From: Bacillus marasmi | GTDB taxonomy: Bacteria; Bacillota; Bacilli; Bacillales; Cytobacillaceae | DNA: 64,000 nt | Reading direction: 5' to 3' | Assembly: GCF_902168435.1 (NCBI RefSeq) | Contig: NZ_LR656174.1 | Span: 62,001-126,000, forward strand | Shown here: positions 1-64,000 of the stretch, piece after piece | Layout of the letters: each line of letters opens with the position of its first letter | How positions within the stretch are numbered: position 1 is the first letter of the stretch | The notes under the pieces: model-generated | The model's input: only the letters and a program-made list of their open reading frames with translations | Databases searched by the model: none | What the model was told of the DNA's origin: nothing | Program-made: the position numbers and the translations under genes

Positions 1-5
1 TAGCG

Positions 6-1133
6 ATGTTAAAACCGATTAATCCGCAATATGACCCATGGGAAGCCTATTTGGATATAAAAAAATACGGAAAGATGACACTAACAAATATAGAATTCAC
101 CACAACCAATCTTTGTAATATGCGTTGTGAGCATTGTGCCGTTGGCTACACTTTACAAACAAAGGACCCGGAACCCCTACCACTCGAATTATTATTAAAC
201 AGATTAGAAGAAATCCCAACATTGAGTGCCTTAAGTATCACTGGGGGCGAACCGATGCTTTCGCTTTCGTCAGTTAAAAATTATGTTGTCCCATTACTTA
301 AATACGCAAGAGACCGTGGTGTCAGAACCCAGATTAATTCGAATTTAACCTTGGAATTGCAGCGTTACGAACTGATTGCTCCTTATTTAGATGTTTTACA
401 TATTTCACATAACTGGGGTAATGAAGAGGATTTTGCCAATGCGGGCTTTGCTAGAATGGAGCATAAACCAACTGTCCAGCAAAGAATAAGGTATTTCGAG
501 CGCATGATTGAAAATAGCCGCGCTTTAGTTAAATCAGGTGTCATGGTGTCTGCAGAAACGATGCTGAACCGAAGAACACTCCCTTATTTAGAAAAAATTC
601 ACCGACAGATTGTTGATGAAATGCTTTGCCAGCGTCATGAAGTCCACCCCATGTATCCTAGCGATTTTGCTAGTCAGTTAGAGTATTTGACGATTGACGA
701 AATTCGTGACGCCATCAACCACCTACTTGATATTCGAAATGATAGGGTTTGGATGCTTTTTGGAACGCTGCCATTTTATCCGTGCAGTTCAAATGAAGCA
801 GATTTACAGTTATTAAAGAGATTGTATGAAAGTAAAAATGTCACGGTACGTAATGATCCTGATGGGCGTTCGCGATTAAACATTAATATTTTTAACGGAG
901 ATATTATTGTTACCGATTTTGGTGATATTCCACCATTAGGTAATATTGAAAATACGACGTTACAGGACGCATATGAAAACTGGGTGAAGACACCTGTCGC
1001 TAAATCACTAAGCTGCCATTGTCCAGAGGTTTCCTGTTTAGGACCGAATATATTAGTGAAGGATCGCTACTATCAAAATACAGATTTTAGCAAATTACAA
1101 ACAAACATTGTTAAGCAATCTTGGATAAAGTGA
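6..1133 (+). CDS. yfkAB: Radical SAM/CxCxxxxC protein YfkAB
   Basis: A 375-residue radical SAM protein. The cluster motif CNMRCEHC (CX3CX2C) lies at about residues 37-44 after the stretch EFTTTNLCN, and a glycine-rich SAM-binding segment (SITGGEPM) follows near residue 80. Near the C-terminus the motif CHCPEVSC fits the CxCxxxxC signature that names the YfkAB family, and the length matches B. subtilis YfkAB (about 373 residues). The substrate of the family is unknown. Its ribosome binding site falls outside the window, so the start at the first ATG is not independently supported. A weak hairpin (CCATCAG/CTGATGG, 1139-1174) follows the stop, and the gene converges with the SEC-C gene. Confidence 0.9.
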   Translation: MLKPINPQYDPWEAYLDIKKYGKMTLTNIEFTTTNLCNMRCEHCAVGYTLQTKDPEPLPLELLLNRLEEIPTLSALSITGGEPMLSLSSVKNYVVPLLKYARDRGVRTQINSNLTLELQRYELIAPYLDVLHISHNWGNEEDFANAGFARMEHKPTVQQRIRYFERMIENSRALVKSGVMVSAETMLNRRTLPYLEKIHRQIVDEMLCQRHEVHPMYPSDFASQLEYLTIDEIRDAINHLLDIRNDRVWMLFGTLPFYPCSSNEADLQLLKRLYESKNVTVRNDPDGRSRLNINIFNGDIIVTDFGDIPPLGNIENTTLQDAYENWVKTPVAKSLSCHCPEVSCLGPNILVKDRYYQNTDFSKLQTNIVKQSWIK

Positions 1134-1174
1134 AACTTCCATCAGAGGGGGTTTTCTTCATCCTCCACTGATGG

Positions 1175-1283
1175 TTAGTTGAACTAATCGGACCTTTATG
1201 GGCAGTTTATCCCCTATCTATCTCTTTGTATACTCAGAATCTTGAGGTGGGGGTATTACTTCCCGTTAAGGCGGGATAAAGTA
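1175..1283. repeat. Dispersed Bacillus-type intergenic repeat
   Basis: About 110 bp of noncoding sequence, more GC-rich than its surroundings, between two convergent genes. It holds nested inverted repeats: TTTATCCC (1206-1213) pairs with GGGATAAA (1273-1280), and CCCG/CGGG forms a small hairpin at 1262-1275. The block ACCTTTATGGGCAG...TTGAGGTGGGGGTATTAC looks like an intergenic repeat I recall from several Bacillaceae genomes. That is recollection, not a search result. No ORF crosses it. Confidence 0.45.
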
Positions 1284-1298
1284 AAAAAATACCACACA

Positions 1299-1328
1299 AA
1301 AAGAGGATGATCCGTCATCCTCTTTTTA
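1299..1328. terminator. Bidirectional intrinsic terminator
   Basis: A perfect 10-bp stem AAGAGGATGA/TCATCCTCTT (1301-1310 with 1315-1324) with a TCCG loop is flanked by A and T runs. It serves yfkAB on the plus strand and the SEC-C gene on the minus strand. Confidence 0.85.
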
Positions 1329-1333
1329 TATTG

Positions 1334-3193
1334 CTAGACTTGTTGCAAAACTTTTGGTTTTGTAAGCACGTCTTCCATTTTAGCAATAGCACTAATAGCA
1401 GTTTTCGCTATATTGCTATCCTTTTGTTTATCAACCCACTTCGCAAATGCCTTGATTGTACTAATGAAATCCTTTTGAAATGACTTAGTGCAATCTGATT
1501 CCATAAGCTGCTGCTGAAGTAATTCAACCCAAAACGCTTCGCTGCAATCCCCCCAATTAGAAAAAGCTTTAGCTTCTAGCTGTTGTCTTATGATATACAG
1601 GCTATTCCGATACTTTCTGGTTGTGTTTTCCGCTTTACCGATTGTTTTCTCTTTGTAAAATTGAACAAAATCAACGGCATAAAAATTCTTAATCGTACCT
1701 GGTTTGAATCCAAGCGCTTCATAATACGGAATATCCTCTGGATCTACGACCACCTGTTTATAAGGATTAGTAATTTTTCGATAACTTGTTGATCGGTGTT
1801 CTCTACCGGTGACAAAAGGTGATAACGGAAGCCCTAATTCTTTACGAACAGTATTGACGTCAACAGTCACCTGGAAATTGGCATCATGATGTAACGCTTG
1901 TTGATACATATTGTTTTCAACTTGCTTCAACCAGGTTAAGGCATCTTCAAGTTTATTTTCTTTTACTAGTTGTCTAATAGTCTTATTGTTATATTTTGGA
2001 ATTGGTGTATCAACTTCCGTTAACAAATCTGTTTGAGCATAAAGTGAGAAATACGGTGGTGTATCCTTACTCATTTGGACAAATGAGTTTTTAATAATTC
2101 CATTAATCGGAATTTTATATGAAACAGTATTCTCTGAGAATAATTGAATGGCTAACACCGCTTGTTTTAATAATTCTTTTAGTTCATTCACTTTTTCTTG
2201 ATCAAAACTGTTAATGATTAATTTATCTTTTTCGATTGAAAGCGTTGCGAACACTTCAGCGATTAAAACTGCCTCAGTCAATTCACTATCCAGATATTCC
2301 TTCCAATTGCCAACCCAGGACAAAGTAACTCGATGTTGATTTTGCTTATCAATTAGGAAATCCTTATTTTCTTGGAAAAATCGATTTAATAGAAATTGAT
2401 TAATAATTTTATATTGAAGGACATGCTGATGGATTTCCTGTTCTAATTGTTCATTTTGTTCCTTCTCAACATCTTTTCGGTATTCTTCCTCCATCAATAC
2501 TCTGAGTAGTTCCGGATATTTAGTAAAGAGAATTTCCTCTAACGGTAGTTGTTCCTTTACAAGAATTTCCTGAACATACTGAACTACGTTCAAAATATTT
2601 GACGGACCATTAAAGCTTCTAACTCCATTAAAATAATCATATTCTCCGAAGGATTCAAATAAGCTAATCGTTCCGTACCATGGCGAAAAAGCTGGGACAT
2701 TATCCTTAGAATTCAATACTGTAAAACGTTCCTTCGTAAAAAGATCCTCAAAAACAACCGTCTTTTCATTTTTATCTACAGCTTGAACAACCTTTAATGT
2801 AAGGGTTGTCCAATTCTCCGCCATTCTTTTTTCCTCAGCAGATAACTTTGTTTGTTGTTCTTGAAAAAACCATTGTATACCTCGCAACCCGTTTTCATAA
2901 CGGTGACAAAAGAATAACCAAAATTGGAAAAAACCTTCGCGAATATTAGGAGCAACCGCATTATTTGATCGTACTGAAAATTCTTCCTGTAATAGAATGA
3001 ATTGACTATAAGGTAGATTTGACATAATAAAACTACGAATTTTATCTACTAAACTATGCTTTTGTTGAAAAAAACGTTCTTCCTTTAATTCGTGAATTTG
3101 AATAATATTTTTTTTGTTTAAACAGCATTTCTTATACTTTTTTCCACTGCCACAATGACAAGGAGAGTTTCGATTAATTTGCAAGCGAACCAT
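1334..3193 (-). CDS. SEC-C motif protein, large hypothetical
   Basis: A protein of about 619 residues with an N-terminal SEC-C zinc motif, CHCGSGKKYKKCC, within the first 25 residues. This motif occurs at the SecA C-terminus and in many otherwise unrelated proteins. The remainder has no domain I recognise. It is mostly helical and charged, and contains EEEYRKDVEKEQNEQLEQEI, which could form a coiled coil around residues 240-260. The start was moved six codons in from the longest frame because AGGAAAGG lies directly before the ATG at 3193. It is a single gene, convergent with yfkAB. Function unknown. Confidence 0.7.
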   Translation of the reverse strand: MVRLQINRNSPCHCGSGKKYKKCCLNKKNIIQIHELKEERFFQQKHSLVDKIRSFIMSNLPYSQFILLQEEFSVRSNNAVAPNIREGFFQFWLFFCHRYENGLRGIQWFFQEQQTKLSAEEKRMAENWTTLTLKVVQAVDKNEKTVVFEDLFTKERFTVLNSKDNVPAFSPWYGTISLFESFGEYDYFNGVRSFNGPSNILNVVQYVQEILVKEQLPLEEILFTKYPELLRVLMEEEYRKDVEKEQNEQLEQEIHQHVLQYKIINQFLLNRFFQENKDFLIDKQNQHRVTLSWVGNWKEYLDSELTEAVLIAEVFATLSIEKDKLIINSFDQEKVNELKELLKQAVLAIQLFSENTVSYKIPINGIIKNSFVQMSKDTPPYFSLYAQTDLLTEVDTPIPKYNNKTIRQLVKENKLEDALTWLKQVENNMYQQALHHDANFQVTVDVNTVRKELGLPLSPFVTGREHRSTSYRKITNPYKQVVVDPEDIPYYEALGFKPGTIKNFYAVDFVQFYKEKTIGKAENTTRKYRNSLYIIRQQLEAKAFSNWGDCSEAFWVELLQQQLMESDCTKSFQKDFISTIKAFAKWVDKQKDSNIAKTAISAIAKMEDVLTKPKVLQQV

Positions 3194-3359
3194 ACCTTTC
3201 CTAAAAATCAAAATTAATTAAATATTCGGTTTTCTTATTATAGCAAAATCCTCACACTTTCCGCTTATTTTTTTACCAGTAAAGTTATGATCGTATTAAA
3301 ATTGATTTTTTTACTATGAGGAGAGTATAAATGTAATTAATTTCGATTGGATTTTTTTT

Positions 3360-3593
3360 GTGATTTTTTCATATGTACTGAGTAATCTTCAAATGAAACG
3401 GAGATTCCTTACTCAAATTGGAAGCCATGTCCTCATTATCGCTGTAGCATCAGGCTGTACAGCCTCAAATGATTCCAAATCTCCCTCACATCAACAAAAA
3501 GAAACGGATGTCACTTCTACTAATTTATCAGAAGAGGTTCCTTCCCCGCAACAAAAAGTGGAAAACGAGGAAAATCCCAGTAATCGAGAATAG
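3360..3593 (+). CDS. Possible small lipoprotein
   Basis: A 77-codon frame opening with GTG, or about 66 codons from the internal ATG at 3393 (MKRRFLTQIG...). A hydrophobic stretch LIIAVASGC ends in a cysteine that could be a weak lipobox, followed by a hydrophilic Ser/Lys/Glu/Pro-rich tail typical of short Bacillus lipoproteins. No good ribosome binding site precedes either start. A strong GAGGAG at about 3318 sits instead before ATG-TAA in another frame, so the gene may be decayed or spurious. Confidence 0.35.
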   Translation: MIFSYVLSNLQMKRRFLTQIGSHVLIIAVASGCTASNDSKSPSHQQKETDVTSTNLSEEVPSPQQKVENEENPSNRE

Positions 3594-3636
3594 GCCACAG
3601 TTCTAGCAAGGCTATAATTCGGAAGGAACAAAACAA

Positions 3637-3671
3637 GACCCATCTGCAAATAAACCAAACACAAATGGGTC
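3637..3671 (-). terminator. Terminator of the purine operon
   Basis: The stem GACCCAT/ATGGGTC (3637-3643 with 3665-3671), followed on the minus strand by TTGTTTTG, lies just beyond the last gene of the minus-strand purine operon. The U-run is poor, so it is only moderately supported. Confidence 0.5.
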
Positions 3672-3684
3672 CTTCAATGGCAAC

Positions 3685-4929
3685 TTATTTTTTTAAGAGA
3701 TCATAGAGACTCAGAGCAACAATTTTTGTTGCTTTAAGGAGATCATCTATTTTCACATGTTCGTCAGCACGATGTCCGTTCGCCTCCAGTAATGTTTTGG
3801 GACCTGCACCGAATAATAAAACCGGTATACCTGCCTCATAAAAATGACGAGCATCGGTATAAAGAGGAGAACCATGAATTTTCAAATCTCCTCCCATTAC
3901 TATATTCCAGTTTCGTTTTAAAGCCTGAACAATTTGAAGAGTTTCAGGAATAGGTCCGAAACTTTTTGCAAGTAGAATTTGTTTCATTTCCACTTCAATT
4001 CCAGCGAAACCTTCAACCACCCCAGAAATTAATGAAAGAAGCTCATTTTCAATCATCTCAGGATTCTCCTCTGGTATAAGACGGCGGTCGAGGCGGATTG
4101 TACATTCATCCGGAACCACATTCGTATTAATCCCACCATGTATACTGCCAACCACTAAAGTCGGTGAGTCAATACCAGGTACAGTTGATTTTTTCTGATG
4201 TAGCTTTTTCCTGTAGGTATATAGCCTTTCAAGAACTGCGGTCATTGCTTCAAGAGCATCATCTCCATATTGTGGTTCAGCAGCATGGGCTTGCTTACCG
4301 GTAATTTTGACTTCCAAATGGAGGCACCCATTATGAGCATTTACGGCTGAATAAGTAAATCCCGGACAGATAGCCATATCAGGATTAATAATATTTCTAT
4401 CAAGTAACCATTTTGGCCCTATTTCACCACCTGTTTCCTCATCAAATGTAAACGCCAGCGAAATTTTACCTGATAAATCTTCACCTACCTCACGAAGCGC
4501 TAATGCAGCAAAAGTGTATGTGGCAATGTCCGATTTTGACACAGCCGCACCTCGACCGTATAGCTTTCCATCGATAATTTCACCACCATATGGATCATGC
4601 GTCCAGCCGGCTCCTGGTGGGACTACGTCACCATGTGAATTCAAGGTAATTTCTATTCCTCGATTGCCGGAGAAATTCTCATAAGCGATGACATTTGCAG
4701 CTTTTTTCATCCCTACATTTGTTAAATCCTGATCGGACACTTCATAAAATTTCACTGAATCAAATTGAAACTCTGTTAATTTACTTTTTACATGCTCAGC
4801 AATCTTCAGACAATCACCCGGAGGATTATCAGAAGGGATAGCAACAAGCTCTTGCAAAAATTGAACAAGCTCCTTTTGGCGTTCATCGATTATCGTCAAT
4901 AGCCTTTGTTTCGCCCGATTTGCCTGCAC
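3685..4929 (-). CDS. M20 family metallohydrolase (ArgE/DapE-like)
   Basis: About 414 residues, M20 peptidase/deacylase fold. Visible motifs are NSHGDVVPPG (first metal His), LYGRGAAVSKSD, the catalytic pair in FDEETGGE, and HNGCLHLEVKITGKQAHAAEP with the dimerisation-domain His. The Asp that normally follows GRGxx and bridges the two metals is Val here (GRGAAV), with an Asp three residues later. I recall the variant from a subset of M20 enzymes but cannot confirm it. Start GTG 4929 was chosen because GGAGAGGGAG lies about 10 nt upstream; it begins 7 bp after the allC stop. As the last gene of the purine operon it may act on an ureido or carbamoyl intermediate, which is inference only. Confidence 0.8.
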   Translation of the reverse strand: MQANRAKQRLLTIIDERQKELVQFLQELVAIPSDNPPGDCLKIAEHVKSKLTEFQFDSVKFYEVSDQDLTNVGMKKAANVIAYENFSGNRGIEITLNSHGDVVPPGAGWTHDPYGGEIIDGKLYGRGAAVSKSDIATYTFAALALREVGEDLSGKISLAFTFDEETGGEIGPKWLLDRNIINPDMAICPGFTYSAVNAHNGCLHLEVKITGKQAHAAEPQYGDDALEAMTAVLERLYTYRKKLHQKKSTVPGIDSPTLVVGSIHGGINTNVVPDECTIRLDRRLIPEENPEMIENELLSLISGVVEGFAGIEVEMKQILLAKSFGPIPETLQIVQALKRNWNIVMGGDLKIHGSPLYTDARHFYEAGIPVLLFGAGPKTLLEANGHRADEHVKIDDLLKATKIVALSLYDLLKK

Positions 4930-4936
4930 TTCTGTA

Positions 4937-6193
4937 TCACTCCCTCTCCACCTCGTTAACCGACACATCATTCGCAATCATCCAAACAGCATCTAGCAAT
5001 ATTTTTGCACTAATCTCGATATCAGCAGGTGTAACAAATTCATTCGGATGATGACTTATCCCTTCCCTACATCTAACAAAAATCATCCCAACATTGGTTA
5101 ATTCAGCCATTATCATCGCATCATGGCCTGCACCACTCATCAATTGATGAGGGTTAATCCCATTGATAAGCATCGCTGTATCTATGCAATCGATTATCTT
5201 TCTTGAACAAGAGACAGGGGCTATCTCCAATATCTTCTCAAACTGACAAGTAAGATTTCGGCGTTTGACCATTTTATTTACATCAGCAAAAAGCTTGGTT
5301 AGGTACTCTGACTTACGTTTTACTTCCGTATCACGCACATCTAGCGTTCCTTTTACGATTCCCGGTATGACATTACTTGTTCCAGGCCCTACGACAAGTT
5401 TTCCGACAGTTGCCACAAGCGGAGAATACTGTTTAGCCATTTCTTCAATTTTCACCAATATTTCCGCTGCACCAGATAAGGCGTCCTGGCGTTTTTTCAT
5501 CGGAACTGTTCCTGCATGCCCCGCTTTCCCTTTAATAGTAAATGTATAGCGTGACACACCGGCAATTCCAGAAACACTTCCACATGGTTGTTTGATATAT
5601 TCCAAAACGGGTCCCTGTTCAATATGCAACTCCAAATATGCTAATATGGAGCCAGCTTGACGTTTTGCATATTGATAGCATTCCGGAATTAATCCGTTTT
5701 CCATCATCGCTTGTGCGACTGAAATCCCGTGATCATCGCACTTTGTTAAATCATCTGCTGTTAAAGCTCCAACCATCGCTCGACTTCCAAGGAAAGTTGT
5801 GTGAAATCTTGTTCCTTCCTCATCACAAAAGCAGACTACCTCCAGCGGATGTTCAGGAATTTGTTTTGACTCATGTAATACATGAATTACTTCAATCGCT
5901 GAAATGACTCCCAGTGTACCATCATATTTCCCACCATTAATGACCGTATCTATGTGTGAACCCATCATTAGCACAGGCATGTTGGGATCTTTACCTTCAA
6001 ATCGTCCAATGACATTATTCATTGCATCTTTGCGAACTGCCATTCCCGCTTCTTGCATCCATTGAATCACTAATTTTTCAGCTTGTTCGCTTTGCTCGGT
6101 AAAAGACCTCCGCGTGACACCGTTTGATGATTCAGTACAAAGCGCAAGTCGCTCAAGACGTTCAAGGATCCTAGTTATGTTTATTTTGTTCAC
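4937..6193 (-). CDS. allC: Allantoate amidohydrolase
   Basis: About 418 residues, the Zn/Mn-dependent amidase/hydantoinase/carbamoylase branch of the M20 fold. Motifs in order: GSHIDTVINGGKYDG (metal His and Asp, substrate loop), CFCDEEGTRF (acid pair), LELHIEQGPVLE, GKAGHAGTVPM and SGAGHDAM. The motif set and place in the operon fit allantoate deiminase (B. subtilis PucF), which hydrolyses allantoate to ureidoglycine, CO2 and ammonia. N-carbamoyl-amino-acid hydrolase is the main alternative. GTG 6193 is the likely start: AGAGGAGGG sits 4-5 nt upstream, inside the 3' end of allB, so the genes overlap by 23 nt and are probably translationally coupled. Confidence 0.85.
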   Translation of the reverse strand: MNKINITRILERLERLALCTESSNGVTRRSFTEQSEQAEKLVIQWMQEAGMAVRKDAMNNVIGRFEGKDPNMPVLMMGSHIDTVINGGKYDGTLGVISAIEVIHVLHESKQIPEHPLEVVCFCDEEGTRFHTTFLGSRAMVGALTADDLTKCDDHGISVAQAMMENGLIPECYQYAKRQAGSILAYLELHIEQGPVLEYIKQPCGSVSGIAGVSRYTFTIKGKAGHAGTVPMKKRQDALSGAAEILVKIEEMAKQYSPLVATVGKLVVGPGTSNVIPGIVKGTLDVRDTEVKRKSEYLTKLFADVNKMVKRRNLTCQFEKILEIAPVSCSRKIIDCIDTAMLINGINPHQLMSGAGHDAMIMAELTNVGMIFVRCREGISHHPNEFVTPADIEISAKILLDAVWMIANDVSVNEVERE

Positions 6194-7535
6194 AAAAGCC
6201 CTCCTCTTTGCCGAATATATCGCAGCTTTCATTCAGATAAACGCAATGACCAGCTACAAATGTGGCAAGTATTTGGCCTCGAAACTTTTTACCGAGATAC
6301 GGACTATGCGGATGCCGATAATAAAGGTCTTTCTTTTCTAAAATGAAGCTCTTTTGTATATCAATTATGGTAAAATCAGCATCACTACCTATTTTCAAGC
6401 TACCCTTCCTCGGGTATAATCCAAATATTTTCGCAGGATTTGTAGATGCAAGCCTTCCGATTACAGCCAAAGATATGTTCCGTTTCCAATATCCCTCTTC
6501 CAGTAATACATTTATCATGGTTTGCGCACCTGAAATGCCCCCCCAAGCTTCAAACAGATTGCCCTGCTTCATTGCAATTGGGGCTGGAGAATGGTCTGAA
6601 CCGATAACATCAATGCAACCAGCCTTCAACATCGTCCATAGAAGTTCCACCTCGTTCTCTTCTCTTAATGGAGGAGCACATTTAGCAATTGGACCTAATT
6701 TTGTTAAATCATCAACGGTTAATGATAGATAATGAGGACAGGTTTCCACGGTAATGTTGATTCCATCTTGTTTGGCTTGTTGAATCATTTCCACGACACG
6801 ACTGCTGCTGGCATGCACAATGTGAATTTTACAGCCTGTTAATTTCGCCAAATCAATTACCTTTTGAACAGCCTCGAGCTCAGAAGCAACTGGTCTAGAT
6901 TCTTGGAAATCCTTTCCGCTAAAACGTCCTTCTGCTTTTATTTTCTCTGTTAATGGAAGATTGATATGATCACTTTCTGCGTGAAGCGCTAGTACCATAT
7001 CTAATTTTGCGATTTGTTCCATTCCCACTCTTAAGGTGTAATCATCAACTGCTTGAAAATCTTTGATTCCGCTCTCAGACATAAACGCCTTAAATCCTAC
7101 CACTCCGCATTCCTTTAAACGGGCTAAATACTTAACATTTCCAGGAACTAAACCACCCCAAAGCTTGAAGTTAATGAGCGATTTTTTTTTCGATAAGCGA
7201 TTCTTCTTCAAAAAAGACCGTTCGTTAATCGTAGGAGGGTTGCTATTTAAAGGCATATCAAAATACGTTGTAACTCCACCAGCCGCTAGGCTTTTACTCC
7301 CCGTTAATATACCTTCCCATTCCGTTCTTCCTGGTTCATTGAGATGGACATGAGTATCGATTAGTCCTGGAAATATATAGAGATTGGAGATATCGAAGTA
7401 TTTTTTTGCGCTTAGCTTCGAAAGGCAGGGAGTAAGTTGAACTATTTTTCCGTCTGATACAGCAAGGTCAGCCTTTATGACTTCATCCTCACAAACAATA
7501 AGGCCATTTTTAAAAAGAACATCATATGTTTCCAT
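6171..7535 (-). CDS. allB: Allantoinase
   Basis: About 454 residues, cyclic amidohydrolase superfamily. Visible are the HxH metal motif in DTHVHLNEPGRTEWEG (near residue 60), the carbamylated-Lys segment GFKAFMSESG, metal histidines in LALHAESD and IHIVHASSS, and the catalytic Asp in GSDHSPAP. The RTEWEG extension after the HxH motif is typical of allantoinases rather than dihydroorotases. The enzyme opens allantoin to allantoate in the cytosol. ATG 7535 was chosen because AGAGG precedes it at about 11 nt; an ATG eight codons upstream has no ribosome binding site. It lies between the HIU hydrolase and allC, as the pathway order would suggest. Confidence 0.92.
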   Translation of the reverse strand: METYDVLFKNGLIVCEDEVIKADLAVSDGKIVQLTPCLSKLSAKKYFDISNLYIFPGLIDTHVHLNEPGRTEWEGILTGSKSLAAGGVTTYFDMPLNSNPPTINERSFLKKNRLSKKKSLINFKLWGGLVPGNVKYLARLKECGVVGFKAFMSESGIKDFQAVDDYTLRVGMEQIAKLDMVLALHAESDHINLPLTEKIKAEGRFSGKDFQESRPVASELEAVQKVIDLAKLTGCKIHIVHASSSRVVEMIQQAKQDGINITVETCPHYLSLTVDDLTKLGPIAKCAPPLREENEVELLWTMLKAGCIDVIGSDHSPAPIAMKQGNLFEAWGGISGAQTMINVLLEEGYWKRNISLAVIGRLASTNPAKIFGLYPRKGSLKIGSDADFTIIDIQKSFILEKKDLYYRHPHSPYLGKKFRGQILATFVAGHCVYLNESCDIFGKEEGFCEQNKHN

Positions 7536-7599
7536 GTTATGATCAACCTCTTCCATCATTAAATTTGATTAATTAAGGAAGATGTTTACGATTATCCCC

Positions 7600-7956
7600 T
7601 CAGCTACCTCTGTAAGTTTGATAGCCCCAAGGTGAAATTAACAGAGGAATATGATAGTGCTTTACTTCACTGTTTATGGAGAAACGAACAGGAATTTTAT
7701 TGAAAAATATTGGTTCCGAAACTGGAGTTCCCATCATTAAAAAATAAGTCCCAACGTGGAATACCAATTCATATTCACCAGATTTGATTTCCGAAAGGAG
7801 GCCAGATTCAATTCGTCCCTCTTCATTTGTAAATGCGGTTGACACAATTACTCTTTCATCCGGTGAAACATGAATTTCCGCTAACTCTACCTTGATGTTC
7901 TTTGCAGGAATTCCATTGGTCAAATCGAGAACATGTGTCGTTAAACCGATTTTCAT
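7600..7956 (-). CDS. pucM: 5-hydroxyisourate hydrolase
   Basis: A 118-residue transthyretin-like protein. The N-terminal LTTHVLDLTNGIPA block and the C-terminal YRGS tetrapeptide (last four residues) are the signatures that separate 5-hydroxyisourate hydrolase from true transthyretin. The internal HYHIPLLISPWGYQTYRGS also matches the family. It hydrolyses the uricase product HIU to OHCU as a cytosolic homotetramer. The length is normal. GGAGG lies about 11 nt before the ATG, and the uricase stop is 7 bp upstream, so the two are in one transcript. Confidence 0.95.
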   Translation of the reverse strand: MKIGLTTHVLDLTNGIPAKNIKVELAEIHVSPDERVIVSTAFTNEEGRIESGLLSEIKSGEYELVFHVGTYFLMMGTPVSEPIFFNKIPVRFSINSEVKHYHIPLLISPWGYQTYRGS

Positions 7957-7963
7957 TAATAAC

Positions 7964-8923
7964 CTAGCCTCCGTGTCCAGCAGATTTTTCTTTTTCTAAA
8001 TCGTTTCGATATACAGTGAATCTCTGAAAGCCATATGGGGGGCGAGGCTCTGTATAGACCTTTCCTTCAGAATTTGGAATTTCTTCAACAACTGTTTCCC
8101 AAGTGCGGTTTTGTGATTCGAACCCTACCTCACAAAGCTGTGGAAATCTTTCTAATACCTTCAAACCAATGTGATAGATTAATTGTTGAATGGACTTGGT
8201 ATTTAATTCATGAAAAACAGCAGAAGCGATATCACTTACTTGCTCCGCCAAAACATATCTGACTGGAGTTTCATCGATTCCTACCTCGGCATCTTCATAT
8301 TTCCAATTAATATTTAAATATATAAATAAAGGTCGATTGGAATCCTCTGGTAGGGTTGTATATTCATCGCGAACAAAGCCTACAAATGAATTACCACTAA
8401 TTTTTATTAATTGGAGATCTTTAATTCCGCTTTGATGCTCGATAAGTTTTATTCCATTTCCATTTCGAGCAATTTCAACATTTGCAAATGGTGTCTCATT
8501 TCGTGATTTCCTAAAAACGAGCGAACTGACCCTGCGTTGATGCTTCTCAATGCAATTAGTAGGCAAAAATGGGAGTTCGTCTGCATAAATTTTCACACTT
8601 TCCATCTGAGGATATGTGATGAGAAATTGCTTAGCCACATAATACAAAAAGCCATCCGTTGTATTACCTTTATACTTAGCGAAATGACGTTGGATAAAGT
8701 TTTTCATAGAATCCGTTGCAACAACCAAACTGTTGTCACCTTCAGTAAAGGAAGTAAGAAACTGCTGACCACCAATCGCAACATGGACTTTTAATCCCCA
8801 AATCGTATGATCCTTCTGACTGATATCAGACTCTGGTATTTGTTTAACTCCGACGATTGGAGCACCATGCGTTCGATATGCAAACACTTCTCCTTTTCCG
8901 TAATACATCGTGCGATTTGTCAT
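7964..8923 (-). CDS. pucL: Uricase (urate oxidase), single-domain
   Basis: About 319 residues with the T-fold uricase features: YYGKGEVFAYRTHG near the N-terminus, the catalytic Thr-Asp in VVATDSMKN (near residue 70), and GFVRDEYTTLPEDSNRPL with the substrate Arg region. It oxidises urate to 5-hydroxyisourate without a cofactor. In B. subtilis the PucL protein is a fusion of an N-terminal OHCU decarboxylase and a C-terminal uricase; here only the uricase half is present and no decarboxylase gene appears in the window. ATG 8923 is preferred over the GTG two codons upstream because AAGGAAG is 8 nt from it. Confidence 0.92.
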   Translation of the reverse strand: MTNRTMYYGKGEVFAYRTHGAPIVGVKQIPESDISQKDHTIWGLKVHVAIGGQQFLTSFTEGDNSLVVATDSMKNFIQRHFAKYKGNTTDGFLYYVAKQFLITYPQMESVKIYADELPFLPTNCIEKHQRRVSSLVFRKSRNETPFANVEIARNGNGIKLIEHQSGIKDLQLIKISGNSFVGFVRDEYTTLPEDSNRPLFIYLNINWKYEDAEVGIDETPVRYVLAEQVSDIASAVFHELNTKSIQQLIYHIGLKVLERFPQLCEVGFESQNRTWETVVEEIPNSEGKVYTEPRPPYGFQRFTVYRNDLEKEKSAGHGG

Positions 8924-8990
8924 ATTCACCGCTTCCTTTCATTTAAATCTGGTAATCCCGATAAATAGCATTCAACGATTTTTTTCTTGC

Positions 8991-10322
8991 TTACTTTGAA
9001 ATTCGTTTTAATAATCTCTTAATTGAATGATTTGCTTCCCGTAAAATCAAACCTTTATCCATCGTTTTGATTCGACGATTTTCCATAACGATTTTTCCAT
9101 CAATGATTGTCGTCTCCACGTCCGCACTAGACGCTGAATATACAAGCCGGGCATATGGGTCAACTCCAATGGACGGATACGTATGGAAATCTTCAAGATT
9201 TAAGATTGCTATGTCTGCTTTCTTCCCAACCTCCAAGCTCCCAATCTGATTTTGCAAGCCCATCGCCTCTGCGCCACCAATCGTCGCCATACGAAAAACG
9301 GTGTAGGCATTCATCGAAGTAGGCCCATGAATGTTTTTTTGGATGGTTGAAGCTAGTCTCATTTCTTTAAACATATCAAGATTGTTATTACATGGTGCAC
9401 CATCTGCACCAAGACTGATTGAGATTTTCCGGTTCATTAAATCCGGAATTTCAGCAATACCAGATGCTAATTTTAAATTAGAGCCTGGACAATGACTCAC
9501 CTTAATCCCACGCTCTTTAATGATTCTTTTTTCCTCATCATTTAACCAAACACAATGAGCGAGAATAAGCCGTGAGTTAGCAAGCCCGATATGGTCAAGA
9601 TAGACGATATTACGCATGCCCCGCTCCTGTTCAACGATTTTTATTTCCTCTAAACTTTCAGAAGCATGTGTATGGACATTGACTTCATAGTGGTTGGAAA
9701 GGTCACGAACTTCTGTTAGTAGCTCCTCTGTGCAGGATATGACAAACCGCGGACAAAATGCATATTGAATTCGACCATGATCATAATTGTGCCATTTCTC
9801 GAGCAAATCAACACTTTGTTGAAGTGATTCATTCGTACTTTCTAATAAACGTAGCGGAACATCTCTTCCTTTATCCATCATGACTTTTCCAGAAATAGCC
9901 CGAATTCCACTCTTTGCCATTGCCATGAAAGCTGCGTCTGCATAGTTGACAGTTTCCATATCAACAATTGAGGTCGTCCCACTCTGAATCAATTCTCCGA
10001 TTCCGAGCATGGCAGAATAATAGATTGATTCTTGATCGTGAGAGGCTTCTAGAGGCCATATTTTTTGTTTTAACCAATCCAATAATTCCAAGTCATCTGC
10101 CTGGCCCCTAAATAAGGTTTGGCATAAATGAATATGAGTTTGGATAAATCCAGGTATGATAATCTTGGATGATCCATCAATCAGTTTATCGACCCCTTGT
10201 GTTGTTATATCCGATCCGATTTCACTAATTACATCATTCTCAATTAATAAATCTCCATTTACAATTTCATTTTTGGGATTCATCGTAATGATTTGAGCAT
10301 TCTTTATGAGAATTTTCACCAT
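8991..10322 (-). CDS. Aminohydrolase (guanine/adenosine deaminase-like)
   Basis: 443 residues, COG0402 amidohydrolase (SsnA/MtaD/AtzB type). Metal motif GFIQTHIHLCQTLFRG near residue 60, VHTHASES, LAHCVWLN and the catalytic-Asp region GADGAPCNNNLD are visible. The closest named activities are 5'-deoxyadenosine/S-adenosylhomocysteine deaminase, 8-oxoguanine deaminase and guanine deaminase. Between adenine deaminase and uricase, a guanine-to-xanthine step would make sense, but the sequence alone does not prove the substrate. ATG 10322 is preceded by AGAGG; ade ends 31 bp upstream. Confidence 0.8.
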   Translation of the reverse strand: MVKILIKNAQIITMNPKNEIVNGDLLIENDVISEIGSDITTQGVDKLIDGSSKIIIPGFIQTHIHLCQTLFRGQADDLELLDWLKQKIWPLEASHDQESIYYSAMLGIGELIQSGTTSIVDMETVNYADAAFMAMAKSGIRAISGKVMMDKGRDVPLRLLESTNESLQQSVDLLEKWHNYDHGRIQYAFCPRFVISCTEELLTEVRDLSNHYEVNVHTHASESLEEIKIVEQERGMRNIVYLDHIGLANSRLILAHCVWLNDEEKRIIKERGIKVSHCPGSNLKLASGIAEIPDLMNRKISISLGADGAPCNNNLDMFKEMRLASTIQKNIHGPTSMNAYTVFRMATIGGAEAMGLQNQIGSLEVGKKADIAILNLEDFHTYPSIGVDPYARLVYSASSADVETTIIDGKIVMENRRIKTMDKGLILREANHSIKRLLKRISK

Positions 10323-10353
10323 GACCCCCGCCTCTTTTCTATAAACATATGAA

Positions 10354-12093
10354 CTAATTACCCGCTTGTATTCCTATATGCTGAAAGGTTTGGACATTGA
10401 ATAAACCCAAATCTGTCAGCTTTAGTTGTGGAATAACTGGTAATGCCAAAAAGGAAAGGGTTAAAAATGGATTAAATAGATTTGATGCACCTAAGGATAT
10501 TAATGCTTGATTGATTTTAGATAATTGTTGAAACACAGTTTTATAGTCTAGTTCTGATAGTATTCCTCCTATTGCTAATGGAAGCTGCGCTAAGATTTGA
10601 TTATCACAAACAACAATGAGACCACCACCAATGTTTGTTATGCTATCGATTGCAAACATGATATCATCGTCATTGGTCCCTGTTACAATTAAATTATGGG
10701 AATCATGGGCAATTGTAGTCGCTATGGCACCCTTTTTTAACCTTAATCCTTTGACAATCCCAAGACCGATATTTCCCGTTAGCTTATGCCTTTCAATAAC
10801 AGCCATTTTTAATTGGTCCTTTTGTAAAGATGGGATAAAATACCCATCCTCAACTTCAACCTCCTCAATAACATGCTTTGTAACAAGACTGTTAGGAATT
10901 ATTTCAATAATATTTGCCTGCGTTTTATTCGTTAAAGGGATTTTCAAATTCCGTTTTGAAAATTGATTGATTCTGACGCTATTTCCTAACATATTTGTTT
11001 GCTTTGAAACAATCTCAGTCGTCAGTTTTCCTGTTTCTACGACTAATTTTCCACCGCTAAAAACCTTGTTGATTTTTATCTTCTCTAAATCATCCAAAAT
11101 AAGAATATCCGCATCATATCCGGGTGCAATTGCACCTTTTCCAACCAAGCCATAACATTCGGCAGCATTTAGTGATGCCATTGTTATCGCGGTAATCGAA
11201 TCGATTCCGTATTCAATGGCTAGTCGTACATGATGGTCAATACTACCTTCTTCAATGAGATCATCAATATGTTTATCGTCTGTGCCAAAAAGGCAACGTC
11301 TTGCGTTACGTTCGGTGACAATTGATATGAGATTAGGCAAATCCTTTGCCACTGACCCCTGACGAATAATTAAATACATACCTTTCTGTAGTCGTTCCTT
11401 TGCCTCACTTGCAGTTACTGCTTCATGATCTGTCTTTATGCCAACAGATGTATAAACATCAATCGCATGATTATGCAATCCAGCAGCATGTCCATCAATC
11501 TTCTTTCCAAAGTGATGAGCACTGCTTATTTTATCCAACATTTGTTGTTTACCATGGAGCACTGAAGGATAATCCATTACTTCCCCTAGTCCTAATACAC
11601 GAGGATGCTGGTAAAATGGTGCTAAGTCATCCGCTAATAAATGGGCTCCAGCATTTTCAAATGGTGTCGCAGGTACGCAGGAGGGCAACATAAAAAATAC
11701 ATGTAAAGGCAGATTGTCAGAGGTATCAAGCATAAAGCGAATCCCCTCAACACCTGATACGTTTGCAATTTCGTGAGGATCTGCAATGATGGTTGTGACA
11801 CCATGAGGGAGGACAACTTTGGCAAATTCAGATGGGGTAACCATCGAAGATTCTATGTGGACATGACCATCAATAAATGCTGGACAAATATACTGATTTT
11901 TCGCATCTATTACTGTTTTACCTTCATATTGACCTATTCCAACAATACAGCCATTAACAATGGCTACATCCGCTTGGAGGATTTCCTGATTAAAAACATC
12001 TACTACATATCCATTTTTAATCACTAAATCTGCTTCAACGCGCTTAGCTGCCACATTAATTCGCTTTTTTATTGATTCGTTACTTAACGCCAA
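10354..12093 (-). CDS. ade: Adenine deaminase
   Basis: About 579 residues, close to the 577 of the B. subtilis enzyme. It has the amidohydrolase motif FIDGHVHIESSMVTP near residue 85, ADPHEIANV, GHAAG and FGTDDKHIDDL, all typical of AdeC-type Mn/Fe adenine deaminases. It converts adenine to hypoxanthine plus ammonia and is the first gene of the purine catabolic operon. The start is TTG 12093: GAGGAGGAG lies 6 nt upstream, whereas the longer frame would place that site inside the coding region. It is separated from trpB by a terminator, so it must have its own promoter, which I could not place with confidence. Confidence 0.92.
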   Translation of the reverse strand: MALSNESIKKRINVAAKRVEADLVIKNGYVVDVFNQEILQADVAIVNGCIVGIGQYEGKTVIDAKNQYICPAFIDGHVHIESSMVTPSEFAKVVLPHGVTTIIADPHEIANVSGVEGIRFMLDTSDNLPLHVFFMLPSCVPATPFENAGAHLLADDLAPFYQHPRVLGLGEVMDYPSVLHGKQQMLDKISSAHHFGKKIDGHAAGLHNHAIDVYTSVGIKTDHEAVTASEAKERLQKGMYLIIRQGSVAKDLPNLISIVTERNARRCLFGTDDKHIDDLIEEGSIDHHVRLAIEYGIDSITAITMASLNAAECYGLVGKGAIAPGYDADILILDDLEKIKINKVFSGGKLVVETGKLTTEIVSKQTNMLGNSVRINQFSKRNLKIPLTNKTQANIIEIIPNSLVTKHVIEEVEVEDGYFIPSLQKDQLKMAVIERHKLTGNIGLGIVKGLRLKKGAIATTIAHDSHNLIVTGTNDDDIMFAIDSITNIGGGLIVVCDNQILAQLPLAIGGILSELDYKTVFQQLSKINQALISLGASNLFNPFLTLSFLALPVIPQLKLTDLGLFNVQTFQHIGIQAGN

Positions 12094-12148
12094 ATTAATC
12101 TCCTCCTCACCATCCAAAAAAACTTCTTATTCTTTTATATTTAACAAT

Positions 12149-12182
12149 AAAAAAAAAAGCACCAATCGGCGCTTTTTTTTTT
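12149..12182 (-). terminator. trpB terminator
   Basis: On the minus strand AGCGCC and GGTGCT pair around GATT (one G-U), flanked by an A tract and a run of about ten T. It lies 10 bp after the trpB stop and just upstream of ade, so it separates the two transcripts. Confidence 0.85.
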
Positions 12183-12191
12183 GAATCTACT

Positions 12192-13358
12192 TTATTTATT
12201 TAGCATTTCAAATACTTGTTCAACATCTTTATCGCCTCGACCAGAAACATTAACAATAATAATTTGGTCGTTTGTCATCGTTGGTGCGAGTTTCATCGCA
12301 TATGCAACAGCGTGTGAGCTCTCTAAGGCAGGAATTATTCCTTCAAGCTTTGATAAAACTTGGAATCCATTTAGAGCTTCATCACCAGTTACTGAAACAT
12401 ATTCTGCACGTGAAATGGTTTTTAAGTAGCTGTGTTCCGGACCAGCTCCTGGATAATCAAGACCTGCTGCAACTGAATAGGTTGGCATCGGATTACCTTC
12501 CTCATCCTGAAGTACAAGGCATTTAAAACCGTGTAATTCCCCTGGAGTACCTTTTGTTAAGGTAGCTGCTTCGGATGGCTCAACACCAATTAAGCGAACT
12601 CCTTGATCAGGAATATATTCTGCAAATGCACCAATAGCATTACTTCCACCACCAACACATGCTAAAACAGCGTCAGGAAGTCTTCCTTCTTTTTCGAGAA
12701 TTTGCTTTCTACTCTCTTTACTAATTACTGATTGAAAATGCTTTACCATTGATGGGAATGGGTGTGGTCCGACTGCAGAACCTAATAAATAGAAGGTATT
12801 TCGATAATTTCCCACCAAATCAGCAAACGCTTCATCAACTGCATCCTTAAGTCGAGCTTGTCCCTTCGTAACAGAGACTACTTTTGCACCCAGTAATTCC
12901 ATTCGGAACACGTTTAAAGCTTGGCGTTTAATATCCTCAGCACCCATGTAAATCGTACAGTCCATCCCAAACATCGCACAAGCAGTTGCTGTTGCAACAC
13001 CATGCTGACCAGCACCAGTTTCAGCAATTACCCGTTTTGCACCCATGCGCTTGGCTAGTAAGATTTGTCCTAAAACATTATTAATTTTGTGTGAACCAGT
13101 GTGGTTCAAATCTTCACGTTTTAAATAAATCTTTGCTCCCCCTAATTCGTTGGTTAGGCGCTCAGCAAAATAAAGCGGACTCTCTCTACCGACATATTCC
13201 CTAAAATAGTAAGAAAGCTCCTCGTTAAAATCCGGATCATCTTTATACTTCAAAAACTCCTGTTCTAGAATGTTTAATACGTTTTGGAGCTCAGCTGGAA
13301 CAAAGCTTCCCCCAAATTCCCCAAAATATCCTACTTTATCTTGGCTAACTTGACTCAT
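12192..13358 (-). CDS. trpB: Tryptophan synthase beta chain
   Basis: 388 residues, normal TrpB length. [14 protein letters not shown] opens the protein. The PLP lysine is Lys91 in HTGSHKINN, the phosphate loop is [10 protein letters not shown], and [12 protein letters not shown] and the C-terminal SGRGDKD are conserved. It condenses indole with serine to tryptophan, normally with TrpA. No trpA or other trp gene is adjacent, and neither a T-box nor a TRAP site was seen in the short leader. AAGGAG precedes the ATG at 9-10 nt. It is transcribed from its own promoter downstream of the HD-domain gene. Confidence 0.95.
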
Positions 13359-13398
13359 CTATACTCATCTCCTTAATATTGAACAAATATCCTAAAAA

Positions 13399-13428
13399 AT
13401 TATACCACTACTTTTAATTTTTATTCAA
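13399..13428 (-). promoter_or_regulatory. Sigma-A promoter for trpB
   Basis: On the minus strand TTGAAT (13428-13423) and a perfect TATAAT (13404-13399) are separated by 18 bp. The -10 lies about 40 bp before the trpB ATG. Confidence 0.65.
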
Positions 13429-13467
13429 CTTTATATTCTGATTATTCTATATTCAAACAGTTTACTA

Positions 13468-13998
13468 TTAAAACTTATTGTGTTGTTCCCGCAATACTTG
13501 ATCGATTTTTTGATCAAGTATTTGTAGGCTTTTTAAAGCACGATCCTGGTCAATTTGACGATAATGGTGAAGACCTCCGGGTTCTTCATCCATTTCATCT
13601 GCTTGCTTTATAATCGCTTGCATTTTCGTTCTTACAACCTCTCCTCCAGGTAGAAACGAATCTGTGTGAAAAAGAATGGCTAAAGAAATTTGCTTAGCCT
13701 TAACCGGGTTTTCACCACACCGGATTAATAGTTTGTGGGCCCTTTCGGCACCTTTGATGGCATGAATATCATTTTTTCGATATAATTCATAATCCCATTT
13801 TCCATCCTTATACCAAGTATAGTGACCAATATCATGAAGAAAACCAGCTTTTGCAGCAATATCGACATCTTCGTTTGCTTGTCTAGCCAGTTCAAAAGCA
13901 TGATAGGATACCGAAATCGCATGGACTAAGCCTGATCGAGTAATGTACTTTTGTGCAATGTGATGCATAAAAAGGTCTGCTAATTTCACATCTCTCAT
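13468..13998 (-). CDS. HD-domain phosphohydrolase
   Basis: 176 residues with the HD motif set: a His in SGLVHAISVSYHAFELA near residue 26-33, the HD doublet in AGFLHDIGHYTWY near residue 55, and a later Asp in IIKQADEMDEEPGG. Such proteins hydrolyse phosphomonoester or nucleotide substrates using a divalent metal; the substrate here is not predictable. It is the upstream neighbour of trpB but separated by a promoter, and the large RNA unit starts beyond it. AGGAAGTGAAAAC precedes the ATG. Confidence 0.75.
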   Translation of the reverse strand: MRDVKLADLFMHHIAQKYITRSGLVHAISVSYHAFELARQANEDVDIAAKAGFLHDIGHYTWYKDGKWDYELYRKNDIHAIKGAERAHKLLIRCGENPVKAKQISLAILFHTDSFLPGGEVVRTKMQAIIKQADEMDEEPGGLHHYRQIDQDRALKSLQILDQKIDQVLREQHNKF

Positions 13999-14220
13999 GT
14001 TTTCACTTCCTCATCTTGATTTATTCTAAGTATTATAAATAAATAAAATACATTTGGAAAAAAGGATAAATTTTTATAATTTTAACAAATTTTAAGGTTT
14101 TTTCAACTATTTCGTATTACCTAATTGTTTTGTTTCATTATATATATGAATTACTGTTATTTTGGTTAATTAATATCAATTAATCTTACCTGTGATTTCT
14201 GATCCAAGCGATTCTTTACC

Positions 14221-14265
14221 TAATACAAAAAACCCTTTGGCTTTTACCAAAGGGTTTTTGTATTA
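14221..14265. terminator. Terminator of the large RNA
   Basis: A long inverted repeat with the core CCCTTTGG/CCAAAGGG (14233-14240 with 14247-14254) continues into matching A- and T-rich arms. On the minus strand it is followed by a run of six T. It lies directly after the 3' strand of the closing helix of the RNA described at 14222-15032. Confidence 0.9.
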
Positions 14266-15032
14266 ACATCTTAGGGGACCCAACCATAAACATCAGTGTA
14301 TTCTAATTTAAAAACACTTTAAATGTTTTCTTCGTTATAGAAGAACTTCATTCAATAGAATTACTGATGCGTGTTTGTTCCGATTGAGGAATTCAATGAC
14401 TAGTTTCTTCACACTAGTATTTTGTTCCCGACAAACACTATTTTTTCGATTCATTAATCGAAGACTCGCTTATTCTTCTGCTTTATTTCATTTTAGTACC
14501 GGTTCTTGAATGGTGTAATGATGAAATTAACATTACTAATAATGGTGCTTTAGTAATTTCATTTCTTAGTAGGCAGTTTTTACATCACTTCTGATAAACT
14601 TCTACTCTCTAAATCATTGCCCTAGCTTTTCAACAACTATTCACCGATATCATTGTTGTTTCATTTCTTCATCACACTTTTCTAATCCGTTTCTTACAAA
14701 GAATTTCTTTACACTCTTTGTTTGATGGATTGTTTCAGAAATCGTGTTTCTGGTAGAAAACTTCTATTCTACGTATTTTCTAATTCATAGGTAGAATTTC
14801 TTTTTTCATCCAGTCGATGTTGATAATGAAAATGGTTAGGTTAAAGATTCATTGAATTTCATTTACTTAAGTGAAAAAATGATCTCTGCCACTTTCATTG
14901 ACCACTAAGACTATGGCCTTACTTTGAAACTAGCTATTGATAAGAATAAGTTACTCGTTCACTTTACGGAACGAACACTCAAATGGCTGAGTCTCCTAAG
15001 ATGTTAAGTTGCTTTGTTTCTTTCTATGGTTT
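14222..15032 (-). ncRNA. Large structured noncoding RNA candidate (~810 nt)
   Basis: No coding frame occupies this stretch on either strand. The ends pair: 14263-14275 is a perfect 13-bp inverted complement of 14995-15007, extended to 14279/14991 with one mismatch. Inside are many exact helices: 14291-14297/14363-14369 (extended by 14300-14304/14357-14361), 14371-14378/14431-14438, 14399-14404/14413-14418, 14445-14451/14456-14462, 14532-14539/14550-14557, 14632-14637/14655-14660, 14736-14741/14747-14752, 14753-14758/14767-14772, 14955-14960/14969-14974 and 14977-14981/14988-14992. A sigma-A-like promoter sits just upstream and a strong terminator just downstream on the minus strand. The size and closed-end architecture recall GOLLD, ROOL and OLE RNAs, but I recognise no family signature. 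No associated protein gene is obvious; the neighbours are an HD-domain gene and a 112-residue hypothetical gene. Confidence 0.75.
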
Positions 15033-15038
15033 AAATAT

Positions 15039-15068
15039 ATCATAAATTCTGAACAATGAATCTGCCAA
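15039..15068 (-). promoter_or_regulatory. Promoter of the large RNA
   Basis: On the minus strand TTGGCA (15068-15063) and TATGAT (15044-15039) lie 18 bp apart, each one mismatch from consensus. Predicted transcription start is near 15032, about 25 nt before the closing helix. It lies downstream of the terminator of the preceding gene, so the RNA is an independent unit. Confidence 0.65.
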
Positions 15069-15181
15069 TTGTGACATTTCGTTGAACGTTTCAAACTGTT
15101 TTGAATTTTCTGCAATTTACTAACACCTTCACCTTTATTCTGTTTTTTATATTGTTTAAGGTACCTAATATCCTTATGAAA

Positions 15182-15210
15182 AAAGACATAGGTTTTTATC
15201 CTATGTCTTT
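15182..15210 (-). terminator. Terminator of the 112-residue hypothetical gene
   Basis: A perfect 11-bp stem AAAGACATAGG/CCTATGTCTTT (15182-15192 with 15200-15210) is followed on the minus strand by TTTTTT. It separates the gene at 15222 from the RNA promoter. Confidence 0.9.
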
Positions 15211-15221
15211 AGGTAAACGCT

Positions 15222-15560
15222 TTAATGATTTAGTCCACTAACAACGATTGTAATACTCCAGCATTCCATATTAAGCATGTCATTGAATTTTATCGTTGAT
15301 ACTCTTAATTCGTTGAAATCAGGTGGCATTTTTATACCTTGTTGGATCAGATAATTTAGAAGCTGATTTTGCTGCATTTCTTCTATTCCTAGCGACGGGA
15401 TAAAATAGGTAATGAAGGTATACTCGTCCTCTTTCCATACCTGAGTTATTATCGGTCGTCCATCTTTTAGATATTCTGTATTTTCCATAATGGTGTTGGA
15501 ATTATCAAATTCGTCAGCCTTGTTAAGGATTGGGACCTTGAATTTTAAGCTTCCCTGCAT
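15222..15560 (-). CDS. Hypothetical protein, 112 aa
   Basis: A 112-residue protein that I do not recognise. It begins MQGSLKFKVPILNKADEF and has no signal peptide, membrane segment or metal motif. The sequence alternates short hydrophobic strands with polar turns, so a small alpha/beta fold is plausible. A good ribosome binding site (GGGAGG, 8 nt before ATG) and a dedicated terminator support expression. It is the gene immediately upstream of the large RNA on the same strand, but terminator and promoter keep them separate. Confidence 0.65.
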   Translation of the reverse strand: MQGSLKFKVPILNKADEFDNSNTIMENTEYLKDGRPIITQVWKEDEYTFITYFIPSLGIEEMQQNQLLNYLIQQGIKMPPDFNELRVSTIKFNDMLNMECWSITIVVSGLNH

Positions 15561-15735
15561 ATCACAAACCTCCCATTCTCCAATTCTTGATTAGCATATC
15601 TTATTGTTTTAGTCTATTTTCAATTTTCTATTATGTACAATTATACATGGTCAGTCTTATTGTATAATAATTTTATAATTACAAAGAATATCAAAATTGA
15701 ATTTTTTAGGAAGATTTCATTAACATAACATCAAA

Positions 15736-15765
15736 AAGGACAAAGAGACGAGTCTCAATGTCCTT
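15736..15765 (-). terminator. ilvE terminator
   Basis: The outer stem AAGGACA/TGTCCTT (15736-15742 with 15759-15765) and inner GAGAC/GTCTC are followed on the minus strand by TTTTTGATG. Confidence 0.8.
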
Positions 15766-15791
15766 CTGTTATAGTTTGATTATTAATCAGT

Positions 15792-16874
15792 TTAGTTTTC
15801 TTTTACTTCAGTAACCCAGTTGAACGGATCTTCAACTGTGCCATTTTGGATACCAGTTAATGTATCGTAAAGTTGTTGAGATAACTTTCCTGTTTCACCA
15901 TTATTTATCACAATTTTTTCGCCATGCCAGAAAAGTTCTCCAACTGGAGAAATGACAGCAGCTGTACCGGTACCAAATACTTCTTCTAACTGTCCATCCT
16001 TATAAGCTGCATATACTTCATCCATAGAAATTCTACGTTCAGACACAGGAACATTCCAGTGCTTTAACAATTCAAGAATGGAGCTACGAGTAATTCCTTC
16101 TAGGATACTACCGCTTAATTCAGGCGTAACTACCTCTCCATTGATTTTAAAGAAGATGTTCATACTACCAACTTCTTCAATATATTTCTTTTCTTTCCCA
16201 TCAAGCCATAAAACTTGTGAATAACCTTTTTCATTTGCAACCTCTTGAGCTTTAAGGCTGGCAGCATAGTTTCCACCAGTTTTAGCTGTTCCAGTACCAC
16301 CCTTAACGGTTCTCGCAAATTCTTCTTCAACAGCAATTTTTACTGGCGCAATTCCTTCTTTATAATAGGCACCTACAGGTGACATGATAATCATAAACTT
16401 GTATTGAGTTGATGCACTTACACCAAGGTATGGTTGAGTTGAAATGATAAATGGACGAATATATAACGAAGTGCCTTCTACATCTGGAATCCATTCTCGA
16501 TCAATCCATACTAATTGCTTTAAGCCTTCTAAAACTAATTCCTCGTCTACATGCGGAATACAAAGTCGATCATTTGATTGATTGAGACGTCTGAAATTCC
16601 GTTCAGGTCTGAACAATAAAATCTTACCTTCTTTTGTTCGGTAAGCCTTTAAACCTTCAAAAACAGTTTGTCCGTAATGAAACACCACCGATGAAGGGTC
16701 CAATGAAATAGGTTGATACGGTAAAATTTTTGGTGTATGCCAACCTTCTCCATCTTTGTAATCCATCATAAGCATATGATCTGTGAATACTTTACCAAAT
16801 GACAAATTTGAAAAATCCGGTTTTTCTTTTTTGGTTGTTGTTAATTCAATTTCAATTGCTTTCTTGCCGTCCAT
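15792..16874 (-). CDS. ilvE: Branched-chain amino acid aminotransferase
   Basis: 360 residues, fold-type IV PLP aminotransferase of the eukaryotic-like BCAT group, as in B. subtilis YbgE/YwaA (about 356-363 residues). Key segments are [16 protein letters not shown], the PLP lysine Lys208 in [21 protein letters not shown], and [14 protein letters not shown] near the C-terminus. It interconverts Leu, Ile and Val with their 2-oxo acids using glutamate. AAGGAG lies about 10 nt before the ATG. Single gene with its own terminator; no T-box was seen upstream. Confidence 0.95.
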
Positions 16875-17004
16875 TTTTGACTATCTCCTTATATAAAAGT
16901 TTTGGTTAAAACTTTCAAAAATGAAAATCTATAAATGCTATTTTACCGCTAATGATATCCTACAACAACATTATTACGAAATTTTTTTGAAAATTTAGTT
17001 TATG

Positions 17005-17370
17005 CTATTCTATAGATTGCTCTTTCTCTTTGATGTCTTTCCCAAAATCTCCATTAAACTTATCAAGCAAAATCGCTGTATCAATTAGATGGTTATTAAA
17101 AATTTGCCGAACAATATTTAACAAGTCCATGATCATCGGGTCTCGTAATGAATAAAGTACCCGATTACCATCTTTCGTACCTGTTACAATATTCTTATTA
17201 CGCAAAACACTCAATTGCTGAGATACAGAGCTACCCTCTGCTCCAATAATCGTTAGCAACTCGTTAACGTTTTTATCCCCCTCGCTAAGTAGCTCAAGAA
17301 TTCTGATTCTTAAAGGGTGAGCGAGTGCCTTAAAGAAATCCGCTTTAAATTGCTGTAATTGTAAATCCAT
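17005..17370 (-). CDS. ArsR-family regulator
   Basis: About 121 residues, winged helix-turn-helix. KALAHPLRIRILELLSEG, then EGSSVSQQLSVLRNKNIV (recognition helix) and the wing GNRVLYSLRD are typical ArsR/SmtB. Metal-site ligands such as the CxCxxC of ArsR are not visible: there is no Cys at all, so a non-metal or non-cysteine signal is likely. ATG 17370 was chosen, with GGAGG 5 nt upstream. It follows the SulP gene on the same strand by 77 bp and probably controls it; a palindromic site lies upstream of SulP. Confidence 0.85.
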   Translation of the reverse strand: MDLQLQQFKADFFKALAHPLRIRILELLSEGDKNVNELLTIIGAEGSSVSQQLSVLRNKNIVTGTKDGNRVLYSLRDPMIMDLLNIVRQIFNNHLIDTAILLDKFNGDFGKDIKEKEQSIE

Positions 17371-17447
17371 ATTATCCTCCACTAAATCCCCTCGGGCTCA
17401 TAGCCTATTTCTATTTTTACGGCTATAGTCCTTTCTTTTTTCCTTTA

Positions 17448-19202
17448 TTATACTTGAACTGTCATTTTTCGACCAATTTCTTGCATTTGCTGAGGTTTTG
17501 AAAGCTGCGAGCATTCCTGAAAAGCGAAATGCTTACATCCTATACACTTATTGTAATTCAAATTAGTAAGTGCGAAATTAATGGCATCACCAGTATGTTC
17601 AAACAAATGGTTTTCCCCTAGCTCATGAATCAGTCCAGTTTTACGTATAACCTCCAATGGTTGTGCTTGAATCCCTGAAATCAAGATTTGACCACCCTGT
17701 TTTTGAAAATTATTCACAATGCTGGTTAATGTCCCCTCACCTGTTGTATCCATATATGGAACCTTACCCATTCGTAAAATCAACACTAGTGGTCGATGAT
17801 TAATCGTTGACATAATTGATTTTTCAAACATTTGGACTGCTCCAAAAAACAGTGCGCCTTCTATTGTAAAGATGCTAATCTGTGGGCAATCATGTCCTTC
17901 GTGAACAACATGTGGCTTTACCTTTTTTTGTTCTGAGTCCTGATCTGGCAATACTTTTGCTACTGTTAATAATCCACTCATTCGCTTAACAAAGAGAATA
18001 GCGGCTAATATTAAACCAACTTCAACTGCTGTTGTAAGGTTGGTGAAAACTGTTAATAAAAAGGTTGTAATTAAAATAAGCGAGTCACTTGATTTTGTTT
18101 GCAGAACATGGGCAAATTCCTTTCGTTCACTCATGTTCCAGGCTACGACCATCAGAATCGGAGCCATGCTCGCTAATGGAATGTGTGATGCAAATGGTGC
18201 AAATAACAATAGTACAAGGAGAACAATTAATCCGTGAATAATTCCTGATATCGGTGAAACTGCACCATTTTTGATATTAGTAGCTGTACGTGCAATCGCA
18301 CCTGTTGCAGGAATTCCACCAAATAATGGAGTGACCATGTTCGCGATACCCTGACCAATTAATTCTTTATTGCTATTATGCTTTGTCCCGGACATCCCGT
18401 CAGCTACTACAGCTGATAGTAAGGATTCAATTCCTCCGAGGATGGCGATGACAAATGCTGGTTGAAGCATTTTAATAATATTTTCTATTGTAAAATTTGG
18501 TAAGTGGAAGCTCGGAAGTTTATTTGGGATTTCTCCATAAGCTGATCCAATTGTTGCAACCTGTCCGGGAAAGAACACTGCTGCAAAGATTGTTGATATT
18601 AATAGCCCGATTATCGGTCCAGGGATTTTCGGAAACCACTTTGGAGAGAAGACGATAATCACCAGACAGATGACAGCTGTTAAGATGCTATATCCATTGA
18701 TCGTATGAATATGGAGAATAATTTCTTTAAGGTTGGCAATAAACTCTTCATGCTTCTTTATACCAGTTAATCCCAGGAAGCTTGAAACTTGCCCGGTAAA
18801 AATAATGACAGCTATCCCTGAGGTAAAGCCAATTGTAACTGGTCTAGGAATAAATTTTATTAGCGAACCCAATTTTAATATTCCCATTAACAGCAGCATG
18901 ACACCTGCTAAAAATCCAGCAATTAACAGGTTTTCATAACCATACGTCATTACAACTCCTAGTAGAACTGGGATGAATGCTCCTGTTGGCCCCGCGATTT
19001 GGAATTTTGAGCCTCCAAGTAACGAAATGAGTATCCCTGCAATAATCGTAGTATAAATACCATATTCCGGTTTTACACCTGATGCTATTGCAAAGGCCAT
19101 ACCAAGTGGGATGGCGATGACGCCAACTATTGTGCCTGATAAAAAGTCTTTACGAAGGCTATCCATTGAATAATTGTTACTTCTGCTCAAATAACGCATC
19201 AC
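17448..19202 (-). CDS. SulP-family anion transporter with STAS domain
   Basis: 584 residues. The N-terminal two thirds hold about 10-12 membrane segments with the SulP signature region GTIVGVIAIPLGMAFAIASGVKPEYGIYT and the loop QIAGPTGAFIPVL. A cytosolic STAS domain follows at about residues 435-550 (ISIFTIEGALFFGAVQMFE...RMGKVPYMDTTGEGTL). The tail carries CIGCKHFAFQEC, a cysteine cluster not usual in the family, which could bind a metal or respond to redox. The substrate may be sulfate or bicarbonate; the sequence does not decide. Start GTG 19202, or the ATG next to it, with GAGGT about 10 nt upstream. Co-oriented with the arsR-like gene. Confidence 0.88.
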   Translation of the reverse strand: MMRYLSRSNNYSMDSLRKDFLSGTIVGVIAIPLGMAFAIASGVKPEYGIYTTIIAGILISLLGGSKFQIAGPTGAFIPVLLGVVMTYGYENLLIAGFLAGVMLLLMGILKLGSLIKFIPRPVTIGFTSGIAVIIFTGQVSSFLGLTGIKKHEEFIANLKEIILHIHTINGYSILTAVICLVIIVFSPKWFPKIPGPIIGLLISTIFAAVFFPGQVATIGSAYGEIPNKLPSFHLPNFTIENIIKMLQPAFVIAILGGIESLLSAVVADGMSGTKHNSNKELIGQGIANMVTPLFGGIPATGAIARTATNIKNGAVSPISGIIHGLIVLLVLLLFAPFASHIPLASMAPILMVVAWNMSERKEFAHVLQTKSSDSLILITTFLLTVFTNLTTAVEVGLILAAILFVKRMSGLLTVAKVLPDQDSEQKKVKPHVVHEGHDCPQISIFTIEGALFFGAVQMFEKSIMSTINHRPLVLILRMGKVPYMDTTGEGTLTSIVNNFQKQGGQILISGIQAQPLEVIRKTGLIHELGENHLFEHTGDAINFALTNLNYNKCIGCKHFAFQECSQLSKPQQMQEIGRKMTVQV

Positions 19203-19228
19203 AAATATACCGACCTCACAATATTTAT

Positions 19229-19248
19229 ATATTTGAATTTTTGAATAT
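19229..19248. promoter_or_regulatory. Possible ArsR operator upstream of sulP
   Basis: ATATTTGAATTTTTGAATAT, 27 bp before the sulP start, has symmetric outer ATATT/AATAT arms and a direct TTTGAAT repeat. AT-rich imperfect palindromes at the promoter are what ArsR/SmtB proteins bind. Assignment to the neighbouring regulator is inference. Confidence 0.35.
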
Positions 19249-19359
19249 ACGAATTATGTTACTCCCGTTTACAGCAATTGTCTAGAAAAAAAGTTTGACA
19301 TTATTTGTCCAGTGAACATTAAGTTTTCTTGGTTTTTCTGCAAAAAAAATGTTTATTCG

Positions 19360-20220
19360 TCAAGCCTCATATCCGTTTAGAAAATAACGGAGAAGTTCTT
19401 TGTCATCCTCTGTTAATTCTCTTCCAAAAACGGATTGTACCTCTTGTTCAATTGATAAAAAATCACGACCAAGCTTATGTATGCTATTCATAATGGCTCT
19501 ACACTCTTGATTCTCCTGGATAAATTGTTGCCGAGTTATTGGAGCGTCAGTATGGGAATGCAAGTACCATTCTGCCTCATATTCCTCGAGGCGATTCATT
19601 AGCGGAATCAATTTCCCCGCTGTGTATTTCCTTTTTTTTGCATATATGTCACACGAAGTTGAATCACCCAAAAACATAAATCTTTCCTCTTCTATATAAA
19701 TAATTGTTGAATCTTCAGCATGATCTCCCCCAACATGTTCAATCCTGCAGGAAAGGTCGCCAAGATCTAAATAAAGCTCTTTATTAAATCCGATTGTAGG
19801 ATGAACGACTTGAATTTGTTCAATTGATTCTCCATATTCTTTCTTCATCATATCGGCACAGAATGATATTTCTTCATCTGTCTGTACTCTATAGTTTAGA
19901 GATGCTAAGTCCCATGATAAACCACTCAAATATTTTATTTTTTCAATTGTTTTATTTTGAGCTATGATAGGGATAGAAAGCTCAGACAAACCAAATATAT
20001 GATCCCAATGCCAATGAGTTAATAAAACCAATGATGGTGGTTTTACCCCTTGTTTCTCTAATTCACGCAAAAATAACTCAACATGATTGGGAGAATTTCC
20101 ACCATCCACCATTAATACATGTTTCTTTCCTACTATTGCTCCTAAAACGGGACGATCTGTTACGTGTGATGGTGTAAGATAATAGAGGTGATTTGAAAAC
20201 TTAATCAATTTTTGAGTCAT
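19360..20220 (-). CDS. Metallo-beta-lactamase-fold hydrolase
   Basis: About 286 residues, MBL fold with HWHWDH (HxHxDH, near residue 73), GGDHAEDS (third metal His) and FLGDST (bridging Asp); the last His is in LHSHTD. The dinuclear metal site is therefore complete. The substrate is not predictable; many relatives are glyoxalase II-like or quinolone-response enzymes. Start ATG 20220 was chosen for CGGAG 9 nt upstream. Divergent from cls, with 300 bp between them. Confidence 0.8.
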   Translation of the reverse strand: MTQKLIKFSNHLYYLTPSHVTDRPVLGAIVGKKHVLMVDGGNSPNHVELFLRELEKQGVKPPSLVLLTHWHWDHIFGLSELSIPIIAQNKTIEKIKYLSGLSWDLASLNYRVQTDEEISFCADMMKKEYGESIEQIQVVHPTIGFNKELYLDLGDLSCRIEHVGGDHAEDSTIIYIEEERFMFLGDSTSCDIYAKKRKYTAGKLIPLMNRLEEYEAEWYLHSHTDAPITRQQFIQENQECRAIMNSIHKLGRDFLSIEQEVQSVFGRELTEDDKELLRYFLNGYEA

Positions 20221-20387
20221 TAGCTTTTGCTCCGTTTCATTCTCAATCTGGTGACTTTTTTTGATCAATGTGATTTCTTTGTACCGAAACTAATTCGCCA
20301 AATCGCTCATATTTCCTTTTACATTTCAAAATATTCTGTTCAATACACATCATTTGCTTTTTCACTCACTTTATTAATCATCTTTTT

Positions 20388-20417
20388 TTGTAATCTTGCG
20401 TGGCAATGTGTTATAAG
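20388..20417 (+). promoter_or_regulatory. Putative cls promoter
   Basis: TTGTAA (20388-20393) and TATAAG (20412-20417) with an 18-bp spacer lie about 105 bp before cls. Confidence 0.4.
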
Positions 20418-20520
20418 TTAGAGAAGGAGAAATTTTATTTAAGCATATAGGGGAATCACTAATAATAAGGATTAGCATAGAAGTTCTACAATGGGTTAGA
20501 TTGTTGGAGAGGAGATAAAA

Positions 20521-21966
20521 ATGCAGATTGCAACCGTATTTTTAGGAATCTTAACGGTATTAAACATCATTTTGGCAGGTGTCGTAGTATTCCTAGAACG
20601 GCGTAATGTTAGTGCTACATGGGCATGGTTAATGGTCCTAATTTTTATACCTGTATTAGGTTTCATATTATATATTATTTTCGGACAAAATATGAGCCGC
20701 CGCAAAATTTTCAAATGGGATAAGCATGAACATACATATATACAGAGAGCTGTATTTGCTCAAATGAAATTAATTGAAGAAAATCGATCTGAATTTCGAA
20801 ATCCTGTTATTCAGAATTATAACGATTTGATTTTTTTACACTTAAATAATAACGAAGCACTGTATACAGAAAACAATTCATTATATATTTTCACCGATGG
20901 CCATGAAAAATTTGAAACACTCTTGAACGATATTAGGGCTGCAAAGGAACATGTACACCTTATATATTATATTATCCGCGATGATGAATTAGGTAGAAAA
21001 ATCTCCACCTTATTAGCAGAAAAAGCTAGACAAGGTGTCGAGGTCAGGGTTCTTTATGATGATAGTGGTTCACGGCATCTATCGAGACGTTTTAAAAGAC
21101 AAATTGAGCAAGCAGGAGGAATGATTGTACCATTCTTCCCTGGGAAAATCCCGCTAATAAACTTGCGGGTTAATTATCGTAATCATCGTAAACTGGCAAT
21201 TATTGATAGTAAAATTGGATATATCGGTGGTTTTAATATCGGCAATGAGTACCTTGGTTTAAATCAACGCTTCGGCTATTGGCGTGATACACATCTTAGG
21301 ATTGTTGGAGAGGCAGTAAATAGTCTCCAATCACGGTTTATGCTCGATTGGAATCAGGCAGCTAAGGTGAAAATTTCCTTTAAAGATTATTATTATCCAA
21401 CTCAAAAAAAGCATGGGGATATAGGGATTCAAATCGTTTCAAGTGGACCGGATTCAGAATGGGAACAAATAAAGCATGGTTATATTAAAATGATTTTATC
21501 TGCAAAGAAATATGTATATATACAAACACCATATCTAATTCCTGACGAGAGCTTACTGGACGCTTTAAAAATTGCCTCTTTATCTGGGGTTGATGTCCAA
21601 ATCATGATTCCAAATAAACCTGACCATCCTTTTGTGTACTGGGCAACTTATTCTAACGCTGGCCAATTATTACGAGCCGGCGTAAAAATTTTCACATACG
21701 AAAATGGTTTTCTCCATGCAAAAATGATTGTCGTTGACGGTAAAATTGCCTCAGTTGGCACAGCAAACATTGATGTTCGGAGCTTCCGCCTTAACTTTGA
21801 AGTGAACGCGTTTTTATACCACCCGGACATTGCCCAAAATTTAGCTACTATTTTCAATACAGATATTCGTTTATCTTCTGAACTAACCTTGGAAAAATAT
21901 CAAAAGCGTTCAATATTAATTCAAACAAAAGAATCCATATCACGATTATTATCACCAATCTTATAA
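20521..21966 (+). CDS. cls: Cardiolipin synthase
   Basis: 481 residues, phospholipase D superfamily. Two membrane helices at the N-terminus (about residues 4-24 and 33-54, with the NVSATWAWLMVL loop) are followed by two HKD motifs, NHRKLAIID near residue 220 and HAKMIVVDGK near residue 400. Length and layout match bacterial Cls of about 480-500 residues. It condenses two phosphatidylglycerol molecules to cardiolipin plus glycerol at the membrane. GGAGAGGAG lies about 7 nt before the ATG. Monocistronic with its own terminator. Confidence 0.95.
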   Translation: MQIATVFLGILTVLNIILAGVVVFLERRNVSATWAWLMVLIFIPVLGFILYIIFGQNMSRRKIFKWDKHEHTYIQRAVFAQMKLIEENRSEFRNPVIQNYNDLIFLHLNNNEALYTENNSLYIFTDGHEKFETLLNDIRAAKEHVHLIYYIIRDDELGRKISTLLAEKARQGVEVRVLYDDSGSRHLSRRFKRQIEQAGGMIVPFFPGKIPLINLRVNYRNHRKLAIIDSKIGYIGGFNIGNEYLGLNQRFGYWRDTHLRIVGEAVNSLQSRFMLDWNQAAKVKISFKDYYYPTQKKHGDIGIQIVSSGPDSEWEQIKHGYIKMILSAKKYVYIQTPYLIPDESLLDALKIASLSGVDVQIMIPNKPDHPFVYWATYSNAGQLLRAGVKIFTYENGFLHAKMIVVDGKIASVGTANIDVRSFRLNFEVNAFLYHPDIAQNLATIFNTDIRLSSELTLEKYQKRSILIQTKESISRLLSPIL

Positions 21967-21985
21967 AATAAAAATAAAAATTGTC

Positions 21986-22015
21986 AGCCAAGTATTGATA
22001 CTTGGCTTTATTTTG
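21986..22015 (+). terminator. cls terminator
   Basis: A perfect 9-bp stem AGCCAAGTA/TACTTGGCT with a TTGA loop, followed by TTATTTTGTTT. Confidence 0.9.
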
Positions 22016-22141
22016 TTTGTTAGAAAACTGAATATTTAAGCTATTGAATTTTTCTAAAAAAAGGTATATAGTATGATGTGATATAAATCACAGTGATAAA
22101 AGTCTCAAAACGAAACAGGAGATGGAGGAAAAACCAAGATT

Positions 22142-22801
22142 ATGAAAGTAAAAGGTGCAATAGTTCTTGTCATTCTTTTTTGCTTTGGTTTTTTTTATCA
22201 AAACACTGTTTTTGCGATGGTATTCACGACTCCAACCAACCCAATTATCAACGAACTCGGTCATGCACGTACTAAAGAGCACGGAATAATGACTGGAATA
22301 TCCTACTTCTTGATGAATACCTTTCACCATAATCCGTTTTTAACACCAAGTGATGTGGTTGAAAGCGACAATAACGAAATTCAAGCATTAGCTAAGCAAT
22401 TAACTGCCGATAAGGAAACTGAACTCGAAAAATCTAAAGCCATCTACACCTGGATTATTGAGAATATTGAATATGATGCTGATTACTATTTTCAAGTTCA
22501 ACATCTTACTGATTTTGATTTTGATTCAGCGGTAGAAACACTGCAAAAGCGAAAATCCATGTGCATGGGTTATGCACACTTAAATGCCGCCTTACATCGC
22601 GCAGTTGGAATCGAGACAAAGGTTGTATATGGAAATGAGCACGCCTGGAACGAAGTCCTCCTTGATGGTACGTGGCAAGACCAGGATTCAACCAAAGGTG
22701 CTGGCTTTATCGACAATCAAAATAGAAGATTTATTCCATCACCTTCTATGGAATATTTTACTTACTCAGGTTTAACAAAAGAAGGAGAATATTACTGGTA
22801 A
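22142..22801 (+). CDS. Secreted transglutaminase-like protein
   Basis: 219 residues. A signal peptide (MKVKGAIVLVILFCFGFF...TVFA) leads to a transglutaminase-core domain. The catalytic triad can be read as Cys in SMCMGYAHLNAALHRAVGI, His in EHAWNEV, and Asp in DQDSTKG. The helix TADKETELEKSKAIYTWIIENIEYD before the core is standard for bacterial members. It may cross-link or hydrolyse peptides at the cell surface. GGAGG lies 13 nt before the ATG, a long spacing. Single gene with a terminator shared with the convergent gene. Confidence 0.85.
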   Translation: MKVKGAIVLVILFCFGFFYQNTVFAMVFTTPTNPIINELGHARTKEHGIMTGISYFLMNTFHHNPFLTPSDVVESDNNEIQALAKQLTADKETELEKSKAIYTWIIENIEYDADYYFQVQHLTDFDFDSAVETLQKRKSMCMGYAHLNAALHRAVGIETKVVYGNEHAWNEVLLDGTWQDQDSTKGAGFIDNQNRRFIPSPSMEYFTYSGLTKEGEYYW

Positions 22802-22820
22802 GGTACTACATAAATTTTTT

Positions 22821-22852
22821 AAGGGCTTCTCATCGCTGAGGAGCCCTTTTTG
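22821..22852. terminator. Bidirectional terminator
   Basis: AAGGGCTTCTCA pairs with TGAGGAGCCCTT (22821-22832 with 22837-22848; one mismatch that is a G-U on the minus strand), followed by TTTTTG on the plus strand. It lies between convergent genes. Confidence 0.85.
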
Positions 22853-22853
22853 A

Positions 22854-23504
22854 TTATTGAAAATCTACGCTGCTCATTTTATCCATATTGCTCGCAATCA
22901 TTGCAATAATTGTGCTCGCCTCTTCTCTACTAAAAATAAAATTAGACTCATCCTTTATTAATTCTTCTTCATCAGTCCAAATTCGATTTATCCTTCTTAA
23001 TACTCCGTCACCAGTCTCTGTAATAATCCCAAATTGATAGGTTACCTCAACTTCATCATCCTCGAGATAGGCCGTTACTTCTGGAGTTTCCCATTCTACT
23101 TCAATTTCTTCAAAAATGTCTTGAGCATCATCAGGTTCATCTAAGTAATAATCAACTTGCTGCTCGTCTTCCTCTTCATCCTCTAACTCATCATCATTAA
23201 TAAAATCGTGAAGACTCTCATGAACTGCGTCAACAATGTCCTCAATATCATATAAAACAACCCTCGATGTCTGTCCTAAATCTGGATCAAAGGACTCAAA
23301 AAAGAAGTCTTCATGTGCGGGATCATAGGAGAGCGTACAAAAATATACTCGCTCATCGTCTTCTGTTTCAACAAAAAATTCGATTCTCGGATACTTTGCA
23401 CCGCGTTCAACAGTCATATTTCCGACCTGGTCGTATTTCGCACAAATCGATTCAAGGTGGTCTTGAAGTTCACCACTAACTCGGTCAAACCATTCCAATG
23501 ACAT
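22854..23504 (-). CDS. Acidic hypothetical protein, 216 aa
   Basis: A 216-residue, very acidic protein with no recognised domain. An N-terminal part (LEWFDRVSGELQDHLESI) is followed by a globular region, a linker rich in Asp/Glu (NDDELEDEEEDEQQ near residue 110-120) and a C-terminal helical segment. No signal peptide. GGATGGGAT precedes the ATG at 6-8 nt. It is the downstream neighbour of the 94-residue hypothetical gene on the same strand (36 bp gap), so the two may be co-transcribed. Confidence 0.65.
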   Translation of the reverse strand: MSLEWFDRVSGELQDHLESICAKYDQVGNMTVERGAKYPRIEFFVETEDDERVYFCTLSYDPAHEDFFFESFDPDLGQTSRVVLYDIEDIVDAVHESLHDFINDDELEDEEEDEQQVDYYLDEPDDAQDIFEEIEVEWETPEVTAYLEDDEVEVTYQFGIITETGDGVLRRINRIWTDEEELIKDESNFIFSREEASTIIAMIASNMDKMSSVDFQ

Positions 23505-23540
23505 ATAGATCCCATCCTTTTGTAAATTAATTCTGCCAGT

Positions 23541-23825
23541 TTAACAATCCTGATGTTCACCATAAACCATGGAGAGCATATTCTCGGAATCAGGCGCCGA
23601 TACTTGTTTATAGTCTTTCGCAAATTGCTTTATGCTGTCACAAAAGCCAACGTTATCATCACCTATACTTTCGGCCCAACTAATAAAGTTTTGATAATCA
23701 TACATTGGATCATAGGAATTAAAGGTTGCGACTACTATATTAGGCGTCCCCATCGTTTTAACAACAATTCCATCATAGGTTTCAGGATTAATTCCATTAT
23801 AATTAGTACACGCAAAAAATATCAT
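23541..23825 (-). CDS. Hypothetical protein, 94 aa
   Basis: Begins MIFFACTNYNGINPETYDGIVV; the longer frame was trimmed by 20 codons because AGGGTGAG lies 5-7 nt before the ATG at 23825. A small alpha/beta-looking protein with no signal or membrane segment and no family I recognise. Followed at 36 bp by the acidic 216-residue gene. Confidence 0.55.
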   Translation of the reverse strand: MIFFACTNYNGINPETYDGIVVKTMGTPNIVVATFNSYDPMYDYQNFISWAESIGDDNVGFCDSIKQFAKDYKQVSAPDSENMLSMVYGEHQDC

Positions 23826-23916
23826 TTGTCTCACCCTTTTGTGTGACCTTAACTTTAGTTTGAACGACAAAAGTAAAAATATCATACATATATTTTCCCG
23901 TATGTTGTATAATCAT

Positions 23917-23952
23917 CAAAAAAAAACCCAAGGATTAATTTCCCTTGAGTTT
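23917..23952 (-). terminator. Terminator of the HesB-like gene
   Basis: On the minus strand AAACTCAAGG pairs with CCTTGGGTTT (one G-U) and is followed by a T run. Confidence 0.8.
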
Positions 23953-23960
23953 CCTCTTGT

Positions 23961-24266
23961 TTAGTGATGGTGATGATGTTGTTTCGATGGGTTTGTTATA
24001 ACAAATTCTTCCTTAGGCACTTGGAAATATTGAATCCAGACACCGTCCAAGAATTCATCTCGGGTATCCAAAATAATGTCAATTCCTTTATCTGTTTTTA
24101 CTATTTCATCGTGCTCAGTTGGTGTATCAAACTTTAAATCATAATGAGCGTGATCACCGTGCATATGGGTTACATAAACACGAATCATATTCCCCTGGGC
24201 AGCTTCGTTCTTTTCTAACATTTCTTTTAGTGCCTTTGCGGCTAATCGATTAATTTTACAATTCAT
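23961..24266 (-). CDS. HesB/IscA-like protein with natural His tail
   Basis: 101 residues resembling the HesB/IscA-like fold: an N-terminal helix AAKALKEMLEKNEAAQG, then IRVYVTHMHGDHAHYDLKFDTP and a C-terminal strand region. The three cysteines that bind Fe-S in IscA are absent; its only Cys is residue 3. It is rich in histidine (THMHGDHAHYD and a C-terminal run of five His as the final residues). Such a protein may bind a metal through histidine rather than carry a cluster. GGTGAG precedes the ATG. Confidence 0.7.
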   Translation of the reverse strand: MNCKINRLAAKALKEMLEKNEAAQGNMIRVYVTHMHGDHAHYDLKFDTPTEHDEIVKTDKGIDIILDTRDEFLDGVWIQYFQVPKEEFVITNPSKQHHHHH

Positions 24267-24405
24267 ATTTGCTCACCTTTTTTGTTTTTATTTTTATGAT
24301 AGCCGTTATGGTTGTGAAAAGCAAAAAAGGATGATGAAATAACATAATCGCATTTTGGTCATAGGATAAAGAAGTTTAATTAAATTCTGCAAACGAGGTG
24401 TTTTC

Positions 24406-25134
24406 ATGGGGTTGTTTATTAATAAAGAGCTTTATCCTCAGATTCACTTATCAACATCTGAACAAAAGGCGTCAAATCAAGAGGAATATCGTCATGATGC
24501 TATGTCTGAATTTCGTGAATTTCAAGAAACAATCAATCGAAAATTGACTCATTCTGTCGATGCCGTTCAAGAGCTGTTTCAGAAATCGACCACCACTCTG
24601 AAGGAACAGAATATGTCGCTTGTTGCATCCGTTGAAAATCAATGTTCAAATCAGCAAACAATTTTAAAAAACCTGGAAACATTAGAGACAACCGTTCTTG
24701 ACCATTTGGCCAAAATTAATGATGAGCAACAAAAATTGCTCAATGTGGCAAAACTTGATGAAGATCAACAACACGCGATTTTTGCACAATTAACAGTTCA
24801 GGATCAAAGAACACAAGATTTATTAGCAAAAATTACTGCTTTAAAAAACGATTCAGAACAGCTAAAACAGGAAGTTATCACTTCTAATAAAAAGTTATCT
24901 GAGAAAATTGAAGTTCAAGATGTATATCATCAAACAGTTATGGAGCGTATTCAAGCTCAAGAAGCTGTAACCTTTAAAATGAACCGACAGCTAGACAACC
25001 TCAAAGCAGTGATATTTGAAAGGATTGCTGATTTAGCAGATAAAATTGAATACCAATCTAAAAACACGATAAAAACACTATCTGGATTTTTTATTAAACC
25101 AGTCAAATCCAGTAGTGTTGAGACCAAAAAATAA
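24406..25134 (+). CDS. Coiled-coil protein, 242 aa
   Basis: A long helical protein: from about residue 25 to 220 the sequence follows heptad-like spacing (KLTHSVDAVQELFQKS, LETLETTVLDHLAKI, LLAKITALKNDSEQL), with many Gln, Glu and Lys. No signal peptide. A short GFF/IKPVK tail ends the protein. Function unknown. CGAGGTG lies about 7 nt before the ATG. It precedes the CorA-like gene by 74 bp, possibly in the same transcript. Confidence 0.65.
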   Translation: MGLFINKELYPQIHLSTSEQKASNQEEYRHDAMSEFREFQETINRKLTHSVDAVQELFQKSTTTLKEQNMSLVASVENQCSNQQTILKNLETLETTVLDHLAKINDEQQKLLNVAKLDEDQQHAIFAQLTVQDQRTQDLLAKITALKNDSEQLKQEVITSNKKLSEKIEVQDVYHQTVMERIQAQEAVTFKMNRQLDNLKAVIFERIADLADKIEYQSKNTIKTLSGFFIKPVKSSSVETKK

Positions 25135-25208
25135 ATACAAGCCAGTTTGGGAATAGTACGTTTATATCTAAACGAGCCTTTAATTTCATCGTCAAAAAGG
25201 AGGGTTTT

Positions 25209-26156
25209 ATGCTACTTTTCACTTCAACGACAGGCCAAATTAAAACAGTTCAATCATTTCATATTCCTCGTGATGACGATGAAATTCTCTGGTTTGGTCT
25301 TAGATGTGATATCCAAGACCCTAGCTTAACTCAAATAAAAATGCATGATCATGCAAAACAAAGCCTCCTCACCTTTTCTGACATCCCCAAGGTTAACGAG
25401 TACAAAAATGAAGCTGTTATTTGCTTAACCGCCTTGGATAACTCTTTTGAAACTGAAAAAATCAACATATTAGTTGGAAAAAATTACGTCATTACCATAG
25501 AAGAAAAAGGAATTATCGGATTAAAGGATTCCTTAACAAAACTATTTAACGAAGAGCAAATGAGAATGTCTCATACTGGGCATATCCTTTTTCATATTAT
25601 TAATGTCATTTCAGCAAATTACTTGGCTGCTATAGATGAAATTGCGGATGAAATCCTCAATCTAGAAAAGAGTGTGTTTAAAGACCCATTTGAAAATAGG
25701 ATAGGCAAAACTGCATATCGCTGGAAAACAAAGCTCCACGAGCTAAGGCAGATTATCGAGCCCCAGGAGTCAGTCATCAAAGAAATTGTTACAAAGGAAT
25801 TCCCGTATACGAATGAAGAATCAACTTATTATTTTCAAGATATTGAAAGTGATTATTCAAGAATTATCAGTGCCATTGATACGTTCAAAGAAAATTTAGT
25901 CAGCATATATAATTTGCAAATGTCCTTAAAAGCAGATCATTCAAATGCCATCATGAAAACTTTAACTTTGGTTAGTGTCATATTTATTCCAATGACGTTT
26001 ATTGCAGGACTATATGGAATGAACTTTGAGAAAATGCCAGAATTATCTTGGCACTACGGTTATCCGGCGGCGTTAATTGTGATGTTTGGCGGAGGTTTAT
26101 CAATTGCAATGTTCTTTAGAATAAAAGGTTGGTGGGGAAAAAATGAAGGAAAATAG
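25209..26156 (+). CDS. CorA-family divalent cation transporter
   Basis: 315 residues. A cytosolic alpha/beta N-terminus and long helical stalk are followed by two C-terminal membrane helices. The first ends in the selectivity signature YGMN (ALTLVSVIFIPMTFIAGLYGMNF), and the short outside loop EKMPELSWHYGYP precedes helix two. This is the 2-TM-GxN family, which moves Mg2+ or other divalent ions. AGGAGG lies about 6 nt before the ATG. The length is typical. Convergent with the formate dehydrogenase gene, sharing a terminator. Confidence 0.88.
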   Translation: MLLFTSTTGQIKTVQSFHIPRDDDEILWFGLRCDIQDPSLTQIKMHDHAKQSLLTFSDIPKVNEYKNEAVICLTALDNSFETEKINILVGKNYVITIEEKGIIGLKDSLTKLFNEEQMRMSHTGHILFHIINVISANYLAAIDEIADEILNLEKSVFKDPFENRIGKTAYRWKTKLHELRQIIEPQESVIKEIVTKEFPYTNEESTYYFQDIESDYSRIISAIDTFKENLVSIYNLQMSLKADHSNAIMKTLTLVSVIFIPMTFIAGLYGMNFEKMPELSWHYGYPAALIVMFGGGLSIAMFFRIKGWWGKNEGK

Positions 26157-26180
26157 AATAGAGTTTATGAATAGGATAAA

Positions 26181-26208
26181 AAACCAGGAGAATCTCCTGG
26201 TTTTTTCA
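26181..26208. terminator. Bidirectional terminator corA/fdh
   Basis: A perfect 10-bp stem AAACCAGGAG/CTCCTGGTTT (26181-26190 with 26194-26203) with a 3-nt loop and a T run. It lies between convergent genes. Confidence 0.92.
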
Positions 26209-26211
26209 TGC

Positions 26212-28269
26212 TTATAATTTTTTAACTGCAACTGCACAAGCCTTAAATTCTGCTGTTCCAGAAATTGGATCATATTCGTTCAATGTTAATACATTTGTTG
26301 GCGTTTCAGCCCAGTGGAAACTCATAAACACTAATCCAGGTACAACCTGTTCGGTTACTTTTGCTTTAACAGTCAGTTCACCACGACGGGAGCTAACGTG
26401 TACAACTTCACCATCTTCAATACCCAATGCGTTAGCATCTTCAGGATGAATATCCAATGTCTCTTCAGTTTGCTTAATCTTAACACCATCAGCGTAGAAT
26501 CTTGTTTGTGAATGAGTGTTATATGACTCATAACGACGGCCAGTCGTTAACATGAATGGATATTCCTCATCAGGCATTTCTAGTGGAGCAGTGTAATCAA
26601 CTGGAACGAATGAAGATTTTTTTACATCTTCAGTTGTTTCTGCATGGAAATGCTCGTGTAATAAGTGAGTCCCTGGATGATTTTCATCCGGACAAGGGTA
26701 GTGTATGCTATATTCCTTATCAAGACGATCATAGGAAATTCCACCATATGTTTCCCATGCAAGTTCACGTACTTCATCCCAGATTTGTTGACTTGATTCA
26801 TACGACATGGAATAACCCATTTTTTCTGCCAATTCACAAAGTATTTGCCAGTCTTCCTTCACATTTGGATGTGATTGTACTGCAGTGCGAACCCGTTGAA
26901 CACGGCGATCAGTATTTGTATATGTTCCATCTACCTCGCCCCATGATTTTGCCGGTAAAACTACATCAGCCATTTGTGCTGTTTCCGTTAAGAAAATATC
27001 CTGAACTACTAATAAATCAAGATTTTCAAGGAGCTTTCTTGTGTGATTCATGTGAACATCGGCCATAAGCGGATTTTCCCCGATTACATACAACGCCTTC
27101 ACAGCACCTGCTTCCATTCGATCGAATGTTCTTGTTTGTGTATCACCAGCAATTGGGTTAATTTCCACACCCCAATGAGCTTCAAAGCGTGCTCGTTTTT
27201 CATCATCAGCAATGCTTACTGCACCTGTTAATTGGTTAGGCAAGCATCCCATGTCACCTGCACCCTGTACGTTATTCTGACCACGTAACGGCATAATTCC
27301 TGTGCCTGGTTTTCCAATATTACCTGTTAATAGCGCAAGATTCGCTATATCAAAGACATTATTTACACCACAATGGTGCTCAGTAATACCTAGAGTATAG
27401 GCAATCATCGAACTTCCGGATGTTGCATACTCTCTTGCAGTTTCGATGATATCCTCAGCTGATATTCCAGTAATGGATGCAGCATATTCGGGTGTATACA
27501 TCTCAACCATTTGTTTTAATTGTTCAAATTCAGAGGTTTTCTTTTGAATAAATTCAGCATCATAAAGATTCTCTTTGATGATGACATGTATCATGCTGTT
27601 GATAAAAGCTATATCCGAGCCAACATTAATTTGCAGATGACGGTGCGAAACCTTCACCATATCAATTTTTCGTGGGTCAATAACAATAATTTTCAATCCA
27701 GCCTTCGCTGCTTTTTTCATTCGATTAGCTATAATCGGATGAGCCTCAGTTGTATTAGAACCCATCAACAATAGAACTTTTGCTTCATTAATATCTTCAA
27801 TACGGCTAGTTGGTGAACCACTTCCAAAAACAGTCGCCAGACCGGCGACGCTAGGAGCGTGTCACGTTCGGTTACAGCCGTCAATATTGTTGCTGTGTAC
27901 GACAGTTCTCATAAATTTCTGTGTAATGAAATTTGATTCATTTGTCGTTCTTGCACAAGCAAACAAAGAAATGGCTTCAGGACCAAAATTTGCTTTAATA
28001 GAGTTTAAGCGATCAGCAATATACTGTAACGCTTCATCCCACGTCGTTTCCACAAGCTCCCCAGCCCTGCGGATTAATGGGTTTTTAAGTCTTGATGGCG
28101 CATGAACATATTTATATGCAAATGCACCTTTTACACAAGTCTGACCATTATTTACAGGTGCATCCTTATCTCCTCTAATACGCTTAATCTGATTGTCTTC
28201 TACTTCAACAATTAGACCACAGCCTGTGCCACAGTATCCACATACTGTTTTTATGCTTTCAATCGCCAC
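26212..28269 (-). CDS. fdhF: Selenocysteine formate dehydrogenase, alpha subunit
   Basis: Two in-frame segments separated only by one TGA (27864-27862) form one 685-residue Mo-bisPGD enzyme. The N-terminus has a 4Fe-4S site, CGYCGTGC (Cys10, 13, 17) with Cys45 in GQTCVKG. Reading through the TGA gives NNIDGCNRT-U-HAPSVAGL, with Sec136-His137 at the place of Sec140-His141 in E. coli FdhF. A SECIS-like hairpin follows the TGA. C-terminal motifs include LLTGNIGKPGTGIMPLRGQNNVQGA and TDRRVQRV. It oxidises formate to CO2. At about 685 residues it lacks the N-terminal ferredoxin-like domains of B. subtilis YjgC/YrhE, so the electron acceptor is unknown. GTG 28269 was chosen for GGAGGGG 5 nt upstream. 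The selA, selB, selC and selD genes are not in the window. Confidence 0.9.
27833..27864 (-). promoter_or_regulatory. SECIS element and UGA(Sec) codon
   Basis: Read on the minus strand, the TGA is followed after 12 nt by GTCGCC, the loop GGTCT and GGCGAC: a perfect 6-bp stem. The loop GGUCU and the 18-nt distance from UGA to loop equal those I recall for E. coli fdhF. CAC/GTG and TCC/GGA can extend a lower stem. The sequence also has to encode HAPSVAGL. Confidence 0.85.
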
Positions 28270-28370
28270 GTTGTCCCCTCCAGATAAATATTTATAAAAC
28301 ACCATGTTATTATAATAAACGACAATGTAGTATAAAGGTATTAAACTTTAAGTACATTTTATTAAAAAAA

Positions 28371-28403
28371 AATAACGCAAGCAGTGACATTGCTCACGTT
28401 ATT
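28371..28403 (-). terminator. Sensor kinase terminator
   Basis: AATAACG/CGTTATT (28371-28377 with 28397-28403) plus inner AGCA/TGCT is followed on the minus strand by nine T. It overlaps the Fnr-like box at 28383-28398. Confidence 0.75.
28383..28398 (-). promoter_or_regulatory. Fnr-type box upstream of formate dehydrogenase
   Basis: On the minus strand CGTGA-N6-TCACT, two mismatches from TGTGA-N6-TCACA, centred at 28390.5. A TAAAAT -10 at 28361-28356 predicts a start near 28349, placing the box at -41.5. The terminator hairpin of the kinase overlaps it, so the symmetry has a second explanation. Confidence 0.35.
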
Positions 28404-30555
28404 AAGCTGGTCGTGCTGGTAAGACAATGTTAAAGGTAGTTCCTTTATCGACTTCGCTCTCAATATAGACGCTTCCATTGTGACTTTCAATTATTTTAAA
28501 GGTGACCATAAGCCCAAGACCATTTCCATTTTCTTTAGTAGTATAGAACGGTTCCCCTAGCTTCTTTATTTTTTCTTCAGGAATTCCGACTCCACTGTCT
28601 TGTATGGATATTTCAACCTTTCCAGCCGTTACATTGGTAAATATTCGTAAATCTCCCCCGTTTGGCATCGCTTCAATACCATTTTTTACTAAATTTAAAA
28701 ATACTTGCTTCAACCGATCCTCATCACATTCAACTTGAATAATCTCTTGATCTGTATTGAAATGTAATCGAACATGCTTTTTTCTCGCCTCAAACGAAAG
28801 TAAATTCAGCACATTTTTGATGATTGGAACAATATTCTTTTCCTCCAATTGGGCAGCTTTTGGCTTTGCCAAAACCATGAATTCTTCAACGATTGAATTT
28901 ACTCGATCAAGTTCATCAAGAATGATATCGAGGAACTCCAATCTTTCCGGGTTCTTTTCATCTAATTGCAGAAATTCAGCATACCCTTTTATGGAAGTCA
29001 GTGGATTTCGAATCTCATGAGCAACACCGGCCGCTAGCTGACCAACAGCAGCCAATTTATCTTGGCGATGCAATGTTTCCTCATGCTTCTTCCGTTCAGT
29101 AATATCATTCCGTATGGACAAGAATTGGTATGGATGGCCATTTTCATTTAAAAACGGCACGATAGTCGTATCTACCCAATAATAACTGCCATCCTTAGCC
29201 TTGTTTTTCACTTCACCCTTCCAAACCTTACCCTGCAAAACCGTATCCCATAATTCCTTAAAGAATAACTTAGAGTGATATCCTGAATTTAACATTCTGA
29301 AATCCTGTCCAATTAATTCACTACGACTGTATTTAGAAAGCTCACAAAACCTGTCGTTGACACTTAAGATTCTTCCCTCTTCATCTGTGAATGTAATAAT
29401 TGATGCTTGGTCAAGTGCGAACCTAATATCATTGTTTTCCTTCAATGAATTTCGGAGCTGTGCCTCTGCCTCTTTTTGAGCTGTAATATCGTTTCTGATG
29501 GAAACATATTGATATGGCTTTCCTTTCTTATTTAAAAAAGGAACAATGGTCGTATAAACCCAATACAATGTGCCATCTTTTGCTCTATTTCTAATCTCAC
29601 CTTTCCATACCTCGCCTTTACCTATCGTAGCCCAGAGTTCCTTAAAAAACTCTTTTGAATGCGTACCTGAATTCAATATTCGATGATCTTGACCAATTAA
29701 TTCTGCTTCGGAGTATTTTGAAATTTCCACAAATTTATCATTTACATACGTAATTTTCCCCTGTGGATTGGTGATAGCCACGATAGAAGATACATCCAAC
29801 GCTGCGGTAATATCACGTAAACTCGTATCACTTGTTTCTAAGCGGTTGTGAATCAACGTACTTGAACTAATTAATCCTCCGATAATAATTACGGAGACAA
29901 ATATTATTAAATAAAAAATAATATTTTCGGAAGGTGTTTGGTAAAAAGCAGCATTATTGTTAAATTCAATGGTTGATCCTCTAGTAAAAAGGATATGACC
30001 TTGAACGATGCTAGCCGAGATAATTAATGCCCCAACCGGATTTAACCAAGCATGATTTGTCTTAACAATACTTTTTGTATAATACAGAAGCCAAAACGAA
30101 AACAAAAAGCCACCAAACACTAATATTATTGTTAGCAACATGATTAACTGGTTATACTGCACAGAAAAATTCATTGAATACATACTAATTACATAATTTG
30201 AAATGACTGCCATAGTCATTAAAAAACTTCCGAGCATCAAATTTGCCTTCGTTATTGATTTACCTGTTATGGTATTCAATGCCATTCCTGTAAAGGAAAT
30301 ACCGATAATAACGGATAATAATACGATTGGAAGATGGAAACTCAAGGAGCCATTCATATATCCAGATAACATTCCAAAGAAATTCATCACCCATATTCCT
30401 ATTCCCAATGAAAAGGTACCACCTAAAAACAACCATCTCTTATTCCGCTCTGCTGTACCTAATAAGGATAGTAAATCGAGTGCAGCGTATGATGACAGCA
30501 TTGTTAGTATCATTGCTACCATCATTAAGATGGGACTTGTGGACGTTGCAACCAT
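28402..30555 (-). CDS. MHYT-like/PAS/PAS sensor histidine kinase
   Basis: About 717 residues. Seven membrane helices (about 10-240) resemble the MHYT sensor, but its His positions read Asn: WVMNFFGML and ISNYVISMYSM. Two PAS domains follow, near 255-375 and 380-500, and are close duplicates (IGQDHRILNSGTHSKEFFKELW versus IGQDFRMLNSGYHSKLFFKELW). HisKA is GVAHEIRNPLTSIKGY, and HATPase has NLVKNGIEAM, DSGVGIPEE and GNGLGL. The C-terminal half resembles sporulation kinases such as KinE/KinA. No response regulator is adjacent, consistent with an orphan phosphorelay kinase. ATG 30555 was chosen for GGAGGG 8 nt upstream. Confidence 0.88.
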   Translation of the reverse strand: MVATSTSPILMMVAMILTMLSSYAALDLLSLLGTAERNKRWLFLGGTFSLGIGIWVMNFFGMLSGYMNGSLSFHLPIVLLSVIIGISFTGMALNTITGKSITKANLMLGSFLMTMAVISNYVISMYSMNFSVQYNQLIMLLTIILVFGGFLFSFWLLYYTKSIVKTNHAWLNPVGALIISASIVQGHILFTRGSTIEFNNNAAFYQTPSENIIFYLIIFVSVIIIGGLISSSTLIHNRLETSDTSLRDITAALDVSSIVAITNPQGKITYVNDKFVEISKYSEAELIGQDHRILNSGTHSKEFFKELWATIGKGEVWKGEIRNRAKDGTLYWVYTTIVPFLNKKGKPYQYVSIRNDITAQKEAEAQLRNSLKENNDIRFALDQASIITFTDEEGRILSVNDRFCELSKYSRSELIGQDFRMLNSGYHSKLFFKELWDTVLQGKVWKGEVKNKAKDGSYYWVDTTIVPFLNENGHPYQFLSIRNDITERKKHEETLHRQDKLAAVGQLAAGVAHEIRNPLTSIKGYAEFLQLDEKNPERLEFLDIILDELDRVNSIVEEFMVLAKPKAAQLEEKNIVPIIKNVLNLLSFEARKKHVRLHFNTDQEIIQVECDEDRLKQVFLNLVKNGIEAMPNGGDLRIFTNVTAGKVEISIQDSGVGIPEEKIKKLGEPFYTTKENGNGLGLMVTFKIIESHNGSVYIESEVDKGTTFNIVLPARPA

Positions 30556-30858
30556 GTATCCATCCCTCCAATTTTCTGCCGTCTTATATACTATGATTGT
30601 AATGGAAAACAATGAGGAAATAAAGAGAAATTTGTCGATTTTTCAACAATTTTCTATAAAACCGATACTTTACTAATATATGGATATTATTGCAATTTTC
30701 CTAACCCCCAAAAATGTCCAAAATTACGCGAAAATTGTTTTTTAAATTTTTTGATTTTTTTGAAAAAAGGGCTATACAAACAAAGAAAATCATAATATAC
30801 TGTATTACAACAGAACGATAATAAAATAAACTGTATTATAAAAAGGGAGGAACAAATA

Positions 30859-30996
30859 ATGATCTATCAAAATGCTAATGAAAATTTTCGTCAAGGAACA
30901 AAGGTTTGTCCGGAATGTGGTAGCAAGATGAACGAACAAGAACAATACTTTATTCAAGAATGCGATCGTTGCTTATCAAAAAAGGAGGAGATTTAA
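30859..30996 (+). CDS. yhfH: YhfH-family zinc-ribbon-like protein, copy 1
   Basis: A 45-codon gene, MIYQNANENFRQGTKVCPEC..., with CPECG and ECDRC cysteine pairs about 19 residues apart, a likely zinc site. The layout and the IQECDRCL...KKEE ending match the 46-residue YhfH family. AAAGGGAGG lies about 9 nt before the ATG. Its TAA overlaps the ATG of copy 2 by one base (TAATG). Function unknown. Confidence 0.8.
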   Translation: MIYQNANENFRQGTKVCPECGSKMNEQEQYFIQECDRCLSKKEEI

Positions 30997-31133
30997 TGTT
31001 AATTCAAAGCCCAGTTGAGTTTTTCCGTCAATTGCCGAAAAAAGTATGCCCAGAATGCGGTGATTACATGGTAGAACAAGCTGAGTCCTATATCCAAGAA
31101 TGTGATCGTTGTCTTGCTAAAAAAGAAGAATAA
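30996..31133 (+). CDS. yhfH: YhfH-family zinc-ribbon-like protein, copy 2
   Basis: A 45-residue paralogue of the preceding gene, MLIQSPVEFFRQLPKKVC, with CPECG and ECDRC again. It overlaps copy 1 by one base, and copy 1 carries AGGAGG just before its stop, which serves this start. The N-terminal VEFFRQLPKKVCPECG is closer to canonical YhfH than copy 1. A terminator follows. Confidence 0.85.
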   Translation: MLIQSPVEFFRQLPKKVCPECGDYMVEQAESYIQECDRCLAKKEE

Positions 31134-31135
31134 AA

Positions 31136-31163
31136 AAACGGCCAACTACGGCCGTTTTTTTTA
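31136..31163. terminator. Bidirectional terminator
   Basis: AAACGGCC/GGCCGTTT (31136-31143 with 31150-31157) with a T run on both sides. It lies between yhfH and the convergent 64-residue gene. Confidence 0.9.
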
Positions 31164-31355
31164 ATTATTCTCATTTTGTTGTTTTATTTCATCGCCAGCA
31201 ATAATTGAATTTGCCACCTCAAGCTGTTTATGTTCATCAACGGAGTCACCTGGAATACTTTTTGGATTTGAAACTGCACTATCGATTTGGATTGTAAAAG
31301 TTTCTTGTTTTGGTGCAGTTGTTACATAATTCATATCCTTTAGTTTTTTTCCCAA
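31161..31355 (-). CDS. Hypothetical protein, 64 aa
   Basis: A small hydrophilic protein starting at TTG 31355, with GGAGGGG 8 nt upstream. Contains VTTAPKQETFTIQIDSAVSNPKSIPGDS; no signal, membrane or metal motif. Not recognised. It lies 22 bp after the 54-residue small gene on the same strand, likely one transcript. Confidence 0.55.
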   Translation of the reverse strand: MGKKLKDMNYVTTAPKQETFTIQIDSAVSNPKSIPGDSVDEHKQLEVANSIIAGDEIKQQNENN

Positions 31356-31377
31356 ACGTAAAACCCCTCCTGACCAA

Positions 31378-31542
31378 TTATTGGTTAAGATCTGACCGCT
31401 TCCCTAAATTTGTTTCTCCGTTTGCCGTATTACCGGTTGTTGCATTATATCCCACCCGATAAACCCCTTGTTGTTCTTGTTTCAATGCATCAGGCATTTT
31501 GTATTGTTGTTGATTAGCTTGAAACTCGCCCTTTTTTGACAT
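31378..31542 (-). CDS. Small Gln/Asn-rich protein, possibly spore-associated
   Basis: 54 residues, MSKKGEFQANQQQYKMPDAL..., ending TNLGKRSDLNQ. Start ATG 31542 was chosen for AGGAGG 7 nt upstream. The composition (Gln, Asn, Gly, Lys, no Cys or Trp) is like that of minor spore proteins, but I cannot assign a family. Confidence 0.5.
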   Translation of the reverse strand: MSKKGEFQANQQQYKMPDALKQEQQGVYRVGYNATTGNTANGETNLGKRSDLNQ

Positions 31543-31621
31543 TCTGTTTCCTCCTATAGTCTCAAAAAAACCCATGTTCCTTTTTAATATTAACTTTGCA
31601 TGAACGTTTATACTTAGTTTA

Positions 31622-32812
31622 TTAATGCTGTACTAAAGACTCATTAAGGACAGTTTCTTTCTTTTCAATTCTCATCAGCCATATTTGTAACATTACACCT
31701 AAACATGCCAAGAGACTAAAAAATAGATAAACCGTGTTAATTTGATATTGATCATAGATAATTCCACCCAAAAAAGTGCAAAACCAATTGCCTAATCCAT
31801 TACCAATCGCGGAATACAACGTAATGGCTGTAGCAGTCATATGAGCTGGAGTAATATCACGTACATATTGTAGAGCAGCAGGGATAAATAATCCTATTGA
31901 AGCACCCTGGAGAAAAGCAGACACATATATAACCCATAGATTAGGCTCGGTATAATAGAAAAACCACCGTGCTAGTGATACCATTCCCGCCACAGCTACC
32001 ACCGGTAACAGACCATAGCGTCGTGTGAACCTACCAGCAAGACGCATAAACGGAATCTCCGATAGTACTGCTATTAAGAAAGCTATACCGATCCCCGTAT
32101 AGGAACCTCCTTGATTTTCAACAAATAAACCAAAATAAACATTATTGGCAAGATTAGGTCCAAAAATCATAAACGTAATGGCTAAAAACAAAAGGAATTT
32201 TTTATATAGGAACAGTTCCCTCATTCCGGATAACAGTCGTTTGTTCCCTGCTGCGTTCGCTTTTTCCTGAGGTAGTCTCGTTGCTAAAATAGATGCAATT
32301 GCTAATGCGAAAAAGAATGAATAAAAGATTACATTTTCGTTTATTTCCGATAACCTGCCCATCACAAAAACTGCTAGGCCAAACCCTAGTGATCCATAAA
32401 GCCTTATGGAACCATAATTCGCTTTAACTCTACCGCAATAAGCTAGGCTAACACTATCAGATATTGGAATAATCGCACTTTGAAACAATGCTACTAATAT
32501 CGCTATCGCTAAAAAACCGAAGTACGACTGAAAAAAAAGATAGCCTGCCGAGATTAGTCCTGCAAGTAATGTAGTAGTGGTTAGCACTTTCACAGGAGCA
32601 TTTAGACGGTCTGATACCATTCCCCAAATAGGTTGAAAAAAAATCATCATAATTGGGCCAACCGACATGATGGTTCCAATTTGATATCCTGAAAAATTTA
32701 TTACCTCACTCATATAAACGCTAAGTAATGGCGAAATACTACCTACACCAAAAAAAGTTAATAGATAAAAACCTTTCATGGTAAGGAGTTTGCTTTGAAT
32801 TTGTTTACTCAT
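31622..32812 (-). CDS. ywbF: MFS transporter, YwbF-like
   Basis: About 396 residues with 12 membrane segments and an N-terminal MKGFYLLTFFGVGSISPLLSVYMSE typical of the MFS_1-like/HcaT group. The intracellular loop GMVSDRLNAPVKVL follows helix 2. The substrate is unknown; B. subtilis YwbF is annotated as sugar-permease-like. AGGAGG lies 8 nt before ATG 32812. It lies downstream of ywbH-ywbG homologues, as in B. subtilis, but a terminator and a 600-bp repeat-bearing gap intervene. Confidence 0.8.
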   Translation of the reverse strand: MSKQIQSKLLTMKGFYLLTFFGVGSISPLLSVYMSEVINFSGYQIGTIMSVGPIMMIFFQPIWGMVSDRLNAPVKVLTTTTLLAGLISAGYLFFQSYFGFLAIAILVALFQSAIIPISDSVSLAYCGRVKANYGSIRLYGSLGFGLAVFVMGRLSEINENVIFYSFFFALAIASILATRLPQEKANAAGNKRLLSGMRELFLYKKFLLFLAITFMIFGPNLANNVYFGLFVENQGGSYTGIGIAFLIAVLSEIPFMRLAGRFTRRYGLLPVVAVAGMVSLARWFFYYTEPNLWVIYVSAFLQGASIGLFIPAALQYVRDITPAHMTATAITLYSAIGNGLGNWFCTFLGGIIYDQYQINTVYLFFSLLACLGVMLQIWLMRIEKKETVLNESLVQH

Positions 32813-32839
32813 TTTCTGATCCTCCTGATGAAAACACAA

Positions 32840-33335
32840 AAAAGTAAATATGAATTAGATTTTATCATTGAATATCCTTTAACGAAAACACAACAATTCG
32901 ATAAAGACAAGCCCTGTACTCTACGTAAGCATCTTCCGTTACATCATGTCCATTTATTATAGAAAAAAAATAAAGAAACTGGGACAGAACTAAATTGTCC
33001 GCTATTAAAACCGAATGATTTTTATGTGGGTATGAGAAATAAGCGGAGAATTTCCCGTTATTGAATGTAAGGGGGGCTAATTGAGGTGAAATAAGAGTAG
33101 AATTTCCGCTTAACACCTCCCAAAAAGACAAAATCCAGTGATTTTTATGAAATAAGCGGAAAAACTCCTTTTATTCTTAGAGAAATATGGGCATTTCCCA
33201 AAATAAGTGGAATTCTTCCGCTTATTTTCAAACACAAGGAAATCAACACTCGGGTTTACGGACCCACATGCCAAAATTTTGCACATCAATGAAATGCACA
33301 GTTATTTCAGGGTAGTGTTTTTAGTAAAAAGGAAT
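32840..33335. repeat. Gap with clustered AATAAGCGGA repeats
   Basis: A stretch with no convincing gene. Short units resembling GAAATAAGCGGAAAA occur at 33035-33053, inverted at 33100-33113, direct at 33149-33168, and as a palindrome at 33200-33228 (AAAATAAGTGGAA/TTCCGCTTATTTT, one G-T). A single related unit sits at 3258-3270. An 88-codon frame runs across part of this region but crosses the repeats and has no ribosome binding site. Confidence 0.55.
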
Positions 33336-33337
33336 TA

Positions 33338-33396
33338 AAAAAATCGAACTATTGGGAAATTCAGTGTTAGAATTTCGCATCATAGTTCGATTTTTT
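33338..33396 (-). terminator. ywbHG terminator
   Basis: The 14-bp arms at 33338-33351 and 33383-33396 (core ATCGAACTA/TAGTTCGAT) are flanked by A and T runs, with a 31-nt loop. It lies 50 bp beyond the ywbG stop. Confidence 0.75.
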
Positions 33397-33445
33397 TTTA
33401 ACTGAAATACTTATGTCCAAGCCTCTTTATAATATTTGTTTTTCC

Positions 33446-34132
33446 CTACAATAAATAAGGTAACACAAATGGCAGAACCGTGGAAATAAGCACTGCTGCA
33501 ATTCCCATAGCCACTCCAGCTACCGCTCCTTGTAGTTCGCCCTCTTTGGCAACTTCAGCAGTACCAATTCCATGAGCCATTGAACCAATCGCCAAACCTC
33601 TCGCAAAAGGGTGGCGGATGTTTAACAAATTCATCAACCAAGGACCAAACATTGCACCACACATACCTGTAATCATAACAATTCCCGCAACTAGTATCGT
33701 ATCTCCTCCAATTATCTTAGAAACCTCTGAAGCAACCGGAATAGTCACGGACTTAATACTAAGGGAGGCCAACATATATTTAGCTAGATGGAATAACTTT
33801 GCAATATAGATAGCTAACAAAATCGTTACTATCGTACCTGTTATCAATCCAACTAAAGCAGGTGCTAAATATGCTTTTAACACATTTCGATTTCTATATA
33901 ACGGTACTGCTAATGCCACAGTTGCTGGCCCGAGCAGATAGGTCATGATTTCCTTTGCCGCTTCGTATTCGTGATAATTAACCGAGCTTATCAGCAATAT
34001 CACTATGACAATCGACGTTCCTAAAAAGACTGGTGTAGTAAAGGGTGATGGATATTTTAACGAAATTCTTCTGACAAAATAATACACAATAATAGTCAAA
34101 ATTATACTATATGTGGTGATGACGTTGTTCAC
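33446..34132 (-). CDS. ywbG: LrgB/CidB-family membrane protein
   Basis: 228 residues, 6-7 membrane helices, LrgB family: KEIMTYLLGPATVALAVPLY and LASLSIKSVTIPVASEVSKIIGG and the GSMAHGIGTAEV motif are clear. Together with the LrgA partner it is thought to modulate murein hydrolase export or autolysis. Start GTG 34132 has AAGGAAG 9 nt upstream; it overlaps the upstream ywbH gene by 26 bp. Same order as B. subtilis ywbH-ywbG-ywbF. Confidence 0.92.
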   Translation of the reverse strand: MNNVITTYSIILTIIVYYFVRRISLKYPSPFTTPVFLGTSIVIVILLISSVNYHEYEAAKEIMTYLLGPATVALAVPLYRNRNVLKAYLAPALVGLITGTIVTILLAIYIAKLFHLAKYMLASLSIKSVTIPVASEVSKIIGGDTILVAGIVMITGMCGAMFGPWLMNLLNIRHPFARGLAIGSMAHGIGTAEVAKEGELQGAVAGVAMGIAAVLISTVLPFVLPYLL

Positions 34133-34505
34133 GATGGATCGCTTCCTTTCTATGAACTAAGAATTGCGAAAGTGATCCAGATACAACTATTCCTACTAAC
34201 GTGCTAATCACCAGTACAATAATTAAAGCGATACCGTTTTTAATAAATACTGGTCCTAGTGTCATTAGGCCGACTGAAACCGGAATAAAAAAGAAGGATA
34301 AATGCTTTATTAGCAGTGATGACACCTTATCGACCCAATCAAGACGGATCACGCCTGTGTATAGTAATAAGAAAAGAATGAGCATTCCTAATACATTTCC
34401 AGGAATAGGAAGATGCGTTACCTTTACAATAAGAACCCCCATCTGATTAATACCCCATAAAACAATAAGCTGCACCAGTACAAAAAAAATATTTCTAATT
34501 TTCAA
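34107..34505 (-). CDS. ywbH: LrgA/CidA-family holin-like protein
   Basis: 132 residues with four membrane helices, LrgA family: IPGNVLGMLILFLLL and LSFFFIPVSVGLM are the family blocks. Start TTG 34505 was chosen since AAAGGAG lies 7 nt upstream; the longer frame adds 54 residues with no ribosome binding site. It ends in RHHHI. Partner of the overlapping LrgB-type gene. Confidence 0.9.
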   Translation of the reverse strand: MKIRNIFFVLVQLIVLWGINQMGVLIVKVTHLPIPGNVLGMLILFLLLYTGVIRLDWVDKVSSLLIKHLSFFFIPVSVGLMTLGPVFIKNGIALIIVLVISTLVGIVVSGSLSQFLVHRKEAIHREQRHHHI

Positions 34506-34779
34506 AGAACTTCTCCTTTCATCGAATGAACGCAGATCAATATGTTCATTACCGTAATTACAAAGAGAACTCCTTTTTTCTCCTATCTTCAAACGAATGA
34601 ATATTATCTGTATATTTAAATAATAATAAAAGAAACTAGTTATTTTTTCAATATATTCTGAAAACATTTTCTCCTTTTTTTATTTTATAGATTTTTAAAA
34701 AGATTATGAAAGAGTTCACAAAATGTCCATATGATTAAGCGAGATTTTTACTTATCTTAATATTGGGGAGGGAATCTAG

Positions 34780-35379
34780 ATGAAGAAATCATATATAATT
34801 GTTGTCGCACTAATATTACTTGGTATTACCTCGGGCATTGCATTTTTTGTTATCAGAGATGCGAATGCGCAAATACCAGACCATGCTTCATTGGTAGATC
34901 AGCATGGTGATCCATATATATTTAAGAATGCTGATAAAAAACTTAAACTGGTCGAATTTATGTATACAAATTGTCCAGATATTTGCCCAACAACAACACA
35001 AAAAATGAATTTATTGAAAGCAGATTTACAAAAAGAAGGAGTTTTTGGTGAAAAGGTTCAATTCCTTACAATTACCATTGATCCTTATAAGGACACTCCA
35101 GAAGTAATGACACAGTACATGAAAAACTTTGATATTAAAGATGATGGAAACTGGATCTTTCTAACTGGGGATCGCGACAATATTAAGGAAGACCTGCAGG
35201 ATATTAACGATATTGCTGAACCGTTTAAATTCCAGTTCCGTGATCCCGGAGACGGATACTACGTTCATACTTCACTAACTTTTCTAGTAGACGAAAACAA
35301 CAAGTTCATAAAAAAATTCCCAATGGGCGAAGATTTTGATCGAAAAGAAGTATTTGATGAAATAATGGATGAATTATAA
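34780..35379 (+). CDS. SCO1/SenC copper chaperone-like protein
   Basis: 199 residues. The N-terminal membrane anchor MKKSYIIVVALILLGITSGIAFF is followed by a thioredoxin fold facing outside. The copper motif is CPDICP (CxxxC) after VEFMYTN, and the distal copper His is in YYVHTSLTF. Probably delivers Cu to cytochrome oxidase CuA or acts as a thiol reductase. GGGAGGG lies about 7-9 nt before the ATG. Monocistronic with a terminator. No cytochrome oxidase gene is nearby. Confidence 0.92.
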   Translation: MKKSYIIVVALILLGITSGIAFFVIRDANAQIPDHASLVDQHGDPYIFKNADKKLKLVEFMYTNCPDICPTTTQKMNLLKADLQKEGVFGEKVQFLTITIDPYKDTPEVMTQYMKNFDIKDDGNWIFLTGDRDNIKEDLQDINDIAEPFKFQFRDPGDGYYVHTSLTFLVDENNKFIKKFPMGEDFDRKEVFDEIMDEL

Positions 35380-35415
35380 ACTTTTTTCAGCTGATATTAT
35401 TGGCAAGTGCATAAT

Positions 35416-35452
35416 AAAAAAGCGGAGAATCCAGGATTCACCGCTTTTTTTA
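35416..35452. terminator. Bidirectional terminator
   Basis: AAAAGCGG/CCGCTTTT with inner GAATCC/GGATTC around a single A, flanked by A and T runs. It lies between the SCO gene and a convergent small gene. Confidence 0.88.
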
Positions 35453-35453
35453 T

Positions 35454-35597
35454 TTAAGATTTAATCGTCATAGAAGGAGTTTGTTTCGGTGGTACTAATT
35501 TTAATACAAATTGAGATCTAGGTTTAGTAAAGCTGACGTTTATTCCTGATTCTTTTAGTTTGTTTACAAAATCAATTAAATGATTTTTTGCCATCAT
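35454..35597 (-). CDS. Small hypothetical protein, 47 aa
   Basis: Reads MMAKNHLIDFVNKLKESG and ends TPSMTIKS. The basic, amphipathic first half is followed by a strand-like VLKLVPP. GGGTAAAGGGG lies about 6 nt before the ATG pair, and a terminator follows. No family recognised. Confidence 0.5.
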   Translation of the reverse strand: MMAKNHLIDFVNKLKESGINVSFTKPRSQFVLKLVPPKQTPSMTIKS

Positions 35598-35738
35598 AAA
35601 AAACCCCTTTACCCTTCCCTATTCATTTATATTGTACACAAAACAAACTGAGATTACAGTAAAAATCTGAAAAATAAATCATTTTTTTTGCATTTCTATA
35701 AATTCTGTATTATCATCATAGTTTCGACACTTTTTTCA

Positions 35739-35754
35739 AGTGACACACGTCACA
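35739..35754. promoter_or_regulatory. Fnr/Crp-like palindrome
   Basis: AGTGA-N6-TCACA, one mismatch from TGTGA-N6-TCACA, lies in the gap between the divergent 47-residue gene and the ABC-F gene. On the minus strand, -10-like TATGAT or GATAAT at 35709-35720 would place it near -38 to -45. Tentative. Confidence 0.3.
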
Positions 35755-35887
35755 TCAACTCGCGTATTCTATCACCCACTCTTCTTCCCCTCTACTTATG
35801 AATATCCAAATATTAACCGCAAATGATTCGCTCTCTCCATTTTTTATGGTATACTTTTTTAGATTATGTTTTTTTGGAGGATAATAA

Positions 35888-37513
<1,626 letters not shown>

Positions 37514-37528
37514 TAGTCAATGCAAAGA

Positions 37529-37558
37529 GGAAGGGGGAAAGATCCCCCTTCCCTTTTT
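37529..37558 (+). terminator. ABC-F gene terminator
   Basis: GGAAGGGGGA/TCCCCCTTCC (37529-37538 with 37543-37552) with a short loop, followed by CTTTTTTAA. It touches the stop of the small convergent gene. Confidence 0.9.
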
Positions 37559-37692
37559 TAACTCCGCTTTTGCTTTCGACGGGAAGAATCAGCCTGGCGT
37601 GAACCAGTCTCAGTGTTCGTTGTTCCTTGTCCCTCTACTTGCGAAGAGTTTAGACCAATTGTTGATGGATCTTTTTTTCGTTTATTACTCAT
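37558..37692 (-). CDS. Small basic protein, possibly spore-associated, 44 aa
   Basis: Reads MSNKRKKDPSTIGLNSSQ and ends with SRRKQKRS. Strong ribosome binding site GGGGAGGTG about 5 nt before the ATG. Hydrophilic, Ser/Thr/Lys/Arg/Gln-rich with no Cys or Trp, a composition seen in minor spore proteins. No family assigned with confidence. Confidence 0.6.
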   Translation of the reverse strand: MSNKRKKDPSTIGLNSSQVEGQGTTNTETGSRQADSSRRKQKRS

Positions 37693-37799
37693 CTAAACAC
37701 CTCCCCTCTTAACTAACCGTTTCTGTTATGTTCTCCAAAATAATGAGGAATATTTTTACCACAGAATGGAAAGCTTACTTGTGTGAGGAGGTGTTTTCT

Positions 37800-38042
37800 T
37801 TGGCTAAAATAGGAGTAGAGCAATCCTTGACTGACGTTCAACAAGCACTTCGTGAAAAGGGTTATGATATTGTTGAATTAAAACAGGAACAGGATGCACA
37901 GGGCTGTGATTGCTGTGTGGTAACAGGATTAGATTCAAACGTTATGGGTATAAATAATACCATTACAAGCGCTTCTGTTATTGAAGCAAACGGTCTGACA
38001 GCTGATGAAATTTGCCAGCAAGTGGAACGAAGAATACAATAA
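37800..38042 (+). CDS. ykuS: UPF0180 family protein YkuS
   Basis: 80 residues, [27 protein letters not shown]..., with [20 protein letters not shown] in the middle. Matches UPF0180 (YkuS, 81 residues in B. subtilis); function unknown. Start TTG 37800 was chosen because GAGGAGGTG lies 7 nt upstream. Confidence 0.85.
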
Positions 38043-38051
38043 AATTTTTCA

Positions 38052-38085
38052 AAAGACTAAAGTGTCCATTCTTTAGTCTTTTTTG
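38052..38085 (+). terminator. ykuS terminator
   Basis: AAGACTAAAG/CTTTAGTCTT around an 8-nt loop, then TTTTGATT. Confidence 0.88.
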
Positions 38086-38202
38086 ATTTCCAAACTTGAG
38101 TAAATTTTGTTTCCTTTATAGGGAAAGACTGTTTAATCGAAGTTGAATTAGGTATAATGCAACTATGTTCGTACCTATTTCATTATCGAAAGGATTTACA
38201 TC

Positions 38203-39006
38203 ATGCCTTACTATCGTAGCTTTTTATTTTTTTTATGCCTTATGCTCCTTGCATCTTGTTCTCCAGTCTACCAAAATGAGAAAAAAACGACCACTCAAAA
38301 CAATGTTGAAGAAGTCACTTTAACTATTTCTGCCGCAGCCAGTCTGCAGGATCTTTTGAAGGATTTGCAACATGAGTTCAATAAGCAGCAGCCAAATATT
38401 CATCTTACCTTTAACTTCGCTGGTTCAGGAACACTTCAACAGCAAATCATAAACGGCGCACCTGTTGACATATTTATTTTTGCAGATGAAGAAAAAGCCA
38501 AAATACTTATCGAAAATGGCCTTGTTTATAAAAAAACAGCAAAAAACCTTCTAGGAAACCAGCTTGTGTTAATCACACCAAAAAATAGTAATTATACGAT
38601 AGATAGCTTAGCAGACTTAACCCAGAATGAAATTAAAAAAATTGCCATAGGTACACCGGAAGTGGTTCCAGCAGGAAAATATACTAAAAGCGCATTATCT
38701 CAAACCAATTTATGGAATAAGCTTGAACAAAAACTAATCTTCACGAAAGATGTTAGACAAGTATTGACCTTTGTTGAAAATGGGAATGTAGATGCTGGCT
38801 TTGTTTACCTATCGGATATTAACAGTTCCACTGATGTTAAATTATCCGTTAAAATTCCAACAACTAATCATGAGCCAATCCTTTATTCCTCCGGGGTATT
38901 AAAAACATCCAAACAAATAAAATCGGCTAACATATTCTATAAATTCTTATTAAGTAGTGATGCGAAAGAGCTCTATCAAAAACATCGCTTCATTGTATTG
39001 GATTGA
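38203..39006 (+). CDS. modA: Molybdate ABC transporter, substrate-binding lipoprotein
   Basis: 267 residues. Lipoprotein signal MPYYRSFLFFLCLMLLASCSP with the lipid Cys at 19. The mature part has the ModA pattern TISAAASLQDLLKDLQ, NFAGSGTLQQQI, GAPVDIFIFADEEKA, and GTPEVVPAGKYTKSAL. It binds molybdate or tungstate outside the membrane. It overlaps the modB reading frame. Molybdate supply matches the molybdopterin formate dehydrogenase in this window. GAAAGGATTTACATC precedes the ATG. Confidence 0.92.
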   Translation: MPYYRSFLFFLCLMLLASCSPVYQNEKKTTTQNNVEEVTLTISAAASLQDLLKDLQHEFNKQQPNIHLTFNFAGSGTLQQQIINGAPVDIFIFADEEKAKILIENGLVYKKTAKNLLGNQLVLITPKNSNYTIDSLADLTQNEIKKIAIGTPEVVPAGKYTKSALSQTNLWNKLEQKLIFTKDVRQVLTFVENGNVDAGFVYLSDINSSTDVKLSVKIPTTNHEPILYSSGVLKTSKQIKSANIFYKFLLSSDAKELYQKHRFIVLD

Positions 39007-39011
39007 TATTT

Positions 39012-39665
39012 ATGAATGATCAATTTTGGGTTCCAGTTAAACTTTCTATTGAAATAGCTTCGACGGCAGTTATTTTTGCCCTCTTGTTTGGAGTTTTGGC
39101 AGCATTTTGGATGACTAAATCCTCATTTCGCGGAAAAACAGTCATAGAAACAGTTCTCCTGTTGCCACTCGTCCTACCACCTACTGTGGTTGGTTTTTTA
39201 TTAATTATGATATTTGGTTCTCAAAGCCCCGTTGGGAAATGGATTGAAGACCTATTTCAGCAATCTATCATGTTTACTTGGTGGGCAGCCCTGATTGCTG
39301 CTATCATTGTCGCCTTCCCACTAATGTATCAATCGGTTAAAACCGGTTTCAGGTCAGTGGATCCTGATATTGAAGCAGCGGCAAGGATTGATGGAGCTAA
39401 TAATTGGCAAGTATTTTTATTTATAACGATTCCATTGTCAATAAAATCAATTATTTCCGGTACGATATTAGCATTTGCCCGTGCACTTGGTGAGTTTGGT
39501 GCCACTTTTATGTTTGCAGGAAATATCCCTGGAAAAACTCAAACTATCCCAATTGCCGTTTATATCGCACTTGACTCAGGAAATACAAGTTTAGCTTGGA
39601 TGTTTGTCATAACGATGGTTCTAATTTCATTCGTAATGCTCTTAATCACAACAATTATTAAATAA
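39012..39665 (+). CDS. modB: Molybdate ABC transporter, permease
   Basis: About 217 residues with five membrane helices. The EAA loop reads EAAARIDGANNWQVFLFITIPLSIKSIISG. LLLPLVLPPTVVGFLL is the family's second-helix block. It starts at ATG 39012 or TTG 39003; neither has a good ribosome binding site, so coupling to modA is likely. No modC ATPase follows: the next gene is convergent. B. subtilis yvgL-yvgM likewise lacks an adjacent ATPase, so an ATPase encoded elsewhere may be used. Confidence 0.92.
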   Translation: MNDQFWVPVKLSIEIASTAVIFALLFGVLAAFWMTKSSFRGKTVIETVLLLPLVLPPTVVGFLLIMIFGSQSPVGKWIEDLFQQSIMFTWWAALIAAIIVAFPLMYQSVKTGFRSVDPDIEAAARIDGANNWQVFLFITIPLSIKSIISGTILAFARALGEFGATFMFAGNIPGKTQTIPIAVYIALDSGNTSLAWMFVITMVLISFVMLLITTIIK

Positions 39666-39669
39666 AATA

Positions 39670-39712
39670 GGATGTCGTTAAAGGGTTCACTCCCAATAAC
39701 GACATCCTTTGA
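39670..39712. terminator. Bidirectional terminator modB/dac
   Basis: AGGATGTCGTTA/TAACGACATCCT (39670-39681 with 39698-39709), a perfect 12-bp stem with a 16-nt loop. Confidence 0.85.
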
Positions 39713-39746
39713 TTTATCATTAACTTCTTATAAGATTTTAGTTCAC

Positions 39747-40922
39747 TTACTTTTTTGAACCTACATCCGTTGTTTTTTTTATCACTGTGAGCGTTGCTCC
39801 AGCTGCAAGAACTACAATCATTCCAAAAAAAACACTCATGCTCGAAATCGGCAACTTTTTCTGATAATTACTTGTATTTGGCTCATCTATGACCTGTTTT
39901 TCAATCTCTGTCAACTGAATTTCCTGAATGGTCTTGTTCTCTGATGTCTGCACCTTTAATAGTCCTTGGTTTGAAACCTCCAATATTCCACCTGATATCG
40001 GTTCAGTCACATAAGTTGGCTTAGAAACTTGATAAGTTTTTTCTTCAACCTTGAAGGTCTTTGATACTGGAATTTCTGTTACTTTGAAATTTTGAAAGCC
40101 AAAATCAAATAATTGTTTTGTATCATTATATATCTCGCGTTTATAATTTGATTTTAATAAAATCGCTGTCAAATTCAAATCGCCATTTGCTGCAGTTGTA
40201 GCAAGCGTCTGTTTTGATTCATTAACAAATCCTGTTTTACCTCCAGTTATTCCTGGATAGGGGACCTCCCCTTTCAGCATTTGATGATGGGTGAAAAGCG
40301 TAGTATCCCAAGAAAGTCCATCCCACACTAATTCCTTTGTTCCAAATATCTCTTTAAAGACATTATTATTAAGTGCATAGCTTGTAATTTTCGCCAAATC
40401 TTCAGCCGTCGTGTAGTGGTCTTCAGCAAACAAACCACTTGGATTAACCAAGTGAGTATTTAACACACCGATTTCTTTCTTTAAAAATGTATTGATGTTT
40501 TTCGAGAAAACCTCTAGATTTCCATCTAAATGCTCAGCAATCGCCATTGCAGCATCATTCCCTGAGTTGATTAGCATACCTTGCAAAAGACGATGTAGCG
40601 TGACTATTTCTCCAGCTTCTAAGTAAACCTTGGTCCCTTCAATACTGACAGCGTTTTCGCTTACCACAACAGTATCCTCGAGTTTGCCGGATTCAATCGC
40701 ATAAATCGCAGTTGCAATTTTAGTCAAACTAGCTGGGTACATTTTTTCTTGCCCATTTTTACTGAATAATATTGCACCTGTTTTTGAATCCATTAATACT
40801 GCCGCTTCGCTTTTCAATTGCAACAGTTCATTTCCGTCTTCAGCAGAAACGGAAGGCGTATAGGATAGTGCAACAATAAATAAATAAACTAATATTAATA
40901 TTTTTTTCACTTCGTTACACAA
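39747..40922 (-). CDS. D-alanyl-D-alanine carboxypeptidase (S11)
   Basis: Up to 391 residues: signal peptide ILILVYLFIVALSYTPSVSA, catalytic SLTK (Ser65, Lys68), SGN near residue 118 and KTG in TGGKTGFV. A C-terminal domain and a final membrane helix (MSVFFGMIVVLAAGATLTVI) anchor it outside the membrane. It trims the terminal D-Ala of peptidoglycan stem peptides; length and layout are like DacF or DacB. Start TTG 40922 or GTG 40910; neither has a clear ribosome binding site. Confidence 0.9.
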   Translation of the reverse strand: MCNEVKKILILVYLFIVALSYTPSVSAEDGNELLQLKSEAAVLMDSKTGAILFSKNGQEKMYPASLTKIATAIYAIESGKLEDTVVVSENAVSIEGTKVYLEAGEIVTLHRLLQGMLINSGNDAAMAIAEHLDGNLEVFSKNINTFLKKEIGVLNTHLVNPSGLFAEDHYTTAEDLAKITSYALNNNVFKEIFGTKELVWDGLSWDTTLFTHHQMLKGEVPYPGITGGKTGFVNESKQTLATTAANGDLNLTAILLKSNYKREIYNDTKQLFDFGFQNFKVTEIPVSKTFKVEEKTYQVSKPTYVTEPISGGILEVSNQGLLKVQTSENKTIQEIQLTEIEKQVIDEPNTSNYQKKLPISSMSVFFGMIVVLAAGATLTVIKKTTDVGSKK

Positions 40923-41197
40923 CTTTCTGTATTTATATTACAATAATTACCATTTAACAACCGAAAATACATGTAGAATTTTAATACTCACACATTATCC
41001 CAATTAAGACAGTTTCTATAGAAAAAACTAGCACCAGGTAAACGTATTCAATCAATTACGAATTATATCATTAAAATGCACTGAAATTAATTAAATTTTT
41101 TTGAAATCATGTTTGTTTTCCAAAATAAAAATATGGACAAGTTTCCCCCTCCCTCCTGCATATATTGGTAATGGACAACTTTAAAGGGGGAAGGAAA

Positions 41198-41647
41198 TTG
41201 CATTTCTTCATATTTAAAAGAAAAACATTGGCTATTTTTTTCATTATTTTTTGTTCGCTATTTGTAACGACTATATGGCTTTTTGTAGATTCACAAAAGG
41301 ACATACCTACCATTCAACCAAACGAAAAACCACGAGAAATCCATTTGGTAACAGGTGAATTTAAAGCTAAAACACTGGATGGTAAGGAAATTGAAGCTTA
41401 CAGATGGGATCCAGGAACTATTTTTATTAAAGAAGGAGAAAAAGTACAATTAAAGGTCTTTGGTGTTAACGGTCGAGAACATCCTTTCATAATTGAAGGA
41501 ACCAATATTAAAGGAACAGTTAAACAAAATGAAGAAACTGACATTCCTCTTCAATTTTCTGACGAAGGGATTTATCGATTGATTTGTTTAACCCACTCAG
41601 ATAAGGAGCATGAAGGTCCAATGATTGCCTATATTATCGTTGATTAG
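41198..41647 (+). CDS. Membrane-anchored cupredoxin-like protein
   Basis: About 149 residues. A single N-terminal membrane helix (LAIFFIIFCSLFVTTIWLFV) is followed by a cupredoxin domain. Type 1 copper ligands can be read as His in NGREHPFII and Cys, His and Met in LICLTHSDKEHEGPM. It may carry electrons or handle copper at the outer face. Start TTG 41198 was chosen for GGGGGAAGG 3-5 nt upstream. Monocistronic. Confidence 0.8.
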   Translation: MHFFIFKRKTLAIFFIIFCSLFVTTIWLFVDSQKDIPTIQPNEKPREIHLVTGEFKAKTLDGKEIEAYRWDPGTIFIKEGEKVQLKVFGVNGREHPFIIEGTNIKGTVKQNEETDIPLQFSDEGIYRLICLTHSDKEHEGPMIAYIIVD

Positions 41648-41652
41648 AACCA

Positions 41653-41683
41653 AAAGAACAGTGAGACCTCACTGTTCTTTTTT
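41653..41683 (+). terminator. Cupredoxin gene terminator
   Basis: A 13-bp stem AAAGAACAGTGAG/CTCACTGTTCTTT with a tight loop, then TTTAATG. Confidence 0.92.
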
Positions 41684-42025
41684 AATGCTCTCAAAAATAT
41701 TTCCAGACCTTTTTTTGAATTTGAGGGGAAAATATAAATAAGTTTGACCACGTTATAATCATTATTTCAATATAATCTTTTTATATAACAGCATCAATAA
41801 CAACCAAAACAATTATAGTACAGTTTGTGTATCTTCTGGAAATGAAATCTAATTCACGATATTGTCATAAAGAAAAAAAGCATTGATAAATCAACGCTTT
41901 AAGGCATTATTAGCTATTAAAAATATCGTATGCGTGATTTTTCTCACATGCATTCTGTACCACACATTGTAAGATAAAAACATCAAAACTGTTATATACT
42001 TTCAATCAAAAGAGGTGCTCAGTAA
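41684..42025 (+). promoter_or_regulatory. pflB promoter region with Fnr-type box
   Basis: A 340-bp gap. CGTGA-N6-TCACA at 41933-41948, one mismatch from TGTGA-N6-TCACA, is centred at 41940.5. A TAAGAT -10 at 41970-41975 predicts a start near 41982, which puts the box at -41.5, the classical activation position. No -35 consensus is seen, as expected for an activated promoter. An imperfect hairpin (AAAGCATTGA/TCAACGCTTT, 41878-41902) lies upstream. Confidence 0.65.
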
Positions 42026-44281
42026 ATGGAACAAACAATCATTGCTACTCAACAAAAGGAACACTGGAGAAATTTCAACAAAGGTTCATGGATGAAGGAA
42101 GTAAATGTTCGAGATTTTATACTGAAAAACTTCAAGCCTTATGAGGGAGACGATTCTTTCTTAGCGGGTCCAACAGAAGGAACACAAAGACTATGGGACC
42201 AAGTAATGGATTTAACGATGCAAGAACGTGAAAATGGCGGCGTTTTAGACATGGACACAGAAATTGTATCAACAATTACTTCACATGGTCCAGGCTATTT
42301 AAATAAAGATTTAGAAAAAGTAGTAGGTTTCCAAACTGACAAACCATTCAAACGTTCTATGCAGCCATTTGGCGGTATCCGTATGGCAGCACAGGCTTGT
42401 GAATCTTATGGTTTTGAATTAGATAAAGAAGTTGAAAAGGTATTTACTGATTACCGTAAAACCCATAATGCTGGTGTTTTTGATGCTTATACGGATGAAA
42501 TGAAAATGGCACGTAAATCAGCCATTATTACTGGTCTTCCAGATGCATATGGTCGTGGCCGTATAATTGGTGACTACCGTCGTGTAGCATTATACGGAAT
42601 TGACTTCTTAATTAAAGAAAAGAAAAATGACTTAAAATCTACTTCTATGGTCATGACAGAAGACGTGATTCGTCTACGTGAAGAAATTTCAGAGCAAATT
42701 CGTGCTTTAGGTGAATTAAAGCAATTAGGTGCAGCATATGGCTTTGATCTATCTGTTCCTGCTAAAAACACAATTGAAGCCTTCCAATGGCTATACCTTT
42801 CATATTTAGCAGCTATTAAAGAGCAAAATGGTGCAGCAATGAGCCTTGGTAGAGTATCTACTTTCTTAGATATTTATATCGAAAGAGATTTAGCTGAAGG
42901 TTCATTAACTGAAGAACAGGTTCAAGAGATCGTTGACCACTTCATTATGAAGCTTCGTCTTGTAAAGTTTGCAAGAACGCCTGATTACAACGACCTATTC
43001 AGTGGTGACCCAACTTGGGTAACTGAATCAATCGGTGGTATGGCACTTGACGGTCGTCCATTAGTTACAAAGAACTCTTTCCGTTTCTTACATTCATTAG
43101 ATAACCTAGGACCTGCTCCAGAGCCTAACTTAACTGTACTTTGGTCTTCTAAGTTACCTGAGAACTTTAGAAAATATTGTGCAAAAATGTCAATTAAAAC
43201 AAGTTCTATTCAATATGAAAACGATGATATCATGCTACCTGAATATGGCGATGATTACGGTATTGCTTGCTGCGTATCTGCAATGGAAATCGGTAAGCAA
43301 ATGCAATTCTTCGGTGCACGTGCAAACTTAGCTAAAGCTCTTCTTTATGCAATTAACGGCGGTATGGATGAAAAGCTAAAAATCCAAGTATCACCAAAGT
43401 ATCAACCAATTACTTCTGAATACCTTGATTACAATGAAGTAATGGAACGCTTTGACATCGTTATGGAATGGTTAGCTGGACTATACATTAACACTCTTAA
43501 CGTTATTCATTATATGCATGACAAATATAGCTACGAGCGAATTGAAATGGCACTTCACGACACAAAAATCCTTCGCACAATGGCAACTGGTATTGCAGGA
43601 CTAAGTGTTGTAGCTGACTCATTAAGTGCAATTAAACATGCAAAAGTAAAAGTAATCCGTGATGAAAATGGTATTGCGGTTGATTTCGAAACTGAAGGCG
43701 ACTTCCCTAAATACGGAAATAACGATGATGCTGTTGACAGCATTGCGGTTGAAATTGTTGAAACCTTTATGAAGAAATTACGTAAGCACCCAACTTACCG
43801 TGATTCAATGCATACTTTATCAGTATTAACCATTACATCCAATGTTGTATACGGTAAGAAAACAGGTAACACTCCAGACGGTCGTCGTGAAGGCGAACCA
43901 TTCGCACCGGGTGCGAACCCTATGCACGGTCGTGATACAAAAGGAACACTTGCATCATTAACATCTGTTGCAAAAATTCCTTATAATTTCGCACTTGATG
44001 GAATTTCAAATACGTTCTCAATTGTACCAAAAGCTCTTGGTAAAGAAGATGGCGAACGCGTAAACAACCTAGTTTCTATCCTTGATGGTTACACACAAAA
44101 ACATGGTCACCACTTAAATGTTAACGTATTTAATCGCGAAACATTAATTGATGCAATGGAACACCCAGAGCTATATCCTCAATTAACAATTCGTGTTTCA
44201 GGATATGCTGTAAACTTCATTAAATTAACAAAAGAACAACAACTAGACGTTATTAACAGAACGTTCCACGAAACTATGTAA
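42026..44281 (+). CDS. pflB: Formate C-acetyltransferase (pyruvate formate-lyase)
   Basis: 751 residues, a normal PflB length. The catalytic pair is Cys415-Cys416 in [13 protein letters not shown], and the radical Gly726 is in the C-terminal [35 protein letters not shown] matches the conserved glycyl-radical block. It splits pyruvate with CoA into acetyl-CoA and formate under anaerobic conditions. AAGAGGTG lies about 8-9 nt before the ATG. Activated by the adjacent pflA product. Many codons end in T or A, as in highly expressed Bacillus genes. Confidence 0.97.
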
Positions 44282-44305
44282 TAAATATATGCAAACTAAG
44301 AATGT

Positions 44306-44343
44306 AACCTTCCCTTCCTCCGAGAAGTGGAAGGTTCGTTTTT
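44306..44343 (+). terminator. pflB-pflA intergenic hairpin
   Basis: AACCTTCC/GGAAGGTT (44306-44313 with 44329-44336) is followed by CGTTTTTAAC. Partial termination here would keep PflA below PflB; that role is inferred. Confidence 0.6.
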
Positions 44344-44363
44344 AACGGAAGGGAGAGCTCATT

Positions 44364-45104
44364 ATGCTCGGAAACATTCATTCGATTGAAACATTTGGTA
44401 CTGTCGATGGCCCAGGAATTCGATATGTTATCTTTACGCAAGGCTGCCTATTACGCTGCCAATTTTGTCATAACGCGGATACATGGGAAATAGGTGCAGG
44501 TAAACAAATGTCTGTTTCTGAAATCATGAATGATCTACGCTCCTATTTACCGTTTATACAATCTTCTGGTGGAGGGATTACCGTAAGTGGTGGCGAACCA
44601 CTCTTGCAGCTCCCGTTTTTACTTGAGTTGTTTAAAGAGTGCAAAAATCAAGGCATCCACACTACCATTGATTCGTCAGGCGGCTGCTACTCCACCTCGC
44701 CAAATTTTCAGAAGCAGCTTAAAGAAGTATTGGATTACACGGATTTAGTGTTATTAGACTTGAAACACATCAATCGTAAAAAGCATATTAAATTAACCGG
44801 TATGGCGAACGATCATATATTGGAATTCGCAAAGTTTCTGTCCGATCAACAAATTCCAGTTTGGATTCGCCACGTATTAGTACCCGGAGTCACTGATGAC
44901 GTTGAAGACCTACGCCAAATGGGTGAATTTATCGCAGGCTTAAGAAATGTTGCAAAAGTTGAAATTCTCCCCTACCACAAGCTTGGCGTCTATAAGTGGG
45001 AAGCACTTGGCTTAGAATATCCACTGAAAGATGTTGAGCCACCAAGTGACGAAAAAGTTGCTGAAGCTTATAAATTGCTGACAGAACAAATGGTTAAAGT
45101 TTAA
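44364..45104 (+). CDS. pflA: Pyruvate formate-lyase activating enzyme
   Basis: 246 residues, radical SAM enzyme. GCLLRCQFCHNADTW holds the CX3CX2C cluster motif near residue 29-36, and GGGITVSGGEPLLQ is the SAM-binding block. VDGPGIRYVIF at the N-terminus is family-specific. It installs the glycyl radical on PflB. GGAAGGGAGAGC lies about 6 nt before the ATG. It is 82 bp after pflB with a hairpin between. Confidence 0.96.
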   Translation: MLGNIHSIETFGTVDGPGIRYVIFTQGCLLRCQFCHNADTWEIGAGKQMSVSEIMNDLRSYLPFIQSSGGGITVSGGEPLLQLPFLLELFKECKNQGIHTTIDSSGGCYSTSPNFQKQLKEVLDYTDLVLLDLKHINRKKHIKLTGMANDHILEFAKFLSDQQIPVWIRHVLVPGVTDDVEDLRQMGEFIAGLRNVAKVEILPYHKLGVYKWEALGLEYPLKDVEPPSDEKVAEAYKLLTEQMVKV

Positions 45105-45113
45105 TGAATCGAA

Positions 45114-45142
45114 GTGCTTCTCGTAATGAGAAGCATTTTTTT
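45114..45142 (+). terminator. pflA terminator
   Basis: TGCTTCTC/GAGAAGCA with a 5-nt loop, followed by seven T. Confidence 0.9.
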
Positions 45143-45260
45143 GTACTTTTTTATTGGTATGTAAGAGTATTTATATTTTATATTATATATTTAATATCCA
45201 TTTGCTAATATCTACATGTATTCACTCCCTCGTTGAAATGTTATCCATATATAAATTTTA

Positions 45261-45323
45261 GTTGACGAATTATTCTTTCTATATTACGCTAGATTTGTCA
45301 ACCAACATTAATTTAAGTTAACC
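45261..45323 (+). promoter_or_regulatory. Possible BirA operator region of bioY
   Basis: GTTGAC (45261-45266), GTCAACCAA (45297-45305) and GTTAACCAA (about 45318-45326) resemble half-sites of BirA boxes (GTTAAC). The spacing of the inverted pair, 30 bp, is longer than usual, so the assignment rests mainly on position upstream of bioY. Confidence 0.3.
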
Positions 45324-45360
45324 AATTGAAAACTTAATACAAAAATAAAGGAGAATTAAT

Positions 45361-45939
45361 GTGAATAATCAACAACTTAAATTACGGGGCATGATTCTAT
45401 CCGCTCTGTTTGCAGCCATTATTGGCGTCCTCGCTCAAATAACGATTCCTTTGCCATTAGTACCGATTACTGGTCAAACACTTGCCATTGGCCTTGCTGC
45501 CACGATTCTCGGCTCTAGATTGGGCACTTTATCAGTATTAGTTTATATTTTTATGGGTGCTGCCGGCGTTCCAGTCTTCGCTGAAATGAAAGCAGGTATC
45601 TCAGTATTATTTGGTCCAACTGGTGGTTACATAGTAGGCTTCATACCTGCTGCGTTTATTATGGGCTGGTATATGGAAAAAACGTCCTTCCGCTTCTTTC
45701 AAGCAATGATTGCGAACACAATCGGTATGTTGATTACACTAGCATTTGGAACAGTTTGGCTTAAATATGCTGCTAATCTCTCATGGGTTGCAGCATTTAC
45801 AGGAGGCTTTGCTCCGTTTGTTATCGTTGGTCTTGTCAAAGCAGCCTTGGCATCATGGCTTGGTGTAATTGTGAGACAAAGATTAGTTTCAGCAAGATTA
45901 ATTTATGCAAAACCGATAAAAGATTCTAAAACCGCATGA
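45361..45939 (+). CDS. bioY: Biotin transporter S component
   Basis: 192 residues, six membrane helices. ALFAAIIGVLAQITIPLPLVPITGQTLAIGLAATILG is the BioY N-terminal signature, and GVPVFAEMKAGISVLFGPTGGYIVGF the central one. It binds biotin and works with the ECF energising module encoded elsewhere. GTG 45361 is used, with AAAGGAG 7 nt upstream. Monocistronic with a strong terminator. Confidence 0.95.
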   Translation: MNNQQLKLRGMILSALFAAIIGVLAQITIPLPLVPITGQTLAIGLAATILGSRLGTLSVLVYIFMGAAGVPVFAEMKAGISVLFGPTGGYIVGFIPAAFIMGWYMEKTSFRFFQAMIANTIGMLITLAFGTVWLKYAANLSWVAAFTGGFAPFVIVGLVKAALASWLGVIVRQRLVSARLIYAKPIKDSKTA

Positions 45940-45941
45940 TA

Positions 45942-45980
45942 AAAAGCCGATTTTCAGATAATCTGGAAATCGGCTTTTTT
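45942..45980 (+). terminator. bioY terminator
   Basis: AAAAGCCGATTT pairs with AAATCGGCTTTT around inner AGAT/ATCT, followed by a T run. Confidence 0.9.
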
Positions 45981-46093
45981 TGAAACCTTTTTTACATTTA
46001 TCCGTATAGTAAGTAAGCAACCTTAAATATCCATTGCTCTTAAATCATTTATTCTTTATACTCAATACATCGTTAACAAAGAAGGTGAGAATC

Positions 46094-46384
46094 ATGCTTG
46101 ACTATTTATTGGACTTTACAAATACCTACGCTCTCTATTCATTATATGTCGGGCTAGCTCTCGGTCTTCTGTTAAGGCTATTTATAACATGGTCATTAAA
46201 TGAGACAAAACTTGAAATACTATCCAACAAAATCAACTTCAAAACAACTACTTATGATATTAAAATCCAAAGTAAGAGCAGAGTTCTCCCAAATCACATT
46301 CTCCTTTGGATTATTAAATATATTCGAAACAAAACCGGAACAGGTGATGAATCAGAACCAACTATGATTTCCTTCCCTACTTAG
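46094..46384 (+). CDS. mifM: MifM-like translation-arrest sensor
   Basis: 96 residues from ATG 46094 (GAAGGTGAG 4-6 nt upstream). One N-terminal membrane helix (SLYVGLALGLLLRLFITWSL, about 16-35) is followed by a basic linker. The C-terminal ILLWIIKYIRNKTGTGDESEP resembles the arrest region of B. subtilis MifM (95 residues), with a Trp-Ile/Arg patch then an acidic cluster 8-12 residues from the end. It sits directly before the YidC2 gene, as mifM does. Stalling when membrane insertion is poor would unfold the hairpin that hides the yidC ribosome binding site. Sequence identity with MifM is low, so context and architecture carry the call. Confidence 0.75.
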   Translation: MLDYLLDFTNTYALYSLYVGLALGLLLRLFITWSLNETKLEILSNKINFKTTTYDIKIQSKSRVLPNHILLWIIKYIRNKTGTGDESEPTMISFPT

Positions 46385-46410
46385 ATAAATAAACTTCAGG
46401 AGGAAATCAT
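46364..46410 (+). promoter_or_regulatory. Hairpin masking the yidC2 ribosome binding site
   Basis: ATGATTTCCTTCC (46364-46376), the last codons of the mifM-like gene, is complementary to GGAGGAAATCAT (46399-46410), which contains the yidC Shine-Dalgarno and start, with one bulged base. The loop of about 22 nt contains the mifM stop codon. A ribosome stalled near the end of mifM would block the left arm. Confidence 0.8.
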
Positions 46411-47194
46411 GAAATTTAATAAATCAGCGTTACTACTTTTCGTCATTGGGTTAGGTGTACTTACATTATCAGGTTGTTCACCAGCCGCTATGCAGAGCAG
46501 CGACAGTACTTTTTATCAATTATTAATAGGTCCATTTCGATCGGCAATTGTCGGTTTAGCAAACTTATTCCAAGGTAATTATGGAATTGCGATAATCTTA
46601 ATTACACTCATCTTGCGACTTATCTTAATGCCGTTAATGCTCAAACAATATAAAAGCCAGCAAGCTATGAAAGAAAAAATGGAAGCACTAAAACCCGAAT
46701 TAACTGAGATTCAAGCAAAAATTAAGGGCACAAAGGACCAACAGGAACAACAAAAGCTGCAACAGGAAATGTTTGGCTTATATCAAAAGCATGGAGTCAA
46801 TCCGCTAGCGATGGGTTGTTTGCCAATCCTCATTCAAATGCCAATCCTAATGGGATTATATTATGCCATTAGTGGCTCAAAGGAGATTGCTAGTCACTCC
46901 TTCCTTTGGTTTAATCTCGGTACATCTGATTTATGGATAACGCTTATCGCTGGCGTGATCTATTATTTTCAATTCAAGGTATCTCAAACAAACCTACCAG
47001 TTGAACAACAACAGCAGATGAAAATAATGGGACTTATGTCGCCAATTATGATTGTGTTTATGTCCATGAATGCTCCAGCGGCACTTCCCTTGTATTGGAC
47101 CGTAGGTGGATTATTCCTAATCCTCCAAACGCTCTTAGGAAGAAAATTATATCAGCAACCGGTAAGCACTAAAGAGGTTTCCATAGAGAAATAA
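46409..47194 (+). CDS. yidC: YidC/Oxa1 membrane protein insertase
   Basis: 261 residues. Lipoprotein signal with lipobox LSGCSP (Cys23) and five membrane helices. FQGNYGIAIILITLILRLILMPLMLKQYKSQQAM contains the conserved Arg of the hydrophilic groove; CLPILIQMPILMGLYYAI and the late GLMSPIMIVFMSMNAPAALPLYWTVGG follow. It corresponds to SpoIIIJ/YqjG; the MifM-like leader makes it the regulated YidC2 (YqjG). It inserts proteins into the membrane. AGGAGG is 5-6 nt before the ATG, within the masking hairpin. Confidence 0.95.
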   Translation: MKFNKSALLLFVIGLGVLTLSGCSPAAMQSSDSTFYQLLIGPFRSAIVGLANLFQGNYGIAIILITLILRLILMPLMLKQYKSQQAMKEKMEALKPELTEIQAKIKGTKDQQEQQKLQQEMFGLYQKHGVNPLAMGCLPILIQMPILMGLYYAISGSKEIASHSFLWFNLGTSDLWITLIAGVIYYFQFKVSQTNLPVEQQQQMKIMGLMSPIMIVFMSMNAPAALPLYWTVGGLFLILQTLLGRKLYQQPVSTKEVSIEK

Positions 47195-47195
47195 T

Positions 47196-47230
47196 AAAAT
47201 GCCAGCCTCAATTTCGAGGCTGGCATTTTT
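47196..47230. terminator. Bidirectional terminator
   Basis: AAATGCCAGCCTC/GAGGCTGGCATTT, a 13-bp stem with a short loop, flanked by T runs in both directions. Confidence 0.92.
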
Positions 47231-47232
47231 GC

Positions 47233-47436
47233 TTAAGCATCTTTAAAATATTCCTTATAATATCCGCCGACTTTCCCTGAGTTGTCGACTATAAAATAAA
47301 ATTCTTCTGTTTCGTTTTTAACTTCGTACGTCTTACCAACAGTTAACACTTGATTTACAACATATTTTTTTGCGTTTGTATGGACACAAATTACTTGTTT
47401 TATTGCTTCACTATCATGCCATGTAAGCTGAATCAA
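47233..47436 (-). CDS. Small conserved hypothetical protein, 67 aa
   Basis: Starts at TTG 47436 with AAGGAG 8 nt upstream (the longer frame has no ribosome binding site). Reads MIQLTWHDSEAIKQVICVHT and continues KKYVVNQVLTVGKTYEVKNE; a small beta-rich domain. I recall similar 65-70 residue Bacillus proteins (possibly the DUF6501 family), but no function is known. Confidence 0.7.
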   Translation of the reverse strand: MIQLTWHDSEAIKQVICVHTNAKKYVVNQVLTVGKTYEVKNETEEFYFIVDNSGKVGGYYKEYFKDA

Positions 47437-47673
47437 ATTTGCCACTCCTTTTTTCTCATTCTTTACAATTATAAGGAAAAGCTCCTTCACCCCGCAACTA
47501 TTTATTTGCGAATCAGCATAATCATGATTGCGCTTTGTAATTGTTTGAACATTTCTAAAATTGTCACAAATTTAATACAAATGAAATATAAATATGGGTT
47601 TTCAAATCTCTAAAAAACATTTACAATAAATTAAAACTTAATATTATTTCCTTAAAACCGAGGAGGCATGCAA

Positions 47674-47808
47674 GTGAAAATTATGAGTAATGAGCAATTA
47701 ATCGTCTCGTATCGTGATGCATTAAAGTCGGATAAGGATCAGGATTGGATTAAAGTTTTAAAAGATGAAATTCAACGTCGTGGATTAAGACCATTCAAAA
47801 AAGGATAA
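47674..47808 (+). CDS. sda: Sda-like sporulation kinase inhibitor
   Basis: 44 residues from GTG 47674 with GAGGAGG 7 nt upstream. MSNEQLIVSYRDALKSDKDQ and WIKVLKDEIQRRGL align with B. subtilis Sda (LSDELLIESYFKATEM...FIELIENEIKRRSL): two short helices forming the anti-parallel hairpin. Sda binds KinA and stops phosphorelay signalling when DNA replication is disturbed. No DnaA box was seen in the preceding 150 bp. A strong terminator follows. Confidence 0.85.
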   Translation: MKIMSNEQLIVSYRDALKSDKDQDWIKVLKDEIQRRGLRPFKKG

Positions 47809-47816
47809 CAATCAAC

Positions 47817-47848
47817 ACACCGCTGTTCATGAACAGCGGTGTTTATTA
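47817..47848 (+). terminator. sda terminator
   Basis: ACACCGCTGTTC/GAACAGCGGTGT (47817-47828 with 47831-47842), a perfect 12-bp stem, then TTATTATTT. Confidence 0.92.
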
Positions 47849-47854
47849 TTTATA

Positions 47855-48004
47855 AAAGCGGAGGCGGCTCGTACAGGGGCGACAGGCATAAGACGAGTCG
47901 GCTAGAAGGTCGTAGTTTGACCTTCTGGACGAATTGGCTTATGACCCCGAGCCCCTAGCTGCCGGAGCTAGACATTTGAAAGCGGTGGCGGCTCGTACAG
48001 GGGG
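47855..48004. repeat. GC-rich dispersed Bacillus repeat, copy A
   Basis: Starts AAAAGCGGAGGCGGCTCG and ends GGAGCTAGACA (47974), with an inner hairpin TAGAAGGTC/GACCTTCTG. A second partial copy (AAAGCGGTGGCGGCTCGTAC) begins at 47979. Both ends recur in the repeat at 61806. Much richer in GC than its flanks; open frames across it are artefacts. Confidence 0.7.
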
Positions 48005-48034
48005 TGGATTGAAAAAAAAACCGATAAAATCGGT

Positions 48035-48268
48035 TTATGGTAGATCAAAAAATGTCATATCATTCATGGATTGTGGATTCATTCTTTTTTCATTAAACTT
48101 CATACCTACAATTTCCATAGACTCCGTCTGTAGTTTTGATTCAGCGATTGATAAATAATGTTGAAATCTTTCTCCAGTCAAAAACACATCTATACCATCC
48201 TCATTAAGACACGCTAGATTTTCCTCAAAAATCGAAAAGCGATGTGAACTTTGTCTAGGTTCATGCAT
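48035..48268 (-). CDS. Hypothetical protein, 77 aa
   Basis: MHEPRQSSHRFSIFEENLAC... with no recognised domain. A good ribosome binding site (GGAAGGAAG, 8 nt before the ATG) supports it. It lies between the repeat and an MFS gene, and its terminator is not obvious. Confidence 0.55.
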   Translation of the reverse strand: MHEPRQSSHRFSIFEENLACLNEDGIDVFLTGERFQHYLSIAESKLQTESMEIVGMKFNEKRMNPQSMNDMTFFDLP

Positions 48269-48348
48269 TATTAATACTTCCTTCCTCGCTTAATTCTTCT
48301 ATATATTCATTATATACCAAATTTTCAGTAATTAAATATGTAGAATTT

Positions 48349-49539
48349 TCAAACTATGTGCTTGTTCATTAAAGTACGCTTCTTTGATACTTTTTTACCG
48401 TGGATAAAATAATACAAAATGATACTAGCGGCGATGATAAATGAACAAAATTGATATATATGCCCAAGACTAATATGATTCATCGCTAATCCTATCATAA
48501 AGGAACCTACACCTATCCCGAAATCAAAAATTGATAAATAAGTTGCGGTTGCTGTTCCTCGTCTTGTTGGCGCAGCATATTGTACAGCTATCGTTTGAAA
48601 ACTCGGAGAAGCTGTTCCCCACCCCAATCCAATTAATGCAGCCGAGAGGATAAATAGGACTGAAGAGTTGACCATACCAAGCACGTACATACCTGATGCA
48701 AAGCATAACAGTGTCGGATAAATAATCCAGTTCTCACCTAATAGGTCAAAGATTTTCCCTGTAAAAGGTCGTGAAAGCAATAGCACAACAGCATACACAA
48801 CAAAAAACAGACTCGAAACTTCCATTAATCCAAGATTATTTGCGTAAACGGACACGAAGGAAAGGATTGACGAATACACTAAGCCTAAGATGCCGCCTAA
48901 TATCGAAATAGGGATTGCTGAAGTTTCAAACAAGTCCTTCCACTGGAATGTAATTAATGCTGAAGGCTTAGAAGAGGTCGGTATTCTTACCCCGGACCCC
49001 AGAAAGAAAGCTACTAACGCACCTATTACACAAATTGAAAATAAGATTGTTATACTCCATTGATTGATAGCTGTTATTCCTACAAATGGACCAATAACCA
49101 TTGCTATCGTTGTTGATAACACAAAATAGCCCATCCCTTCTCCTCTTCTTGAGTTAGGGAGAAGATCGGCAACAATCGCTCCGGTCGCTGTTGTACTCAT
49201 GCCAAACCCAATCCCATGAAGAAAACGTATTAATAATAATCCTGTTATGGACTCCGGTACAAAATACAACAATGTTGGTACCGCAAATATGATTAGTGAA
49301 ATGAGCATTATTCTTTTTTTGCCATAACGCTCCAGCCAATATCCAGCGAACGGTCGGACAATAATTGCTGATACTAGAAATATAGTTGTTAATAAACCCG
49401 CCTCTGAATTATCACTTTGTAAATCATTGATTGCATAAACTGGTAAAGTGACCAACAATATGTAGAATGATAAAAACAGAAAAAAGTTGGCAGTTGATAT
49501 AAGAACAAAATCCTTTGTCCATAATGATGTTCGATTCAT
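48349..49539 (-). CDS. MFS efflux transporter
   Basis: 396 residues with 12 membrane segments. FLSFYILLVTLPVYAI opens helix 1, the A-motif loop reads GYWLERYGKKRIMLI, and GIGFGMSTTATGAIVADLLPNSRRGEGMGYF covers helices 4-5, as in drug-type or YfcJ-like exporters. Substrate unknown. AAAGAGGTACTT precedes the ATG. It starts 15 bp after the MarR gene, so the regulator and transporter form one operon controlled by the operator at 49987-50042. Confidence 0.88.
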   Translation of the reverse strand: MNRTSLWTKDFVLISTANFFLFLSFYILLVTLPVYAINDLQSDNSEAGLLTTIFLVSAIIVRPFAGYWLERYGKKRIMLISLIIFAVPTLLYFVPESITGLLLIRFLHGIGFGMSTTATGAIVADLLPNSRRGEGMGYFVLSTTIAMVIGPFVGITAINQWSITILFSICVIGALVAFFLGSGVRIPTSSKPSALITFQWKDLFETSAIPISILGGILGLVYSSILSFVSVYANNLGLMEVSSLFFVVYAVVLLLSRPFTGKIFDLLGENWIIYPTLLCFASGMYVLGMVNSSVLFILSAALIGLGWGTASPSFQTIAVQYAAPTRRGTATATYLSIFDFGIGVGSFMIGLAMNHISLGHIYQFCSFIIAASIILYYFIHGKKVSKKRTLMNKHIV

Positions 49540-49554
49540 ATAAGTACCTCTTTT

Positions 49555-49962
49555 CTACATCTGGCGCAACCACAATGATATTAGTGTTGAAAGCTCCTGT
49601 CTTGATGCCTCTGGTAATGATTGAACCAGGTTTCGGTTCATCTGTGCGACAGCATGATCCCATATGGGGAACATTTCAACCGCCTTTGGAGTTAGCCGAA
49701 TATATTTCTTACGTCGGTCTTCTCCGTATTCAAAAGCCACATAGCCCTGAAGAGTTAAACGCTTAATCGTACGTGTCATTGGCGGTGCTTCCACGCTTAA
49801 ATAATCACAAAGCTCTTTTTGGGTCAGCGTTCCACTTTCTTTTAATACATATAGAACAGACCATTGAGCTCCATATAAACCAAAGGGCAGTAGTGCCTCA
49901 TTTAATTTTTTTGTTAACTTCCTCGATAACTGATGAATTTGATGAAATAATTGCTTCTCCAA
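49555..49962 (-). CDS. MarR-family repressor
   Basis: 135 residues. Winged helix region LTQKELCDYLSVEAPPMTRTIKRLTLQGYV is followed by the wing EYGEDRRKKYIRLTPKA, flanked by dimerisation helices. Start TTG 49962 with GGAGGT 8 nt upstream. First gene of a two-gene operon with an MFS transporter; it likely represses its own promoter and is released by the exported compound. Confidence 0.9.
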   Translation of the reverse strand: MEKQLFHQIHQLSRKLTKKLNEALLPFGLYGAQWSVLYVLKESGTLTQKELCDYLSVEAPPMTRTIKRLTLQGYVAFEYGEDRRKKYIRLTPKAVEMFPIWDHAVAQMNRNLVQSLPEASRQELSTLISLWLRQM

Positions 49963-49986
49963 AAGAGGTTGACCTCCATTTTTATT

Positions 49987-50042
49987 TACCTAGGTAACTA
50001 TTTATCAAAAAAAGTAACTATTTCATCGCGGAAATAGTTACT
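49987..50042. promoter_or_regulatory. MarR operator array
   Basis: Three copies of a TAACTATTT half-site: GGTAACTATTT (49987-50003), AGTAACTATTTC (50013-50024) and the inverse GAAATAGTTACT (50031-50042). The last two form a perfect 12-bp inverted repeat with a 6-bp spacer; the outer pair is a 17-bp inverted repeat with one mismatch. It begins just after the -10 of the marR promoter. Confidence 0.75.
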
Positions 50043-50048
50043 TAGGTA

Positions 50049-50078
50049 AGTATATGACTTTTCTTCTATTGTTGTCAA
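50049..50078 (-). promoter_or_regulatory. Sigma-A promoter for marR-MFS
   Basis: Minus strand: TTGACA (50078-50073), 18-bp spacer, TATACT (50054-50049). The predicted start near 50042 lies at the edge of the operator array. Confidence 0.8.
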
Positions 50079-50102
50079 AGTATTTTTAATCAACGTTTTG
50101 TG

Positions 50103-51209
50103 TTAGAATTCCTTCTTGACTGGATAGGCAGTAATGCAGATATCTCGACCAATTTGTTGAATCGAGTCAAAATCCAAATTAATTGCCTCAGACATTGATT
50201 CTGCATCTAATCCTGCAAATGGCGTTTTTGAACGATGCCCTCCTAACACTTTTGGAGCGATGTAGACAATATATTTATCAATAAAATTCCCCTTTAAGAA
50301 GGCCCCATTTAATTCACTTCCGCCCTCTAATAAAATATCGGTGATGCCCTTTTCATATAATTTTTGCAAAACACATGTTAAATCAAACCCAAATTCATTC
50401 ACTGAAGCAGTAATAATTTCAACGCCTAGTTCAGTCATTACTTTAACCTTTTCTTTATCTACGTTTTCACCTACAACAATCAAAGTCTTGGCTTCGTCTG
50501 TCACTTTGGTAACTTTTGCATCAAGAGGCGTCCGCAATTTCGTATCAAGAATAATCCGAATCGGACTCTTTCCCCCTTCAGGGAGTCTTGTAGTTAACTC
50601 TGGATTATCAGTTAAAATCGTACCAATTCCCACCATTATTCCGTCAACTTGGTCACGAAGACGATGTACCGTTTCACGCGCCTCGCTGCCTGTAATCCAT
50701 TTTGAATGGCCGTTATAAGTCGCAAGCTTTCCATCTAAGGTCATGGCAACTTTTGAAATAATAAATGGACGTTTGAAAATCATATTATGGATGAAACGCT
50801 CGTTAAGCAGACGTGCTTCTTTTTCAAGAACCCCAACCTCGACCTCAATTCCCGCTTCCTTTAATAGCCGAATTCCTCTACCGGCAACGAGTGGGTTTGG
50901 GTCCTCCATGGCAATAACCACTCGCTTTACACCGGAATTTTTTACCAATTCCGCGCACGGAGGTGTCTTTCCGTAATGTGAGCACGGCTCCAAAGTAACG
51001 TACAGCGTTCCATCTTTTGCGTGATCACCTGCCATTCGAAACGCATGTACTTCAGCATGGGGTTCGCCAGCCTTGCGATGGAGGCCTGACCCAACTATCA
51101 TTCCGTTTTTTACAATTACCGCCCCTACTAATGGATTGGGATTGGTTTTCCCCTTAGCAGATGCTGCTAGCTCGAGGGCAAGGTTCATATAATACTGATC
51201 TGTTTTCAT
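50103..51209 (-). CDS. ribD: Riboflavin biosynthesis deaminase/reductase
   Basis: About 368 residues. The N-terminal cytidine-deaminase-type domain has HAEVHAF and PCSHYGKTPPCAE (zinc ligands), NPNPLVGAVIV, and the C-terminal RibG reductase domain starts at RPFIISKVAMTLDGKLAT with WITGSEAR and LLEGGSELNGAFL. It performs the second and third steps from GTP to riboflavin. Here it stands alone, not in a ribDEAH operon, and no FMN riboswitch is visible upstream. Start near 51209, with AAGGAG about 9 nt upstream. Confidence 0.93.
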   Translation of the reverse strand: MKTDQYYMNLALELAASAKGKTNPNPLVGAVIVKNGMIVGSGLHRKAGEPHAEVHAFRMAGDHAKDGTLYVTLEPCSHYGKTPPCAELVKNSGVKRVVIAMEDPNPLVAGRGIRLLKEAGIEVEVGVLEKEARLLNERFIHNMIFKRPFIISKVAMTLDGKLATYNGHSKWITGSEARETVHRLRDQVDGIMVGIGTILTDNPELTTRLPEGGKSPIRIILDTKLRTPLDAKVTKVTDEAKTLIVVGENVDKEKVKVMTELGVEIITASVNEFGFDLTCVLQKLYEKGITDILLEGGSELNGAFLKGNFIDKYIVYIAPKVLGGHRSKTPFAGLDAESMSEAINLDFDSIQQIGRDICITAYPVKKEF

Positions 51210-51440
51210 TTCCGATAACTCCTTATAATGAATCTTTATATTATTCCTAATTTGCCTTCTTCTTAAATTTTTAACCAAATATCATTTTGCTTGATAATAA
51301 AATTGTAAACAAATTACATGAAATAATAAACCTACATTATGAGTTACTTCCTCAAAAATAATTTTGCAGAATATTTTTATAAACTATTTGACTATTACCA
51401 TGTTGTATAGTAAATTTAAAAAAATAAAATAATTTTATTT

Positions 51441-51551
51441 CTTATCAAGAGAGGTTGAGGGTATGGCCCGGTGACACCTCAGCAACCATCAATGTTTTTT
51501 CCATTGATAAGGTGCTAAGTCCAGCAAGTTTTTTAAAACTTGAAAGATAAG
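51441..51551 (+). ncRNA. SAM (S-box) riboswitch
   Basis: The leader opens CTTATCAAGAGAGGTTGAGG and has GGCCCGGTGACACCTCAGCAACC, then AAGGTGCTAAGTCCAGCAAG and closes GAAAGATAAG, which pairs with CTTATC. These are the conserved blocks of the S-box. With the downstream terminator it shuts off the met operon when SAM is plentiful. Confidence 0.97.
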
Positions 51552-51581
51552 AAGATGGCTCATTGACCTTACTACAATCAA

Positions 51582-51610
51582 GTCTTCTTCTTATAAGAAG
51601 GCTTTTTTTA
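51582..51610 (+). terminator. S-box controlled terminator
   Basis: GTCTTCTT/AAGAAGGC (one G-U) with a 5-nt loop and seven T, between the riboswitch core and metI. Confidence 0.9.
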
Positions 51611-51636
51611 TTTTATTAACGAAGAGGAGTGGCGGC

Positions 51637-52749
51637 ATGTATAAAATCGACACCTTATTAGCACAAATCGGTAACCGAAGTGAACAGACCACTGGTACCG
51701 TTAATCCCCCGGTTTATTTCTCTACAGCATATAGACATGAGGGAATTGGACAATCTACTGGATTTGATTACGTCAGAACCGGTAATCCTACTAGACAAAT
51801 ACTCGAGCAAGCAATTGCCGATTTAGAACATGGTGATCAAGGATATGCCTGTAGCTCTGGGATGGCAGCTATCTTAACGATTCTATCTATTTTTCAATCC
51901 GGAGATGAGTGGATAGTCTCCAAGGATTTATACGGCGGAACGTATCGTCTCCTTGAAAGAGGCTTTAAAAAATGGGGATTGACAAGTCACTATGTAAATA
52001 CCACAAATCCAGAAGAACTTATTCCCTATATTACACCTAAAACGAAAGCAATCTTTATTGAAACACCGACCAATCCATTAATGGAACAAACGGATATTAG
52101 TGCTATTGCAGCGATTGCAAAAGAACATAACATCCTCTTAATTGTAGATAACACCTTTTATACTCCGCTCCTTCAAAAGCCCATCCTGCTTGGAGCAGAT
52201 ATCGTTATCCATAGTGCAACAAAATATTTAGGTGGCCACAATGACGTTTTAGCGGGATTAATAGTTGCAAAAGGAAAAGAGCTTTGTGAAAACATTGCCT
52301 TGTACCATAATGCAGCAGGTGCCGTGTTAAGTCCATTTGATTCCTGGCTGTTAATTCGGGGAATGAAAACACTGTCCTTAAGAATGGACCGCCATGAAAA
52401 AAATGCTAAAGAAGTTGTAAATTTCTTGGCATCACATGATGATATCATTGATGTTCTCTATCCAGGTCGTGGCGGAATGGTCTCTTTCAGAATTAAAGAT
52501 GAAAAGTGGGTTAATCCATTTTTACAAAATATGAAACTCATTTCCTTTGCTGAAAGCTTAGGAGGGGTTGAAAGTTTTATTACTTATCCTTGGACTCAAA
52601 CACACGCAGATATTCCAGAAGAAATTCGTCTTGAAACTGGTGTCTGTAACAGGTTATTGCGCTTCTCAGTTGGTCTTGAGGATTCAGAAGATATTGTAAA
52701 TGATTTGCAACTAGCCTTAACTAATGCTAAAAAGGAGGTAGAACGATAA
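51637..52749 (+). CDS. metI: Cystathionine gamma-synthase / O-acetylhomoserine thiolyase
   Basis: 370 residues, Cys/Met-metabolism PLP family. VRTGNPTR and SSGMAAI near the N-terminus, DNTFYTPLLQKPILLGADIVIHSATKYLGGHND with the PLP Lys, and LGGVESFITYP near the C-terminus. Length and the shortened YPGRGGMVSF segment match B. subtilis MetI (373). Makes cystathionine, or homocysteine directly, from an activated homoserine. GAGGAG lies 7 nt before the ATG. First gene of the operon; its TAA overlaps the metC ATG. Confidence 0.95.
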   Translation: MYKIDTLLAQIGNRSEQTTGTVNPPVYFSTAYRHEGIGQSTGFDYVRTGNPTRQILEQAIADLEHGDQGYACSSGMAAILTILSIFQSGDEWIVSKDLYGGTYRLLERGFKKWGLTSHYVNTTNPEELIPYITPKTKAIFIETPTNPLMEQTDISAIAAIAKEHNILLIVDNTFYTPLLQKPILLGADIVIHSATKYLGGHNDVLAGLIVAKGKELCENIALYHNAAGAVLSPFDSWLLIRGMKTLSLRMDRHEKNAKEVVNFLASHDDIIDVLYPGRGGMVSFRIKDEKWVNPFLQNMKLISFAESLGGVESFITYPWTQTHADIPEEIRLETGVCNRLLRFSVGLEDSEDIVNDLQLALTNAKKEVER

Positions 52750-53921
52750 TGAGCGAGAACTATACTTTTGAAACAAAGCTGCTTCACAATCGTCATAAGA
52801 TCGATCCAACAACAGGGGCAGTTAGCGTGCCTATTCAGCATGCATCTACCTTCCATCAATTTGACGTGGATAAGTTTGGCAAATATGATTATGCACGAAG
52901 TTTAAATCCGACTCGAGAAGCATTAGAGGACATTATTGCAGAATTAGAAGGTGGCGTTAAGGGGTTTGCGTTTGCATCAGGAATGGCTGCCATTTCAACT
53001 GCCTTTCTTCTCCTTTCTCAAAATGATCACGTTGTAATTACTGAGGATGTTTACGGCGGAACTTTCCGAATGGTTACCGAGGTATTGACAAGATTAGGCA
53101 TTCAGCACACATTCGTTGATATGACTGACCTTAGTAAGGTTGAAGCTGCAATTCAGCCTAACACGAAATTGTTTTATGTAGAGACTCCATCCAATCCATT
53201 ATTGAAAGTAACAGATATAAAAGCTATTAGTGACTTAGCGAAAAAATGTGGAGCACTCACATTTGTCGATAACACGTTCCTAACACCAGCTATTCAAAGA
53301 CCTCTTGAGTTAGGAGCAGACGTCGTTCTACATAGTGCAACGAAATTCTTATCAGGTCATAGTGATGTTGTTGCTGGACTAGCTGTTGTTAAAGATGCTG
53401 AGTTGGCGAAACGTCTAGGGTTTTTACAAAATTCATTCGGTGCGATATTAGGTGTTCAGGATGCATGGCTAGTATTACGAGGACTAAAAACCCTACATGT
53501 ACGCCTTGAGCACTCAGTAAAAGCTGCCCAACAGATTGCTGAATTTTTACAGAAACAGGACTGGATTAAAAAAGTATATTATCCTGGTCTTAGTGATCAT
53601 CCGCAATATGAGATTCAGAAACAGCAGGCCACTAGTGCAGGTGCCGTCCTTTCCTTTGAATTAAAAGATGAAGTGTTATTCCGTAAATTTATCGAAAATG
53701 TTAAAATTCCAGTTTTCGCCGTAAGTCTTGGTGCTGTTGAATCTATTTTATCCTATCCAGCGAAAATGTCACATGCAGCAATGCCTGAGGCAGAGCGTTT
53801 ACAAAGAGGGATAAGCAATCAGTTACTAAGACTATCAGTAGGACTAGAAAATCCTGATGATCTTATTGCTGATTTTACTGCAGCGATAAATGATCCTTCA
53901 AACAAACCTTTAGAGGTGTAA
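52749..53921 (+). CDS. metC: Cystathionine beta-lyase
   Basis: 390 residues, same PLP family. YDYARSLNPTREALE, FASGMAAISTAF and VVLHSATKFLSGHSDV with the PLP Lys; the full YPGLSDHPQYEIQKQQ segment is present. Splits cystathionine to homocysteine, pyruvate and ammonia. AAGGAGG in the 3' end of metI serves its start, and the genes overlap by one base. Length equals B. subtilis MetC (390). Confidence 0.95.
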   Translation: MSENYTFETKLLHNRHKIDPTTGAVSVPIQHASTFHQFDVDKFGKYDYARSLNPTREALEDIIAELEGGVKGFAFASGMAAISTAFLLLSQNDHVVITEDVYGGTFRMVTEVLTRLGIQHTFVDMTDLSKVEAAIQPNTKLFYVETPSNPLLKVTDIKAISDLAKKCGALTFVDNTFLTPAIQRPLELGADVVLHSATKFLSGHSDVVAGLAVVKDAELAKRLGFLQNSFGAILGVQDAWLVLRGLKTLHVRLEHSVKAAQQIAEFLQKQDWIKKVYYPGLSDHPQYEIQKQQATSAGAVLSFELKDEVLFRKFIENVKIPVFAVSLGAVESILSYPAKMSHAAMPEAERLQRGISNQLLRLSVGLENPDDLIADFTAAINDPSNKPLEV

Positions 53922-53924
53922 ATA

Positions 53925-55790
53925 ATGAGTTTTTTATCAAAGCTTGAAAATCAAATATTAATTGGTGATGGTGCTATGGGCACATTGCTTTTCTCCTACG
54001 GGAAAGACAGTTGCCTTGAGGAATTAAATCTTTCAAATCCTGAGCAAATCCTGTCTATACACCGCGCCTACTTAAATGCAGGAGCCGATATCATTCAAAC
54101 CAATACATATGCAGCTAATTATTTAAAATTGGCTAGATATGGACTTGAGGATTCAGTAAAAGAAATCAATACTGCTGCTGTCCAGATTGCTAAAAAAGCC
54201 GCCCAAGGTAAATCCTATGTTCTCGGAACCATCGGTGGAAATCGTGGCATCAAACCAAAAAGCATCAATCTTGAAGAAATAAAGACAGGGTTTCATGAAC
54301 AACTATTCTCCCTTCTTGTTGAGGGTGTCGACGGAATTATTTTAGAAACTTATTACGATTTAGAGGAAATGGAAGCTGTTTTGGCCATTGCTCGACGTGA
54401 AACTGAACTTCCAATTGTCGCACAGCTTTCGATGCAGGAGGTTGGATTTATGCAAGACCATACTCCGATTTCCGAAGCGCTAAGCCGACTCGAACACCTG
54501 GGAGCAGATATTGTGGGCCTCAATTGCCGACTTGGCCCACATCATATGATAAAAGCATTAGAGCAGGTTCCACTACCTAAGCATTCTTATTTATCAGCGT
54601 ATCCAAATGCCAGCATCCCGACCTTCACTGATGGACAATTCCACTATGAAGGAAATGCTGAGTATTTTCGGAAATCAGCTATGGCGTTTCGGGATCAGGG
54701 TGTACGTTTGCTTGGAGGCTGCTGTGGCACAACTCCAGAACATATCCGCGCATTTGCAGAAGAACTGCGGAATGTTCCACCAATTACAGAAAAAGAACTA
54801 AAACAAGAGACTCCAAAAATTATCGTTGAAACGATTAAGGCTAAACGTGATGTGCCGCCTTTACATGATATTGTCAAGGAACGTCCTTCCATTCTGGTTG
54901 AATTGGATCCTCCTAGGAAACTGGATACAACAAAGTTCTTCGCTGGCGCCAAAGCTCTAAAAGAGGTTGGTATCGATGCAATCACTCTTGCTGATAATTC
55001 TTTGGCATCACCGAGAATTTCGAATTCAGCAATTGGTCATCTTGTCAAAACTGAAATCGGGCTCAGACCTCTTATTCATATAACTTGCCGCGATCGTAAT
55101 ATTATTGGCTTGCAATCTCATTTAATGGGACTTGCCACACTTGGATTAAACGATGTTTTAGCGATAACCGGTGACCCAGCTAGGGTTGGTGATTTCCCTG
55201 GCGCATCGTCTGTTTATGATGTATCGTCCTTTGAATTAATTTCAATGATAAAGCAATTAAACGAAGGCTTATCCGTTTCAGGAAAAGAGCTTGGTCAAAA
55301 AACCTCGTTCTCTGTTGCGTCGGCCTTTAACCCTAATGTTCGTTCTTTAGAAAAAGCAGTTGTTCGAATGGAGAAAAAAATGGCTCATGGAGCAGATTAT
55401 TTTATTACTCAACCTGTTTTTTCTGAAGAAAAACTAATTCAGGTATATGAAGCTACTCGTCATATAAATGCACCTATTTATATTGGATTAATGCCGTTAA
55501 CAAGTTATAAAAATATGGAGTTTTTACATCACGAGGTTCCAGGCATAAAAATTTCTGATAGTATTCGGGAATCAATATCGAAATTTAAGGACGACCCTGT
55601 CCAAGCTGCTCAGGAAGGTTTAGTGATTACAAAATCTTTAATTGATACAGCATTAGAGCTTTTCAATGGCATCTATCTTATCACTCCATTTCTTCGCTAC
55701 GAATTAACTGTCGAATTAGCAGACTATACCAATAAGCGCATTGCAAACTTAGCTAGGGGGAAGAAAAATGTCCAAAGCATCATTCAATGA
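53925..55790 (+). CDS. yitJ: Homocysteine S-methyltransferase / methylenetetrahydrofolate reductase
   Basis: 621 residues, two domains. The N-terminal homocysteine-binding barrel (about 1-300) has GDGAMGTLL and zinc ligands in GLNCR and [10 protein letters not shown]. The C-terminal MTHFR barrel (about 325-610) has [36 protein letters not shown] and [10 protein letters not shown]. It makes 5-methyl-THF and may help methylate homocysteine. Same arrangement as B. subtilis YitJ. 3 bp after metC; AGAGGTG lies 5-6 nt before the ATG. It overlaps metH by 23 nt. Confidence 0.95.
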
Positions 55791-58700
55791 AGAATTAAAG
55801 AAACGCATCCTAATTATGGACGGCGCGATGGGAACGATGCTGCAGCAAGAAAATTTGACAGCAGATGATTTTGGTGGCGAAGAATTTGAAGGCTGTAACG
55901 AAAATTTAAACCTAACCCGTCCTGATGTAATCGAGAGGATTCATGTGGATTATTTACGTGCTGGTGCAGATATTATTGAAACAAATACATTTGGTGCAAC
56001 CAGCATTGTACTTGATGAGTATCAGCTTGGGTCAAAGGCATATGAAATAAACAAAAAAGCGGCACAAATTGCCAGAGCAGCAGTCGATTCCGTATCGACT
56101 CCAGAAAAGCCTCGATTTGTTGCTGGCTCTATGGGTCCGACGACAAAAACGTTAAGCGTAACAGGCGGCACCACCTTCTCTACCCTTGCAGAGTCTTATG
56201 AGGAACAAGCAATTGGCTTAATTGATGGTGATGTTGATTTACTATTACTTGAGACCAGTCAAGACCTGTTAAATGTAAAAGCTGGCTTTGTTGGCATTGA
56301 ACGTGCATTTGAAAAAACAGGTAAGAAATTACCTCTCCTTATTTCGGGTACAATTGAACCAATGGGAACTACGCTCGCTGGACAATCCATCGATGCATTT
56401 TATATATCAGTACAACATATGAATCCTGTAGCTGTTGGACTTAACTGTGCAACTGGTCCCGAATTTATGCAGGACCATATTCGTTCATTAGCTAACCTAT
56501 CATCAACGTCAGTCATTTGTTATCCAAACGCTGGTTTACCTGATGAAGAAGGTCATTATCATGAAACACCTGAAATATTGGCTAAAAAGCTTGCAGGTTT
56601 TGCCCAGGAAGGCTGGTTAAACATTGTTGGTGGTTGCTGTGGAACAACACCTGCCCACATCAAGGCAATTTCTGAAGCGATGGAAGATTTTCAGCCACGA
56701 CAAGCTCAAGAAAATAGTACTCATATGGTATCTGGTATTGAACCATTTATTTATGACGATCCAACCTTACGTCCAATTATGGTTGGAGAACGGACGAATG
56801 TCATTGGCTCACGAAAGTTTAAGCGCCTAATAAGCGAAGGTAAAATTGAAGAAGCTGCTGAAATCGCTAGAGCTCAAGTAAAAGGTGGTGCTCATGTCAT
56901 TGACCTCTGTTTGGCTGACCCAGACCGCGACGAATTAGAGGATATGGAAAATTTCATTAAAGAAGTTGTCAAAAAAGTCAAGGTCCCTCTTGTCATTGAC
57001 TCTACTGATGAAGCTGTTATAGAGAAAGCCTTAACCTATTCACAAGGAAAAGCAATTATTAACTCTATCAATCTTGAGGATGGCGAAGAGAGACTTGCTG
57101 CCATTACTCCGCTAATTCATCGATTTGGTGCTGCAGTCGTAGTAGGAACGATTGATGAAGAAGGCATGGGTGTAACGGCTGAACGAAAGCTTGAAATAGC
57201 AAAACGCTCGTATGATTTACTTGTAAATAAATATAAACTCCAACCGCAGGATATTATCTTTGATCCACTTGTCTTCCCTGTTGGTACTGGAGATGAGCAA
57301 TATATTGGATCTGCTAAAGCAACAGTAGAGGGAATTAAAAAAATTAAAGAAGCCTTCCCAAAATCTCAAACAATTCTTGGAATAAGTAATGTCTCATTTG
57401 GGCTACCAGCAGTTGGAAGGGAAATATTAAACTCGGTATTCCTTTACCACTGTACTCAAGCAGGCTTGGATTATGCAATTGTTAATACCGAAAAGCTAGA
57501 GAGATTTGCGTCAATTTCTAAAGAAGAAGTTGAACTTGCTGAAAAGCTATTATTTGAAACAACTGAGGAAACACTCGCAACCTTCACAGATTTTTATCGT
57601 GATAAAAAGAAAGAAGTAAAACAGACCGTACCAAACATGACTCTTGCTGAAAGATTAGCTTATTACATCGTTGAAGGTACAAAAGAAGGACTATTGCCAG
57701 ATTTAGAGGAAGCCTTGTCAAGCTACCCTGCTCCACTTGATATCATCAATGGTCCATTAATGGATGGGATGAAGGAAGTTGGTCGCCTCTTTAATGATAA
57801 CCAATTAATCGTAGCTGAAGTGTTGCAAAGTGCTGAAGTGATGAAAACAGCAGTTGCCTTCCTTGAACCTTATATGGAAAAAGACAACACAACGGCTGCA
57901 AAAGGGAAAATTATTTTAGCGACGGTAAAAGGCGATGTTCATGATATCGGTAAGAACCTAGTCGATATTATTTTGAGCAATAACGGCTATGAAGTGATTG
58001 ACCTTGGAATTAAGGTTGCACCTGCAGATCTTGTTGCCGCAATAAAAAGGGAACAGCCTGATATGGTCGGTCTTTCTGGATTATTAGTTAAATCTGCCCA
58101 GCAAATGGTCTTAACAGCTCATGATATGAAGCAGGCAGGTATTGATATTCCAATTTTAGTTGGTGGCGCAGCATTATCACGGAAGTTCACTGATACAAAA
58201 ATTTCAAACGAATACGATGGAATTGTCTTATATGCTAAAGATGCAATGAATGGATTAGATCTTGCTAATCAATTGCAAAACGCTGAAGCTCATGAAAAAC
58301 TTGTCCTCGAGCGAGATACGAAACGCCAGCAACTTGCACAACAAGCAGCCACATTTAACAGTGCAGCAAGCAATGTTGCGACCGCAGTTAAGGTCGTTCC
58401 TACGGTTCGTACAGATGTTCCAGTTTTTGTTCCAATGGACACAGACCGTCATATTGTTAAAAGCTATACGCTGGCCCATGTTGAACCATACATTAACAAA
58501 CAAATGCTAATTGGTCATCATCTTGGTGTTAAAGGAAATGTGGAAAAGCTTCTCGCTAGCGGTGATGAGAAGGCAATCAAAATTAATGATATGGTGAATA
58601 AGTTAATTCAAGACGCTAAAACCAATAACTGGATTCAACCACAGGCAGTCTACCAGTTCTTCCCTGCTCAAAGCGATGGAAATAAAGTGATAGTTTATGA

Positions 58701-59229
58701 CCCGAAAGAACCGAAAAAAGTAATACAAGTGTTTGATTTCCCTCGCCAAAACGACGGGGCTCAGCTTTGTTTGAGTGATTATATTAAATCGGTTGATAGC
58801 GGTTTGACCGATTACGTTGGATTCTTTACAGTTACGGCAGGTCCTGGTGTACGAGAGATTGCCGAAATGCTTAAAGAAGAAGGAAGATTCCTGGAAAATC
58901 ATGCACTTCAGGCACTAGCTTTAGAAACTGCAGAAGGCTTAGCCGAACTCATTCATCGTCAAATGCGCGATCGTTGGGGCTTCCCAGATCCTGTCGATTT
59001 TACAATGAAGGATCGTTTTGCTGCCAAGTATCAAGGTCAACGCTTCTCGTTTGGATATCCGGCATGTCCTGAACTCGAGGATCAAACAAAACTCTTTGAC
59101 CTAATTCATCCTGAGGATATTGGAGTAAAACTAACTGAAGGCTTTATGATGGAGCCTGAGGCGTCTGTTTCAGCGATGGTATTCGCTCATCCAGATGCAC
59201 GTTATTTTACTGTGTTAAGAAATGATTAA
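55768..59229 (+). CDS. metH: Cobalamin-dependent methionine synthase
   Basis: 1153 residues with all four modules: homocysteine domain (about 1-320; [21 protein letters not shown]), pterin domain (about 335-600; [17 protein letters not shown]), B12 domain (about 645-870; [15 protein letters not shown] with the cobalt His725), and the SAM reactivation domain (about 900-1150; RDRWGFPDP and [15 protein letters not shown]). Transfers methyl from 5-methyl-THF to homocysteine. GGGGGAAG lies 5-6 nt before the ATG inside yitJ. Its presence implies that the cell obtains or makes cobalamin. Confidence 0.97.
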
Positions 59230-59239
59230 TTAATTAAGC

Positions 59240-59280
59240 ACCCGTTTCGGTGGAAGCATGAGTAAAACGGTATTTTTTGC
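59240..59280 (+). terminator. met operon terminator
   Basis: ACCCGTTT pairs with AAACGGT with one bulge, followed by ATTTTTTG, 11 bp after the metH stop. Confidence 0.7.
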
Positions 59281-59325
59281 AGAAAATACTTTTGACCCGT
59301 CAATTCACCAAAGGAGTGTTGGTTG

Positions 59326-59523
59326 ATGAAAAATAACATGTCAAAGGATTCATCAAAAGTAGCCGGAAGGAATTATGATGTTTCGGATTATCAAAAAACG
59401 GATCAGCTATCTAAAGGTTTGGCAACTACCCACGAACAAGTTAGCGATACGTATATAGAGGGTGAAATCAAACCTAAAATTGATCATGTTAATGAAAGAA
59501 CTTTTGAAATTCCGAATAATTGA
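59326..59523 (+). CDS. yozQ: YozQ-like protein
   Basis: 65 residues from ATG 59326, AAAGGAG 10 nt upstream. GLATTHEQVSDTYIEGEI is the block I recall from the YozQ/DUF4025 family of spore formers; the N-terminal VSDYQKTDQLSKG also fits. Hydrophilic, no membrane segment, function unknown. Confidence 0.8.
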   Translation: MKNNMSKDSSKVAGRNYDVSDYQKTDQLSKGLATTHEQVSDTYIEGEIKPKIDHVNERTFEIPNN

Positions 59524-59534
59524 TATGAAAAATA

Positions 59535-59560
59535 AAAACTCGCCTGTGGCGAGTTTTTAT
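59535..59560. terminator. Bidirectional terminator yozQ/yteA
   Basis: AAAACTCGCC/GGCGAGTTTT (59535-59544 with 59548-59557) with a 3-nt loop. It overlaps the yteA stop. Confidence 0.9.
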
Positions 59561-60318
59561 TTTTTGGCTTCATCTTCCGTATATGGCTCTTTTTCATAAC
59601 CTGGTAAATCTCCGAATGGTGTCATAATCCCCTCTTCATCCAATTCCTGTTCATATTTCTCATGCTGTGCGTTAGGATACACGGTCACATTATTACCATA
59701 CATGTCATTCCCAATAAAATTCTCAAAATCCTCCACATAGCCAATTCTTTCCTCAGGCTCATTATACGTATCGCTATAATGATCAGTAGGATAAGCAAAA
59801 TCGGATGGCGTCTCAGAAGTACCCCATTGTGCTACCTCCTGCCATGAATCCTCGGCATCATAAGCCACCGACTCATCCTTCCCATCAAAATCGAATTTGC
59901 CAAATGGAGGCATTAGGACTCCTTCCTCGACAGGTCGATTATGGGAAGTATAACTGTCAGGACTATGTTTTTTACAATAAGTGGTCGTTGGAAGTGCCTC
60001 TAGTCGCTCAATCGGAATGTCACACCCACAAACTTGGCATTTACCGTATATTCCTTGATCTATTGCTTGTAATGCACTGTCAATATTTTTCAAATGAAAC
60101 TCCTCGTGTTCATGTAAGGCAATATCCTTTTCACGTTCATATAAATCGGTACCCTCGTCTGCGGGGTGATTATCAATACTTGAAAGTTCTCCCATTGATT
60201 CATGATAATGCCCTTGCTTTAATCCAAAATGATCATTTGTCTCAAATTGTTGGATGATGTTTTTCCTTTCCTCAGTTAGAACCTTTCGAAATTTATCTAA
60301 TTGCTTTTCTGTAAGCAT
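59557..60318 (-). CDS. yteA: DksA/TraR-type zinc finger protein YteA
   Basis: 253 residues. An N-terminal coiled-coil hairpin (about 1-85; KQLDKFRKVLTEERKNIIQQ) is followed by a zinc finger CQVCGCDIP...YCKKH near residues 97-120 and a long acidic C-terminal tail (PPFGKFDFDGKDESVAYD...). B. subtilis YteA (about 239) has the same plan and is expressed in sporulation. Role unknown; DksA relatives bind RNA polymerase. AAAGGAG lies about 7 nt before the ATG. Confidence 0.88.
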   Translation of the reverse strand: MLTEKQLDKFRKVLTEERKNIIQQFETNDHFGLKQGHYHESMGELSSIDNHPADEGTDLYEREKDIALHEHEEFHLKNIDSALQAIDQGIYGKCQVCGCDIPIERLEALPTTTYCKKHSPDSYTSHNRPVEEGVLMPPFGKFDFDGKDESVAYDAEDSWQEVAQWGTSETPSDFAYPTDHYSDTYNEPEERIGYVEDFENFIGNDMYGNNVTVYPNAQHEKYEQELDEEGIMTPFGDLPGYEKEPYTEDEAKK

Positions 60319-60524
60319 AGTTGGACTCCTTTCAAAACTTTTCTAGCAAGAATAAGCAGGATTAGTGGTCCATCTTTCGAATCCTTATCACTTTATTTAT
60401 TTAGTTTTCCAAAGACTTCTCCTTTCATTCTTAGGAAAATGAATGTCTTAACGGGGAAGAATAAATATATCGTTTATTTAAAAAGATAATTACGAGGAGA
60501 AAATTATTTAATGGAGGTAATAAA

Positions 60525-60701
60525 GTGGTCAATCAAGACTTTGCAAAATTTAATTCCATTCAAAAGAAACACCAGAGTGCTTACGTTAGTAATGAATCAC
60601 TAGATAATAGTGGTAGCATGAATAAAAATGACTATAATACACAAGCAAATACCGATAAATCAATCGGCGCTACAGGGAGACTGTCTTCGCAGAAAAAATA
60701 A
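60525..60701 (+). CDS. Small Asn/Ser/Lys-rich protein, 58 aa
   Basis: GTG 60525 with GGAGG 7 nt upstream; reads MVNQDFAKFNSIQKKHQ and ends TGRLSSQKK. Hydrophilic, rich in Asn, Ser, Lys and Gln, no Cys or Trp: like minor spore proteins, but no family is assigned. A terminator overlaps its stop. An overlapping shorter frame begins at ATG 60511 and seems less likely. Confidence 0.55.
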   Translation: MVNQDFAKFNSIQKKHQSAYVSNESLDNSGSMNKNDYNTQANTDKSIGATGRLSSQKK

Positions 60702-60727
60702 AACCAGGGCTATCCCCTGGTTTTATT
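60701..60727. terminator. Bidirectional terminator
   Basis: AAACCAGGG/CCCTGGTTT (60701-60709 with 60715-60723), 5-nt loop, between convergent genes. Confidence 0.9.
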
Positions 60728-61787
60728 GGTTTTGAAGCTTAAATACCGCTTCGAGCTTTGCTGCGATTTGATTTACAGCATCGTCTTCATCATCGGAATT
60801 GATATGAAGGAACTCACCTTCATATTCGAGCTGCTTGTGTTCGTAGCGTGGATCGTAGTAGTAAAGGAGCAACAGTCTTATAAATTCATGGTAATCCCGT
60901 TGCAGAAGTGCTTCATTCACAGCCATTTTAATCGTATCGTCTTTAATCCGTTTTTGAATTCTCTCAAATTTTTCCTTCACCTGTGGATAAAACCATTCTT
61001 GGGTGTAAAAAGGCTCAACATATTCATCATAGATTCGCTTAACTCTTATTTCCAAGGATGCTTCAATTATGAAGTGTATTCCGCCTTTTTTTGTAACCAA
61101 TAGTTCTTCAGGCTGCGTAACTTTCCCAATTCGTTTACTTTCCGCCTCGACGATAACATAGGGTGCATCCTGAAGTTGCATAAGGCGTGTAAATAATAAA
61201 GCGTCAAAAGTTTTTTGATTATTCCCGTCAGTTTCCGGGCCCATAGCCCCAAATATGGAGCCCTTATGAGCTGCTGCACCTTCTAGGTCAAGAACTGGAT
61301 AGCCTTTATCTGTTAATTTTTTTAATATATCCGTTTTACCTACACCAGTCATTCCATGAAGCACAACCGTTTGATTTGGAATCATTCTTGGAATTTGTTC
61401 TAATATATATTCCCGATACGCTCGATAGCCACCAGTGATACGATGAACTGGAAAACCGGCAAAATCTAAAAATGTAGCCAATGATTGACTGCGCATTCCA
61501 CCACGCCAACAGAAAAGAACAGGTTGTCTACCTGCATCAGCCAAATCCTTGATATGTGCTAACAATACCGGAAGCTTTGGTGCGACTATTTCCATCGCCC
61601 GCCATTTTGCTTCTTCCTGTCCTACCTGCTTATATATAGTCCCGACTTCCTTCCGTTCATCATCATTAAATAATGCGATGTTAACAGCATTTGGGATAGT
61701 CGATTCTTTAAATTCTTCAGGGGAACGAACGTCAATGGGGATGGCTTTATCCATTGTTAAAAATTGGTCAATCGTAATATCATTCAC
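60723..61787 (-). CDS. mnmH: tRNA 2-selenouridine/geranyl-2-thiouridine synthase
   Basis: About 354 residues. An N-terminal rhodanese domain ends with the catalytic Cys93 in LFCWRGGMRSQS. A P-loop, GMTGVGKTD, lies at about 145-153, and DLEGAAAHKGSIFG is the family motif after it. The enzyme (YbbB/SelU) replaces sulfur by selenium at wobble 2-thiouridine using selenophosphate. It points to SelD in this genome, consistent with the Sec formate dehydrogenase at 26-28 kb. Start GTG 61787 with GGGGG about 6-7 nt upstream; the longer frame runs into a dispersed repeat. Confidence 0.93.
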   Translation of the reverse strand: MNDITIDQFLTMDKAIPIDVRSPEEFKESTIPNAVNIALFNDDERKEVGTIYKQVGQEEAKWRAMEIVAPKLPVLLAHIKDLADAGRQPVLFCWRGGMRSQSLATFLDFAGFPVHRITGGYRAYREYILEQIPRMIPNQTVVLHGMTGVGKTDILKKLTDKGYPVLDLEGAAAHKGSIFGAMGPETDGNNQKTFDALLFTRLMQLQDAPYVIVEAESKRIGKVTQPEELLVTKKGGIHFIIEASLEIRVKRIYDEYVEPFYTQEWFYPQVKEKFERIQKRIKDDTIKMAVNEALLQRDYHEFIRLLLLYYYDPRYEHKQLEYEGEFLHINSDDEDDAVNQIAAKLEAVFKLQNQ

Positions 61788-61805
61788 GGAAATACCCCCA
61801 ACTAG

Positions 61806-61955
61806 AAAAGCGGAAGCGCCTTGCCCAGCGACGTATGACTGGAGCATCCCGACTGAGATAAAGAAAACACGTTGAACCCTTTAGGGTGAATCGATGTTGA
61901 CTTATTGTAAGGAGGGATGTGAAGTCCACTAGACGCTAGGCGCTGAAGCTAGACA
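61806..61955. repeat. Dispersed Bacillus repeat, copy B
   Basis: Begins AAAAGCGGAAGCGCC and ends GCGCTGAAGCTAGACA. AGGCGCT near the 3' end is complementary to AGCGCCT near the 5' end, and ACCCTTTAGGGT forms an internal hairpin. End sequences match copy A at 47855. It abuts the mnmH start. The remainder of the gap to 62152 (about 200 bp, AT-rich) shows nothing more. Confidence 0.7.
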
Positions 61956-62152
61956 CTCATCTAAATTCTAAAAACTCAACTTTCTTATTAACTAAAAAAT
62001 CAATATACCCATTTTATCGCAAATCATACAGATTTTATACAGATAAAAATTACAAGTCAGCAACAGGATTAATTTCTACCTTTTATCCTGCATTGTATGT
62101 TGTAAAAAATATAAGTTGAAACCCCGTCAATTTATAAAACGAGTAGGAAATC

Positions 62153-63328
62153 CTAATCACTTTTCTTATTAATTCGATCATAGTCCTCAAGTGCAACTCT
62201 AGCTAATAATCCAATTGTCATATCATCCATTGGTGGATTATGCAGACCTGCTCTAACATCACGATAATAGCGCTGCAATGGACTTTTTAACGAAAGGCTT
62301 TGGGCACCGACAATCCGCATAGCTAAATCGACGACTTTTATTGCATTGTTAGTAACAGAATGTTTAACTGCACTTAATTCCACTTGCATGTTCAATCTGT
62401 CCTCTGGAAAGCTTTCATCCCATTTACGAGCAACACTATATAGGAAATGTCGTGATTGAATAAGCAATAGCTCTAATTCACCCAATTTTTGTTGGACATT
62501 AGGCAACTCACTAATCGTGCCACTAATGCTCGAAGGTGAATAATGTTTTGCAAAATTAATGGCCTCATTTCGAGCTGCCTGGGCAATACCTAAATAACAT
62601 GCCGGGATATGGAGCAGCCAACCCCCTGCTTGTTTTTTACCAGGAATCATCCTTTCCACAAGAGCATCATCATCAATATCTACATCCTTTAGAACCAAAT
62701 CATGACTGGCAGTGCCCTTCATTGCAATACTATCCCAAGTTTCTTCAATTTCTAACCCTTTGCTATTTCTTGGAATTAGAAAATTCCCTGTAGTGCCATC
62801 TTCCAAGGAAGCACTCACTAAAAAATAGTCAAGAACTGGTGCCATCGTTGTAAAGGTTTTCCGCCCATTAACGACCCACTTCCCATTTTGTTCATGAGCA
62901 ATTGTTGCCGGTTTACCGCCTCGAGTAGGACTTCCCGTTTGTTTTTCAGTTGCTGCGCTATTTATTAAGGCACCAGCCATCACCTGTTCGCATAATTTTC
63001 CGAACGTAGTGGGTTGCCAATTATTTTTCTCTGAAAGATTTTTTATAATGCCGATATGCCATCCAATGCCTAGGGCAGTTGCGCCATCACCCTCTGCGAT
63101 TATTTCCTGAAGCATGACCATTTCCAATAGCGAGATTTCCATCCCACCAAAAGCTTTTGGTACGGTTAATGCCGTATAGCCAGTATCCTTAAGCTCTTTT
63201 ATGTTTTCAAAAGGAAAAAGTCCTTCTTCATCAATCTTTGCTGCCCTTAATCGGAACGATTCCTTTAGTTTGTTCATTAATTCAATCCGTTCCTGTCGAG
63301 ATTGTAACTGTTGAAACATCAGTGACAC
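62153..63328 (-). CDS. ydbM: Acyl-CoA dehydrogenase-like flavoprotein
   Basis: About 391 residues, acyl-CoA dehydrogenase fold: FPFENIKELKDTGYTALTVPKAFGG at the N-terminus, a middle beta domain (SAATEKQTGSPTRGG, GKWVVNGRKTFTTMAPVLDYF) and a helical C-terminal domain with AMRIVGAQSLSLKSPLQRYYRDVRAG. Overall like B. subtilis YdbM. The usual catalytic Glu is not obvious, so an FMNH2-dependent monooxygenase relative (DszC type) is an alternative. Start GTG 63328 was chosen for GAGGGGAG 8 nt upstream. Confidence 0.8.
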   Translation of the reverse strand: MSLMFQQLQSRQERIELMNKLKESFRLRAAKIDEEGLFPFENIKELKDTGYTALTVPKAFGGMEISLLEMVMLQEIIAEGDGATALGIGWHIGIIKNLSEKNNWQPTTFGKLCEQVMAGALINSAATEKQTGSPTRGGKPATIAHEQNGKWVVNGRKTFTTMAPVLDYFLVSASLEDGTTGNFLIPRNSKGLEIEETWDSIAMKGTASHDLVLKDVDIDDDALVERMIPGKKQAGGWLLHIPACYLGIAQAARNEAINFAKHYSPSSISGTISELPNVQQKLGELELLLIQSRHFLYSVARKWDESFPEDRLNMQVELSAVKHSVTNNAIKVVDLAMRIVGAQSLSLKSPLQRYYRDVRAGLHNPPMDDMTIGLLARVALEDYDRINKKSD

Positions 63329-63439
63329 GACAACGTCTCCCCTCAAATGAAAGCTTTTATTATATTATTAGGTAAATGGAATATACTTTCAAGAATTATA
63401 GCCACTATACTGTTCAGAAGTATACAAAATTTCCCACAG

Positions 63440-63475
63440 CATAAAAAAACAGCTGCTTTTTGACAGCTGTTAAAG
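63440..63475 (-). terminator. Terminator of the 168-residue hypothetical gene
   Basis: AACAGCTG/CAGCTGTT with an 8-nt loop and a run of T on the minus strand. Confidence 0.88.
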
Positions 63476-63976
63476 TAGAGTCATTCCAGTTAATTTCGTT
63501 AAACTTTTACAAAATCTTTTCCAATCTTCTGGATAACATTCCAACCCTTCACTTTCATATACCCTACCTTGAGTAACAAGTTTAACAGACCAATAAACAC
63601 CGTCAAGCACCATTGCTTCTTTTTGATAATCCGCATCCCACTGCCATGGCTTAATTCTATATAGTTCTTTTTTAAACGTTTCAACATCGCCTATTACTTG
63701 AGATTGAGTTCGACGTTCGTTCACATTCACATTTTGATCCAAATTCCATTCAAAAAAGACAAAGCGATTTTTTCCAAAGTCTACTTTGATGGTTATTGCT
63801 GGTTCAACCACACCACCAATATGGACGTGCAAATACTGAACATCCTTTTCTGGATCAATATACACTAAGTCGTTTTGTACTTTAAATAATTCCTTTTTTC
63901 TAGTAATAGCAGATTTTACTTGTGAAGGCTGAACAATTTTTTCCTGTTCCTCTAAATGGCTTGTTTGCTGATTCAT
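63470..63976 (-). CDS. Hypothetical protein, 168 aa
   Basis: A disordered, charged N-terminal 35 residues (SHLEEQEKIVQPSQVKSAITRK split by Lys/Glu) lead into a beta-rich region (VQYLHVHIGGVVEPAITIKVDFGKNRF split) and a Trp-rich C-terminus (KPWQWDADY, YPEDWKRFCKSL). No signal or membrane segment and no family recognised. Its ribosome binding site is weak (AGGAA 1-3 nt before the ATG), so the true start may differ. Near the edge of the window. Confidence 0.65.
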   Translation of the reverse strand: MNQQTSHLEEQEKIVQPSQVKSAITRKKELFKVQNDLVYIDPEKDVQYLHVHIGGVVEPAITIKVDFGKNRFVFFEWNLDQNVNVNERRTQSQVIGDVETFKKELYRIKPWQWDADYQKEAMVLDGVYWSVKLVTQGRVYESEGLECYPEDWKRFCKSLTKLTGMTLL

Positions 63977-64000
63977 TTCCTGGCAGATGGAAGGAATCGA

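Follow-up and report, generated by a model that had tools for sequence, protein, structure and literature searches.

A new large structured RNA family of Bacillus marasmi and its relatives with a ResD-type promoter box

To our knowledge, bacterial RNA families of the size considered here number only a handful, and several of them are without a known function or inducing signal. OLE (RF01071) is a large structured noncoding RNA of the Bacillales, several hundred nucleotides long, and the RNA that we describe resembles it in these respects. GOLLD and ROOL resemble it in size, in their elaborate fold and in the pairing of distant segments; their setting is phage or prophage, often near tRNAs. Staphylococcal RNAIII is a large RNA that is governed by a response regulator acting on direct repeats, and it has conserved ends and a variable centre. 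The signals of the response regulator ResD are low oxygen and nitric oxide. RoxS/RsaE (RF01820) is a noncoding RNA with the same type of box in its promoter as the RNA described here, and it is much shorter, with 112 positions in its Rfam model. Durand et al. (2015, PMC4409812) place the ResD site of roxS around -65.

We analyzed a stretch of 64,000 nucleotides from Bacillus marasmi (contig NZ_LR656174.1, positions 62,001 to 126,000), called the window below. Positions 14227-15027 of its minus strand look like an autonomous large noncoding RNA gene, and from the sequence we infer both the transcription of this RNA and its molecular function. The gene and its control elements are as follows.

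14227..15027, minus strand: RNA gene of about 800 nt, delimited by homologues and fold, with its presumed start a few nucleotides past the -10 element and its end at the terminator
14227..14259, minus strand: intrinsic terminator, read from the sequence
15034..15039, minus strand: -10 element TATATT, with TG one base upstream; relatives have TATAAT/TATACT at the aligned place
15070..15086, minus strand: ResD-type activator box, an 11-bp direct repeat TTCAAC-GAAAT-GTCACA, matrix score 20.1 (the window copy is itself a training site)

The first-pass annotation had described a structured stretch without a protein gene, and our results agree. The minus strand of 14222-15032 has a predicted folding energy of -222.7 kcal/mol, where 20 dinucleotide shuffles average -149.7 (sd 4.7), which gives z -15.7, and no ORF of at least 50 aa lies within the same interval. 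The plus strand is also well folded (z -8.4); therefore, the strand was assigned from the -10 element, the box, the terminator and conserved motifs, not from folding. In all 28 members examined, out of the 80 in the family described below, the fold energy surpassed the average of 14 shuffles. This was so even when the closing helix P1 was left out, and the surplus without P1 was weak in some of them (z -1.1 in L058, -1.4 in L063 and -1.7 in L005). The sense strand was lower in energy than the antisense strand in 25 of these 28 members. A coding reading was tried and rejected: the window's copy has no ORF of 50 aa, and the largest cluster of small ORFs (at least 25 aa) yields no coherent protein. 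This cluster comprises 38 of the 80 members, runs antisense, and its inspected examples are an incoherent read of conserved RNA motifs; from five smaller clusters, with 7 to 11 members each, one or two sequences in all were inspected.

None of the 4227 models of Rfam 15, those of GOLLD, ROOL, OLE and raiA included, matched at gathering score in the RNA locus or in 11 member loci; the initial reading had recognised by eye no signature of GOLLD, ROOL or OLE. The RNA family matches none in the Rfam library and is new, and no paper among the open-licence literature matches listed was recognised as describing it. When 14000-15300 was scanned permissively, the best match was PyrR at 32.7 bits (54 needed; E 0.025) over 14223-14348, which runs from the terminator through the P1 3' strand into P3. 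The OLE model gave no match up to E 10 in 14000-15300. A search of 41 relatives with this model found OLE in 12, and two genomes (G018 and G040) carry OLE, with 501 and 517 bits, and the present RNA as separate genes. The missing match to the OLE model and the separate OLE genes in two hosts show that this RNA is not OLE. The RNA differs from GOLLD and ROOL in that neither an Rfam match nor signs of a phage or tRNA setting were found, and the RoxS model does not find it. It shares with RNAIII a response-regulator box with direct repeats, a large size, conserved ends and a variable centre; it differs in matching no Rfam model and in showing no conserved small protein in the largest ORF cluster inspected.

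Two side observations came from the same searches. In the window's family, OLE was found in 1 of 25 genomes and the end blocks of this RNA in 19 of 37, so that the two are nearly complementary in occurrence there. The only Rfam match at threshold in the window is a SAM riboswitch (RF00162) at 51439-51553 on the plus strand, with 100.1 bits.

A DNA search of 61 related genomes produced matches in 28 of them, and 20 contained the conserved end blocks. The matches in the other eight genomes (L020-L023, L025-L028) were single and short or terminator-like, and we took them as chance. A pattern for the 5' end detected 78 loci among 84,980 species genomes, with host labels that were mostly Neobacillus, Mesobacillus, Robertmurraya, Cytobacillus, Pseudoneobacillus, Fervidibacillus and Bacillus sp. 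A slightly wider pattern detected 17 of 397 genomes in a sample of the order, distributed over four families (f1, f5, f20 and f22), where the reversed control pattern matched 1 genome, and 3 of 398 in a sample of the class. These three belong to the window's family, and none of the 360 genomes of other orders in that sample matched; the patterns are strict, and these counts are lower bounds. After removal of duplicates and one artefact (15 duplicate loci and L076b, a reverse-complement echo of L076), 75 complete members and 5 added later gave 80 distinct complete members, the window's included, with a length of 222 to 836 nt from P1 to P1. L014 stands outside the core alignments of 74 and 79 members because its CGGAAC block is changed, and 11 loci that end before the RNA 3' end were used for upstream and flank counts only. 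The large structured RNA class in Bacillaceae that had been proposed from this single copy is thereby borne out by 80 members, mostly in Neobacillus, Mesobacillus, Robertmurraya and Bacillus sp. Judged from these sequences, the family is almost certainly real and noncoding.

Typical copies were also seen under foreign labels, namely Chryseobacterium sp. ISL-80 (L065), Pseudomonas sp. ISL-84 (L099) and Paenibacillus sp. BSR1-1 (L106), the last of which shares the neighbour genes of Neobacillus loci; these three records are probably mislabelled or contaminated assemblies. G040 has two strongly diverged copies (L125 and L126), and both have kept P1 and the direct-repeat box.

The conserved core of the RNA consists of the following elements.

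14983..15007, minus strand: P1, 5' strand, 25 nt, with 96.1% canonical pairs in 79 members
14263..14287, minus strand: P1, 3' strand, 25 nt, on the same basis
14967..14978, minus strand: long-range helix P2, 5' strand GUGUUCGUUCCG, with 11 pairs and one C.A mismatch to 14371-14382
14371..14382, minus strand: long-range helix P2, 3' strand CGGAACAAACAC, on the same basis
14291..14369, minus strand: hairpin P3, CAUCAG...CUGAUG, from consensus folds of three clades

The first reading of the locus had the ends joined by a helix of 13 bp. A closing helix is indeed present, and it is larger: P1 covers 25 positions (15007-14983/14287-14263, G-U allowed), with one A.C mismatch in the window's copy. 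The proportion of canonical pairs fell from 96.1% to 28-50% when the partners were slid by 1 to 3 columns. Homologues with compensatory changes had been set beforehand as the test of the structure, and they were found in P1, where two-sided changes occur at 11 of the 25 pairs in 51 cells, against 4.8 and 6.7 in shuffles, a value reached by 0 of 300 shuffles; the kinship of the sequences makes these shuffle controls lenient. Distant members supply clear replacements in P1, L126 for example. Among the 10153 column pairs of the 74-member alignment, the top score falls in P1 and 8 of the 25 P1 pairs are in the top 1% (hypergeometric p 7e-11, neighbouring pairs not being independent), one of which (28-174) scores partly through non-canonical cells. 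Under our own tree-based covariation nulls, run both weighted by column and unweighted, not one pair fell below an E of 0.05; we suspect that this null is too broad. In a branch-coincidence test the best p, 2.1e-4, belonged to a P1 pair and was not significant after correction for 5886 pairs. An E-INS-i alignment of 56 members had too many gaps in the mid-region for pair statistics.

P1 usually contains a single weak pair, which sits either at 14994/14276 or close by at 14992/14278 (columns 17-185 and 19-183 of the 74-member alignment). Members have either A.C at the first and A-U at the second place, or A-U at the first and G.U at the second. The second-best covariation score joins columns 19 and 185, which do not pair with each other.

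Each of the 11 pairs of P2 is canonical in 71 to 74 of the 74 members, and at least six uninterrupted pairs are possible in 76 of 79 members against 21% of shuffles. Its outermost pair covaries (G-C in 66, A-U in 4 and U-A in 1; rank 3 of 10153). Otherwise P2 is nearly invariant, and covariation says little there. P3 corresponds to a hairpin that had been noticed around 14291-14304/14357-14369 and that is present in the sequence; its 8 pairs all rank below the top 1% of the 10153 column pairs. RNAalifold, applied separately to three clades (15, 5 and 10 sequences), returned P1, P2 and P3 each time. In such a model, the three helices together would form a three-way junction, and the lineage-specific interior would be a structured arm that extends past P2.

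In the window, the RNA lies between a 112-aa gene and an HD-domain gene, and its 3' end is 229 nt before the latter, which is on the same strand. A cis-acting leader or UTR of a neighbouring gene would fit this arrangement, and we regard it as very unlikely, given that the RNA has a box and a -10 element of its own, that a terminator is present in the members printed, and that copies occur at different places within one genome. Within 700 bp, the commonest downstream gene family was present at 25 of 82 loci and the commonest upstream family at 19 of 82, counts for which the flanks were shortened in many loci and 11 loci ended inside the RNA. Since the neighbours vary between lineages, the RNA does not serve as leader to a single operon. 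Two copies occur in some genomes, in one case as a tandem pair (L045), which would suit a mobile repeat. We found no pattern match in viral contigs, no blastn match for the window's copy in plasmid and phage records, and no tRNA in the 64-kb window. The decayed coding gene that the initial reading had named as a possible outcome was not found either: the largest cluster of small ORFs is incoherent, and P1 shows compensatory changes. A decayed gene or mobile repeat is the most improbable of the explanations that we weighed.

The elements at both ends of the gene were compared with those of the relatives. The promoter that had originally been assigned, TTGGCA-N18-TATGAT, could not be upheld; it is one of 11 promoter-like matches, for which shuffles give 10.9, and by eye its -35 element is absent from the matching place in relatives. 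No conserved -35 element was seen in the upstream regions of members. The terminator fared better: the hairpin 14259-14227 is present in the sequence, and by eye a hairpin and a T-run follow P1 in the 20 members printed. A simple terminator scanner missed this hairpin, we guess because its T-run is drawn into the stem. The claim of the first-pass annotation that the RNA has its own promoter and terminator is borne out at the level of sequence, by a different -10 element that aligns among relatives and by the terminator of the members printed.

Upstream of the -10 element, 84 of 88 regions contain the 11-bp direct repeat TTCACA-N5-GTCACA in at least 9 of 12 positions, a threshold passed by about 2% of shuffled regions. 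The distance from the start of the repeat to the -10 element is 47 bp in 69 of these 84 regions and 47 to 49 bp in 83. We built a matrix from 72 sites upstream of this RNA, with no other input, and applied it to promoters of known regulation. It was scanned on 15 of 18 roxS, 13 of 16 ctaA and 15 of 16 resA loci, and its cut of 12 was picked post hoc, once the scores were known. A score of at least 12 was reached in 12 of the 15 roxS upstream regions, and these matches sit at about the position (around -65) that Durand et al. give for the ResD site. Rex would be another candidate regulator; its site in roxS lies downstream of the promoter according to a second report (PMC5419742), away from the matrix matches, and the boxes are direct repeats. 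The orientation of the box is opposite between the RNA described here and roxS. The three roxS regions below 12 include that of the window's own genome, which scores 7.2 at the place of the ResD site.

We take resA and ctaA to be ResD targets as well. Within 520 bp upstream, the matrix reached 12 in 9 of 13 ctaA and 9 of 15 resA regions (together 18 of 28, which leaves 10 without a site at this cut), against 1 of 56 control windows taken from these loci (Fisher p 2e-10). The nine resA sites are uniform, all on the sense strand and eight of them about 125 to 150 nt before the match, and the ctaA sites vary in place and strand, with four of the nine, from the window's genus, sharing one near-identical site. 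A ResD-type site at a near-fixed distance from the -10 element is found before the RNA, and among the known targets scanned some have a weak site or none. The matrix matches at roxS, resA and ctaA suggest that the RNA probably belongs to the ResD regulon of low oxygen and nitric oxide, and from these sites we hold it very probable that the RNA gene is under ResD control.

In the window's genome, a box also precedes a gene that is below the cut-off for the ResA model (L207), and a weaker multiple repeat precedes a gene read as cytochrome c oxidase subunit II (L209). Further boxes in this genome gave 46 pattern matches, against 23 for the reversed pattern, which means that about half of them are noise. 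High scores were seen at L208 (17.2), before a membrane-transporter-like gene, at L212 (24.2), before a short gene pair, and at L150 (24.2), before a 322-aa gene. L212 has no clear -10 element at 47 bp, and the boxes of these three loci may be chance.

The interior of the RNA contains elements that compete with P2 or that differ between lineages.

14955..14974, minus strand: local hairpin UCGUUC/GAACGA, exclusive with P2
14431..14438, minus strand: P4, alternative partner GUGUUUGU for the P2 3' strand, lineage-dependent
14462..14469, minus strand: middle motif GCGAGUCU, GAGTY in relatives
14439..14954, minus strand: lineage-specific structured interior, from an alignment of five same-genus members

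Past the P2 5' strand, 76 of 80 members have GAACG within 40 nt, where shuffles predict 2.05, and a local-hairpin helix of at least 7 bp is possible in 72 of 80 members, against 25% of shuffles. A limit of at least 5 bp, reached by 80 of 80 members, was uninformative, as 95% of shuffles pass it. The predicted energies of the local hairpin and of P2, compared with no random control, differ by no more than 3 kcal/mol in 49 of 79 members and by no more than 5 in 69; P2 has the lower energy in 57, the local hairpin in the other 22, among them the window's copy, by 1.1 kcal/mol. At the level of sequence, these data support two pairings of the P2 5' strand that are both conserved and exclude each other. 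A strand bound to two partners would be hard to change, which would explain the near-invariance of P2.

The 3' strand of P2 also has a second possible partner. The internal helix 14371-14378/14431-14438 (ACAAACAC/GTGTTTGT), listed in the first reading, is present in the sequence, and 56 of 79 members can form this P4 pairing with at least 7 bp (the mean is 7.2, and 5.3 in shuffles). The middle motif GAGTY was seen in 72 of 79 members, where shuffles predict 37.5, and the longer A[AT]GAGTY in 57 of 79 against 11.2; the shorter form is that of the window's copy. Between clades the middle varies, and the ends are conserved. Among the 162 predicted pairs in the interior of the five same-genus members, 28 showed two-sided changes. 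Beyond the first-pass annotation, the present analysis contributes the P1/P2/P3 core with its alternative pairings, the ResD-type box, the range of species and the co-occurrence with OLE in two genomes.

Our overall reading, which we consider likely, is that of a new autonomous large-RNA family of one bacillar order, probably activated by ResD, whose core would refold and may serve as a platform in trans. ResD would activate the RNA gene at limiting oxygen or nitric oxide. In the nascent transcript, the local hairpin UCGUUC/GAACGA would form first; once the 3' end emerges, CGGAACAAACAC would displace this hairpin, and P2 and then P1 would close. The finished clamp would protect both ends and mark the molecule as complete. 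The closed core would then act as a trans platform in the respiration shift, most likely with a protein or another copy of the RNA as its binding partner. The ordered refolding from the local hairpin to P2 and P1, drawn from two conserved pairings, is plausible, with our doubts slightly outweighing our confidence, and a platform rather than a base-pairing role is a tentative preference in which we have less confidence still. For the role of the closed core we rank the platform before a base-pairing regulator and the latter before an oligomer. The most specific form of this proposal, an RNA machine dedicated to oxygen limitation that ResD makes when respiration fails, that refolds, joins its core to itself or to a protein and carries lineage-specific arms on a three-way junction, is speculative and on balance doubtful.

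In a base-pairing regulator like RNAIII, loops would pair with mRNAs, the ends would be a stabilising clamp and the variable arm would hold lineage-specific target sites. The response-regulator type of box at near-fixed spacing and the conserved ends around a variable middle, as in the layout of RNAIII, speak for such a role. The most conserved sequences are in helices, not loops, and RoxS, the sole partner tried, pairs with this RNA no better than with shuffled RNA; we regard a base-pairing regulator as possible, on balance unlikely. The trial with RoxS followed the sponge RosA (PMC8216469). In each of 9 genomes, with one copy each, at least 3 of 12 shuffles equalled or exceeded the pairing of the RNA, and a RoxS sponge was therefore rejected.

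A homo-oligomeric particle of RNA only or of RNA and protein, like GOLLD, ROOL and OLE, appears somewhat less likely still. The size, the strong fold and the closed ends would agree with it, and the GAACGA that is freed by P2 is complementary to the UCGUUC of another copy, which would make domain-swapped dimers possible. Size alone is no proof, for the raiA motif RNA is reported as a monomer (PMC12286853). Nor does this RNA show the setting of GOLLD and ROOL, since there is no tRNA in the window, no match in viral contigs and no phage or plasmid match with the window's copy. The family offers a testable signal, namely ResD at low oxygen or nitric oxide, and a defined core; natural variants of 222 to 836 nt hint at which parts are dispensable, and several hosts are named cultured species.

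Two further observations concern the regulation of the RNA and the occurrence of RoxS. With the consensus that we assume for cre, a CcpA-type site was found in 11 of 84 members against 0.36 expected. In seven loci from several families (L012, L014, L018, L045, L074, L109 and L111), a cre-like site lies within the transcribed region, about 70 to 89 nt downstream of the P1 start. RoxS was found in 15 of 21 relatives searched, and G010 has four RoxS-like loci (contigs 89, 147 and 78), two of which are close together on one contig and three of which are below the family cut-off.
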